Positions 1 through 64,000 of a stretch of 64,000 nucleotides of DNA are shown piece after piece (position 1 is the stretch's first letter; the number at the start of each line of letters is the position of its first letter). Below the pieces are notes generated by a model. It was given only the letters and a program-made list of their open reading frames with translations, was not told the DNA's origin and made no database searches. Location of the stretch: NCBI GenBank assembly GCA_020091685.1, contig CM034609.1, positions 19,574,204 to 19,638,203 of the forward strand, given 5' to 3'. Made by a program: the position numbers and the translations under genes. Origin of the DNA: Lutjanus erythropterus (Eukaryota; Chordata; Actinopteri; Lutjaniformes; Lutjanidae).

Positions 1-113
1 TCATTTAATAATTAGTTGACACTGTCTTTATGTTCAGGAAATGTCAAAACACACATAAAAAGCTGCCTGAAAAGCTCTAAATGTGGAATCATCTTCTTGC
101 ACTGGCCTATTTA

Positions 114-844
114 TTAAATGGATAGCTCTTATCTTTTTTAAGTGGGGTTGTATGAGGTACATATTGAGAGTCTGTATTACCTGCAGTAGATGGTCAGTTT
201 GACCTCAGTTTGGAGAAGCAGAAAGAGTAGAAGCTAGAAGCTAAGCAATGTGCTACTGTGGACAGGGTGGGCAACAAAATGTATTTTAGCCACCTAACCA
301 AAGTCCTCCTTAAAAAAAAAATCAACATTGGTGTAAGTGTATGCTATATTTACAGTATTTTCTCAGTTTTATCTTGCTGTCAGACAGCCTTTTTGGACAG
401 GAAGCTGCTGTTGTATAAGCCAAATATCACTGTCCATCGCTCAGCCAGACTCCATTGGTGAAATCAGTCATTTTACCTCACAAAACAGAATTCGCAAAAG
501 TTGTCTAACGCTGCCTGAATGGGTTAGTTTGTTTGTATGATTGTATGACTTCAGTGTATCCTTTCAGAACACCAAAGTCACACAATGTCACAAACAAACT
601 AACCAATCGAGGCAGTGGTAGACCAGCAACTCTCATGCTCTGTGAGGTAAAATGACCAATTTCACCAAGGGGGTTTGGTTGAGCGAGCGATATTTGGCTT
701 ATGTAACAACTGTTTCCCATCAGTTTAGCTTCCATACTGCTACTCTTGTCAGCATGTTGACCAGCATCTACTGCAGGTAATACACAGACTATTGATAAGT
801 ACCTCATGCAACCCTACTTCAAATAACCCAAACTATCTATTTAA
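114..844. mobile_element. TTAA-flanked foldback (palindromic) MITE
   Basis: Two long inverted arms (about 114-550 and 565-844) meet near 556-570. The left end reads TTAAATGGATAG and the reverse complement of the right end reads TTAAATAGATAG. Further in, both arms carry GTATGAGGTAC or GCATGAGGTAC, then TATTACCTGCAGTAGATG. A TTAA tetranucleotide sits at both outer edges (114-117 and 841-844), as for TTAA-specific transposons such as piggyBac or Kolobok. The right arm lacks about 150 bp present in the left arm. No transposase is encoded, so the element is non-autonomous. Internal sequence is shared with the element at 27814-28298. Confidence 0.7.
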
Positions 845-3149
845 TGATCCTCAAGTCCCACCACCATGATATCTACAAGAGAAACGTCTTTCATCTTTAC
901 ATTCCCAACACTTGTGTGTGCTGTCTGTCTGAACCCATATGCTGTGCAGGCCTGAGGCCCGGCCCTGCCAGTCACCACCACTTGAATGGGGGAGCAAAGT
1001 GTTTAGCTGCCGTTACCCGCACACAATACACCAACACAATGGCATTTCCTGTCCCTGCTGTTTCACCTGCATGGTCACTTTTCAGTCAGTGCGCGCACTG
1101 ATTCAGCACAAATCATTCACACACACACACGCACACGCACAGTCACATACTACACACATTTGACACAGACACGCACATACAGAGGCCATACATCTGCCCG
1201 CATAAACACATGCACACACATACATACACACAAGCCCTTGGCTGCACAACAGGCCCGACATTGCATTCACTGATAGATGCAGCTAAAGTATTTATTCTGA
1301 GTGTTTGTTTCTATTCAGCGCAGTTCATTTGTATGCTGTGGGATGCGCCAGCAAAGACTTGGGCTCTGAATGAGCATCCATTGCAGTTCTGCTGTCAATT
1401 GAAGCAGCCGGGCCAGACAACACGGATGGGAGGGGAACCACAGACTGAGGATCTGGATCAGGGATGGAGGTTCTGCCTGGTTAGCTAGCCCCGTGGCTAT
1501 TACTTTTAAGTCCAAAATGGTACAAATTGGTTTTTGCCAGGCTAAATTTGAATGTCTGTTTTGGAAATCAACTAAACCTGTTAGGCGAGGGCTAAAAACG
1601 GCAAGGTTATTAAAAATAACTCTGGTTCCGCGAGTTAAGGGAAGGAAGTTTTTTCTCACAATGAAACCAGGAGCTTTAAGTTCAGTTGCTGGATAAGAGG
1701 CAAAGAGGGGAAATAATCCTATTTTCCAGAACTTTTACGTTCTCATATCTCAACATACCGTAAGCAGAAACAAACACGGACCCAAAACAGGAACAAACAT
1801 TGCTTGTAGCCAGTAACAAAATGTAAAGTTATACTATTTAAATTGGCATGTGTGGTAAACAATTTTTTAGGGAATTCAAACAGACATTAGGTTACTTAAG
1901 CATTTACATATGCACACAAATACACACACGCACACGGTGACACGGGATTGCACTTGAGCAAATACATGCGCAGACACATGCATAAACACACAGCGCTATA
2001 ATAAGTCCCAGACTTGGGCTAACCAAGCTGCGGCTGGAGACACAGGCTATTCATATCCTTCAGAATGAGAGGTTACAGCTCGAGTCTTTTCCCTTTCCCT
2101 TTTTACTGTAACACAGGAAGGGCATCTGTGTGTGTGTGATTTCACCCCATCGCTGAGGCGAAAGGTCTAGCAAGGCGAGCCGTATTGATTAACATAAGAT
2201 TAACACGGGTTTTGTTTAACATATCCATTCTGACTTGCAATAAGTTTAGCGAGGGCCACGTGAAGCGTTCACTCGGTTAAACAAAGTTGGAATTCAAGTC
2301 ATCCAAGTGACTAAGAAAACACAACTCGCGGCGTTCAGCCTCAGCATCCAACCTCTGGCCTGTCATCATTAATATGTGGGGAAACACTGGAGGGAAACCA
2401 TTTGAAACCATTTGTCCCACTAAATGGTGCCCTTGTCAAGCTGCCTGGGCTTTCTGTTAAGCTCTTAAACTGCCCGGACCAGCTGAAGGATATATTTTAC
2501 TCTGTTGATAATCACAGAGTAGCACAGAACAAGTCGCGCTGGTACTTCTTCTGGTTGCCGCTTTCTGACAGGTTTTAGTCATTTTAAGCTGAAAAATGAT
2601 TTGTGCTGCACAGATAATGGAGTTCAGGCTCAAGACGGCTAAACAATGATAAATGAAAGGATAAAAACATGGGTCAGTTCATGAATGAAGCATCTATCCG
2701 TCATATCTCTCTACCTCTCTCCATCTCCAGCCCTCAGAGACGGGCATCGTTTGTTTGAGACTGATTGTTTGATGTAGCTCCCTGCAGCACTGGCCCCTTT
2801 TTCCCCCTTTTTATGGAGCATGGTATCAATTATATATATGTGTTTTTCTATATATATGCAGCATATGCCTAATCCATATGGCTGGCCTAGAGCTAGAATA
2901 GATGCAGAGCCTCGTGTAATTAACACTTGAAAAGGTCTAGAAATCATTTGATGTATAGGATGGTGACTTTTTTGGTGACTGAGATGGAGTGTAATACAAC
3001 ACTGAAATGGCTGTCAGATTTTATCGGTAGAGAGAGAAGAAAATGTCTTTATGACTGCAAACCATCACAAAGTGGCCAAGGAACAGGAGAGAACTTTGGT
3101 TTTCTTAGTCGATGCACCAGTTCAAGTCTCCATATTATTTGTGTGTGAT
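845..3149. other. Unique non-coding DNA with CA repeats
   Basis: No gene is recognised. Short (CA)n tracts lie near 1118-1145, 1210-1235 and 1915-1935. The stretches 1260-1560 and 2090-2560 are complex, GC-balanced and non-repetitive, which is the texture of conserved non-coding elements, but conservation cannot be judged from one sequence. If the nfix assignment is right, this lies in the first intron of that gene. Confidence 0.5.
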
Positions 3150-3720
3150 GTATTATAGGACCAATATGTAACAATGGCACACCCAGTCCAAATAGTGAGT
3201 TGAATGGGTTGGATCCGTATTTAATATATGTTCTATGATTAAAGCAAGTTGTTTCCCTGCGCCTCCTAACATTACACTTTGACACTGACAAGTGACGACG
3301 AGTCCTCCACTGTTAGTTGATCAGCTGTTTATAGCTATTAGTCGTCTGTCAATGTAAAGTTAAGCCTGTTATCCTGAAAACAAAACCTGAAAATACACAC
3401 CAGAGTCAGAGTTCAGCGACTGCCTGTTTTGCTGCTTGCCAGCCATTAACATACTGTTCAGTTTAACCATTATAAACATCTAGTCGTTCTAAAAGATTAT
3501 TAATATTATTATTATTATTACTATTATCATTTGTTACAGCTCATAAACAGTACTCATACGGTGAACATTCAGCCTTAATTTGAACTCTAATTAAATTGAA
3601 GCAGGCAAACAAACATCAGACAAAGTTAGCAAGTAGCTGCTGAGTACAGTGGAGCATTTAGCAGCTTAAGAGCCAGATGTTTGCCTCTGGAATTAGCACA
3701 TTCAGTTACATTTCTGTCAA
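3150..3720 (+). repeat. Dispersed repeat, family related to 46340-46778 and 63416-64000
   Basis: It shares collinear blocks with 63416-64000: AGTCCAAATAGTGAGTTG, TTGATCAG with a GTCTGTCA block, CTTATCCTGAAAACAAAA and GAACTCTAATTAA. The 46340-46778 copy is in the opposite orientation and is the cleanest at the TTAAAGGAGCAATATG end. No coding sequence is seen. A short (ATT)n tract lies at 3498-3520. This is a non-autonomous DNA transposon-like family. Confidence 0.65.
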
Positions 3721-5900
3721 CTCACAAAAAGCAACTAAATTATAATTTTACAATTTATGACTGAACTTCTCCAGACGTTTGTGACACAGACATGTCATGG
3801 GAATTTCAAAATAAAGGTGTATCTTAAAGATGATGATACAGATCAATATTTTCACTTTGCATCGATTATATTGGATTGTTATATCTCCCCCATTTCCACT
3901 CTTTATACCAAGCAAGGCTAAGCTCACTCATAGAAATAAAGCAAACATGGGAAAGGGTTAAGATATTTTCTAAACACTGTAGGTTGTTAAACTTACTCAA
4001 TCGACCGGTGCACTCTCACAGGCATGTTAAGACAATACGGCGTGTCAACATGAATCTTGATCTCAGTACCTCAGTTGCACTCTGCCTGCTCTCTTCTCTT
4101 CTCTGTATACACAGTAAGTCACATCTGAAGGGGAGTGATTAAAGGTAGAAACAATAGGACATGTCCAAGCTGTTTGTAAACACACAAGAAATATAGTTTA
4201 TTGTTTGTGCCAAAATTTGGGGTTGGTAAAGCTTCATGAGCAGAGCAAAATAATAAGAAATATAGGCAGAGGGCAGGATCTCTGCAGACATGGCCATCAC
4301 ACACTTCTAGTGGGTTATAAGTGATGACTTGACGTGATTATATTTTGGAGTCTATACATTGTTTTTTGAGAAAAATGTGCCTATAAGTTGGCTGTCTTTC
4401 ATGGCATTGGATTTAACAGAGCACATATACATATGGCCCACCTCCCCTGACTCTCTCATTCTCTTGATCATACACAGACACACACCAGCACAGAAACCAC
4501 CTGGGTTTCCATATTTATGGATACACAACAATCCACAAGAGGCAGGTATCCTCACAATCACTGATTAACAACCTTCTGATCCTTCCACTGTACCATCCTA
4601 ATCATTTGCAGCGTTTGAGCTCAACAGTTTTCTGGAGCATCAGAGGCTTCTCTTCTACTGCAAAACACAACTGACATCCTACCCAGTCCCACTTCATTCA
4701 GCCTTAATTGTATCCTCATTCTTCACCTGGTAACAAGCTAACAAACCTGTGCAGATGTGGCAAGCACATCAAAGAGAGGGAGGGATGGGAGGGGGAACTT
4801 GTTTGTAGAAAAAAATGTGTGGGGGAATATGAAAGGGGAAATTTTTACGTTGTGTGAGTCCAAGCCAGCGCCACCTCAGGGAGAAATGCTGGAAAAATGT
4901 GATATTTTACACCTGCATCTCAGGAGGTGAGGAATGAGACAGGGAGCAGGGGAGGCGGTAATTAGAGGAGTGTGCGTGCATGTGTGTGTGTGTGTGCGTG
5001 CGTGTGTGTTTATAAAGGATTTTTAGTATGTTTCTGGGGCTTGCCACTGGTTCTTTTTCAGCATTCAATTTGGTACGATGCATTCGATGCCAGATTATTA
5101 AAAATGCTAAACCTGGTTACGAATGCTAAAAAAAAAGTGTTGAAAATTTAAACAAATATGCTAATATTGTTACAGTGATAAATAGCTGGCAAGCTCTGTT
5201 TAATGAATAATGCTATTGGCTCTAATTCCTCATTAAGGCCCTAAAGAGGAGAGTGAAGAGAGAAAATACATGTATTGTTGTTGTGATTTTTTTTTTTTCC
5301 AAATTAAACTCGGAAGGCAGAAGATACCAACACCTTCCCAAATTAAGTAGATTCAAATTACTCGGTTACACAGCTGGTGTGCAGTCTGGGGTGTCTTGTG
5401 AAACCAATTAATGTGAGGGTTAAGTCTTGATAAAGTAATTGAGGCAGGGTTAGAAATGAGATGGAAGAGTTAGGAGTGTTATGTGATCAGCCTGAGCTTG
5501 ATGAGACAAAGTAAGGCATCCTTTACACTGCAAAAAAAAATAGCCATATCCAAAGAATTCTTGTTAAAATAAGTTTTACGAAATCTGTCAGGGTTGTCGG
5601 ACATATCGTAGTGTTTACAAAGCAAAAACGATCCAATTTCATCTGCCATTTTACCTCAGATAATCCTCATACCTCTGTTTTATTTCAAGATTACAAATAA
5701 AACTATAAAACTAAACTCACTTAAAGTCATAAAGGCAGGCAGTAAAAGACACCCTGCTTCTTACACTAAGTTAATCACAGTACATTTGAAACTTTCGAAG
5801 AGTAAATGCTCCAAAAACAAGAGTTAACATGAACAAAAACAGCTTTTTGCACCTGTGGTAAGGTCTGTTTTAATTGACATGCATGTAAAAATAGACTTAG
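3721..5900. other. Unique non-coding DNA with one dispersed-repeat copy and a TG microsatellite
   Basis: The part at about 4180-4380 matches 43950-44100 in the same orientation: CTCTGCAGA, a CATCAC block, ACACACTTCTA, and ATAAGTGATGA. It is therefore a dispersed repeat. A (TG)n microsatellite lies at about 4981-5008. A block starting CTGCAAAAAAAAATAG at 5528 resembles the short TIRs of other AT-rich repeats here. Nothing coding is recognised. Confidence 0.5.
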
Positions 5901-5904
5901 TGTT

Positions 5905-6730
5905 ATAATACTTTATTACCGCCACCAAGAAGTTTATGTTTTCAGTTCAGTTTGTTTGTTTGTGTCTTTGTGTGCAGGATTATGGTAAAACTACCGGCCA
6001 GATTTTCATGAAACTCGGTGGAAGGGTGAAGCCTGTGCTGAGGGAGAACATGTTTTGAAGAAAATTATAGAGCAGATCCAAATCACAGGGCAGGTGCACA
6101 AATTATTTTTCACTTTTGTTAACACTGCATGATAGGTTAGTTGTAACACAGATGTTAATCATCATCATGTTCGATATAGCTTTTCATTATCTTCTCAGTA
6201 TCACTGCCAATATCACTTTTTTCTATTTTAGCTCACTTATCTTACTTCTATTGTTATTCTATCAGGCCCTGTTGTATTACATTTACTCCTTATACAATTT
6301 ATATTTTATTATTCACTTCATATTTAAAACTCTATTGTTGTTGTTATCATGTTACTGTAATTTTTGGAGCAATCTGGCACAAGAATTTCCTTCAGGATCA
6401 CTAAAGCTCTATCTTATCTTATCTTATCTTATCTTGCTAGCTGTCTAGCTGGGCTTAGCTTATCCTTTGCAAAATGTGCCGAATGTGTTGCACATGTGGG
6501 AACCTACTGTAATTAAAATGAACAGTATGTCAAAACTACTAACATACCTCAAACATCATTGTACAAACAAGTGCAGCAGGTTTTTAAGAAGAGAGCAGTG
6601 TCTAAATAATCATTTTTTCCAACCAAAATAAAAGGTTATTGTGGGCTAGGATGAACCGCATTTGTTAGAAGACTATACTATCAGCCTTGGCGGAGGTCAG
6701 CCCTCCTTGAGTGCCCTTCAAGTTTTACAG
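5905..6730 (+). mobile_element. Composite repeat: DNA-element ends interrupted by a retroposon tail
   Basis: The left part (about 5909-6140) contains TACCGGCCAGATTTTCATG and an ACAAATTATTTTTCAC block. The right part (about 6680-6727) contains CTTGGCGGAGGTCAGC and GAGTGCCCTTC. I remember these as the two ends of one common fish repeat. Between them is AT-rich DNA ending in AAGAATTTCC, TTCAGGATCACTAAAG and an (ATCTT)n tail at 6411-6437. That is the usual 3' tail of a LINE/SINE-type retroposon, so a retroposon appears to have landed inside the older element. Confidence 0.55.
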
Positions 6731-6969
6731 ATGTGACCCCGAAGAGGGCTGACCTGTAATATCGACAAATAAAAACTAGACGAGTATTTAGCTGCCAATA
6801 TACTTAAATGTTTTTGTAGTCCTGTACAGAAATCACCAGTGTTTGTCTTTGTTTTCGGGTGTACTCATGATTAAAAAAATAGTCATTATAGACACCCTAC
6901 GCTCTTTAATCTGAAAATTAAAAAGGACGCTACACTGTTGTTACACATATAGGTAAATTTATCCACCAT

Positions 6970-7330
6970 GGTGAGTAGAGCTGCAATTATCAGTCAATTA
7001 GTTGTCCTCTATCAAATTAAACAACTATTTTGATAACCGAGTAATTGTTTTGAGTCTTTTTTTTCAGCCTCTCAGGTTCTTTAGTCCTCTATGTCAGCAG
7101 TTGTTGAAAAATCTGGGTTACAAACTGGGGATATGGAGTGTGAAAGATGAGGCTACTCAACAGCCAGAGAAGGTTTAATGAACAATGCTGCCAAGTTGCA
7201 TTATGGGAATTGTAGTATCCCGCTTTTGTGAAGCTTGACACGTCAGAGTGGCTGAAAGTCAGGATACCTCTGATATCTCAGCTTCTGCTGCCTCAATTTT
7301 GACCATTCTTTTTAAAAATCTCCCTCTCAT
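6970..7330 (-). repeat. Two abutting repeat fragments (GCTGCAACTAA family and CTGCTGCCTCAATTTT family)
   Basis: Positions 6972-7110 are a reverse-oriented fragment of the family at 17616-17928 (GAGCTGCAATTATCAGTCAA, TTTAGTCCTCTATG). Positions 7110-7330 contain GCATTATGGGAATTGTAG and CTGCTGCCTCAATTTTGACC, shared with 28315-28340. Both are non-coding, transposon-derived fragments. Confidence 0.6.
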
Positions 7331-7886
7331 AAGTCCCCTAATTTTATACAAGAACTGCCCCATGAAGGTCTTGTTCTTCTGCTTCTTACAGTTGCTTGGA
7401 TTTTAAAAAGATACTTTTAAACAATTTAGATCCATGACTCTTTTACTGTCACAGGTAACTTTTCTTTCTTTTTCTTTTGATGAATTAAGTGCAACATGAA
7501 TGTCACGTCAAAGAACGTGTCACAAGATTACGTCTCTCGCTGTGACCTCGCTAGCCACTCTGCTAAACCCTACTACAACAGTTACAGCAGCTTAAAAACT
7601 AATCAACCTGACAAACCCGTCTGAGCTCACTCTCCTAATATTTACGCTGTTTGAGTGCATTATCAGAGTTTCCATCTTCAAACTACGGCAAAAGCTTACA
7701 CGCCACATAAGCTATCATAGCCTGCTCGAAGCCTTATTTATTTTTCCAGGGAAGAGTCGAGGCCAGGACAAACATAATAGCATAATATTCTGTATACAGT
7801 GAGGGATGACATCACTGGCAGCAACAGCCAAGAAGGAGATCACACAAGACTGGAAAACCGCTTGTCTGATCATCATGAGGCGGGCT

Positions 7887-7917
<31 letters not shown>

Positions 7918-8265
7918 TTCACTCAGTGTGTGATACAATTACCCCAACTATTTACACAGCTATTTACACTCCATGATTACTGTATTTGTTTTTTAATGCT
8001 CCTATACTGCACATCACACATATGCCGACAATGAGAGAGCAGCTGAGACTTTTAATGCACATGACTGATATTGCTTATTATAGAGGTGTAATATCTATAT
8101 AAACTATCATTTGGAACCAAACATGTGACATGTTTACAGTTTCATGAGGATGGGTCATATTTCCTTTTTACTTTCCAACTAGATGTGGCTCATAGTATCT
8201 CAATATTTTTAGGTTATTCTGGCTATATCTCGACATACATGTTTCTCTAAAATAACATACTGTTA
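7331..8265. other. Unique non-coding DNA with a CA microsatellite
   Basis: A pure (CA)n microsatellite lies at about 7889-7916. Apart from it I see no gene or recognisable element here. Confidence 0.5.
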
Positions 8266-8565
8266 AGGCTAGGTGACATGGATAAAATCACATGTAACAA
8301 TATTTTTAAGCAAATACCTGTATCAATGTTTATTGATATTCTGAATATCAATAAACTATGACTATTGGTGCTTTCACATACTATTAACACAATGAGATTT
8401 TTGATAAATAATCATGAGTAATGTGGATACTGAAATGTAGGTTTTACAACAAGAAAAAAGCCTAAACTTACGCCATATGATGATATGACACCTAAAATCG
8501 AAGATGATATCTAGTCTCATATCACAATGTAGATAAAATATCGATATATAGCCCAACCTTTTTTC
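8266..8565. mobile_element. MITE with imperfect GGCTAGGTGACATGG / ATATATAGCCCAACC ends
   Basis: The left end (AGGCTAGGTGACATGGATAA) and right end (TCGATATATAGCCCAACCTT) are imperfect inverted repeats. The inside carries TGACTATTGGTGCTTTCACA and AATGAGATTTTTGATAAATA, blocks I recognise from a widespread fish MITE. No coding capacity. A much shorter related piece (GGGTTGCACGATATGG) occurs near 57977. Confidence 0.55.
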
Positions 8566-10379
8566 CAACATATATGGAAAAATCAATAACCTGATCCAGA
8601 TCATCTCTAAAGAAAAGTGGAGCTTAAGTGTGTATGTGTGTGTCAGACACAGAGCATCAGCCTCGGGGGGAAAGTAATGAAATCCTGACACTGATTGACA
8701 GATGCCTCCAGTGCACTCTGACTAAACTAACATGCAACTGAAATATTTGGCAGCAATTCACAATATATTTCCTTAAAAAAAAAAAAAAAAAAAAAAGAGG
8801 TGTGTTGCTGCTATAAGTAGGAGAATAACAAGTCGAGATAATCCCATGTGAGGCCTGTCCTGAATTCTGTATCATTTTTACTGATGAGCTTCTTGGGCAG
8901 CTGCCATGTCAGCTAGGATGCTCGTAAACAAATAATTATTCATACTAATAATCTTCCATATTCATGTGCAAATAAGATCCCCTTCCTGGTATCTAAGCAG
9001 CTTCAAGGTTGTATGTGGGAGGTTCCCCTAACTATTGCCTGAGTTGACTCATTTCATGCCAAAAGGAGAATATCTAAGGGGTCAAGGATGTATAAGCTAT
9101 ATATAAGAATTCTGTATAAAACAGACTTTTCATGACTTATTTTAAAATGTATGAGCACTGCATTCAAATGCATGTTTTCTCAACCTCACAGGAAATGCAT
9201 TTGACAATTTAAACACATATCCTCTTAGGGTCAAATGGGGATAAAACAAGAGGATTTTTTTTTTCAAATAGGCCTACATATTATAAAGAAACCTCAAATA
9301 AAACCAGAAATGTTGTATCCTAAAAGAATGCTAAAAGTGAGTTCAAGCTTTACAAACATTTTCTTTGTGATGTCACAGGATTTCTCTGAATTGCACATAT
9401 AAATCACCTGCGTAAAGCAGGAATTGGTTTAAACCGCTGTGCGTAATTACGCACAAATCAAATAGGCACATAATTGAATGTTGGCGCAAAAAAAGTTCCA
9501 TCCACTCATGGCCAAATTTCCAAACTCTCTTTAACTGTGCTTTTAGGTGGGACTCGGGCTGTGGGAGCTCCACACATGCCACCATGTCACCTATAACGCC
9601 TCTTGATTAGCTACTTACACTGTATGACATGCGATAGTGCGTTATCATATGTGGCTATAAATAGTCTACAGACAGGCCCGCATCAGAGACCACTGCAATG
9701 AGAGGAGTCACAAACGGCAGAAGGCGGTGGGCATCGGGCGGTGAACTGAGAGGGCTGGACACTGATTTGGACAGGAGGTTGGAAAGACATTCTGGCAACA
9801 TGTTGTTAACTTAAAACAAGGTGCATTACGTTTCCCTAACAGTAACATCATTTTAAATCATGCAATATTCTAACAAGGCAGACTCTCCTAGTTTTAAAAA
9901 AAAAATAACCACCATAATGAGTGGAACTGTGACAGCTAACACACACAGGTAGGTGGAAGGACTTGGCACACTCTTTAGTGACTGTTACCCATTAAAGTAA
10001 ATGGTAACACACACAAGAATTATAAGTGGGTAACTCAGCCCACTAAACTTTACTTTCAACTTCTCTCTGTGTATCATTAAATCTATGAACAACTACAATG
10101 AATCTGACTGCATAAATGAGCAAATTATTGGTTTACATAGCACGTACCATTGTGGTGCAGGGAAATGTGCCAACACTCTCAAAGACCCATTTTCCACTCT
10201 GAAAAGTTCGGCTTCCAAAAAAAAGTGTGTGGGAGAGAAAAGTGCTCGGTTTCTTCTTCTGCTGGGCCTTATACCGGAAGCAAAAGAGCCCTAATACACG
10301 GCCTGCTGCCCGGTAAACATTTTTTTTTCCTAATTTTTAGTCAACTCTTCTTAGTCAAGGCAAAGGAGGACAGTGCCGT
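8566..10379. other. Unique non-coding DNA with a poly(A) tract and a TATA-like site
   Basis: A pure A tract of about 23 bases lies at 8775-8797. GGCTATAAATAGTC near 9652-9665, followed by a GC-richer stretch to about 9790, has the layout of a TATA promoter, but nothing downstream supports a transcript. No coding exon is seen. Confidence 0.45.
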
Positions 10380-11290
10380 ATAATCCAAGTCGTCTGCTCC
10401 CCGACTTCTTCACGCAAGGTGTTTATCGCTTTAAACTCGTGGTATTTCCATGAAAACCGTCCTCTCTCTCTCCAGTCTGTCTGTCCGGTACCGTAATGTC
10501 CACCGAGTGGCCGCGCTCTGCGCCACCGACACAGTCACCGTGTGAGCCCGAGTGGCAGAGCAGGAGTCTGGCTGTGCACCGACAGTAAGTAGCTCGCACT
10601 CTCTGCTTACGCGCTCACCAGATCAGCTGTTGCTCCTGCAGAGGGGACGCCGCCGCGCACTTTCGCTTGTGCATGCTCCTCTCCGGCTTTCCGCTGATGT
10701 AAAAAACGTGGAGGTCCGACTCCTCACCCCTGCTCCTCAGTGACCGGAGAAAGTTGCGGAGTAGAGAGCGGCGTCTGAAACCAAACTCACCATGTGGCAG
10801 CGCGACATCAGGCTTGATGAGACGAGCGGGACTTGGTGGTGGGCAATGCCAGCCGGGACTGCCTACAGGCTGAACACAGTTAACAAGGAGATGAAATGTG
10901 CCTGCGTGAGACACCGAGCCGCCAAAATTAAGTAAACAAACGCTCGAAGTGAAAACACAGCGTGGCTGCACGCACACACGCACCAGTGAGGACGTGTGGA
11001 CGGTGTCCTGTCCTGTCCTGTCCTGCGGCCGCGGCCGGAGAAGCGGAGCGGAGGGCTGGTGAATTATTAATAACCAGAGCGGTTCACAGTCTGTCGTGTT
11101 CAGTGAGTAACCAGGGCGGCAGCTGGGGGTTTAGAGGAATTAAATACGGGCTCAGAGTAAACCATGGACGCAGGGGATTAGTAGCTCTCACCGGCAAAAG
11201 TGTAGGGGCAGCTCGGGGCCGACAGAGAGGGCGGGAGGGAGCGGAGCGGAGGTTAGGGAGCGGTGGGGGAAGCAGCCGCCGCGGCAGGTT
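10380..11290. promoter_or_regulatory. CpG island, probable bidirectional promoter of the NFI gene
   Basis: This is the only long CpG-dense, GC-rich stretch in the left 55 kb. It includes a not-quite-pure (TCCTG)n run at about 11004-11026 followed by GCGGCCGCGGCCGG. It contains a strong 5' splice-site motif on each strand. On + there is GACA then GTAAGT (10585-10590); on - there is CCACATG then GTGAGT (10790-10785). That layout suggests a CpG-island promoter with short first exons in both directions. The - strand direction fits the NFI gene whose alternative exon is at 31358-31435. There is no transcript evidence. Confidence 0.55.
10791..10808 (-). CDS. Candidate short coding first exon of the NFI gene (MSRCHM)
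   Basis: On the - strand an ATG at 10808 opens six codons (MSRCHM), ending exactly at a good donor (ATG then GTGAGT) in phase 0. NFI genes join very short alternative first exons in phase 0 to the exon that begins DEFHPF. The reading frame, donor and CpG-island position all fit that pattern. The first in-frame stop upstream is near 10863, and no earlier in-frame ATG lies between. The six residues do not match an NFI N-terminus I remember (MYSP.CLTQ or MLPACRLQ types). The exon may be mostly 5' UTR, or the match may be chance. The DEFHPF exon is not in the window. Confidence 0.3.
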
Positions 11291-13489
11291 ATCATAAACC
11301 CAAATATTTTTCTCAACGTGCGAAATACACGCTGTAAACGTCGATCTGCCAAGTTTACATTTAGCCTAAATCTGTTAAAAGGTTGGTAAAAATGTGACAT
11401 CCAAACGCTGAACAACAAAAACATTTTTTTAAATGGTATTTTATTTTTAAAGAGGTTATACTGAGCTTAGGTGTGTTAAAGTTGTGCAACCAAGGGTTGA
11501 TTTAATTAACCCTCGTGGTAACTTATTCTACTTAACAGATATATAGAATATTATGTCATGGCTGTGAGGGGAATAATATAAATTTCAGGAGTTAATGTGT
11601 TCAACTTTATTTTAGACATGTGTAACACCTTTGTATTAGCCATATTTTTCCACATTTTACTCACGCACACCACTTCCAAACTGATCTGCAGGCCTTAGAG
11701 CTCACAATCAGTCAAGCTATTAACTGTTTTCTTCTGTTCAGGTGACCATCTGTTTATTTTGTCATGCGTTTAGGCAGGTACGTTGCAAAGAGCAGGTGCA
11801 TGACTCCTGGAAACAATATTTATTCATCGCAAATATCATATTATCGTGGATATTGAGACGCTATTTCAGCAGACACACCTTCAAGAAGAGACTTTGGTCA
11901 TGAATAAATTAGGAAAGTAGGGTTTTGACCTTTTATGGGAAACGAAGCATCACGGAAGTGCGCAACTGCAGACGTCACGCAATAAAAAGATGAGCACTGT
12001 CAAAATGGATCCCACCTGCCACCAATTTAGTCTGTATTGGTTCAACTTTATCACTCTACAAACAGACAAATAAAAGGCTTATGGACTCAGAGTTGGTCCT
12101 TACAGAGAGAGAGACATGATGGGATATTTCAGAGAGACAAGCAGCTTGAATCTCTAAATGTTTTAAATAACTGGAGCCTCAGATTTCTCCACCAAGAAGA
12201 CAAAATAAAGCTTAAAGAAAATCACACGTACATTTAAAATAAAATACATCAGATTCAGATTGCAATATTAAAGATCTACTGATTGAAAACAGGAATATTT
12301 CAAGTTGTAATGGCCTAATAATTTTAACAGAAAGACATACAGATACATTTTCCAGGTTTTCCATTTAGCATTTCTTAATTCAGTATATGTCCTGAATTTT
12401 TAACAGGCAAGTAACTTTATTTTGTGAGTCTGTTGTCAATCAAGTCGTAATGAAATATATCAGAGTTGTCACAGTCTTTTAATTTAACAAATCAGGTTCC
12501 ATTTTATATTTCCTCGTCGTTTCTTTATATTAATTTAAAAGAAACAAAAAATATGCGACTATTCATTTTTTTAAAAAACAGTTTACAGAGCACAATAAAA
12601 CACAAAAACAATTACAGGTCAAATAATTAGTCTAGGCCTCAAATGTTTAATTTGTATCTTAAAATACATTAATTTAAATGATAAAAAACATTGTGGGGAT
12701 AAACGTATTGATGCATATTTTTGGGGACTTTAAAAAGATCTGAAACGAATGTAAAAAGGCTATAAAAGCAGCAGGAAGAAGAAACTGCTAAAATGTTCAA
12801 TTTATTTGATTTTATTATAATTTTTAGTTACAGCAAATATATTTAAGGCTCAAATTCTATCAGATTTCAGTAAGTGCTCAACTAAAGCGTTTTAAAACAC
12901 GTCTGATTATATGAAATTTTAATGTGTGTAAGTGTGTGTGTGGCCTTTTCAAGCGAGCGGCCTGCAGGAGAGCCACTGAAAGTCTGCACCATAAATTGTC
13001 TTTGGGCCTGTATGAGCACAATTCCTTGTTAAACTGCGTTTTATTCATTTTATTTTAATTGTGAGCGTGTTTGCACCATGAACATCAGATTCTTTTTATT
13101 AATATGTAGCTTATTCAACCTGCACAATGGTATAGTAACTGCCGTGCGATTTGGATCTCAACACGAGGGCTGGTTAGGTTGTGTATAGCAAGAAAAAACA
13201 TTGTAATGCGCAATAAAACTTGTGTAACATATTCACACGTACTATGAATTTAATACCAGTTGGTCTCAGACAGTTGGTTCATTTTAGTTTTGATTTGACC
13301 TGATATTTGACCTTTTAACTGCATTTATTGGAGTCTCAACTTACTTGGAAAATACGGCCTGTTTGGGACCTAAATGCATCATTGTAAAAGGGTTCATCTA
13401 CTTAGATATTTAAATGCTCGAAATTTTGATTTCCCTTTATTTTATTGAAAACGTGTGAAAAACTTGGATTTATTTTAAAGCTACCACAA
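11291..13489. other. Unique AT-rich non-coding DNA
   Basis: No gene or recognisable transposon. The piece at about 12940-13150, containing GCGAGCGGCCTGCAGGAGAG and a long AT-rich block, is more complex than its surroundings and is a candidate conserved element. Confidence 0.4.
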
Positions 13490-13740
13490 TCAGTTTCTTT
13501 GCTGGTTATGAAACAGTCCCAAGTCATTACTGATGCCTGTATATGACCTACGTAACTTAACAAGACTTCCTGCGAGAATAATTGGCTATTCCTATATTGT
13601 TGTTGCCTGCCATCGGTCCGATTCTCAGTGAAATCAGATGAAACAAGCCTGTTTTCATTTTTCAAGGCAAAGTTATAGTGAGTCGTATGTTAGAGAGTTA
13701 AAATGAAGCAGGAGGAGATTTTCCTTTAGATACTTTTATT
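13490..13740 (+). repeat. Dispersed repeat, copy 1 of a pair (partner 45815-46060)
   Basis: It matches 45815-46060 in the same orientation: AACAGTC, TCATTACTGATGCCT, a TTGTT.C...TGCCA block, GAAATCAGATGAAA versus GAAATGAGATGAAA, and AAAGTTATAGTGAGT versus AAAGTTACAGTGAGT. Non-coding. The class is not recognised. Confidence 0.6.
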
Positions 13741-14133
13741 TTTTACGGTATATTTTGAGGGTATTATGGTGTAAACACTACCACTTTTGTCAAAAGGGGC
13801 CTCCAAAATCAACAAAATATTAAAGTTCCTAGTAGTAGCTTTAACTTGGGATCAATTTAGACTAAATGTGTCTGATGGAGCAATAATCTTTGTTTGAACA
13901 GACGCATTGGATACAGTGACTGAATGAGGATCAAAGTGTTAAATTACTGACCCGAAACTAGGCCATGGTGTCTAATAGCATCTCCAAAACCTTTAACGCG
14001 CTTATGTCGACGGATTCACGGGCACAAGGTGAACAATCACCGGTCAGTGATATTATTAGGCTTTTTATTAGGCTATTAACGGTCACCAAACTGTCAACTG
14101 GATTTATATGCTTTTGATGTGTGACTTTATTTT

Positions 14134-17016
14134 TTAACCCTTTGATGCACAACATATGAACACCCCTTCTAATGCGCAACATGGGTCAAAAATGACCCGC
14201 ATTCATTTTCCATGTGTTTTCAGGCTGGGTGAGTGTTTCTTTGCTGTATTTTTTTTAAATCAATTTATTTTATTATTAAATGTCCCAATTATAACATTAA
14301 TATCTTGTTTTTGATTAGTATAAGGTCAGTGCTTCCATTGTCTGTTTATTATTTTAGGAATAAAAATAGATTTTGGATTACTACACCACATGGGTCAAAA
14401 ATGACCCATTTATCCAAGTGTGATTTTGAATTAAATTACTTCATACTATAACAATAATTTGCTTCAACTAATCACTTTAGCAATGCTTTGGGCCAAATAA
14501 TCGTACATTTTATATTTGAAATGTGTTTATTTGTTGTACACAAACATGGACATTCTGTAGACACATACCTCTGATAACAGTTAAACAGTTGATATTTTAA
14601 CCATTTTAACATCTGATTTGGGACCAAATAAAATATAACAACTGATCACAGTACATATTGAATAGTTTAACAATTGTAATCTTATTTGTGACCAAATACA
14701 ATAAAACACAACTGATCACAGTGCAGCAGATAAAATTGAACTGATAATTTAACAATGTAATCCGATTTGATTTAAACTAACATAACCAGTGGTGGACAAA
14801 GTACTGAACCCCAGTACTTGAGTCAAAGTATAGATACTCCTGGTCAAATATTACTCAACTACAAGTGAAAGTTGTTCAGTCAAAATTTTACTTGAGTTAA
14901 AGTACTAGATTACTTGCTTTTAAAAATACTTAAGTTTTCAAAAGTACGTTTTTAAAAATACTTAAGTATTCAAAAGTACAAATTTCAAAGTACATTTTCC
15001 AATATCAATACATGTTGTATTGTTTTCATGATGCGTTTACAGAAGCTTGTAACTCTGAAACCATCTAATGATGAACTGACCTGCTGTAGATCCACTCTGA
15101 TACACAAAGTCTATAGAAACACCTTAAAAACTTCAACATAGAAATACAATCAAAAACTAAAAGGACAGCTGTTGTCATTTTCTGATGTAACTGTATTAAA
15201 ATCACTGCATAAAATTAGATTGAAGCCAACTGTAAGTTGTTCTCCAAGTCTGTTAAATAACTGAGATTTCTTTCTGTCTTCAGGAGCAGTATTTTTATTA
15301 ATTATGTGGTATTTTTCACCCGGATAAAAACAATCCAACTTAAGCTACTTAACTTAACTTAAGCTAACTTTAAGCTACCTGGAATAATGAATAATTATAA
15401 TAACATCTTGAGATTTAATTTTGTCTTTCTCCTGCCGTCACCATTACCGCTTTTTGTTTGAATGAAAGAGGGAGAGTTTGCTTGTTCTTGTTACAGAGAG
15501 CGCCTGGATGTATTTCTGCTTTTACATCAGTCCCATTTGAGAGGAGCTACTGTGATTGGTTTCTTTCTGTGAGGAACACAGCATGTGACCAATTGCATTT
15601 AAGAAAAGAAGAAACAGCTGACTTCAACGATGTGCTCAGTCAAAAAGTAACAACAACCTTCCTACAAATGTAGTGGAGTCAAAAGTACAATATTTGTCTT
15701 TGAAATGTAGTGGAGTGAAAGTAATAAGTTTCCAAAAAAACAAATACTCAAGTAAAGTACAGATACATAAAAAATGTACTTAAGTACAGTACAGACTGCT
15801 AACAGCCATTTCAATTCTTACATCCCTCACAAATGACCACGATTTTCGATGAACAGCCATGATCTGAATATAGAAAAGCAAATGCACAAAATATTATCAT
15901 CAGTATACAGAGACAAGCTTGATAGTGGGCAGCCAGGGTTTATTATGATCTTGAGGCATTTCTAGTGACAGGATCTGTCAACTGTCGCACTAGTTTAGCT
16001 TTATTTTGGTGTCCTAGCTAAGATAGCTTGCTAGCTACAATATAATATGCTATAATACAATATAGCTAATAGTATTGAATATATTTTCCTCTCTGACAAG
16101 TAATGTACTTTTTCTCAAGGTAACTTAAACCTTATCAATTATTATACAGTTATATTTCACAAGTCTAGCTAGCTAGCAGCAGTTACTTTGACAAGTCTAA
16201 CTAGCTAACTAATAGGCTAGTTATTATTCTTTCTGAGATAAGTAGTCTAATGTACTTATTTAATAGACTGTATGACTAATTCTCAAGGTAACTTAAACCC
16301 TTATCAATTATCATATACTTATATTTCACAAGTCATCAAATGTCAACATCTAACTAACAGTAGCCTATTGAAAATGTTTCCCTTTCTGACAAGAAATGGA
16401 GCTACTTAGTCTTCAAATTACCTTAAACATAATCAATAATTATGCAGAGTTATCACATCAAATTTCTTATCAGGTAAGATGATAATTATTGTAAAATAAG
16501 ACTTACATGTTTCAGGTCTTCAAATAGTTCTCCACAGTGGGCTACAGTAATACTGTATGTTACACAAATGTGGGTCATTTCTGACCCATGTGTGAAAACT
16601 TCATGAAGACTGACAAAAGCTATGCTTATTCATAAAGGAAGAACAGAACACTTAATATGATGATTTGTGCTAAATAAAACAATTAAAATTTACTGAATAG
16701 TTGGATTAATAAATGATGAAATACATAGATTATAAACATTCAGCATAGAAACACTCAGCCATACATGAAATAACATGGGAAATGGATATGGGTCATTTTA
16801 GACCCATGTTGCGCATTAGAGGGGTAGTGATATAAAAAGTGTTTTTATTCAAAATGTAAAAAAGAAAAATATACAAGAAGGATGAATTATGATCAAAAAC
16901 AAGTTAATTGAGGAATACCTGGAATGCTGAGTAATAAAATTAATTAATTGCAAAGATACAGCAAATAAAAACTCAGTCGGGTCACTTTAGACCCATGTTG
17001 TGCATCAAAGGGTTAA
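14134..17016. mobile_element. piggyBac-like DNA transposon, non-autonomous, with a nested insertion
   Basis: Both ends read TTAACCCTTTGATGCACAAC (left at 14134; right as reverse complement ending at 17016). That combines the piggyBac TTAA target with the CCCTTTG-type terminus. A subterminal palindrome of the form TGGGTCAAAAATGACCCA occurs five times: 14181-14198, 14391-14408, 16571-16588, 16789-16806 and about 16977-16995. It is often next to AATGCGCAACAT, and these are probable transposase binding sites. The span is 2883 bp. Removing the hAT-like insertion (about 1 kb) leaves about 1.87 kb, and no transposase reading frame is seen. Internal duplications occur at 14560-14760 and at 16100-16175 versus 16270-16340. 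Confidence 0.8.
14787..15806. mobile_element. hAT-like MITE nested in the piggyBac-like element
   Basis: The left end CAGTGGTGGACAAAGTACTG and the following runs of AGTACTTGAGT and ACTTAAGTATT are characteristic of a very common fish MITE. The right side (15660-15800) carries the matching inverted blocks (ACTCAAGTAAAGTAC, ACTTAAGTACAGTAC), but the extreme right terminus is degraded, so the right boundary is approximate. The flanks share only CTAACA (before 14787 and after 15800), so the target duplication is not convincing. It contains only short chance reading frames. Confidence 0.65.
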
Positions 17017-17615
17017 ATTGGTAGTGGATTCCAGTCTCGATATTCTGCACTCTAAAGACCACACTGGGACCTCCTCACAGGCTAAAATGTGTCCGTACCT
17101 TTCCATACATCCTGCCTGCACCATGCAGTTTATTCTCTCCAGCCTGCGCCCATTCTTTTGGTCTCTCCTCTCCCGCTCCTATATATACCGTCTCTCCCTG
17201 GAGGTTTACACAAACTGTGAAACAAAAGTTCCACTAGGCAACGGCCTGTCGAGGAATGCTGACCTTGGCACGGCCAGTGGAACCGGCCCGACTCACGGCC
17301 ATTCTCTCATTTCTTTTTGGTTTGAATTAAGACGCATTTGACCTGCGCCAACTTCCAAAGAGGAGCCACGGAGGTCGTTAGAGGAGAGCTGGAGCCCTGT
17401 ACGTAGCTATAGGCTGCTGCTGGCCTGCACTGACTGATTGCAAAGACCTGCTTTAATCCTGACATGAAGTTTAAAACATGGGAAGTTAGAGAAATTGACC
17501 AGTTAAGGCTCAGTTTAGGAGATCCTGTTACCAGATGATCTACCTCGTCCCTAGAGTATATGAATGAGTAAAAAACTAAACAGCAAACAAGAAATACCAC
17601 CCAGTGCATTAAGAT
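17017..17615. other. Complex unique non-coding DNA, candidate regulatory element
   Basis: Non-repetitive, balanced composition, flanked on both sides by transposons. It includes GACCTTGGCACGGCCAGTGG near 17261 and CCTATATATACCGTC near 17187. There is no convincing exon in either strand. Confidence 0.35.
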
Positions 17616-17928
17616 TAAGGCTACAACTAACAATTATTTTCATTGTCGATTAATCTTTTGATATTTTCTCCATTAATCATCTAGTTGTTTGGACTATAAA
17701 ATGTCAGAAAATGTTTTCCAAAGCCCAAGTCAACATCCTCAAATGTCCTGTTTTGTCAACACCCCAAAGTAATTCAGTTTACTGTCATAGAGGAGTAAAG
17801 AAACCAGAAAATATTCACATTTAAGAGGCTGGAATCAGAGAATTTTAACTTGAAAACTCATTAATTATCAAAATACTTAGTGATTAATTTAATAATCAGT
17901 TCATATTCATTAATCATTGCAAGTCTTA
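17616..17928 (+). repeat. Dispersed repeat, GGCTGCAACTAACAATTATT family
   Basis: It runs from GGCTACAACTAACAATTATT to TTAATCATTGCAAG and includes AGTTGTTTGGACTATAAAATG and GAGTAAAGAAACCAGAAAAT. I recognise it as one of the most abundant fish interspersed repeats. Its ends are imperfect inverted repeats, which fits a DNA transposon MITE. Other pieces lie at 6972-7110, 18968-19258, 53500-53585, 56008-56320, 51785-51830 and 58280-58335. Confidence 0.7.
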
Positions 17929-18047
17929 TTATGATGAACATTAACTGCTTTTAGAAAGACTCTACATTCCCCTGATATTATAGACTATTATAATGATAAT
18001 TGAGAGGATAAGAATCTAGTTTGAAAAACAGAGATAAAGTAAAATAA
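17929..18047. other. Short unique spacer
   Basis: AT-rich, nothing recognised. Confidence 0.4.
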
Positions 18048-18880
18048 GTAGTGATGAAAGAAGTATTGATAAAGTAGCATTACCACACTGTAAAAAATCA
18101 GAGAATCACAATTTTACTTGAGTAAAATGCAAAAGTAGAAGCAGCAAATTGTATTTGTAGTATCAAAAGTAAAAGTACTCATTATGCAACAGAATGGTCC
18201 CTATATCACTTATGACCTTAATCCTACCAACTGGGCTAACTGCCGAGTCCACAGGTACACTCACTGTTATATCTCACAGACGCTTTATTCAAATTTTTCA
18301 TGACTTTGTCAGTTTGTTTCTAATGACTTCATATCATTGTTTTCTATTTCTGATTTAATTAGTGATTTTTAAAACTAACAATATGTTGGGGTTCTCAATC
18401 AAAATCACACAATTCTGCCTGCATTTTGCCTTGTGAAAGAGACAGAAAACCGATGCAGCAGACACAGATTTCAACAAACCTAATATATTTTCATTTTACA
18501 CAGTATTCACTTTAACTGTGACTTCCCTAAAATTATAATAATCAGTTTTTCCAGTTGGCATTAATTACATAAATAATAATGTTGTGAGAAGAAATAAGTT
18601 AACATTTGTTTTGTTGTTTCTTACAGTAGCTTATTCTGAGGTCCCCAAGGACCCCACTCAGTAGTCCTTGTTAAATATATTGTTAGGATGAGGGTTAATA
18701 ATGCATTATCATGCATTTGAATATTTCTTTTAATATTTTACCTTTAAATACAACTGTAAAAGTACAATATTTACCTGTAAAATACAGTGAAGTAAAAGTA
18801 TGAAATGGAAGCACAAAGTACCTCAAAATTGCATCAAAGTTCAGTACTTAAGTAAACATATTTAGTTACAAATCACCTTT
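18048..18880. mobile_element. hAT-like MITE (GTGGTGGAAGAAGTATT family)
   Basis: The left end TAGTGATGAAAGAAGTATTG is a diverged form of the common fish terminus CAGTGGTGGAAGAAGTATT. It is followed by ACCACACTGTAAAAAATC, AAGTAGAAGCAGCAAATTGT and AAAAGTAAAAGTACTCATTA. The right end (about 18800-18880) has GTTCAGTACTTAAGTAAAC and TTTAGTTACAAATCACC, the complement of the start. Non-coding and old. Confidence 0.65.
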
Positions 18881-18967
18881 AAAAATGAGGTCAGTATGGA
18901 CAGAACAAGTCTGCATTACTGCAGAAGTAACATACTGAAATAGTAAGGTAAAAGAGACCGCAATACA

Positions 18968-19258
18968 TTTCAGTAACAATCTTTTTTTTTCATTTTCTAA
19001 TTAAATTGATTAGTTGTTTGGTCTATAAAATGTTAAAAAATGTTGAAAAATGTTGATCGCTGATTGCCAAAGCCCAAAATGACATCCTCACTTCAATGTC
19101 ATAGAGGACTAAAGAAACCAGAAAATATTCACATGTAAGAACCTGGATTTTGACTTTTTTCTTTAAAAAAAAAATACTCAAACCAATTACTTGATTATTA
19201 AAATAATTCACAATTAATTCAAGAGCCGACAAGTAATCAATTAATTGTTGCAGCTTTG
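18968..19258 (+). repeat. Second copy of the GCTGCAACTAA repeat family
   Basis: Same orientation as 17616-17928, sharing GATTAGTTGTTTGGTCTATA, CAAAGCCCAAAATGACATCC and TTAATTGTTGCAGCTTTG. The first about 40 bp are lost next to a T-run. Confidence 0.7.
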
Positions 19259-20566
19259 CACTGCAGTCCTACAGAATTTAACATTGATTTGAGGGATGGT
19301 GGGTGGCCCCACCCGTCACTTCATCACGGCACTCACGATGAAAAGAAAAAAAAAAAAGGAAAGTCTAGAGAATGAAAGCTTTGAACTGTAGCCTATAAAA
19401 TTTACAACAGGAACTGCATGATCGGCTTATTTTAACAGACACAATTATTGAAAAACAAATACACAAAACCTCAGTAAAATTTCATAAAACAAAATGATTG
19501 TTTTTTAATCACAGTCTGTTAAACCTTACAGTATGCAAGACTTGGAGAGAGTCAAATAAGGACATTAACTAGAATCTAGTTCTATATGTTTTATGGTTTG
19601 TTGGTTATAGGATCAATTATATATTTAATGATATATTTATCTCACTCTGTCTACATCTGTTTCAGAAAGCTCTGGAGAGAATTTGAGCCTTTCAGATTAA
19701 AATAGATCATTCTATAGGCTCCTTTGCCAACCTGACTTTTTAAATCACTTCTGATGTTGAAATGTAGAGTTTCCATATTTCACAGCGTATAGACTGATTC
19801 ATCTGTGAAAGTAACTGAACCCCAGAGGGCCTTTGAAATACAGGTCGAGTGTAGATTAGAAACGCTCCTTAATTACCAAAAGACCCTTGAGAAAGTGTGT
19901 CGGCCCTTTGTACATCAAGGTAGGAAAACGCTGTTAAGCAGGATTAGACTTAAAGTCACTTAATTCAAATATAAAGTGTTTTTTTTTTTTTACTGACTTG
20001 AGAACAAAGGTTTTTTTTAATTGATTGGGTTTTTGATAATAGATCTTGTAGGTTGGAGGAACAGCCATTTTCTGAATTTCGTCCCTTCACAGCAGATTTT
20101 ATTTTGTTGTTGGGCAGAAAAAAACTAGATCCTGCACTCTGATCACTTTTTGATTGCATTAGCATGAGATATAGTCTGGTTGCTAAACACAAACAAACAG
20201 TAAATACATCCACCTGCAGGCTGAGCGGTGAGATTAACAACACCTGATGGAGAGGGATGATTGGTGGAGCCCCAGGCCTTGCGAACCTGTGATTGGCTCT
20301 GCAGAGGACCTGGTTAACTGATGCCGAGCAGAGTGTGTGAGTGTGTGTGTGTGTGTGCCTGGATCTCTTAGGGTATCCCACACTCCCCTGCCTTATCAGG
20401 CAGCTCCACGGCATCGCTAGAGGAGTGCTGCTCTCAGGAGGGCAGGGCTACCAGCACACCGCTTATCTTCTACCGGCAAGGAGGGTTTATAGGTCTGATT
20501 AACTCACTGTTTGTATGTGCTGTGTGTATGAGAAAATAAGAGAGTGTAGTATTGTGCATTGTGTGT

Positions 20567-20606
<40 letters not shown>

Positions 20607-22393
20607 TGGCTGGGTAAGTGGAATGTGAGAAAGGTGTTTACTCAAGTGCAGTAAGCTCTTGGTGAACCACACAGTGAAGGATGACACACACAATCTCTTG
20701 ATTCCCTCAGCTCTTCAGAGGCACCCAGGAAGTAGCACAAAGGCTCCGTCGCGAGCCGGTGGTCGAGTGTTGAGCGTAAAAACAACCTTCAAAAGCAAAC
20801 TCGCTGCTGTGATGCATTACAAAGCTGTAAACTTCCAAAAAACAAACAAAAAAAAACCCTCCGTCCTTTGTAAAATCTATATCAAATTGCACCATTTGTC
20901 ATCGTGACGACTGCAGCGCACACTCCTCCCATAGCAGAGTGGAGCTCAGTGATATGATTTGCTCTGGTTTGGGTCCAGCCGGTACCACCAGAGAGTGTCA
21001 TCGTCTGAGGGGGGGGAGGAGGGAAACGAGGGGGAAGAGTATGGTCGCCCACCCCCTTCTCTTCCTCCCCCCCCACAGGAGAAAACAGGGCTGCTATAAT
21101 CTCTTTTCCTGGCTCTCCATGAAAGCGAGAGGAAGAGCCACCAGAGCCTCGGTCCGCTTAGATCTGCTGCCCCTCACCCCAACTGTCTATCTTCTATCTG
21201 CTATCTCCTCTCCGCTCCCCGCTTTTTCTCCTCTGCCTCTCTGTCCCTCTCTTGTTCCTGCTCTTCATCCTTCGCTTTTCTTGCTCATCCAGGATTTCCC
21301 TACTGTCACACTTCATCATTCATGCATTTACTTTGTTCATTGTGTCTCATATCTCTCTCCTTCACTATTTGCTTTTCAGATCTACAGTGTGTGACTGCAC
21401 TTCTCTTTTGTGCTCCTGTCTTTAGTCATTTTTAACCATGATGCTCACAGTGAGGCCCTCGAGATGATGGCAGTGTCTCTCTGTCTGTCTGTCTCTGTCT
21501 TTTAGTCAGTCCACCGATTGACTGAGATAAGCTTGATAAAGCTCAAGTCAAGCAGCTGTATAATGCTGAAAAGATGTATTTCCTATAAATTTTTCACAAT
21601 GAAAGTCCTGTGTTATCTCGTTATTCAAAGGCTTTTATTATGAAGCAGTTAAACCAAGAAATGTAATGCTGTCATTAGTGGTAACTTAACACGATTCCTA
21701 TAAAGCTGGAAGTGAACATCAAACAGTAAAATAAAGCAGATACCTGAATGTAAAAACAGTGACGCAAGGGGAGGTTGTCACGGATTGGCTGTGGCAGGCG
21801 GGATGTCGCCACAGCCAGCTTGGAGGCGGGTCGGGCTCCCTCTGGCCTGAGAAAGGTCCAACTTGGGCGTGACTCATCTCAGCTCAGTGCCTTAAAAGTT
21901 GCAATCGAAATGCAGATTAACACGGCATGGTTTGGGTTTGCGCAGCCAAAAGTGATAATGGAAAAGACCCACAAGATCGAAAGACCAGGGTTTAGGCTGA
22001 ATGAAGTTTGTTACGCTTGTCATGGGATAGAAGTGATGTTACTTACAAATTGTACAACTTATCATCATGGCATGATGCCTTACAATAAACTTAAATGTGA
22101 GCTGTAATAAGTTGCTTGCACCAACAACCTAGGGACTTATTTGGGCTTTTTCTGTGGCACCATAATAAGGTCTTACTTGTGGTTTTAAGTGACATATTTC
22201 ATCAATGTTGGATAGTTTTCCATGAAACACACATTCAAACTTCATGCAGGATAAATTTCACCACCTCTGAATAACAGCTGACTTCTTCTCCAGCGCCACC
22301 ACCAGGTCAAAATTTAAAATTGTCCATTAATTTGGTTTGTGATCAAATACCTGCAAAACTGATGACACGTCCATCCGTCTCAGCTGTGTGTTT
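19259..22393. other. Unique non-coding DNA with TG microsatellites and candidate regulatory blocks
   Basis: TG microsatellites lie at 20337-20358 and about 20559-20605. Blocks at 19640-19970, 20200-20500 and 20890-21010 are complex and non-repetitive. A pyrimidine-rich stretch at 21050-21420 follows a purine-rich one at 21005-21040. A GC-rich inverted repeat (GGCTGTGGC at 21787-21795 and GCCACAGCC at 21808-21816, 12-base loop) lies in a balanced segment at 21770-21970. No exon is recognised. Confidence 0.4.
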
Positions 22394-22394
22394 A

Positions 22395-22894
22395 AGGATG
22401 GGCAGAACTTGGTAGCAATTCCTTTAAAAAATAATTGATAACACAATATAAAGACAAAACATGGATGGCAGCGTTACTTTCAAACGCTTTCAGTGCTTAT
22501 GTATAATGTTTGTGTCAATAAACAGCCCTGACATTTTTATAAAAATAAAAAAAGATGCACTATTTGTGGCAAGAAAGCGCCACACAGCAGTGACACCAGT
22601 AACTTCTTCAAGCATTTAAAAACAACACACCCTGAAAGGAGTAAAGGAGGTTGAACAAATCAAATTTAATTTATCATCTTATCAAAGTATTTATTTAAAA
22701 TAGATTTTTTACACTTATAGGAACATTTTATATAACTGTACTCATATTTGCTTTTCCAGTCTTTTTTTTTCTAAAAATATCCGTCATTATTCTGAGAAAT
22801 TACACATCCATTTAAATAATGATCAGTATGGGTAAAATTATGACAAAAAGTAATAAGTAATCAAATTTAAAAAGGCTGTGTGTTGCCCATTCCT
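22395..22894 (+). mobile_element. Degenerate hAT element with a BED zinc-finger remnant
   Basis: The ends are AGGATGGGCA (left) and, as reverse complement, AGGAATGGGCA (right), typical of one hAT subgroup. The flanking octamers are TGTGTTTA and AATGTTTA (6 of 8 identical), consistent with an old 8 bp target duplication. Only about 500 bp remain. They include the transposase N-terminal zinc finger described separately. Confidence 0.6.
22556..22654 (+). pseudogene. BED zinc finger of a hAT transposase (fragment)
   Basis: The frame encodes CTICGKKAPHSSDTSNFFKH, then LKTTHPERSKGG and a stop. The spacing C-x2-C followed by the H-x4-H pair fits the BED-type zinc finger found at the N-terminus of hAT transposases and of ZBED genes. 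The same frame is open upstream only to a stop at 22529-22531, and there is no start codon. The catalytic RNase H-like core and the dimerisation domain are absent, so it is a dead fragment. Confidence 0.65.
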
Positions 22895-24600
22895 AATGTT
22901 TATTGCTATTTAAGATGCAAAACTAAGATGGTGAACAACATTATAAGCATTATAGCAGGGGAGACTGGGGACGGTTGCAACATTTTTGGCATTTCCTATT
23001 TCCTAGACTATTTGGACTAGATCAGTCAAATCTTTGTATATTGAACTTATATCTGTCTGCTAATTACCATCCTATTTAAAGACGATTTTATATGAAATGA
23101 AATACCATTCACAATATTTATTTGAATGAAAGGAGAAAGATTGTTGCATCTGACCCCAACCCTAGGGGAGAGGTGCAACATGGTCAGGGGATGAGTGCAC
23201 ATGTTTAAAATATATAAAATTTCACTGACTGACGTTTTGTCTCAATAAGCCTAGTATTCTAAAAATGTGCTGTTTTACAGTGATATTATAGTATTTTTTT
23301 TTTTTACTAATAATTATCAAATAACTGTTATTGAGTGTTATTTGTTGATGCATAAAGCATAGGTCTACATTAAGTCAGTGTACAGATGTTACAGTTACTA
23401 GTCAATCTCTCTATTTTTAAGCATGACACAGGAAGAATAGAACAATTTGTAATGCAACAAACTTTAATTAAATGTACAACATGGACGGTTTGTTGCTAAG
23501 GGTCTTGCTCACATTAAAACAATAACAAACAGTTGATGAATTAATGAGGAGGTATGGGATTTTTTTATTTTTTTCACCCTCTGATGTATTCGCCACAGGA
23601 AATGAACCATTGCCTTGAATAAAAATATATTCCATAGGTCTAGTGTTTTTAGACTTCTTAATGTGGAAATGTTACATCAACTTATTAATTGTACAAAACT
23701 GCAACTGGTTTAAAAACTGATTTTTGTCACCCGCCAGTGTATGAACTATCCCTATATTTACCTGACAATGACTTCTGTATGTTTAAAAGAGCAATACCCT
23801 ACCTGCTAATCATCAGCATGTCAGCACTGTCATGGTGAGTCTCTTACACTCTAAAAAGTTATTCAGGAGACCTATTTCTACCACTTACATTAAATTAAGA
23901 CAGAAAATTCTGATTTTGATAAACCTTTCAAGTTTTAAACATTATTTTAATTAATTGTACTGACTTAATATTGTGTCTAATTTAAACTCAAATTTCTGTG
24001 TTAACTGATTTAGAACTACATTGACCTTGTTGTAACTTCATGAAATTGGCTTGACAACTTATTTTTTCTCCACCTTGAGTTCAGGATTTCATGTCCCCTC
24101 CCTCACTCAATAAGCATGCTTCATACAGTTAAGACTGCATGTTAGAAAACCTGAAGATAATCTAAGTTGAGCAACTTCATTTTTTAAATTGTTGTCAGTT
24201 TAAATACTTGTGTTCACAATTATGGTATTTAGGTACACTTTAAATATCCTTTTAAACAGATGGAACTACTTTACATATTAATCAGCTTAAAAAATAATGT
24301 TTATGTTACCAATTATTACAGAAAAAAGCTCAGTGTAGGTCTTTGGTTGAACTTTATTAGAAGTTGTCATAATTCAAAAAGATTGATGCAAACTGTTGCA
24401 TTATTTCTATTTTATTTTTTGAGCCAAAACATTTGTTTTTAGATTGCAGTATGTAGCTTAGCCTCACACAGCTGCTAGCATGGCTGTGGACTCTACGTGT
24501 TGTTCATCAATAAACTGGCATTGTTCACAAGCCTGTTTCCAGCTTCTTCATTGATATTTAATCACAGCAAGGACAAAATGTTCCCGTCTTGTTTCCTAAA
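22895..24600. other. AT-rich non-coding DNA, probably old repeats
   Basis: GGGAGACTGGGGACGGTTGC near 22960 and CTAGGGGAGAGGTGCAACAT near 23162 look like pieces of an old repeat. From about 23850 (TTACACTCTAAAAAG) to 24460 the texture resembles the AT-rich families at 33430 and 45240, but I cannot align it by eye. Nothing coding is recognised. Confidence 0.35.
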
Positions 24601-25505
24601 TTTCCAGTCCCCGCTCCCATGCCCTCCTCTCTCTGCGCTCCCTCTTTCACACCTCTGAGGGGGGCTATCATTTTATGGATCCCTGCCACTCAGTCTGGTC
24701 CCCCCCACCACCCCTCTCTCTCCGTCTGCCTCCACTTCCCATACTCTTCCATCACTTTTCCCTGACTCGCACTATTCTTCCTTCTCGCCGTTTCCTCCTT
24801 CCTTTCTTCCTTTCCTCCCTCCATCCATCCTCAACCCCCCCACCCCCGACCCCTCCTTTTTTTGGATGGGTGGAGTCTCCTGTGTGGTGCCATTTTCTGT
24901 TTGGTAGTACATACAAGAGAACATGAATATTCATGACTAATCCACTCTGCACCCTCCACCCCCAAACCACCACCACCACCACCCCCCTACACGGCCCTGC
25001 AGTCGAAGGCAACACTTGGTAGTGGCACATGGTGAGACAGCTGTTGCAAACCAAGCCAGGCATCTGTGCAGTGGGGAGAGTACAAGGAACAGAGAGACCG
25101 AGGGAGAAGACAAGCATGAGACACTGTTATGCAGAGAACAGATAAAGAGGACAGAGACGAGGAGATGGAGGGGGGACAGAGAGAGAGAGAGGGACAGATA
25201 TATGTAGGGATAGAGTGGGGATGGTATGGAATGGGCAGTGGTTGGGGGGCATCTGGGTAAAGGAGAGCCAGACAGACAGAAGGAACGGGGCGGTGGCAGG
25301 GTCATCTGGGTGAAAAGGAAGGGGACGAGCCAGACGGAGGGAAATGGGCACTGATGGGAGGGTCTGTCTGGGGATGGAGAGGGAGACAGATTGAAAGAAG
25401 ATGGGAGAGAGGGAGACAGGGAGGGAGGGAGGGAGGCGAAAGTGAGCATCTCAACATAAGAGACAAAAACCTGTAAAGAGACGAGAGGATGGAGGGATGT
25501 CAAAC
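24600..25505. repeat. Mirror-type strand asymmetry: pyrimidine-rich then purine-rich low-complexity DNA
   Basis: Positions about 24605-24870 are strongly C/T-rich on the + strand. Positions about 25057-25503 are strongly G/A-rich (GAGAGAGAGAGG at 25180-25192, GGGAGGGAGGGAGG at 25421-25434). Between them lies a (CCA)n tract (24958-24988) and a balanced segment (24885-25060). The long reading frames here are low-complexity artefacts. Confidence 0.6.
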
Positions 25506-25589
25506 ACCTGACTTTAATGCTTGTGCAGAAAAAAAAAAAAGAAGAGATTCTTCCAAACAGGGTCGCAGGCAGGAATTTAGAAATACAGC

Positions 25590-26880
25590 GACAGTGAGTC
25601 CAACATACAACTTAAAGATAAAATCTCTGCAGCACTGGACAATAATATATTTGTAATTAGCATATTCTTGGATTTATTGAAGCTGTTTGATACAGTAGAC
25701 CACAAGATTCTCGTATTCAAACTTCACCATAATGACTTTGGAGACACTGTCAGGTGTCTTAGTGACTACCTTATCAATATGTATCTATAAATTATTACAA
25801 ACAGAATTAAACTATACTGCGGAGCGCCACATGGATCTATTCTTGGGCCTCTTTTATTTCTCATCAATATAAATTACTTTGCTTCGCTCATGATACTAAC
25901 ATTGTCATATCACAAGCAAACTCTGGTTCCTTGATCAGAGAAGCCAATGATATTCAATCATGTACTGAAAAGTTGCTCTGAATGAACAAACATTCCCTAA
26001 ATGTCAAAAAATCCAATTTTCTCATTTTCAGAAATACAAACAAAAATTATCCACATGAGGATGTCAAACTGTTCAATAATAATATTGAAATCAACCAACT
26101 CACTTCTGCAAAATTCTTAAGGGTATTAGTAGATGAAAAACTGTCCAAGAAAGACCACACTGAATATGTGTATAAAAAAAAAGTTTGTCCCATTTTGTTC
26201 ACCAGTAAATCCATTCTGTCTTTTAACACTCTTTTATAGTTTAATGTATCCATAAATATCATGCCGTAACACTGTTTGGACCGGTGCATATCCTTCTTCC
26301 TGCAAAATTATTTTAATCCAAAACAAATTTGTCTGATTGGCCACTGCATCAAACCACTGTGAATCATCAGCTTCACAGTTAAAAGAATTAAATCTGCTGT
26401 CCATTTCCAACATCAATATTTATCAAACATTTATATTTATTTATAAATGTATGTTCCAAAAGCACAGCTTACCAAATGTATTTGATAAATTCTTTTTAAT
26501 TAACTGTGATGTCCATTCATATTCAACCAGACAAGCAGGATATTCATCTTCCCTACTATCACACAGCTGGACAATATGTCTGCAAATACAAAGGTCCATT
26601 ACTCTGGAACACTAGTCCCCATTAGCATCTGTCCAACATTATCTGTAATTAAGTCAAATATATATATATATAAAAAACACCTGTGCTATAATATGCTTAG
26701 TATATGTGTTATGTATAATTACCACATATTTTGTTTTCTATATTGTCATTTAAGGGGAAAATGTCCATAGTTTTAGAATAAATTGTAAATCTTAGAGAGG
26801 AGGTTTTACCATGAGCCCAGTTCTTGTTGTTTGTTTGATGTTATCACTTCTTGTGTGCTAATAAATTCAAATTCACGTAT
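25590..26880 (+). pseudogene. LINE ORF2 (reverse transcriptase to 3' end), broken
   Basis: This is a non-LTR retrotransposon fragment. At about 25612-25790 the frame reads SIFLDLLKLFDTVDHKIL, the RT motif that contains the first catalytic aspartate in the form FDTVDH. At about 25820-25880 GAPHGSILGPLLFLIN matches the following RT motif (usually GVPQGSILGPLLF). Further on there is MNKHSLNVKKSNFLIF (25982) and a C-terminal region with HSYSTRQAGY near 26517-26550. Stops (such as the TAA at 25786) and frameshifts separate these blocks. The catalytic YADD box itself appears lost near 25885-25915. This suggests an L2/I/Rex-like clade. The 5' half of the element is missing. Confidence 0.8.
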
Positions 26881-27595
26881 CAAACAACATCCCACCCACC
26901 TAAGAAGCTTTTGACAAGCTACTAACCAAACTCAGTTCAGTTTTCTAGGTATTGAAACTGTTCACAAAATTCTGTTTATTAATTTAACTACAAGATTTTA
27001 TTTTCTATAAAACTTTATGTTGCTCTAAATGTTGTTTCAAAGCTTTCTTCACACTGCCAGTTAGAATTTATTGTTGTGTAAAACAGCTAAAGATATTTTG
27101 TCCGAAAAAATATCAGAATCGGCTTTAAAAATCGAGACTCCCAGAAATACCACCAAGGACATGACCGCGGTGTCCTCAGCGGCAGCTACAGCACTGCTCA
27201 CAAGATGATTACAGGGAAGAAAGAAAAAAAACATCTGTTACACAAAATGTCTTCATGTCTTTTTTGACTTTTTTTTTCACTTTTTATCTCGTGAAAAGCC
27301 GAATGCTGTCATCTCACCAGGCTTGTTGATCCTTCAAATGAAACAAACTCTTTAGTTCAGCTGCTCACACTCTGTGTTCACCCTATAAGACCTATGATGA
27401 GGAGTCACAGGCAGCAGCTGCTGCCAAAAAAATGTGAAAACTGCTGATGTGGAGGAAAATGAACAGAGGCGGGTTCACAGTCACCTCTGTTTGGTGATCA
27501 TCGTAAGGAAATTATACACCAATACAACTACAACAAAATTAGCTATTCTCAAAAACCGACATTAATACATATTCATTTTCATCGGCATCTGCACC
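26881..27595. other. Unique non-coding DNA
   Basis: AT-rich and without recognisable exons or intact repeats. Confidence 0.35.
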
Positions 27596-28340
27596 TTAAA
27601 GGGGTAGTCCACCAATTTTACACATGCGTTTCAGATTAGCCTTCTTCTTACTAACCCTGATGATGTCATAATGTCATCATGGTTATCTCAGGGTTTTTTG
27701 TTTTGGACTTGAACATTTTAGCAGAAAGTCTACATTATAAACCAGAGGTGTGGGATGTGAAAGAAGTGAACACTATGTGGCGATGTGGGAGAGACTGAAA
27801 TCATACCAGAGACTTAAAGGAACAGTTTGGATTTTCTTTGAGGTGAGTCTTACTTCTTCCTAGTCATGGTCAATGCATTACCTATGGCGGTTGGCACGTC
27901 CCCAATTTGTGACTTAATACTAACTAATAACACTAACTAACTGTTCTGAGAGGTAAAATTACTGATTTTGCCAAAGAATCCTGCTGGCTTTGGATAGAAC
28001 AATATTTGGCTTATATAACTGCATTTCCCATTGGAAACTGCTGTCTGGTGGCAAGGTGAAAGAGTGAAAATATTCTAAATTTACCATTTACTTAAACTGA
28101 TATTGAATTTTTTTTTTTAAGTGGCTAAAACACGTTTTGCTGCTGACCCTGTCCATGGCAGCACATTGCTGAGCTAAACTGGTACTCCTGCTGCTGCTTC
28201 TCCAAACTGAGGGTGTGTTGACCGCCATCCACTGTATGTAATACACCGACTATAAGTATCTACAACCTAAATTCATGAAATCCAAACTCTCTCTTTAAAC
28301 TCTGGACATCTGGACCTCTGCTGCCTCAATTTTAACTATT
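27596..28340 (+). mobile_element. Outer TTAAAGGGGTAGTCC element carrying a nested insertion
   Basis: It starts TTAAAGGGGTAGTCCACCAA at 27596 and resumes after the inner element as ACTCTGGACATCTGGACC, then CTGCTGCCTCAATTTTAACT. The last block is shared with the fragment at 7270-7300. The two halves read continuously once the inner TTAA-to-TTAA unit (27814-28298) is set aside with one TTAA copy kept. Confidence 0.6.
27814..28298. mobile_element. TTAA-flanked MITE, inner insertion
   Basis: The left end is TTAAAGGAACAGTTTGGATT and the reverse complement of the right end is TTAAAGAGAGAGTTTGGATT. TTAA lies at 27814-27817 and 28295-28298. The interior shares ATATTTGGCTTAT, the TTTCCCAT block and CTTCTCCAAACTGAGG with the foldback at 114-844. 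The element is 485 bp and encodes no protein. Confidence 0.75.
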
Positions 28341-29870
28341 CTTTATCCAACTTATGGAACAGAAAGCTCTTATTGTCATTGTACAGAATACAAAGAAATT
28401 AGGAGCACTGCTCCTGCTGTGCAATAAAAAGGACACATACAAAAATACACAGGAATGAAAACTGCAGTAAGCAAACAACCCAGATGAATAATATGTTAAG
28501 AAAACCCTAGAATAATGACATAGAATAACAGATAGAATACTAGAGTAAAGCTTGTAATCTAGAATAGAAGAATAAATAATAAGTAAAATGAAATATGCAT
28601 TAGAATATTGCACAAGAACAGTTGCAGTGGTAGTGGTATGGATGTAATATTGCACAGTATGAATGTAATTATTGCAACAGAATACCTGAATTATTGCACA
28701 GAAATAAAAGTAAAGTAATGAAAATGCAATGCTTAACTGCAGGAGAGACCCTTTAAATCTTGGCAACCTTAAAATACAGATAATCTCAAATATACAACCA
28801 GATTAAATGAGTCCCACTCCATCCTTGCCTTTGTCTCAGAACAAATTCAAGAATAAAAAAGGAATATCTTCATAAATTTAATGAACTGTATGTCTCAAAA
28901 ACTAAAATTCTGAAAATAATAATCCCATTGAACACCCCCCGGCTTTGCATCACAGAACTGAGACTCTGCATGTCCACAGACGGAGGGAATGCTCCTTTGC
29001 CAGCCATGCCCAGCCTGTGCCCCCTGTAGCACCCTATAACCCCTCCACCCCCTCCTCCCTGCTCTCCATCTCCTGCATCCCTGCATGGGGCCCCAATGCT
29101 GGCTGCCATCCCTCCGTTTCCTCCCCCATCCCTCTATCTCTCTTCCTCCCCCACCACCACCACCACCACCACCATCCCCCCCCCCTCCTCATTCCCACCC
29201 AGGCAGAGGGTCTAGCTCTGCCCTACATAGCAGTGAGGAGCGCAGCAGGCTGGCGCTGAGAGGAACCCTCGGGTTTACAAACTGTGTCAGGCCTCGAGAC
29301 ACCTCTGTGATCAACACCAACCGCCACATGAGGGGAAATAATAACGCAACTGCTACCAAGAGATTGGAGTGATTGATGTTGTCAATATGTGAAATCTGGA
29401 ATAAATTATCTCTCTGATCTGATCCAAACTGTGGATGTTTGTATCGCAGAAAAGCTGAAGGTCAAAAGAGCAGAAGACAGCAGCGACAGAAACAATGAAA
29501 ACAACTTGAACTCAGATTGATTCATTTACAGTTATACTTTAAATTCAAGTCAAAAAGCCACTGCAATATAATTCTTATTAAAATGTATTAAAAATGACAA
29601 CAATGTCCACACAGCAGGTAAGGATCCATAGTAGAAAAACATGAGGTTTAAAATAGTGCTGGTCATGTGGAAAAAAAGTGCCTGTCTGTTTTAACTCAGA
29701 AATGTATCATGGCCTTAATAAAATTCTGAATCATTTCCTCTGGTGGCAAAAACAGGTTTTAATTAAAAGCCTCTATCCATTGGGATAAGCCCCAGATATC
29801 TTTGATGGAGTCAATCACCCAAATTAACTTGTAATTAGAATTTAGGAAGAAAACTAAATACATTTCTGCA
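28341..29870. other. Non-coding DNA, retroposon-like tail and a CCA-rich tract
   Basis: 28345-28440 (TTATTGTCATTGTACAGAAT, GAGCACTGCTCCTGCTGTGC) looks like the 3' region of a retroposon, with an AT-rich remnant to about 28760. Positions 28930-29300 are pyrimidine-rich with a (CCA)n tract at about 29150-29173. No exon is recognised. Confidence 0.4.
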
Positions 29871-30916
29871 CTATAGAGAGGCAAAAGTCCCTCCCCTTCC
29901 TGTGGACCACCGTGGGACCCTAAAAATATGAACTGCAGTCAACAGCAAGAGACAAATAATGTTTTGATCCCGTTTGATCTGTGCCACAAACTGCACATAT
30001 GATGTTTGCCAAGGTGAGAGATAATTTTACAAGTCAATAAAGTTACAATGTGTTGTGAAACTGTTGAAGTTTAAGACTGTAAGGATACGTAATTAGAAAG
30101 AACACACATCCAAGGGTCGTGTAAGTGACGTCATGGCTGTCTCTCTCCACAAGCTAACATTAACTGCTGAAGATGATGAGTGTTTTTGGGATGTAGTCAC
30201 ACAATAACGTGGGTAATATTCTAGTCAAATGTTATGTAGGCTATAATTACTGCTTTTAGTTCTTAAAAATGACTGGTTTGCTTTTGTTAAATATGTCAGA
30301 GTATTATTGATGTTCATTTGCCCATTGCACTGATTAGGCATAAATAACGGATTGTTGATATCGTTTGACCTGTTTTAAGCAGATGACGGAGAGCGCAGCT
30401 GCCACTGTGGGAGGAAATGTGATAAAAATATCTTTTTAAAAATGTGTTTTTAAGCTCATACAGCTTAATGACAACGTTATCTGCTGAAAAGACATTTAAT
30501 ATGACTGTAATGTAATCTGTCATGGCATGTGTGACAGGTGTGTGGCTTCAAATCATCCTCAGAATCTATAACTGATCTTCATAATATTAATAACAACAAA
30601 TGACACGACACACCCACCCACAACATCCTGTCCTGAAATTCACTCGCTCTCATCTGGTCACCCTAATGGTGGACATTGTGCCAGATGAGAGATGTAGTTC
30701 ACAGAGTGGTTTCACATGAAACTAAACTACAACCAGTTGTGACATTCTTGCCTTTTAATATGATCTTTTAAATTGACAGACCTCAGATGAATTTATCATG
30801 TAATTCAAACAGAGTAAAAAAAAAAATATTTGTCTCTTGCCATTGCCTACCATTCATAATTTTTCCAAAGTAAGTTCCCATGAGGCACACCGGAAGAGGA
30901 GGGACTCTCTCATACA
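29871..30916. mobile_element. About 1 kb DNA transposon with roughly 90 bp terminal inverted repeats
   Basis: The left end runs through AGTCCCTCCCCTTCC, GTGGACCACCGTGGGACC, AAATATGAA and CAGCAAGAGACAAATAAT. The reverse complement of the right end runs through AGTCCCTCCTCTTCC, GTGTGCCTCATGGGAAC, AATTATGAA and GGCAAGAGACAAATATT, in the same order. No transposase is seen inside, so it is non-autonomous. The class is not recognised. Confidence 0.65.
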
Positions 30917-31357
30917 GCTTGAAGGAATATGACAGACAGACAAATATTTTGTAATATATATCGCCATCATCATTTCATTCAGATTTAGACCAACTGACAA
31001 GGCATGTGGACAATATGATCTCAACAAGGAGGCTTAACTACCTCTTCTAATAAAAGCAGACAGCTGACTGTTGGCCTTCCCTTGGCCTCAAGCACCAAAC
31101 ACCTTGTACACACACTTAGCAAGTGACTGAAAGCAGTCATTTCAGATGCACAGTGTGGAAAACATGCAGCGTGCACAACATGTCAACATTATGTCACATT
31201 CTGCAGCAGAGGGATATTTCACCCAAAACAAGATGGGGGTGTAAAGTGAGTGCAAACGAGAGCAGGAGAATGTAACAAAAACAGAACAGAGACAGACGGA
31301 CGGACGGACGGATCGATTGATACAGAATGAGGGAGCGACAGGGAGCATCCATCCTAC
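30917..31357. other. Unique DNA just downstream (on the - strand) of the NFI exon
   Basis: Probable NFI intron sequence containing the donor (GTAGGA read on the - strand at 31357-31352) and a (GGAC)n run at 31297-31312. Confidence 0.45.
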
Positions 31358-31435
31358 CATCCACCATGACCTGGCAGAGAAGTCATAACACAGCTGCCAC
31401 CTGAGCCCGGGGTCACTCTGCCTCTCCCACGCCAT
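31358..31435 (-). CDS. nfix: Nuclear Factor I alternative first coding exon (probably nfix)
   Basis: Read on the - strand from ATG at 31435, the exon encodes 26 residues beginning MAWERQSDPG and continuing LRWQLCYDFSARSWWM. It ends in phase 0 at a donor (ATG then GTAGGA). NFIA has an alternative N-terminus that reads KWQLCYDISARTWWM directly before the shared DEFHPF DNA-binding exon, so this is the orthologous kind of exon. NFI proteins are nuclear CTF/NFI transcription factors that bind TTGGC(N5)GCCAA as dimers. The residues alone do not decide between NFI paralogues; I choose nfix because human NFIX lies next to GADD45GIP1 in the same divergent arrangement. The rest of the gene would lie left of the window. 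The donor is weaker than consensus, and an upstream exon joining near 31490 is possible. Confidence 0.72.
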
Positions 31436-31490
31436 TCCACACACTGCCACGCCGCCTCTCCCACGCCAGAATCCTCTTCCTGGGACTGCT

Positions 31491-31512
31491 GATAAATATA
31501 TAAATATATAAA
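31491..31512 (-). promoter_or_regulatory. TATA-like AT run upstream of the NFI exon
   Basis: On the - strand TTATATATTTATATATTTATC lies about 55-75 bases upstream of the ATG at 31435. It could be a TATA element for a distal promoter. Because it ends in ATCAGCAG it could instead be part of a 3' splice site. The sequence does not decide between them. Confidence 0.3.
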
Positions 31513-31643
31513 ACAACAGTCAATGAGGGGAGAAACACGGATGGAGTCACCAATCAGGAGCTATCTGTTACCAGGATGCTGCTCCGGTGTGAGTGATGGA
31601 GAGGGTGTGTGTATGTGTGGGTATATACTGTATGTATGCTCTG

Positions 31644-31674
<31 letters not shown>

Positions 31675-32384
31675 GAGGGAAAGGGGACACAGACACAGAA
31701 ATGCCATGGAGCCCTCTCCAAGCAGCTGTGCCTCTCGCTTCGCCAGTCCAACTGCTCCTGCTGCCATGTGCAGGCTTACCGAGCCACCAACTCTGCACCA
31801 AAGACTGAGGTACATGTGAGCGTTCGCACACATGTAGTGGCTTTGCTCATGGGCTGGTGTGGGCATATCCTCTCAGTATGTATGTATTTTCTAACAACTT
31901 AATGAGTCGCAATGTCAATCAAAAACAAATCATTTTGGTCAGCTGTGCTTTGAGCTGATATACATTCTCCAGGAGGCCCCGGGCCAAGCTCAGATGTCTG
32001 AGCCAGGTTAGTGAAGAGCTTCCATTGGACGCTCGACACGGCAAACTGAAAACAAAGCCGGTTATGCGTACCCTTTTATCAACCTATCATTGATAGTACT
32101 CAGTTACAACACTTCAATCCAATAACCTTTCGATGCATAAGTCACTGGAGCCTGCACTCTTCCATAAATGGGTCGAAAATGACCACAATAGAATCGGTAG
32201 TTTTTTTCTTCAGAATTTTTAACACATTAAGTTGAATTCTACACTATAATCTAGGAAGCCAATTACCTGAAAGGGATATTTCAAATTATCTGAGGCAGGG
32301 CTGCAGGAACTACTCAGCAATGGTCAGTTTATTACCTACAGTAGATCGATAGTCTGGAAAAGCAGTTTGTGAGCGAAGATCATC
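31513..32384. other. Non-coding DNA with TG microsatellite and a piggyBac end remnant
   Basis: A (TG)n microsatellite lies at about 31643-31670. At 32122-32190 the string ATAACCTTTCGATGCATAAG followed by ATGGGTCGAAAATGACC resembles the terminus plus subterminal palindrome of the element at 14134-17016. It looks like a single surviving end. Confidence 0.45.
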
Positions 32385-32760
32385 ACAAAAGGTCACTGCA
32401 CTTCTCAGATCTTTACACTGGCTTGCTGTTTGTCAGAGAACTGACTTTATAATACCACTGTTGTTGGTTAATAAAGCTCTGAATGGTTTTGATCTTCTGC
32501 TCTGTTATGAAGCGTCCAGACGTCTAAGATGATCTGTTACAGGTCTGCTGTGCTTACTGTCCCCAGAGTCAAAGCTAAAAAGGGAGAAACAGCGTTCAGC
32601 TTTTAGGCTTCACATATCCGGAAAAAAACTCTGAAGTCTGCTCCAACTCTGTTTGAATCAAACCTTAAGACTTTTCTGTTTGCCTTTTACTGAATTGAAC
32701 TGTTTTATGTAAAGTACTTCTTCTTCTTAATCATATTCTTGTTGAAAGATGCCATACATT
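32385..32760 (+). pseudogene. LINE ORF2 C-terminal fragment
   Basis: From about 32409 the frame reads SLHWLAVCQRTDFIIPLLLV, then NKALNGFDLLLCYEA. This is the conserved LHWLPV..R..FK...L.YKALNG block downstream of the RT domain in L2/Rex-like LINEs. It is followed by blocks resembling GLLSVP..R and FK..LKTFLF, broken by stops and frameshifts. This is a second, independent retrotransposon remnant, different from the one at 25590. Confidence 0.7.
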
Positions 32761-33429
32761 TAAAACTGTACACAGGAGAGTGAGAAAAAGAAAATTCTGG
32801 TGATATAATTTTTAAGTCTGGTCTAAATAATTTTCTCTGTTTAATCCTAACAAGCAGGTGGGAAAATGTTTTGCAGGGATCATTTTTCTAAAAGAATTTT
32901 TTTCTGGTGAAAATTATTTGGCATGATCATTTTTCTTAGTGTTTGTTTGCAGTATTCAATTTCGCCACAAGAGGCTCAATTTCATCACTACCACAATGTT
33001 TAAATAGGAGCATAAGCGATCATGTTTTATTCCAGATGATTCTGGATTTCTCCATGCACTCTAAACACAAGCTACAGCAAGTTATGTACATTACTGTACA
33101 TTACAATTTTTGGTGCTGATTAAAATACATTTCTAGCTAAAAGAAATACGCTTCAGCATCTTGTGGCCAAAATGAGTATTACAACAACACTTAAAAAAAA
33201 ATTCATCACCATCACCAATTTTTTTCCCCACCTGAAAACAACACTGAGTAACTTAGAAAGATTGTCCAACACATTTTTTTTTCACCAGTTCTTAGGTCAC
33301 AAAAAACTATTTCAATCAGACTCAAAAAAGCTTGTAAACTCAGTTTATCCACCTCTTTGAAATGGGGCTGAGAGCTTACTCATCTACTGTCAGAACAACT
33401 GTATTAATCAATGAAGGTAAACAACAACA
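32761..33429. other. AT-rich non-coding DNA
   Basis: Nothing recognised. Confidence 0.35.
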
Positions 33430-33960
33430 ACAGCAACAAATGAAAAAGTTGTGAAATCACATAATTCAAAAAAATTCATCAAAGTCAACTTTAATAGACT
33501 CTGGAGTTTTGAGTCCAACTCAAACTCGATATTCAGTTAAGTTTCACCACCTAATAATGTTTTGTTGAGATAATTTACTTTTCCTCTTTGGATAAAATTA
33601 AATCTTTGAGTTTTAGAAACTCCAAAAATTTGCTTTCAAAAACTGACCAACCTTATTTAAGTGAAAGTGAATAATGATTCATAATTTAATATTTTCAGCT
33701 GCAACCATTTAATTTTCCAGCGCCCAAATAATGACGAATCAGGTTCAGAGCTCAGTGTGAACAGTTTTGAAATATCAACATTTTGGATTTAAACAACTTA
33801 AGGATTAAAGTTTATCTAAAGAAGAAAAGTAAATTATCTCAACAATAGATTATAGGTTGACAAAACCTGTTTTAATATTATTTTTTTTAGTCTGAATCAA
33901 GATTCTAAAAATGAAGGCAGTTGCTTTTTTTTTTTTTTTTTTCAGTGAAGCAGGGTTAAG
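33430..33960. repeat. AT-rich foldback repeat, copy 1
   Basis: Internal inverted arms: TTTTGTTGAGATAATTTACT (33560-33579) and, further right, AAGTAAATTATCTCAACAAT (33827-33846). The outer sequence ends in a T-run and TTCAGTG. The same arms occur at 43540-43930 and, in part, at 55500-55890. Non-coding and probably a non-autonomous DNA element. Confidence 0.6.
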
Positions 33961-35376
33961 TACAGTGCTACCTCTGTATTTCACAACTACAGCAGAATGA
34001 TGTTAGTTAGCAAAGGGCTAACATGACTACAATGATACTAAGACCACCTGTGTTAAAAAATGGACTGTTTACACTCAGTTTGATAAAAAAAAAAAGAAAA
34101 AAAAAAACTTCTACCAAATAGTTTTCAGTGCCGCTCACGTCACTGGGTACCATGTTTCTTTTCTGCTTATTGTGTGCATGCAAACCAGAGGGAAATCTGT
34201 TGCTGATGAACATAATAAAAACAAACGAAAGTCATTTTCTTCTGTGGTATAAACAGTTAGTCATTTCACATGAGGACAGCATTATTGTGGATTTTATTTA
34301 GTCATGCTTATTATAGAAAATAAAAAGAAACGTCTGAGAGGAAGATTGAGTTTGCCCTTTTGTTTGAGTTCTGTGCTCAATCCAATGGAACGGCACATTT
34401 TATCTGATGCATTGTATCTATTTGATCAGCCCGCCTGTCTCTGTCTGTCCACTCGCCAACACATGATGCTGTCTTTATTTATCTGTCTCCCTGCTTTTAT
34501 TTCCCTCTCTCTCTGACTGTCTGTCTGCACACACGTCCTCACTGTCTGTCTACCTGCCAGCCTGCAGACAGACAACACAGACCTGTATGTTTATGTATGG
34601 GTTCATTAACAGGCATTGACAGCTTGTGAAGGAGAGTACCATTAACATCGCATGTATTCCCAAGTGGTGATCCTGCCGTGAGTGTTGCGCTCTGTCTCTG
34701 TGTTTTACATGCGTAGTGGGTGACCGTAGTGAAGGAGGAGCTGGGGGGGGGAGGTGTGGGACGAGTGGCAATTACAGGGCCAGTTATAGTGTGTTAGCCT
34801 GCTCGACGGGCCACGCTTGGCATGGATCCCTATTTTAAGGGAATTTAAAAGCACTAGACTCGACTCTATTGTGTGACCCCATCTCTCTGTCTCCTCCTCC
34901 TCCATCCATCGCTACCTTCCAGTCATGATTCAGTCCTGTTTTTAATCTCACCAGGCCTCAGTGGGGCCTGAAAGCACAGGGACTGGGCAGCATGCCTAGA
35001 TGACCCTAGGTAATATGGAAATGGATAGACCAAGCCCACTCACAGCCCCTCACGGACCCACTCATTCACATACACAGAGGTGCCCGCCGTATAGCTCGCA
35101 TTCGCAGACCGTTGACTCTTAACTTTCCATCAGAGCTGTTTCACCTGAAATATTTTTTTTTGCCAAAAGAGCAACATTCTCCCCTCTTCGGAGCCCTTTT
35201 GTCCCCTGCTCCCTCTACCTCTGCAGAAAGGCCGGTGTTATGTAACTGCACCAGATTCCCTCCCGCGTGCTCACACCACAGGTCAGAGAGCTCACACTGA
35301 AGAGCCACTGATCGCTTCGAGTGAAGTGCGCCACTTAGAAAAGTTTCTGATAGGAGAGTCTGGTCGGTGCATCGCA
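33961..35376. other. Unique non-coding DNA, candidate regulatory block
   Basis: 34590-35010 is complex and GC-balanced, including CCACGCTTGGCATGGATCCC near 34811, and may be a conserved element. 34400-34560 is pyrimidine-rich. No exon is recognised. Confidence 0.4.
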
Positions 35377-36192
35377 CAGAGGTGGCAAAAGTACACACAG
35401 TCTTTACTCAAGTAGATGTGCAAATACGTGTGTCTGGTAAAAGCACTTATTCAACTTCTGTACCGAGGTAAAAGTGAAAAAGTACAGACTCTAAAATGTA
35501 AAATAAAGTCACCCTCTGAAGGACATTTTTGTCTGTTTCGTCCTGTTACTTCTTTTATGTCATGTTACATCTTGTTACATCTTTTTCCGTCTTGTTCCGT
35601 CTTTTATGTCTTCTTACATCTTGTTATGCCTACGTCTTCTTGAATCTTTTACGTCTTTTATGTTGTTTTTTGTCTTGTTATGTCTTCCTTGTCTTTTTCC
35701 ATATTTTTATGTCATGTTACATCCTATTATGTCTTTTACAATTTTCTAGGTCTTTTATGTCTTGTTATATCCTGTTGCATCTTTTGTCTTGTTACATCTT
35801 TTACGACTTTTTACATCTTTTGTGCGTCTTTTATGTCTTGTTATGGCTTTTTTCTTTTAAGGCCTACACCTTGTTACATCTTCTACACCTTTTTACGTCT
35901 TGTTACTTCTTTTGTTGTAATTGTTCTTCATCCTGTTACATTTTTTTTTACGTCATGTTACATCTTCCTACGTCTTTTATGTCTTGTTACGACTTCTTTG
36001 TCTCGTAAGGCCTAAATTATCAATGTTTCCCTTCAAATGCATTAAAACTGAAGTAACAAGCCTGTTTTGAAAATGTAGGGAGCAAAAGTTAAGTGCTGTC
36101 AGAAAAAGAATTGCTCAATTAAAGTAAAGATACCTGAAGAGTCTGCTTAGTACAGTAACAAAGTATTTGTACTTTGTTACTTCACAGCTCTG
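35377..36192. mobile_element. hAT-like element with 8 bp target duplication and internal minisatellite
   Basis: The left terminus is CAGAGGTGGCAAAAGTAC and the reverse complement of the right terminus is CAGAGCTGTGAAGTAAC. The flanking octamers are GCATCGCA (35369-35376) and GCATCACA (36193-36200), 7 of 8 identical, as expected for a hAT insertion. The centre (about 35535-36005) is a degenerate tandem array of 9-11 base units such as CTTGTTACAT and CTTTTACGT, which creates long but meaningless reading frames. Confidence 0.75.
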
Positions 36193-36200
36193 GCATCACA

Positions 36201-39074
36201 CCTATACACACTCCCAGTTTTTACGCTCTAGTTCTGTTGTAGTGAAGTTATGTGGCCTTCTGGAGTCAGAGCCTGCTGTGTATTTCTCATCACCCAGCAT
36301 CATTTTTCCACTCAAGAATAAATTTATGCTTGAGAGACAGGATACACTAAAACTCCAAAGTTGACCCTCTCCCCCGCTCTCCCTCACACACTCCCGTCGT
36401 AATTTGTCTGCCCACTGGTTTCACTTATTAAGTTTCAAAAGGTTTCTGGGCAACGTGGTTTGAGAAAGGGAAAAAAAGGAACCATGGCATTTTTTTGGCA
36501 CACCACTCTGCCCGTCTTGCCCAGAACGAGGAGGTTACCATGGCATCAGTGGGCACCTCATAAAGCAGACCATTGTTGGTGCTTGTGTGTGTGTGTATGT
36601 GTGCATGTGTGTGTGTGTGTGTGTGTGTGCCACATTGAATTGCATGGCAACAACCTCTGGGCACCACTAGCGCTAGCAAGAAGCTCAAATCTTGCACGGG
36701 GCAGTGCCAGCCTGCGATACAACATAAACATGAACTTTCCAGAATCTCTTCAGTCTGTTTTATTCTGATTTCTTCTCTACCTGCTTCTCTCATTTCCTCA
36801 CTCACACACTAACATTTTTCCACCAAACCTATAAGTCCGTCAGCAAAGAAAGCGCAAGATCCCATAATTGTTCCTCAGATCATGATTTATAATTCCCAAA
36901 CACAAAAATAATGTGCTGTCAAAGGTTAGCAAATCAGGAAGGGTCTGGAGTGTATTTTTTGTGCAGTGGCGTGTGCAGATTTTCATTAAAGCTAGAAAAT
37001 GACTGAGAAACATGCACTGCATGCTTAAAGAATGGCCACCTTAATTAGAAAATGAGCCCGCAATCTAAAATAACCTGAGGGGGAAAACAGAAACGCTTTA
37101 TTTTCTTGTCTTCTCGAGTCAGATCCATTAGCGGTGAAGGGGTATAATACAGGTTTGTTTGTAATTGTTTCAGTTCCAAATAGCCCAAAACACTAAGTTA
37201 CTATGTGTGAAAATCTGGACACAATTTGTGGTTGGAAAAAAAAAAAGAAAAGCGAGAGCAGGGAAGGAAAGGAGCTATTTTCAGTTTATAAAAGTTTTGG
37301 TGGGAGTTGAAAGGCGTGGGTGACAACAACCTTTGACAGGTGTACGCTCTCTGGCTCACTGCAACCTTTGTGTTGGAGTTAAGGCCTGAATGTGTTTGGA
37401 GTTGTGAGCTGCAGATTAAGTATGGAATAAGGACGAGACAGTCCGAGGTGAGACGTGGGTCCTCTGGCTCACTCTGCTGGTGCGTTTGGAGAACTGCAGA
37501 CAGTGATGCTAATGCAGCTCTCAAGACGTCTCAAAGAGAAGGTTTAAAGCATGTGTGGAAACACTTTAAAACACATGTTTAACTAACTAATGTATAATTA
37601 ATGCATGACTCATGATGACTTAATGCATGAATGAATGCAGGGAGTATCCTTGAAGTCCTGTTGCTCACCATAAACAAATGATCACATCACTATGAATTTA
37701 TGTGATTATTTAACGATTAATGGATGTTGATTCACGCTTCGTACAGTAATTCATGTGCCACCAAATTAGCTGGAAATGGGAATTTCACACAAAAAAAAAA
37801 AACCCCACACCCTACAGCTCACAGACTCAGCTGACCAGTACTACACCAGTACATTCACCACTGAATCACCATAAGTCACCTAAGACTCTGCTTTTTGTTA
37901 AGTCTAAGAAATGTGTTCATTGTTCTGTTGTATATGCCACTGTTTACCATCTGATGTGAGTTTTGTCATGTCATGGTTCATCAGGCCCCACTTTATTTTA
38001 AGATGTAGCAGGCTGTACTTTGCATCAGTTTAGACCAAAACATTTTAGAAATAATATATTCTTCATTAGACAGTATTAAATCATTTAGTAGACTTCATTA
38101 GAGGCTAATTAGGGACACAGTACAACAGAACTGTACTGTAAACTAAAGTGTATTATTTACAGTTAGAGCTTTCTTATGGTATTACGGTATCTTATCATCA
38201 ATTATTTGTTTTACTCAAAAGTAAATCACTTCTCCTTAGCAATCTAATTGTATGGTTTCAGGAAAAGTAGTTTTTTTAAATGGTAACCTCAGTGTGTTAT
38301 TTTAGTTTGTGTTTATAGTTTATTTATAGTTTAGAATATATAGTGTATAGTAGTATGTAGTTTTTAAAATATGGATAGTTTGTTAAGTGTAATGACTTTC
38401 TCATGTTTTTAACCTGACTTAACGTTTGGTTGAGTGAATTTATAAAAACTAAAACAACAGTTTCAGGTCGGTTTTACATCTTACATAATACATTATTTGA
38501 TCACAAATCGACAATACGCTTTTGTCTGGCATTACATTTAACCTTGTCTCCACGTCTCCAGGAGAAAAACGCAGCTCAAATGCAGGGAGGAAAATCTGGA
38601 AGAGACACGGACATCATGATGTCAGACGCACAAAGAGTAACCTAACTGGCACGCTTTTACTGAAATAACAATAGCAGGTTAGGGGATCGGGGTGTAATTT
38701 CAACCTGTTATAGTCCACAAAGGTAGACTGAAGCAGAACACTGAATGAAAAACATTACATTACTTCAACTACTGCTGAAAATAACCTTTTCTGTTTTGTG
38801 GCATATGATCCAATTCATGTAGTCAGTATGGGTTGAAAATCTTTGCTTTCGTTCTTTCTTTTGTTGTTGTGTTTCTGTCGCTCTGTTTTAATTAAAAGAA
38901 ATTAAATTAATTAATTCATGCATCATGTATTAGGTATGTGTTAGTGAAGGATATGTTTTGTACCCTTGATTAATTGTTCCTAAACTTAATTCTTGAGAGA
39001 AGACATGAGTGAACTGTAGTTTCTTAGAAAACGATCTGACAGAGAGTCATACTGGAAAAGCTTTGTATAAAACC
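36201..39074. other. Unique non-coding DNA with a TG microsatellite
   Basis: A (TG)n tract lies at 36583-36629 between two segments with repeated ATGGCA-type motifs (36483, 36538, 36643). 37320-37540 is complex and unique. 37590-39070 is AT-rich. No exon is recognised. Under the NFI interpretation this is upstream of the NFI gene. Confidence 0.4.
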
Positions 39075-39330
39075 CTGCACTGCAAAAAAAGAAAAAAAAA
39101 AAATCATACAGGACTTTAGTGGAATCAACTAATTGTTTCTCATTAACTTAACACAAATATTCAAGTTTTCTTTGCTCAAGTTAATCAAATAAGTTTGTCT
39201 AACTTGAAGTCTTTTGACTTGAAATGATGAGTTGAATGAATGTGCTGTACAGAGTTCAATCAACTCATTAAATTTCTAAAGAAACATTATCAGCATAGCA
39301 GACTTCCCAGCATGCATTGTGTGAGAGTGA
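39075..39330 (+). repeat. AT-rich dispersed repeat, partner of 45240-45740
   Basis: It begins CACTGCAAAAAAAGAAA and ends near GACTTCCCAGCATGCATTGT. The segment with TTTCTAAAGAAACA, TCAGCAT and GACTTCCCAGCATGCATTG reappears in reverse complement at 45583-45640 (CAATGCACGCTGGGAAGTC, TGCTGATG, TCTTTAGAAAC). The two copies are therefore in inverted orientation about 6.3 kb apart. Confidence 0.65.
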
Positions 39331-40954
39331 AGACCCTTTTTTTTATAGTTTGAAGAAACCTTATATGATGAAAACCTACTATGTGTTTAATGTGTCTATA
39401 TTTTTGAAATTAAAACAATGAGGTTGTTTTAGCAGTGGTTTTGATTGGAAAGGGAACCATATTTGGTTTGACAATAATAAGGCTAACTCACTGATACAAT
39501 AACAATAAATCATTACTGTTGGTTAATGTTTTAGCCTCTCACACTACAAAACATGCACTGTTTTTGTTAGATTTCTCAGTGTTTATTTTCTGTATCGCAA
39601 GCCACAACTGGCTTTCATTCATTCATCTGGTTTGAAAATCATCAACTTGCGAACTTTAAAATTGCTTGAGACCCGCGAATCAACTGTGAATATTTAAAGT
39701 CAAGGTTACTTTATTATCACGTAACACAGTCGCAGACTTTTCTAAACAGTCTCAGCATTATAATAACACAACTTTGACAGAAACAGAATTTCGCAGCATG
39801 TGGGTTTGAAGCCTTTGCGGGCCGCTTTTCGGTCTGGAATGAAAGAAAAACTTATTTAAAAATGTCATAAACTATGATATGCATTTTGACACTCGTGTAA
39901 AATACTTGTGATCAGCAATAAATGAGCTCAGACATGTAAAAGTACCAGCGCGGTGTTGTGAAGAGCGACCTAAGAGGGTTCAAACTGATCGCAACTTATA
40001 TATATGCAGCCACCTGGAACAGACTTCCACTCTTGCCAAATACATGCCATGTTTAGCCTGGCTGCTATGTGTGTCTGTGTGTGTGTCTATGTGTGTGTTG
40101 TCAGGTCTGTTACTGTGGTGCTAGTTTGCAGCATGTGGCCCACAGATTAACGCTTTAAATGAGACTCTCTCCTGTTCTCAATGCCCCCTCTGTTTGCTTA
40201 CAAGGCCCGGGTGAGACAGAGTGGAAGGATTTGAGAGGGTTTTTGTATCTCCTCCTGTTCAGAGGGGGGCATCCTATTATGAGTGGAAAAGCTAAGGGAG
40301 GGCATGGTCACAAAGGGTTAAAACCTGAGAGTGTCTTTTTTTGGCATAATATGCAGAATTGGCTTTTTTTTTTTTTTTTAAAGACATGTGGAAAACGGCT
40401 CCAAACAGATTTTAGTGTAAGACAGGTGCCAGCTCCGCCATCTGCTTTCAGTTTTACCTCCCTGCCTGTCTGCTCTCAGCCGATCCCCTCCTCTCTCCAC
40501 AATCCCGATTCATCCATCTCTCTCCTTTTCCCTCGTCCACCAATCAGATCAGTTTGACACTCTCCCCATCATGTGCTGGCACACACCCTCTAATTTCTTC
40601 CAGGTACCTGGAAGAAATTAAAAATGGGGAGAAATCAAATCAAAAGGGAAATTTATTAACCTCAGGTATGACATCTTTGGAAAATATTGGGTATTACATT
40701 TGCAAGTGTATGTGTATACTCACATGGATGGATTAGGGACTGTGTGAAAATTATTAGGCAGGGAATTGGGGTTAAAAAAGAGGGAGGGTTATATTTTTTT
40801 TTTGTGGTTGAAGTGAGGGTAGTCAGGCATTTTTGGGAGAGCACAGGAGGGTCTTTTAACTTTTTCTCATTCCCTGATTTATTTTATGCTTCTCCCGTCA
40901 CTTGTGAGGTTTATTGTAAAAAGAAACACACACAGACTCACACACATATAATAA
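39331..40954. other. Unique non-coding DNA with a perfect 30 bp palindrome
   Basis: Contains TATATATATGCAGCCACC near 39998-40015, a TG-rich stretch at 40068-40100 and a T-run at 40366-40379. The palindrome at 40591-40620 is listed separately. No exon is recognised. Confidence 0.4.
40591..40620. repeat. Perfect 30 bp palindrome
   Basis: The arm TAATTTCTTCCAGGT is followed immediately by its exact reverse complement ACCTGGAAGAAATTA, with no loop. Outer arms TCTCCCCAT (40561-40569) and ATGGGGAGA (40624-40632) extend the inverted symmetry with unequal spacing. The sequence could extrude as a cruciform or be a recent inverted duplication. Confidence 0.85.
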
Positions 40955-41240
40955 TTTGAAGGAGAAATCTGTTATATATTTACTGTAATAAATCATAAAA
41001 TGACCATATGTCATCAGATACTAAGGAAACATGCTAAATTGAAATACTCTCTGACAACAACACTACAATCAGTGTCCTCCTTTCAAATTTCTATCCTGAC
41101 CCTTAACTTGCATCATTTTCTGCCTGTTTCACATCAGTTAGAGTTCCAGTTAATGCCGGATGTTTGCTTCGTACTCATTTTTCTATGCATTGTTGTTACA
41201 CATTGCTCCTCTAATTTAAACATTTTAAAGTAACTCTAAC
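40955..41240 (+). repeat. Dispersed repeat related to 48050-48140
   Basis: It shares GAAGGAGAAATCTGTTATAT, ATAAAATGACCAT, TGTCATCAGA and GGAAACATGCT with 48060-48145, and ends ATTGCTCCTCTAATTTAAAC, like the TTAAAGGAGCAATATG end at 46775. Non-coding. Confidence 0.55.
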
Positions 41241-42361
41241 ATAATTTTATTTTCCCCCATCCCACAAATGTATCAATATCCTATTTAGCTTTTTTTTTTC
41301 CAGAAATCATTAGCAGCTATTTATTATTTTATGGTAAGACTTTCTCATGTTTGCCCTAAATATATTGTCTACAGATATTTAGGAGATGGTATTGATAAAT
41401 CAATGGTGTACAGAAAACAATATTAATGCAAAAGAGGGCTTTGCTTTTTTGTCAAATGAAATACACAACACATCTTCATATCTACACAACAGAATAGGTT
41501 AATTGCCACTGACTTCCAAAACAATGTATATCGATGTATATTATTGGTTTGGGCAGGTTTAGGCACAAAAACGGCTTGGTTAGGTTTAGAAAAAGACTGT
41601 GCTGGGTTAAAATAAGTGTGTTACGTTATGTATGTCATGTATTTATCCATCAGTGTCACCTTTATGTGTGCTGAAGCGTCACTTCCTCATTTATTTAGGC
41701 TTTGTCCTGTCTTGGCTTCAAGCATTCAGATGATTCTAGGGTTTTAAAAAATACAACAAACATCTAAAAAACAGATTCAACCAGATCTGATCTCAGAAAT
41801 CTTTGGTTCTTCTAAGATGAAAAAAATGTATTTTTTTCTATAGCCATCAACAAGCATCAGAAGCCAAAACAAAATACACTCCTACATTGCAAATCATCAG
41901 ACTCAAGGTGCTTTTTACCATTCAAATGGCTACAATTATGCACCCTTTAACTCTGACACACAGAAAAGTGTTTTTATCCGTTCACTTAATTAATTCTATT
42001 TGTTCTGATGGGTACAATTCACCTTCTTCCCCTTTTGAAACTTCATGTATTTTGTTTTTCTTTTAGTAACATATATCTTCTTTTCTCTCAGTGTTATTGG
42101 ACAGGACCTGGAGGATTAGCTAACATGGTGATTTGGAAACTTGAATTTAATTCTGAAAATGTAATTTTATTGTGCAATTTTATCAGAATCAGCTTTATTT
42201 GCCAAGTATGTGCACACAGTAAGGAATTTGACCCTATTTTCATTCCATTGCTTTCAATATACTTGCATAGAAATAGACATAACAGCTAAGAACAAGGGCA
42301 GAACAAGAAGAGACAGGACTATAGGAGGTCCAAGGAGAGACATCAGAAGCCAGGTGTGTTT
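41241..42361. other. AT-rich non-coding DNA with a retroposon-like tail
   Basis: 42183-42240 (ATCAGAATCAGCTTTATTTG, CCAAGTATGTGCACACAGTA, GGAATTTGACC) resembles the 3' tail of a fish retroposon. Otherwise nothing is recognised. Confidence 0.45.
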
Positions 42362-42676
42362 TTAAAAGGACAAATAAACCCCAAGATCAAAAATACACAT
42401 TTTCCTCTTAGTGCTATTTATCCATCTAGACTGTTCAGTGTGAGGTAAGGAGTTTATCAGCCGAGATGTCTGTCTCTTCTCCAATATAATGGGACTAAAT
42501 GACAGTAGGGAGTGCCAAAAAAAGGGTCATGAGTTCAGGATCGAGACACTGGTGGTGAATTTTTTGATTTTCCAAAACTCTGGACCTTACACCAAAACAA
42601 TACTGATGAATAAACAGCACTACAGGTGAGAGGAAAAATATGTATCTTTGATTTTTTTGGGTGAACTGCCCTTTAA
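42362..42676. mobile_element. TTAA-flanked MITE (AAGGACAAATAAACC family)
   Basis: The left end is TTAAAAGGACAAATAAACCC and the reverse complement of the right end, starting just outside the terminal TTAA, is TTTTAAAGGGCAGTTCACCC. Both are followed by an AAATACACATTTTCCTCT or AGATACATATTTTTCCTCT block. TTAA lies at 42362-42365 and 42673-42676. It is 315 bp with no coding capacity. Confidence 0.7.
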
Positions 42677-43539
42677 AATGATGTTCCATAGTACAAACCT
42701 ACTCCTGCATGAAATGTGCTGCGAGTGTGTTGCTCAAACTCTTATGTGCAACAGTCTGCCCCAGAGAGAGGGAATTTAATTTTAGCGCAAGCATGTTTCT
42801 TTTTTGGAAAAGATGCAATTTCTTGTGAAAAATATCAACTTTAATGGCCAGCTAGATGACTTATGAAAATACATAAAAGTGAAAACACATTGTTGGCTCC
42901 TCTCTCTGCAGCTTCCCCAGGAGAAATGGGGCCAAGCCTCATTTAAAGTGCGGCGCCTGAGCCGTGTCGCTCGGTTCACAAATCTGGGGCTTTAACCTGG
43001 TGGTTTCTTCCTGGAATGAGGCCGCTGCTAATGAGCCCGTCAGGACAAAGGTGAGATCTAAATGAGCGGGAAGAAAAGTAAACAAGCCAGGTGACAAATT
43101 GCAAATAAGCGAACATCAAGTAGCCTAGATGGAGATTCTGTCCGTGCATACAAACCAGTGACTGTCAGTGTTGTAAAGAGTTGTTGAGGCCAGACTTTTT
43201 GTTTTGGAGACTCTTATAGCGTGCAGGTGCTCTTTTCAAAGGAAGCCCTCTCCGTCGGGCACTTCTTGGCCCGTGTTGAATGTTGGGCTCCCAGGGTGTT
43301 TGTTTGGGTTCTGTTTTGTATGCTTAGTGTCTATGCCTGCTTGATACCTATTCCTCTTTTCTTCTGTTATTTAAGCACACATTTTCTCAGGGAACGCTTG
43401 CAAGGCTTTCCAAAACATATAACCTGCTCACAAAGACTGTAGGTCACTTTTTCCATTTACAAAAAGAAAAAGAAAAGAAGCAACAGGAGTCTTAGTTACA
43501 AGTTCACAGGCCTTATATAGTCATGTAACACATTTGAGC
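42677..43539. other. Complex unique non-coding DNA, candidate conserved element
   Basis: 42890-43130 is balanced in composition and unique (GGGGCCAAGCCTCATTTAAA, GCTCGGTTCACAAATCTGGG, GCCGCTGCTAATGAGCCCG). It has the appearance of a conserved regulatory element. No exon is recognised. Confidence 0.4.
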
Positions 43540-44100
43540 CTGACCAAACTCTTAAGTTTTATCAACTACTAATCATTTATTGAGATACTTTACTTTTCTT
43601 CTTTAAACTTAAATCCTAAATTGTATTTTTAAAAAAATATTGAGAAAATTGACTGAAATGAAAGTGAATAATGGTTAATATTTTGATGTTTTCAATTAAA
43701 ACCATTTAATTTTCAGTCCACAGCTCTCTGTGACCAATTTTTGAAATACATTTTTTTTTGTTTTTATAACTATTCAAGTTTATTTAAAGAAGAAAAGTAA
43801 ATGATCTCAACTAAAGATTATAGATCGGCAAGAGCTTATTTAGTTTATTGCAAAACCTAAGAGTTTGAATTAGGCTCAAAACTAAAAAAAATCTATTGCT
43901 GCCTTAAAATATTGAGTTTTCTCAGCTACATTATTATAACTCTATATGTTACTGATTTTTTACAACAAAAGGGCAGAACCTCTGCAGATACAGACATCAC
44001 CACACACTTCTACTGGGTCATAAGTGATGATCGAAAAGGGATTGTTTCTAAATCTTTTCACCGTTTTTTAGGAAAATGTAGCATATTATGCCTTTAAGAT
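43540..44100. repeat. AT-rich foldback repeat copy 2 followed by a second dispersed repeat
   Basis: 43540-43930 carries the same inverted arms as 33430-33960 (TTATTGAGATACTTTACTTT near 43577 and GAAGAAAAGTAAATGATCTC near 43788). 43950-44100 matches 4180-4380 (CTGCAGATACAGACATCACC, GGGTCATAAGTGATGA). Non-coding. Confidence 0.6.
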
Positions 44101-45239
44101 CTCAATGAAAAATAGGTCTTCAGTTTCACGCTACATTTAAATCCCGTCCGTGATTTTGGCCCACAGTCTCTCATCGTTTGTGTGTGTGTGTGAATCATCA
44201 GTGTGTCAGATGGAGCCTGTTGTGCCAGGCAGCCGGGCAGCGGCGGTGCCACTCTGTGTGGTCAGGGCACAGTGTGTCCTCTCAGCTGCTGTTTCGAATT
44301 CACAACTAACTTGACAGCAGCATCCTCACTCATTCACTGCAGCAGATGGTGGCGAGCTTGCTGTTCGCGTGTGCGCGTGTTTGCCCATTTCTTTTGGAGA
44401 GGCAGCTGTGGGAAGCAAAGCTTTGCCCACTGCTGCGTCCAGCTTCATGTGCAGGCAACAAAGAAGAGGACAATTGAAATGAAACTCTGGAGTCTGAAAG
44501 ATCAGAGAATCTCAAAAAAAAAGGACGCTCGCAGACAAGGCTTGAGCGAAATCTCCCGTATCACTCTGTTATCATCCAGAGAGGCCGCAGCCAGTTTCAT
44601 CAGAGAGTAATCCTTGAGATTATATCCCTGCATGGTGGACAATGAGCATATTGTTGTGATCTTGTTGCCGTAATCCAGCTCAGCACCATATGCAATAGAC
44701 AGCAACACTCTCTAGAGAGCTGCAGTGGTGAATAATACGCTGTCCAGTCTTAGCACAGCAATCCATCTGCCACCGGCTCTCCGCGTCTGAAAATATCTCC
44801 ACTGGAATCAACTCTGAGGCAGCATATTAGAGTGTACTCTCAATCTGTGTTTGTTCAGTTTTTAGTCAGGACGATGCCAAAATGCAGCTAGAAATTTCGC
44901 TCAAAAAAGGACCACAATGTGCTACATCCATTCAAGCCTCCTGCAGCCTGATATGAACATGATTTCAATTTTGGTCGTCACCTCGAGTGCACAGAGAGGA
45001 GATAGAGTCGAAATGAGGATGGGGTGAGGCCATCTGTTTTGTGGTAGAATCAGGGAGACAGAGGAAGAAATCTGGAGGAGCCGAGCAGGGACGCTGGAAG
45101 TCGGTCAAAGTTGGGGGGTGCAGAGTGGAAGTCAGTCTGTATGATGATATCATATTAAATGCTGCACGACGTTTTTTGGATTAATTTGAATGGCAGGATA
45201 TTTTATATGTAATAGTTATTCAAACAACCTGGACCAATT
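44101..45239. other. Complex unique non-coding DNA, candidate conserved element
   Basis: 44190-44830 is long, unique and compositionally balanced, unlike the surrounding AT-rich repeats. A 135-codon open frame at 44203-44610 resembles no protein I know and has no splice or promoter support, so I treat the region as non-coding. Confidence 0.4.
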
Positions 45240-45740
45240 TTTACAATATTTTACACTACAACACACAGCAGACTTCATTGTAAAAATAAACAATTAGTTT
45301 TAATTTGAAGAAATACGTGTCTTAAAGTTTTAAACTTATTGAATTTGAAAATATAAGTTGCCTAATTTTGTAACAATTCAAAACAAATACAATTTTCCAG
45401 TCAAATAAACTTGGTATTTATTCAGTTGTACTTGAGAAAACACGTTCAGTACATTTAACATATTAAGGTCAACCATGAACACTTCAATACTCAACTTCAT
45501 TGTGGTTTGAAGTGTTTTTATTATTGTGGAAACAAACAACCATGACTTATCTTTAAAATGTCTCAGGAGAGTTGTAACCATCAATGCACGCTGGGAAGTC
45601 TGCCAAATATGCTGATGTTGTGTCTTTAGAAACTTAATATGTGTTAAGTGAACTCTTTATAGTACACTGATTCAACTTAAGTCAAAAGACTTTGAGTCAC
45701 ATTTATTCTGATGTTCTGACAATATAAGATCTGACTGTTA
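45240..45740 (-). repeat. AT-rich dispersed repeat, inverted partner of 39075-39330
   Basis: See 39075-39330. The best-conserved block is CAATGCACGCTGGGAAGTC at 45583. The right flank has AACTTAAGTCAAAAGACTTT, matching AACTTGAAGTCTTTTGACTT at 39201 in reverse complement. Confidence 0.6.
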
Positions 45741-45814
45741 CATACAGACAAATGCATACAAATTTTAAGTTCAATCAACTGGAATGAATCTGTCTATTTA
45801 GAGCTACTATAAGG

Positions 45815-46060
45815 ATACTATAAAACAGTCTCAATTCATTACTGATGCCTCCATAAGACTGACATAATCACACAAGACCATCGATGAGAACAGGGTATTT
45901 CTGTATTCTTGTTTTCAATGTCTGCCACCGAGTTTGTTCACCTTGAAATGAGATGAAATGAACATGTTTACATTTATCCAGGTAAAGTTACAGTGAGTGG
46001 TACATTAGTCGGTTAATATTAAGCAGGAGAACATTTTTCTTTAGATTACATCCTTAGTTA
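45815..46060 (+). repeat. Dispersed repeat, copy 2 of a pair (partner 13490-13740)
   Basis: Aligned blocks are given at 13490-13740. The orientation is the same. Non-coding. Confidence 0.6.
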
Positions 46061-46339
46061 ATAAGAAAAGAGTAGTTCATTCCACTACAATGAATGTCAC
46101 TTTGGATGAAAGTGTCTGAAATTGTAAAATATTAACTCCTGTATGATTTTTTACAGTGCTGAACACCAACATACTGTATGTCAGAGCAGCCACAGCAACT
46201 ACACATGAAACAACACTGAAGCCAAACATGAAAACTGCAAGGAGATGACAAGTGGCCCACAGATGTCACTGTACCAGCAGCAGTAATTACAGTTAATTCA
46301 CATACTATAGCTGTAGCTGACTGCACTGAACTCTCTCCA

Positions 46340-46778
46340 GCGGTTTTGTCTGACAGGACGATCAATCAACACCCTGACGTCTTTACTTCGACCGAGTGGG
46401 GAAACTTGAAAAACTCGAGACAGACAGTCGCTAAGCTCAAACTCCGGAGTGTGTATTTTCATAGCAGTGGGCTTTTGTTTTCGGGATAACAGGCATGGCC
46501 TCACGCTGACAGATAATTGGCAGTTATAAACAGCTGATCAACTTAAAATGTGGGACTGGTCTTGACTTGTTATTGTCAGATTACAATGGTGCACTCTTGC
46601 AGCGTTCCTGCAGCCTGTCTGAGTTGTCTCGAGTCTGGGGAGGAGGAGGACAGGGGAAACAACTCACTTCAAATATAGATGATATATTAAATAGGATTTC
46701 AACCTATTTAATATACGTCTCTGGCTCCAACTCACTATTTGGACTGCTGTACTCAATTGTTACATATTGCTCCTTTAA
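46340..46778 (-). mobile_element. TTAAAGGAGCAATATG family element
   Basis: On the - strand it starts TTAAAGGAGCAATATGTAAC at 46778 and continues with AGTCCAAATAGTGAGTTG, CTTGTTATTG-type blocks, TTGATCAGCTGTTTATAACT and CCTGTTATCCCGAAAACAAA, ending near 46440 with AAATACACACTC. It is the best-preserved copy in the window; others are at 3150-3720, 48300-48480 and 63416-64000. The second terminal TTAA is not clear. Confidence 0.65.
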
Positions 46779-48049
46779 CAAATCTAAAATAAAGTAAAAC
46801 ATCTTTCCTGCCACAAATACTGGTGGAATACACACATAACAGTAAAAACTGATGGTTTTTATTATGCTTGATTTTAGGGGGTTCTTCAGCCTCCTCAGCG
46901 TCCCTACTTTCCGAGTCCATGGAGCCGAGGCTCATAAAGAAATGACAGACTCAGGCCAAATTGTTAGTCAGTTAGTAGATGAGATGTCATGCTAGTCAGA
47001 CATGGTAGACAGGCGGGCAGTGTTGCCTGAGGAGGAATCCTACTATTTTATGTTCCTCTGCAACCCAGCTGATTCACCACTACACCATCCAGTCTAATAG
47101 GTTTTATTCTGGTGAATCACTCCAGGTTTCCTTAATGGAAAAGCCAAACATACTGCTCTAACATTGGGTGACAAGGGCACCTTGGGTTTGCAGATGTTCA
47201 CGCAGATGACAGATGGCGCCGGCGTAGCTAAGGGAGCAACGGGAACGATGTCTGCGCCAGGCTGGTGCCACATGCAACCCCCCCCCCCCTCCCTTTTTCA
47301 TCTCCCCTCTATAATGCAGAGTCCCGATTCCAAAATCTCCAAAATGAGGGGCGTAGGCTATAGCTGTGTGTAGGCCTGTGTGTCTGTACATGTGTGTGAA
47401 CATCTATCTGAATGTGAATGTGCATATTCAGTGAGTCAGCACCCAGCGGTCAGAACACAAGAGATTGCACAGCTATAATCTAATGTCTGTCCAGTATGTC
47501 TGCATCATGATGTTTGGGTTAAATCAGGTAGCAGCTTGGACTTTATTCTGTTCAGTAACTCAACTCTCTCACATGAGGAGGTTGCAGAAAGCCCCTAATT
47601 ACACAAGTTTTCAATTGGTGGCAGATTTACCATCAAAATTATTAGTTATTTTTGAAACAAGAGGTCCTTGACTTCAGACAGAGGCGGGTTAAAATTAGAC
47701 TTCTGATTTCTAGAACCTGCTTGTTGAAGTTCTCCAAACTTCCAATATCTACAGTTGCACTCACAGTCAGTCAGAGCACAGTAGCTGTAGCCAGCCACAG
47801 AGCAGTAAAGTGGGACTAGGTGGAACAGTCTTGGGGTTTGTGGGCGGGGGTAACCCTACCAACTAAGCAGTTCTGGAGAAATACAGTTAATTGTTGAGCC
47901 TCATTCCCAGATCATAAAATACAGATGCGCTGGATTGGTTGAGTGTCATTGTTTTGCTGAGTGGCTCGGTTAGAGCCGCCATCCCAAAAGGCTGGTATTT
48001 GACGACTTGGGAGTAAGACACAATAATCAGCTATCTTTCTCCAAAATTG
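46779..48049. other. Unique non-coding DNA with a poly(C) run
   Basis: A run of 13 C lies at 47278-47290. 47690-48050 is mixed unique sequence. No exon is recognised. Confidence 0.4.
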
Positions 48050-48480
48050 TTCACCCCACACTTGAAGAAGAAATCTATAATATACTTAGTGTAATAGATT
48101 ATAAAATGACCATGATATGTCATCAGAGGTTAAGGAAACATGCTTCACATTCATTGGAGTTCTAACAAACACTGAATGTTTGCAAAAATTTGTCTATGAG
48201 TCATAAGAAATCATTAATAATCTTTTAGAAGAAATAGATGTGTGTAACAGTTAAATTAAGCAATATGTTAATGTAGTATGGCAGGCAGTAAGGCAGGAAG
48301 TCACTGAACATCAGAGTGTGTATTTTCACAGCACTGGGCTTTTCTTTTCAGGATTAACGGGCTTAAGTTTACATTGACAGACAACTGATCAACTCACAGT
48401 GTAGGACTTGTCGTCACTCATCTTGCATTCCTGCAGTGTTCCAACAGAGAAAAGTTGCACCTTGCCCTCAGCAGTAATGC
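48050..48480 (-). repeat. Rearranged copy of the TTAAAGGAGCAATATG family
   Basis: 48060-48145 matches 40960-41040. 48315-48480 matches 46440-46600 (AGTGTGTATTTTCACAGCAC, a GGGCTTTTCTTTTCAGGAT block, ACAACTGATCAACT). The middle is shortened or rearranged. Confidence 0.55.
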
Positions 48481-50902
48481 TGGTTACTACCGCTCTCAAT
48501 ACAGACTCATGCACACCACTTCAGCATGTATAAAAATCCAAAGCTTGGCAGGTCTGCATGACAAGTTATAGTTACTAAGCAATGATTGTACAGTTGTCGT
48601 TATGGTAAGGGGTTTGGTGAACGGTCAATTCGTTGTATTTCAGGGAATCTGGAGGAAAGCATCTCTCTTTCACTCACCGAGGTGGAAATCTCTAAAGGTA
48701 GCTCTGTCTGTGCCAACAAGGAAATGAAACTCCAGCACTGTAAAAGTTTCTGTCACATTATCCCCTAACTGCTCTATCAGTGGTCACTACTCTGGTAATT
48801 TGGCAGCAAGAAAGCATATTCAGTGCTTCTGGCTGGAGATTTCATAGACACCAATGACATTTCACAACAATGCCAACTGGAAGTGCAAACAGTAATAGCT
48901 CTGTTGACCAAGTGATAGCAGTAGCACTTATAGTCTGACTGTATCGGTGGAGAAAGCCTGGTGATTAGATCGTTCAGTGCCAGTGTGCAGAACGAGACAT
49001 TCAGCGTGGCACTCGGGCATTTTGTGTCAGATGAGAGCAACAATGCTGGTGCATTAGTATAATGTGGAATAATCTCTCACTTCAGACTCAATTGAGATCT
49101 ATCAGTAAAAGAGGAGTTTGATTTAAGCATCGGCTCATCATGCAGACAGATTACGAGCCCTGGAACCCCAGGAAGCCGCAGAGAAGGGGAGGATGGCTGT
49201 GAACAGGTAGAGCTGATAATTACCTCCATTCATCTTCACTGGACCCCGGCACTGTTTTATGAAGGTGCATGTGAGTGCAGGCCCGCGTTTGATGAATCTC
49301 CCCTTAAAATTAGCAGCCACTGGTGGATCGAGAGCCTCCATCAGTCCGTATGCTCCCATTCATCATCTCATTAGGACCCTGGGCTGGGCTGCGCGGGCCT
49401 GAGGACTCCCAAAGAGAAGGGAGAAACCATGAGCTCCATCATAACTAAACATTTTGTTGTCGTTGTTTACAAATCTGTCATTTTTTATAAACCACAATCT
49501 GTTCAATTCCCAAGACCATTTGATCATTTGTAGGAAAAAAAAATCTTAATGTATCAGGGGCAGACAGTGGCACAGTTGTTTACTACCGCGGGAATCCAGA
49601 GCCATTACAGACTGGGAACAAATGCCAAATCTTTATGTAAACCCAGTGCGCGTGTATGTTTATAGGAATGTGTTTCTCTTCAGGTGTTTACATGAATGCG
49701 AGATATAAAGATTTGTGATGCAAGATAATTTCGTTAAAACGTTACGGCCATTATGTGACAGGAAATGCAGTGGGAGTCCAGGAAGTCCCACTGCACTCTT
49801 TGCTGCAAAGTGAGCAGAAATAAAAGCTCTCTGGTGGTTACGCTGCTCGTCTCTCCATCACCCCTCCACCCAGGTGGATGAATCTTTCAGAAAGCCACAG
49901 CTGACCCCTGCGCTTTTTCCACAAACTCAGTGGAGAATGCAGCAGGGCACTAAGATACCCCCCACCTCACTCAAAGCCCCCCGTCGTGCTCCAAACGCAT
50001 CACTAACTGGATTTCCATGTGGTACATCCATTACCGTAAAATACTCCACTGCTCCCCACTGAAAGCTCACCATCCTCCTCTGCCCTCCGCTTCTTTCCCT
50101 CGCACACACATCAGTCCCTCCACCCCAAACTCCACCGCCACCACCCCCAGCCCCCTTCATAAGACCGCTTACGCTGGCAGTTCTGAATTGGGCTAAGTCC
50201 AAGTTTAACATTAGCGGGGTGGGGGCGGTTGGGGTGTTTAAAAAGCAGCCTGCAGAGAGCTGCAAGAGTGATCACAGCCGTGACTTACGCTCCAGTAACA
50301 AAAAAAATCTGTACATGACTGCACTCCTTTCTGCTTTGTTGTGAGCATGATGGCCTTTTTGGAATCACAAACTGAAAAATCAGAAATGTGCAGAGTTGAC
50401 ATGTTAGAGGAGGAAGCTTAAGTTATCTATGGGAAATTTATATCCATGTCGCCAAGGATAAGTTACCTTTGTTTTTTTTTTCATTTATGTGTGATTTCTA
50501 CAGAAAGCTGTAATTTCTCATCAGCGCTGCAGGGACTCGTCTTACCAGGCCCGTTTTTCTCTTACTTTGTGCAGTAAAGCCACAGTCTGATGTCATTACC
50601 AGGAAATGGAGATATTTTGGGGCTCAGCTCTCTTTTATTTGGATTTTGTCCTCATCCCTTGTTCTGAGGAAATGCTGACAAATCTAATTCTTGGTGCCAA
50701 GATTCTGAGTAAAACCCTGTCATTGTTGAAGGCCAACAAAAGAGTGGTTCATTTAGACTCAATTTATTATGATTTTTTTTCTTTGTGTCAACAAATAGTA
50801 ACGCTGGCTTGGCAAATTGCTTCATAGGAAAGACAACACCAAACCTTGGCTCTGAGTGTGTTTGTGTGTGGGGGTGTGTGTGTGTGTATGTGTGTGGGGG
50901 GG
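48481..50902. other. Complex unique non-coding DNA, candidate conserved elements
   Basis: 49138-49430 and 49560-50300 are balanced, unique and conspicuously unlike the repeats. A hairpin lies at 49767-49794 (GCAGTGGGA, 10-base loop, TCCCACTGC). A TG/G-rich low-complexity tract lies at 50855-50902. No exon is recognised in either strand. Confidence 0.4.
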
Positions 50903-51352
50903 TACTCTTCGAAATAAAGATGCTTATTAGAACCATAAAGGGTTTTGCGACTTGTCCCAACTTTTCTACCTTTTTTCTTTCTGTGAAAGGTTTCAACCAG
51001 AACCCCCTATGAGAGGTTCTACAGAGAAACCTTCTATGGTGTCATGGTTTAATATTTCCACCCATAACCCTCTCTGGAGGTTCTTTCCAGAACCTTTCCA
51101 CTCTCTAAGGGTGGTAACAAGAACCCTCTCAAGGGGTTCTACCTAGAACCCTTTAATATTCTAAGTGTTTTATAAAGAACCCATACACGTGGTTCTAACA
51201 ATACAGTACAAAAAACCCTCGACAAAACCTTAAAGAAACAGGATTCAATGATATCAACAATCCTTGAAGAATTTTTTCTTCAAAAAGGGTTCCTCAGAGG
51301 CAAATGGTTCTGAGTGGAGCCCTTCAGGAACCCCACGTTCTGAGAGAGTGTG
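50903..51352. mobile_element. MITE built of GGTTCT / AGAACC internal repeats
   Basis: It is packed with AGAACC and GGTTCT motifs in both orientations: AGAACCCCCTATGAGAGGTT near 51000, GAGGTTCTTTCCAGAACC near 51076, AGAACCCTCTCAAGGGGTTC near 51121. The outer ends are ACTCTTCGAAATAAAG and, in reverse complement, ACACTCTCTCAGAACG. It looks like a known fish MITE with internal short palindromes. No coding capacity. Confidence 0.6.
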
Positions 51353-52404
51353 CGAGAAACAGAGGGAGAGAGAATTTGGGTGGAAAAAAAGTAACATAAT
51401 TAAAATATGAGAAATAAGTATTAATTACTGTTTCTGCATGGCATCCTACTGTAGTACCTAAAGCACAGCTGCGTGGGAGCACCACTTATAAAGTCATGAA
51501 CTGTAATAACAGGATTAAATGGGTGCAATGAGACAAAGGTCACTGACATGAGACTAGCTCCTAAGCATGAATTTTGAATGTGTTTATAAGAATGTGGAGG
51601 CCATTAAATTTAACTACATGCCCCACATTGATGTCCACTGACGGTGCTTTTATTTAAGGTGTCCTTAGTTTATTATGAGGAAGCATGCATTAACGTACAC
51701 ACAGCTACAAAAAACAGTAAGGGAAGGTATAATAGGCTGAGACTAGCCATTACTTTCACTGTCTGCTCATCATTTCCTCTGCCGATGGATTATTCAATTG
51801 GTCCATAAAATGTCAGAAAGTGTGTGATTTGAAGTGTGTTTTGTTTGACTAATAGTTTAAACTTTAAGATATTGTAAAAGTCTAGTGTGTAAGACATATG
51901 AGGATCTATTGGCAGAATACAGCAGATAAGGAATATAATATTCATAAATATGTTTTCATTAGTGTATAATCACCTGCAGATAAGAATCATTGCTTTTGTT
52001 ACATTTGTTACAGTTATTGTCAGCCTGTGGGCCACAGCCCTTAGTGGGTCTCAGAGTACCATCTAGTGGGCTTGCCAAGCAGTTAGACTGCATTTTCTGG
52101 GGGAAATTTACAAATGTAGTCATTTTTTTATTTCTAAATGCGCTCAAGAATTCCCATGAATAAAAATGTCAAATTAACATGCTTAATTTTAGTGACCGAT
52201 TCTGTTTGATTATCACTAAGCCAATCACATCACATCAGCAGATTGAGACACACATGTTTTGCCACTCTTGGCCAGATAACATTCCCTCGGACGTCCCCAG
52301 TGACACAAAACTGATTTTTGAAATGACAAAGTGATGTGTGAGACAAAAGCCCCAAAGTGTGTGGGGAGGAAATATGATCCCTCTAGACAGCCTTTCACGT
52401 TTTG
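51353..52404. other. AT-rich non-coding DNA
   Basis: 51785-51830 is a small fragment of the GCTGCAACTAA family (GGTCCATAAAATGTCAGAAA). Nothing else is recognised. Confidence 0.4.
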
Positions 52405-52517
52405 TATGAACTTCACAGCAATGGTAGGTTCTCCTATACACTTGGAAGGGGAGGGTGGGAAGGGGTAGGCAAGTTTACTGCTGGATACCCACTAAATTCT
52501 ACGCATTGGTCCTTTAA
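52405..52517 (-). repeat. Fragment of the TTAAAGGACCARTG family
   Basis: On the - strand it starts TTAAAGGACCAATGCGTAGA at 52517 and continues AATTTAGTGGGTATCCAGCA. The related copy at 56403 starts TTAAAGGACCAGTGTTTAGG. Confidence 0.6.
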
Positions 52518-52556
52518 TTTACTGGAGATAAAAAAGAGAAAAGCATCACATCCTTC

Positions 52557-53452
52557 TTGGGATGCACCGATACCAGCATCGGGTATACTCATGAAACTAC
52601 TCCGATACCCCACACCCGATACCACGTCACGAAAAGTAGCCGCTCATGCAAGTAAACATAAAGAACCGCCATGATGCAGAGGTCAAGGCGTTTGTTGAAG
52701 CTTACCCTCTTTTTTTTTGGACGCGCCGTCATCATGACTCGCTGTCCTCAACATCATCCATTAATGACCGCAGAGACTTTGGAAACTGATCGAAAAATTC
52801 CATGTAAGTCCACGTACAACTGAAATAAATGCAGAGTCCACCTATAGGCCGCAGCAGGCCGCTGGTCAATAAATCCTGGCGGGTGTAAACTAGTTGACTG
52901 CGTCGGCAAATTAATCCAAAGACGAAGAAAAAACGCCGCTCCTTTCTTCGTAATAAACTGCTACTTCTTCTCTTTGTGTACGTATTCTTCACCAAAACGG
53001 CCTGACAGCACAGGACACGCAACTTCACTCTTCGGGGTTCACAGCAGGGAAAACAAAACTGTTGCACACATGGCACCACACTCATACCTGTCCCCCCCTA
53101 AACAATGACAGGTAGGAACTAATTAGCTCTTAGACAAGAGGGACGTGAAGAAGAAACTTAAATACTACACTCGTTAATGTTAAATTAAAATACTAGTTAA
53201 AATGCTATAAATGATAATGCAATAATTATCATATATAACACCATTTATAATAGTAAATTTAAATTCTGCAAGTCCATAATAATGTTGTGAAATTATTATA
53301 CTGAAATATACACAGTAAACAGCACACTTTAATAAGGAACAGAAAATCAGTAAATGAAAATAAAACATGTTTTAAAAGTTATTGTAAAAACTTTAATGAC
53401 ATTATTTTGTACTTGTACTCAGCCTGAAAAAAGTGGTATCAATGCATCCCTA
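52557..53452. mobile_element. hAT-like element with 8 bp target duplication
   Basis: The left terminus is TTGGGATGCACCGATACC and the reverse complement of the right terminus is TAGGGATGCATTGATACC. The flanking octamers are CATCCTTC (52549-52556) and CATCCTCC (53453-53460), 7 of 8 identical. The interior includes a CG-containing stretch (52600-53100), but I find no convincing transposase, so it is a non-autonomous hAT derivative of 896 bp. Confidence 0.8.
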
Positions 53453-53460
53453 CATCCTCC

Positions 53461-53849
53461 TATTTAAAAAGCTTGCACAAATAAGTGCTTTGGCATTTTT
53501 GTTTAGAAAATAATTTAAACAACTACTTGGTTATCAACATTTTTCAAATTAATTTTCTGTTGAACAAATATTTCAGCCCTAGATGACACAATAAAGTCTA
53601 AGACATATTTCCAAATATGCAGGAGTCCATGTGATGTACTGGTACCAACAAATGTGATAAATATTTGTATAATCATCAATAAAAACCACTCCAGGTCATA
53701 CAAATAAAAAATTAATTATACAAATTTAACTAGAATAATCAGCGTAAACTTCCAAAGTTCCCCCTAAAAACAGCTTTTGGTCTGTGGTGTTATTTTACTT
53801 ATTTTAGCCCTCTTTGTAATCACCAATATTTTCATCAACTTCATTACAA
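53461..53849. other. AT-rich DNA with a small repeat fragment
   Basis: 53500-53585 is the end of a reverse-oriented GCTGCAACTAA-family element (AATATTTCAGCCCTAG). Otherwise unrecognised. Confidence 0.45.
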
Positions 53850-54330
53850 TTAGCATTTGAATTCTTGAGTTATGGCCAAACGTGCATTTTGTGAGGTCAC
53901 AGTGACCTTTGACATTCCACCACCAAACTATAGGCAGTTCATCCTCAAGTCCAACTGGACATTTTAGCCAAGTTAGAAGAAACTCCTTCAAGGCGTTCTT
54001 GGGACAATGCCTTCACAAGACTGGGACGGGCATGAAGTCAGAGTGACCTTTGATGACAAAAACATAAGATGTTAATTCTTAAAACCAAGTGGACATTTGT
54101 ACCAAATTTGAAGGCATTCTATCAACACATGCCTTGGCCACTGCGTTCACAAGTGTGGGCTGCACAAGTGGACACAGTGACCTTTGATGACCAAAGTCTA
54201 ATCAGTTCATCGCTGTGTCCAAGTGGACATTTGTGCCAAGTTTGAAGAAATTCCGTTAAGGCTTCTTGGGATACCCCACTCATAAGAATGGGATGATCCA
54301 AAAAGATAATGCCTGTAGCCACGGATGTCA
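53850..54330. repeat. Degenerate tandem repeat with TGACCTTTGA motifs
   Basis: Three or more units of about 130-140 bp, each with AGTGACCTTTGA (53901, 54040, 54176), a CCAAGTGGACATTT-type block, AGTT(T)GAAGAAA-type block and TTCACAAG or CTCATAAG followed by a G/A-rich string. The 3' side (54312-54345) has GCCACGGATGTCACCAACGG. I recognise it as a widespread fish interspersed repeat with internal tandem structure. Non-coding. Confidence 0.7.
53894..53908. promoter_or_regulatory. Perfect consensus estrogen response element (ERE)
   Basis: AGGTCACAGTGACCT is a perfect palindrome (AGGTCA, 3-base spacer, TGACCT) and contains the vitellogenin-A2-type ERE core GGTCACAGTGACC. It overlaps a DR1-like TGACCTTTGACA. 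Neighbouring tandem units carry one-mismatch versions of the core (near 54030 and 54170). The match is read directly; function is unknown. Confidence 0.6.
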
Positions 54331-55499
54331 CCAACGGGAAGCCATAAAAAAAATTGTGATTCACAGAGGTTCTTAAGCATAAAGTCAAGAATGTGCAAAA
54401 AATGGGTCCAGTAATATGTGAGATTAGCTGTGGAGAAGCTCCAGGTCCGTTTATCACACAAACAAGCAAAGGATTGATCATAATAACTTCCACAGAGTTA
54501 TAATTTTGAGACTTGGAGTTGGACTTGCTGTTTGACAACATGTGTTACATGTCTCTCAAAGCCTGACGAACCCCTGACTGACCTCTGAGAGATCGGTCTT
54601 TCAGTGACCATCTGACCAAAAATGGAGGCCAGAGTGTTGTTTTGTGCCTGTTCCACTTTTAGAATACCAAAAACACCCAGGAGAACTACTCATTACAGTC
54701 AGTACAAATGTACTACTCTATACAAATTAAATGCATCTGTAAAAACAGATGGCATTTCAAGAGGTAATTCAGGTGAGCATGTTCTGTATAACTTCCCTAA
54801 ACATGTATTAATACACCATCCTTCCCTCCTACTCACATACTCACTCAGAAATAGACCTGTCATCTTGCCACCATCCCCTTATCGTCTAACTGCTAACAAG
54901 CCTATTTGCCTGTGACTGACGTTGATGTGATCCCTAAAGCCCCGGGCTTGGCACCAGATCGCTCCTAAGCCAAATTAAGCCTCTGTCATGCCCACCCCCA
55001 CCTCCAGCCTAGTGCTACCCCTGCCATGGGAACCCTAAATCTTTAATGACGATGGAGAGCTCTGCGCGCTCCCACGACACAAAAGCGATGACATCTGTGT
55101 CTGTAAGTGCTGCACTCCAGAGCAACCCCATTTGTTCTATCTCCGCTTCTTGAAAAGAAATCAAATATAAACGTTGAGGGAGGGTGGAGGAAGGAGGAGG
55201 TGGAGCTAAGGAGGTTAAAACAAAAGATCCTCTCTTTCAAAGAAGGTTTATTTCCCTGCCCAGTGGTCCTTAAATGTTCAAAGAAGGTGTTAAAAGAGTC
55301 TCAGCTCCCCTTCTTGCTCTGGTGCCCTGGCTACAGCCCACCTGCTCACAACTACGTCCAAGTCAACAGGGATTTAGTGAAAAACATCCACATTGAACTT
55401 AACTCCTGAAAGTCAATGAGAGCGCCTCAGAGAGTGATCATGGACCGCTTGACTTTTGACCATCACAATCCCCCGGGTTCACAGTTCAGTATAACACAG
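54331..55499. other. Unique non-coding DNA
   Basis: 54930-55060 (CCCCGGGCTTGGCACCAGAT, CTAAGCCAAATTAAGCCTCT) is complex and may be a conserved element. No exon is recognised. Confidence 0.35.
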
Positions 55500-55890
55500 T
55501 ACAGTGAGCCTAAGAAAAATTATTTCTTATGGAATACTTAAAAATGAAAACTGATGTGATATAGCAAACCACAAGAAGAAAGAGCATTTGTTTAGTTGTA
55601 CTAAACAAAAAGAACTTATAAGACGTAATACTTATAATCTTTGTTGCAATAATTTACTTTAGATAAACTTGAATCTTTGAGGAAAAATGTATTTAAAAAA
55701 ATGTTCACAGTGAGGTATGAACCTCATTATTGTCATTATTTGTTTGTTTGAAAATTAAATGGTTGCAGTGTCCGGAAGAAAAAAAGTAATTAAAAGTATT
55801 ATCTCAACAAAACATTACTAGTCGGCAAACCCTTTTCAAAACTTAAGAGTCTGAGTTGTTGCCTTGAAATTTTGTGTTTTTCATCTTTTT
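55500..55890. repeat. AT-rich foldback repeat, copy 3 (partial)
   Basis: It has AATAATTTACTTTAGATAAA (55649), AAAATTAAATGGTTGCAGTG (55751) and CTAGTCGGCAAACCC (55819), corresponding to blocks in 33430-33960 and 43540-43930. Confidence 0.5.
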
Positions 55891-56402
55891 CATTTTTACA
55901 GCGTTCCCCACATCTGTCCACTTCAAACCTTAAAAACTTTAAAGTCCTCCAGAACCATTACTCGAGCATGCAGCCTTACTTATTTCTGTCTTCATATCAT
56001 TTCCTTCATTTAGAGCTGCAACTAACAAAAATGTACCAGTTTCGTCTGTCAGTTACCTTTGCAATGAGCTGTTAGTCAATGAGAAAACACTGAAAATTGT
56101 TCATCACAGTTCTGCACACAGTAAAGCAAAGTCTTCAGATATCTTATTTCTTTGAATATTTACTGTCAGTTTGCAATGTTATAACAAAGAGAAAAGTCCT
56201 CACATATGAGAAGCTGGAAATAGAGAATGGTTGGAATTTTTTCTTATTAAAAAATGATAATATATTAATTATGAAAATTTTCAGCAAATTATTTTCTATC
56301 AACTAACTGATCAATCAATACATTTTTTCGGGACTAGTTTTATCCTTTTGACTTTGTTTTTAAATAGTTATTTTCTACTATACAATGTCTTCTGTGCTGT
56401 AT
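55891..56402 (+). repeat. GCTGCAACTAA family copy and unique flank
   Basis: 56013-56320 starts GAGCTGCAACTAACAAAAAT, contains GAGAAAACACTGAAAATTG and ends near TCAATCAATACATTT. It is in the + orientation and AT-rich. Confidence 0.55.
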
Positions 56403-56530
56403 TTAAAGGACCAGTGTTTAGGATATAGTGGTATCTAGTGGTGAGCCTGCAAATTGCAAATGCGTCACATCACTGTCCTCCAAGTGTGTCAAGGAATCTA
56501 TGATGGCTGCAAAACTCAAGAATATGACAG
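56403..56530 (+). repeat. TTAAAGGACCAGTG family fragment
   Basis: It starts TTAAAGGACCAGTGTTTAGG with GTGGTATCTAGTGGTGAGCC. The family relationship with 52405-52517 is by the shared first 13 bases and the GTGG.ATC block. Confidence 0.6.
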
Positions 56531-56534
56531 GCCA

Positions 56535-56820
56535 TATATAGCAAATGAAGAAGTTATGGACAAAACTCAGTAAATTAGAGGCAAAAGCAATAGTCAAAAG
56601 AAACACCAATAAAGAATGGCAGCACATGTGGGATACAAGAAAAACAGGATGGCATCTTTATTCAATACAACAAGAAATGGGCACACTGAGGACAGCAAAA
56701 AGGAGGACCAGAGAGGTGAACATCATAACAAGGTTGTGGGTTGAATACACAAGACTCAATAAAACACTTTCTTTAATCAGCAAATATCAGATCAGATCAA
56801 ATCAGTATTCTGTGTGAATA
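56535..56820 (+). pseudogene. LINE ORF2 C-terminal fragment
   Basis: Around 56605-56790 the frame reads KEWQHMWDTRKTGWHLYSIQ, then RTREVNIITRLWVEYTRLNK and TLSLISKY. It resembles the W...TGRHLY.IQ ... RR.E..I.TRLR.GHT.LN region that follows RNase H in an I-like fish LINE, ending before the usual C..C.H motif. An ATG-open frame of 90 codons survives, but it is only a fragment. It lies about 200 bp upstream of gadd45gip1 exon 1. Confidence 0.65.
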
Positions 56821-57003
56821 CTGTCAAACAGGAATCACTTTAACATGTAATTCTTCAGTGCCAAAAGTATTCGAGAGAACAAGAAACACTAGAGCCCCCA
56901 TAAAACAAAAAAAAAAAAAAGAAGAGGAGGAAAAGATGAGCTCATGAAAGACCTGTCTGTGATGATCAGGCACTGCCGTGGTCACCTCTGGGTCCTTCTT
57001 GAG

Positions 57004-57026
57004 GAACAAGAAAGATGGCGGCGTCC
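57004..57026 (+). promoter_or_regulatory. TISU/YY1-like translation initiator at the gadd45gip1 start
   Basis: The start context is GAAAGATGGCGGCG. It matches the TISU consensus SAASATGGCGGC at every position except the first (A instead of S), and it includes a YY1-type AAGATGGCGGC. TISU elements are typical of mitochondrial protein genes with very short 5' UTRs. This supports ATG 57015 as the start and suggests transcription begins within a few tens of bases of it. A poly(A) run at 56910-56922 lies just upstream. Confidence 0.5.
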
Positions 57027-59078
57027 ATGCTGTGCAGGAGGACGGCAGCGCTATGTAGGACGTTACAGGGGATTTCAGCTTCAAAAACTGTACTTTCTGC
57101 GAACTGTCAGAGCGGGCTGCTATTGCAAACGGCATCTTATAACCCCAGACCTTTAAAGCTGAACCTCCGAGAGCCGTATGTGCCAGACAAGGACAGCGAG
57201 AAGACGCCGGAGTGGCAGAAGACGGCCCGGTATGACAGGAAGGTGTACGGTCGGTACGGCTCAGCGTCGGGCATCGACCCTGCGACTCTGTGGCCCAGCC
57301 ATGAGGAGCTGGACAAGATCATCGCGGAGGAAAATGAGTGGCACCCTCCGTTAGAGGTGCTGCTGAAGAACATCGAGGCCAAGGAGAAGGAGGAAACAGA
57401 AAAACGGCTGGCTAAGTAAGTAATGCTACTGTGGCTAACGCTAACGCGTCTATTATCGGACAGGTAGGACAGACTGCATGTTGCTCTGTTTACTGTCATT
57501 TCAGTTCTGCGCTAGCAGGAATATTACATGCAAGACACATTACCTAACTCGTGTATTACTTTTATGTAATGATGAATATGGGGGAAGCATTAACTGGAGT
57601 AAGAGAACACAGGAGAACATACCCAGCAGCAAATACAGGTACAAAATTCATTTACAACATTGAACTCATTAAGAACACCTGTTGTCAGGTGCATAAACTC
57701 AAAGCAAATTTCCACTGAATAATCATAAAGTCCAAGGCACCCACAACTAAAGTGATGATTCAAATGAATGCTATTTTAAGAAGGTTAAAGAAACAATTCA
57801 AGTCGAACCTGGAGCAGCAGAGGCAGAGATATCCTAAATGTTCAAAATACTGAATCCTGCATTTCCATAATTACGTCTGGTTAGTGGATAGTATCGTGAG
57901 TATGATTGATTGTCTGTCAGTATGGGTGCATTAGTATATGTATGTGGGGCTGCATCTATCTATATTTTATCTGTTAGGGTTGCACGATATGGTAGGAAAA
58001 AACACAATATTGACAGACAATTTAATTTTTTACTGGAAAAACATAATACAACTTTGTAAGTATTGGTATTTGTTGTTGTGGTCTGTACCAAACAGACATG
58101 TTTTCTTACATCTGGAGAACACGGTTTGAAGGTCAGGGCATCTCTGAAGCACTACAGCACTTCATTATAATGCCGTTGTGTCAGACACTTTTTCTTTATC
58201 AGAAAATAACAGCTTCTGCGATTTGGATGTTGCACTTAGCCATACTCCAATTTTGATAATACTTAGTTTACTCGTGCAGCCTGATTATCGATCAATCTGA
58301 TTAATGGTTTAGTCTGGAAAATGTCAGAAAATGGTGTATTCAAATGCCTTGTGTGCAGTCCAAGGCCCAGTTGGGGTGGGTTGTGACTTCAGGTGCAAAT
58401 TAGGTGTCGACCTAATCCTGTTACATTTACACTGGTGTTGATGTCAGTGCTGATTAAAGTACACTGTTAAATAAATAAACAGTGTGTGTATAGAGGCATT
58501 TGTATATGTGTGCCATATTTTATTTTTGATAATGTTTTTATTGTAATTTTAATATAGACAAAGGCATATGGAGTGTGAGACTTGTCTCGAGCTACGAGAT
58601 CCATACACACACAAACAAAAAGATGAGACGGAAGAGCAAAGTTTTTTACAGTTGATCCTGTGAGGAATATGAACTGTACCACTTGTCAGGACAATCAGTA
58701 TTTGCCATAGTAAAAGAGATAATGTGAACCAAACAACCATTGTTGCACAACATTAACATCTCTTACAATCTTTTCCATTGCAGAGAGAAGCTCATTGCGG
58801 CAAACATGGCCAAAATGCCCAAGATGATAGCTGACTGGCGCAGAGAAAAGCATGAAGCCAAACGCAAGGTAAAGGAGGAGAAAGCCCGACGTGCAAAGTT
58901 GCTGGCAGAGGCCAGAGAGCGTTTTGGCTACGCAGTGGACCCCCGTTCACCAAAGTTCTTGGAAATGGTTGCTGAAATAGAAAAGGAAGAGAAGAAGAAG
59001 AAGAAACTAATGAAACGCAGACTGAAAGAGGAGCAGGTGACGGCTCCTGTCACACCTCCCAGTGCTGCCTCCTCATAG
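57015..59078 (+). CDS. gadd45gip1: gadd45gip1 (mitoribosomal protein mL64, CRIF1), two coding exons
   Basis: Coding exons are 57015-57415 and 58784-59078 (696 nt, 231 residues). The donor is GCTAA then GTAAGT, the acceptor is CCATTGCAG, and the junction is phase 2. The product is CR6-interacting factor 1, a large-subunit protein of the mitochondrial ribosome needed for synthesis and membrane insertion of mtDNA-encoded proteins; a nuclear cofactor role is also described for the mammalian protein. Residues 1-25 (MAASMLCRRTAALCRTLQG) are a basic, acid-free mitochondrial presequence. The family core follows (LREPYVPD; GRYGSASGIDPATLWPS; ANMAKMPKMIADWR; FGYAVDPRSPKF). The C-terminus is a long Lys/Glu-rich helix. 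The length is close to human (about 222). It is convergent with the TTC39 gene and divergent from the NFI gene. No frameshift is seen, and the gene looks functional. Confidence 0.96.
57416..58783 (+). other. gadd45gip1 intron 1
   Basis: A 1368 bp GT-AG intron. It contains a fragment of the cyclic-name MITE seen at 8266 (GGGTTGCACGATATGG near 57977) and a piece of the GCTGCAACTAA family (58280-58335). Otherwise unrecognised AT-rich DNA. Confidence 0.8.
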
Positions 59079-59127
59079 TCTTGGACTGAATCATTTCAGA
59101 CACAAATAACTGTTTGTTAATAACTGA

Positions 59128-59133
59128 AATAAA
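59128..59133 (+). terminator. Polyadenylation signal of gadd45gip1
   Basis: AATAAA 50 bases after the stop codon would give a very short 3' UTR. A second AATAAA at 59369-59374 is an alternative. Confidence 0.6.
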
Positions 59134-59134
59134 C

Positions 59135-60439
59135 GGTATTTAATGAGATGGGAGGACGTTATAGATGACACACATCAGTAGGACAGTTGTTTAAGAGCTT
59201 CTTAATAACATTTGAGTCCTTGTTTTGTGTTGCCTGGCTGCATCTGAAATGACCTGGATTAAAGAAAGTTCCATCTATGTTTTTTCTTCTTTTTATCCAG
59301 AGTTGTTTTCCATATTTGTTAAGCATGTTAATTTTTCATGATCTCTCTTTATATTTAACTGTTGCTGAAATAAATTCATTTCTGTACAAACTGCATTCTG
59401 TCTAAAATATTTATAAAGAAAAGAAATGCATCTGCAATTTCCCCAAAATTGTGACATTGTGTTAAACATAAATAAAAACATAATACAATGACTTGCAAAA
59501 ATGTTTTGATCTATTTCCAGTTGTAGTGCAAAGACAAGATATGAAATGTTCAGACTGATTAACTTGTTCTTTGTAAATATATACTCATTCTGAATTTGAT
59601 GTCTGCAGTATGTTCCAAAAAAGTTGGGACAGTGGCTTCTTTACCACTGTGTTACATAACCTTTTCTTTTAACAACACTGAGTCAGCGTTTGTGAACTGA
59701 GGACACAAATTGTTGAAGGCAGCAGCATTTCAGGATGTTGTTGATGGCTTTCACTTTGCATGGTTAAGTTTTAACCTGCATTTGTAGAGGCAGTGATAAA
59801 CTGTTTACTGACCAGTTTTCTAAAATGTTGCTGAGCCAACATAGTATCCTTTATACAGATATGTGGGTTTTTAGTGTAGGTCCACCTGAGGGGTCAAAGG
59901 TCACAGACATTTGGGGTTGTATTACAAGATGACAAACTACAGAAGGGTGAAAATTTGTGTCAAATTTAAGACAAAACACATACTTTATGTAGAGTTTATT
60001 TATGCAAAAATAGTTTCTATACATTCAAAAGTTTTTGGAAGGTGCACACAATGAAACAGATCTGCCCAAACACTGAATCTGATTCATTCAAACACACCAA
60101 GGTTGGTAAAATTGAGTTTAGAACAGCAGTAAACAGTTGTTTCACCTCGTAAGAATCCTGTAGTGGTGCAACCATACAGAAAGGAACCGATGCATGACTC
60201 CGTGCACAGAATACTGGCTGCTGACAGTGAGTCATACATTTCTTCAAGACAGTTTGCCATCGTCTGAATTAGTTTTTTAAATGCATGTAAAACATGTTGA
60301 ACATCTTAAAACACCTTAAAATGTCATCTTTCTAAAACAGCACGGTATGCTGAACTTACCTAATTATGTAATAATCATGTAAAACTGTTTCAATGCAGTA
60401 AAATCCAGCAATTACTATACATTTCATTGAGACATAAAA
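59135..60439. other. Region between the convergent genes, with transposon remnant
   Basis: 59480-59680 (ACTTGCAAAAATGTTTTGAT, TGTTCCAAAAAAGTTGGGAC) is a remnant of a fish DNA transposon. A perfect DR1 motif (GGGTCA A AGGTCA) lies at 59891-59903. No other gene is seen. Confidence 0.5.
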
Positions 60440-60445
60440 TTTATT
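60440..60445 (-). terminator. Candidate polyadenylation signal of the TTC39 gene
   Basis: AATAAA on the - strand about 360 bp beyond the stop codon. Another lies near 59997. Which one is used cannot be decided here. Confidence 0.4.
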
Positions 60446-60800
60446 ATATTCAATATTTATAGTGGTTATCAATCACTTGTTAATTAAAACTGTGTTCTTT
60501 CATTTTCAGTGTAAACAATAAAAACATTGTCCATAAAATAAAATGTCCCTCAGCTCAAAATGTCAAACTCCACTTGACATTTTAATGCTCTCAGAAACCC
60601 GCCGGGGAAAGATGTGCTCTTGTAAATATTCGCACAGCTTAATTCGTCTCTTATGTTGGTGCTGACTGTGAAACAAGAACACCTGAAAAGGTAAACCTGA
60701 ACACAGTGATACAATACTCAGTATTCACTTGCTGGAAATGGATATAGGTTCAAAACCGTCGAGCTAAAACAGCCATTTCCAGTCATGAGGAACTGTCTTC

Positions 60801-63217
<2,417 letters not shown>

Positions 63218-63415
63218 CTAAAGACACGGGAAATTAAAAAAAAAAGGAAAAAAAAGCCAAATTAGGGGAGAAGACATAGGGTCTGAAGTAGTGAGGCAGT
63301 GCCTAACACTTCTGATGTACTTGTTTTTAAACCTGCCTTTATTATTTTTTGATGAGACAGAGTTACAAGGTGCAAACACGAAAGAGATATTGTACAAAGT
63401 TACAAGTTAGTGTTA
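63218..63415 (-). other. Intron of the TTC39 gene
   Basis: Begins (going upstream) from the TTTAG acceptor at 63218-63222. Contains an A-rich run. No further exon is visible before the repeat. Confidence 0.6.
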
Positions 63416-64000
63416 TTAAGGAGCATTATGTAGCAACTGTGGCTCAAAAATAATGAGTACTGCAGTCCAAATAGTGAGTTGGAGCAAGACAATTAATTAA
63501 ATATGTTGACATCCTATTTAACATACAGTCTCAGGTTGAAGCCAGTTGTTTCCACCCATCCCCTCCTCCTCAGGAGCGCCACGAGTGCAACATTGTAGTT
63601 GGACAATAATAAGTAACGTTGAGTCCTACACTCAAAGTTGATCAGTTGTCAGTTGTCTGTCAGCATAAAGCTAAGCCTCTTATCCTGAAAACAAAAGCCC
63701 ACTGCTCTGAAAATACACACTCTTAAAACATTGCTCTATTTAACCGTTATAATATCTACTCCTAAAAGATCATTAATGATTTCTTAACAGACACAACCTC
63801 ACTCTGCGAATATTAAACATGAACTTGAACTCTAATTAACGTGAAACAGGCAAACAATGACAGAAGTCACAGGACGGAATAAAAAAATTCAAAAGAGGAA
63901 ACTGCAGCTGCAGTGTTTCTGACAGAGAAGTTAGAATTTCAACTTTGCATGTTTCCTCCATCTGCAGTAACACAGTCATGGTCATATTATTATTTAGTAC
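63416..64000 (+). repeat. Copy of the TTAAAGGAGCAATATG family, cut by the window edge
   Basis: It starts TTAAGGAGCATTATGTAGCA and follows the order of blocks seen in 3150-3720 and, in reverse, in 46340-46778 (AGTCCAAATAGTGAGTTG, TTGATCAGTTGTCAGTTG, CTTATCCTGAAAACAAAAGC). It sits in a TTC39 intron. Confidence 0.65.

Follow-up and report, generated by a model that had tools for sequence, protein, structure and literature searches.

The window analysed here is a stretch of 64,000 nucleotides of the Lutjanus erythropterus genome (C19:19574204-19638203, where C19 is contig CM034609.1, in an assembly of 937.6 Mb and 444 contigs). Neighbouring pieces were joined to it, giving a stretch of 196,204 bases that was read leftward from the short minus-strand exon with which this analysis is concerned. 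Besides that exon and its splice donor, the window contains a CpG island and two exons of GADD45GIP1, a divergent neighbour that bounds the 5' region of the gene to which the exon is assigned below (Table 1).

Table 1. Features of the locus and of the corresponding exons elsewhere in the genome. Locations without a contig label are positions in the window; a slash marks an exon border.
Feature	Location	Strand	Remarks
Coding part, nfix alternative first exon (very probably exon 1a type)	31358..31435	-	MAWERQSDPGLRWQLCYDFSARSWWM, phase 0 end; C19:19605561-19605638 by genome search with the 26-mer
5' splice donor GTAGGA	31352..31357	-	directly after terminal ATG codon, phase 0
TATA-like stretch TATATATTTATATATTTAT, possible core promoter	31492..31510	-	57-75 bases before ATG, read by eye
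AGs, possible 3' splice acceptors instead of a promoter	31490-31489, 31487-31486	-	
CpG island	10337..11416	.	1080 bp, GC 0.55, CpG o/e 0.91; longest in 196 kb
Candidate third first exon ATGTCGCGCTGCCACATG (MSRCHM), in CpG island	10791..10808	-	directly before GTGAGT, phase 0
GADD45GIP1 exon	57003..57419	+	PF10147, E=3e-14
GADD45GIP1 second exon	58728..59078	+	PF10147, E=2e-25
Standard first exon MYSPYCLTQ/GTAAAT	C19:19565355-19565381	-	between the 26-codon exon and the DEFHPF exon
DEFHPF DNA-binding exon (start)	C19:19529137	-	acceptor ...CTCAG/GATGAATTT, phase 0
nfia match	C7:41278427-41278489	+	26-mer genome search; peptide MKLADSVMAGKTSEGSIKWQLCYDISARTWWM/gtaagt
nfib match	C23:21637139-21637198	+	26-mer genome search; peptide MRAGSAGMAGKLTERSIKWQLCYDMSARTWWM/gtaagt
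nfic match	C7:3281583-3281645	-	26-mer genome search; peptide MAMSATPGGCSEADSSVKWQLCYDVSAKTWWM/gtgagt

The original prediction had placed a 26-codon minus-strand exon here, ending in phase 0 at a donor, and this is borne out by the sequence, in which the 26 codons are read without a stop and run directly into GTAGGA. The start codon, an ATG at 31435, has G at -3 and at +4, and the reading frame is open from the exon back to 31519. The TATA-like run and the possible acceptors fall together at 31510-31486, and the CpG o/e in the exon's own 500 bp is 0.44. With a crude weight matrix, the donor scores 6.65 bits, a value reached by 2.2% of the minus-strand GTs in the 196 kb. When the window was compared in six frames with the NFIA peptide given in the original prediction, a 15-residue stretch of the exon scored 85 (BLOSUM62) and was the best of 127,912 windows; the next-best scored 26, the mean being -19 with a standard deviation of 8. 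NCBIfam, a library for prokaryotes, returned nothing for the 26-mer, and Rfam nothing for the window at the gathering threshold. Four designed beta-trefoils in the PDB matched the 26-mer (whole-sequence E 2.3e-7, 2.2e-6, 0.025 and 0.068) and were taken as chance, these E-values being sums over three internal repeats whose single stretches (the SDPGLRWQL piece) have an i-Evalue of at least 12.

Downstream of the exon, on the same strand, a search leftward over some hundreds of kb for a DEFHPF exon found one 76,423 bp (76.4 kb) away, with an acceptor phase that matches that of the donor. The best PDB match of this DNA-binding exon, of 177 residues, was NFIX 9qky (381.7 bits, E=3.3e-114), followed by NFIA 9xvq (378); against chains of 163-167 aa the scores were 357 bits for NFIX, 353 for NFIA, 338 for NFIC and 333 for NFIB, so that NFIX leads NFIA by little. 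Further on, at C19:19442550-19416426, the NFI C-terminal family was matched. We assign the host gene to nfix because its DNA-binding exon is nearest to NFIX, because it has the MYSPYCLTQ exon, whose peptide we take to be a mark of NFIX, and because its neighbour is GADD45GIP1, near which human NFIX presumably lies. The gene nfia was ruled out as host, since the DNA-binding exon is nearest to NFIX and nfia has an exon of its own elsewhere, on C7, which contains exactly KWQLCYDISARTWWM. Thus, the earlier claim of an alternative NFI start joining a DEFHPF exon is supported, but the gene named in it, NFIA, has to be replaced by nfix on the evidence of the DNA-binding and MYSPYCLTQ exons.

A genome-wide search with the 26-mer returned four matches at E<=10 among the five best candidates scored, namely the exon itself (9.8e-13) and three others with E-values from 1.6e-4 to 5.3e-4. 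All four lie on the coding strand upstream of an NFI DNA-binding exon and end in WWM/GT, at distances to the DEFHPF exon of about 76.4 kb in nfix, 93.7 kb in nfia (counted to the 41.37M copy of its DNA-binding exon), 11.5 kb in nfib and 58.3 kb in nfic. The same four places were returned by a reciprocal genome search that took 25 residues of the nfia peptide as its query, and on these sequence comparisons a chance origin of the matches is excluded. The encoded peptide has 26 residues in nfix and 32 in each of nfia, nfib and nfic, and the last 15 residues form a core, [KR]WQLCYDxSA[RK][TS]WWM, that is common to the four genes (RWQLCYDFSARSWWM in nfix). The nfix core is identical to that of nfia at 12 of 15 positions, with F in place of I/V/M and S in place of T, and its changes with respect to nfia are not mostly synonymous. 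Over the 15 codons of the core, dN and dS were 0.11 and 1.14 for nfix-nfib, 0.11 and 0.59 for nfix-nfic, and 0.03 and 1.21 for nfia-nfib; dN was thus below dS in three of the six pairs, all of those where dS could be computed, and in the other three, nfix-nfia included, dS was undefined, as happens at saturation. The nfix donor (ATG/GTAGGA) is weaker than those of nfia (ATG/GTAAGT), nfib (GTAAGT) and nfic (GTGAGT), and is alone among the four in departing from GTRAGT. Since nfix combines this weaker donor with the two replacements by F and S in its core, its constraint may be relaxed. At the level of DNA, likeness at the exon is limited to the 3' end and a few bases beyond, and before the ATG the frame is open for 5 codons in the nfia exon and 14 in the nfib exon.

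Two further stretches of DNA likeness were observed around these exons. The nfix and nfic loci share a 51-base match (80%, E=3e-5) in their introns, about 700 bases past the exon, which could be a repeat. In addition, nfia and nfib have in common a 23-base stretch (95.7%) that precedes the ATG of the exon by about 100-125 bases; it is a possible promoter element, and no match to it was reported in the nfix or nfic loci.

The domain model of the DEFHPF exon matched the genome at six places (C19, C3, C7:3.22M, C23, and C7 at 41.37M and 41.58M), and, with the two C7:41M copies counted as one, the alternative exon is present in four of five NFI genes, the C3 gene being the one without a match. By its best solved relative the C7:41 gene is NFIA (the 41.58M copy was the one compared). 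The C23 gene is NFIB, which scored 364.9 bits where an equally long NFIA chain reached 344.6, although a longer NFIA chain came first, at 367.1. The gene at C7:3.2M is NFIC, though its lead over NFIA is small (110.7 and 108.6, over 58 residues). For the C3 DNA-binding exon, NFIA comes first (389.0) and NFIX next (381.2). We nevertheless take C3 as a second nfix, because its C-terminal exon carries a motif that we assume to be NFIX-like and its upstream DNA matches the CpG island of the C19 nfix; two protein searches, with the 26-mer and with the nfia peptide, found no match to the exon in this gene.

As a separate observation, the nfia DNA-binding exon and its flanks occur in two near-identical copies (C7:41370747-41373812 and C7:41574272-41577385; 97.3% over 3.09 kb, with 62 gap letters in 48 openings). 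The former carries several frameshifts and the latter lies downstream of the later exons of the gene, and the doubling is probably a false duplication or a poorly polished stretch of the assembly. Likewise, in nfic (C7:3221649-3224765) the likeness of the DNA-binding exon to other NFI genes stops after ...LLGEKAEV, and three motifs from the later part of that exon were not found in this locus; perhaps an intron lies inside the exon, or the assembly is at fault.

An exon of this arrangement is known from the brain-specific form of mouse NFI-A, of which the work of das Neves et al. (1999) is reportedly the original report. According to a later article (PMC2805660), this isoform has a unique N-terminus of 32 residues encoded by exon 1a, and the standard form one of 9, from exon 1b. 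The same article describes that both forms bound their site in vitro, the standard one at least as strongly, and that in neuroblastoma cells chromatin immunoprecipitation at the L1 gene gave a signal for the brain-specific form; standard NFI-A yielded no signal in three experiments, one of them the experiment shown, and weak binding in another, a difference that the authors consider explicable by assay conditions or phosphorylation (PMC2805660). L1 reporter activity was cut to under a third by the brain-specific form (PMC2805660). Given this published exon 1a, calling the exon hidden, as the original prediction did, was too strong as a claim of novelty. As regards NFIX itself, NFIX mutations cause the Malan and Marshall-Smith syndromes and different transcription initiation sites are mentioned for mouse Nfix (PMC10241085), the splicing of Nfix exons 7 and 9 has been treated (PMC5852603), several Nfia transcripts are mentioned (PMC7546476) and NM_001145512 was used as an NFIA transcript (PMC9615232); the available portions of these four articles do not describe the 26-codon exon, and PMC7055320 and PMC8329181 proved irrelevant to it. 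In a literature search, mainly of openly available titles, we recognised no report of the exon in NFIX.

The mouse isoform and the nfix exon present the same arrangement, an alternative N-terminal exon set on a shared DNA-binding region, and the nfia exon of this genome has the 32 residues stated for mouse, with a WQLCYDxSARxWWM core that recurs in nfix. They differ in that the nfix exon encodes 26 residues, of which the first 11 are unrelated, has F and S in the core and has the weaker donor. The length of 32 was treated as non-defining for NFIX, since it is known for mouse NFI-A alone. Mouse exon 1a appears to be of the type described here, judging from length, arrangement and the presumed NFIA peptide, and orthology to the human or mouse exons likewise appears to hold, going by that peptide and the 32-residue match. 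The standard MYSPYCLTQ start, too, is a short first exon with a phase 0 end, placed before the same DEFHPF exon, but it has 9 residues, lies 40 kb nearer to the DNA-binding exon and is without the WQLCYD core. Transcription-factor genes at large also have alternative first exons, which provide several promoters and variant N-termini for one DNA-binding domain; the NFI exon differs in that it recurs in each of the four paralogous groups.

Taken together, we consider with high confidence that an alternative first exon of the ancestral NFI gene, of the exon 1a type, is represented in nfix by this exon. The earlier interpretation as an alternative NFI first exon is largely supported by the sequence once the gene is read as nfix, and we regard the exon as conserved and as a member of a type already described. 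The sequence shows its frame, donor, position and strand, the acceptor and the paralog exons; its transcription, splicing, tissue and effect are inferred. A distal promoter, some 76 kb upstream of the DNA-binding exon, would produce a transcript with a short first exon encoding a 26-residue tail, and a phase 0 splice (WWM/DEFHPF) would set this tail onto the shared DNA-binding exon in place of the 9-residue MYSPYCLTQ start. The product would be an NFIX with the same DNA-binding domain and a different N-terminus. By analogy with brain-specific mouse NFI-A, the nervous system is probably where this variant is used, and what it changes is probably the occupancy of sites in chromatin, not DNA binding itself.

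The presence of the exon in all four paralogous groups is most simply explained if it predates their split, so that on sequence grounds it is probably older than the vertebrate genome duplications. A broader proposal, to which we give about even credence, is that the WQLCYDxSARxWWM tail is an ancient module of the single NFI gene that existed before the duplications, which nfia, nfib and nfic have retained along with one nfix copy, and which was lost or drifted in the other nfix. It would define a common, promoter-selected neural form of all four factors that changes chromatin occupancy with the DNA-binding domain unchanged.

The same features of nfix that suggest relaxed constraint would also suit a decaying relic, functional in an ancestor but rarely or never used in this nfix, whose start would have moved to the CpG-island and MYSPYCLTQ promoters. 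Its donor is weaker and its substitutions more numerous than in nfia, nfib and nfic, the two protein searches found no match near the second nfix copy, and CpG is low at the exon. We regard this as unlikely, since the 26-codon frame is intact behind a start codon with G at both -3 and +4, the core keeps 12 of 15 residues of nfia, and in the comparisons with nfib and nfic dN stays below dS (over 15 codons only, with dS undefined against nfia). That the 26 codons are simply a chance open frame unrelated to NFI could be argued from their small number and from the lack of matches in Pfam (for the 125-aa frame) and in the prokaryotic library NCBIfam (for the 26-mer). This reading was rejected and is extremely improbable, considering that the second-best window scored 26 against 85 and that every one of the four genome matches precedes an NFI gene on the appropriate strand.

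Another reading turns on where the exon begins. It would be an internal exon, joined through an acceptor close to 31489 or 31486 to an exon upstream, and the transcript, and perhaps the protein as well, would start further right. The frame open back to 31519, the T-rich run ending in TTTATCAGCAG at 31496-31486 and the open frames before the ATG of the nfia and nfib exons are all in line with it. However, the ATG at 31435 lies in a good context, the upstream open frame shows no likeness to the paralog peptides by eye, and at the DNA level likeness stops a few bases beyond the exon's 3' end, the other match being the 51 bases shared with nfic in the intron. Furthermore, exon 1a of mouse NFI-A encodes the protein N-terminus (PMC2805660). 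We therefore find an internal exon improbable, and prefer the alternative first exon.

NFI factors act in development. If the alternative start holds for all four genes, the isoform-specific roles of brain-specific NFI-A may extend to the whole family, and constructs with only the standard 9-residue start would miss such roles. With this exon, the 5' end of nfix also moves 40 kb upstream of the standard first exon, and the apparent gene desert is therefore largely nfix's own intron and promoter DNA. In the original prediction a desert of 57 kb had been explained by NFI intron and 5' regulatory DNA making up most of the left half of the window; about 31 kb at the left are indeed nfix intron, between the 26-codon exon and the standard start, and the remaining 25.6 kb are the gap between nfix and GADD45GIP1.

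Within the desert, Pfam returned nothing for the frames 10615-11130 and 31142-31519, the latter being the 125-aa frame around the exon. The CpG island lies 20 kb from the 26-codon exon, between it and the MYSPYCLTQ exon, and two short islands elsewhere in the 196 kb reach an o/e of 0.91-0.92. A part of it, 124 bases at 11058-11181, matches C3:25239420-25239545 (-) with 71% identity, at a place that precedes the DNA-binding exon of the second nfix by about 46 kb, and by its sequence the island is probably another nfix promoter. The candidate MSRCHM exon inside it has a donor of 9.89 bits; it lies outside the stretch matched in C3 and is without homology support. To the right of GADD45GIP1, an exon of a TTC39-type tetratricopeptide gene was observed at 62683-63261 on the minus strand (PF10300, E=8.6e-24).
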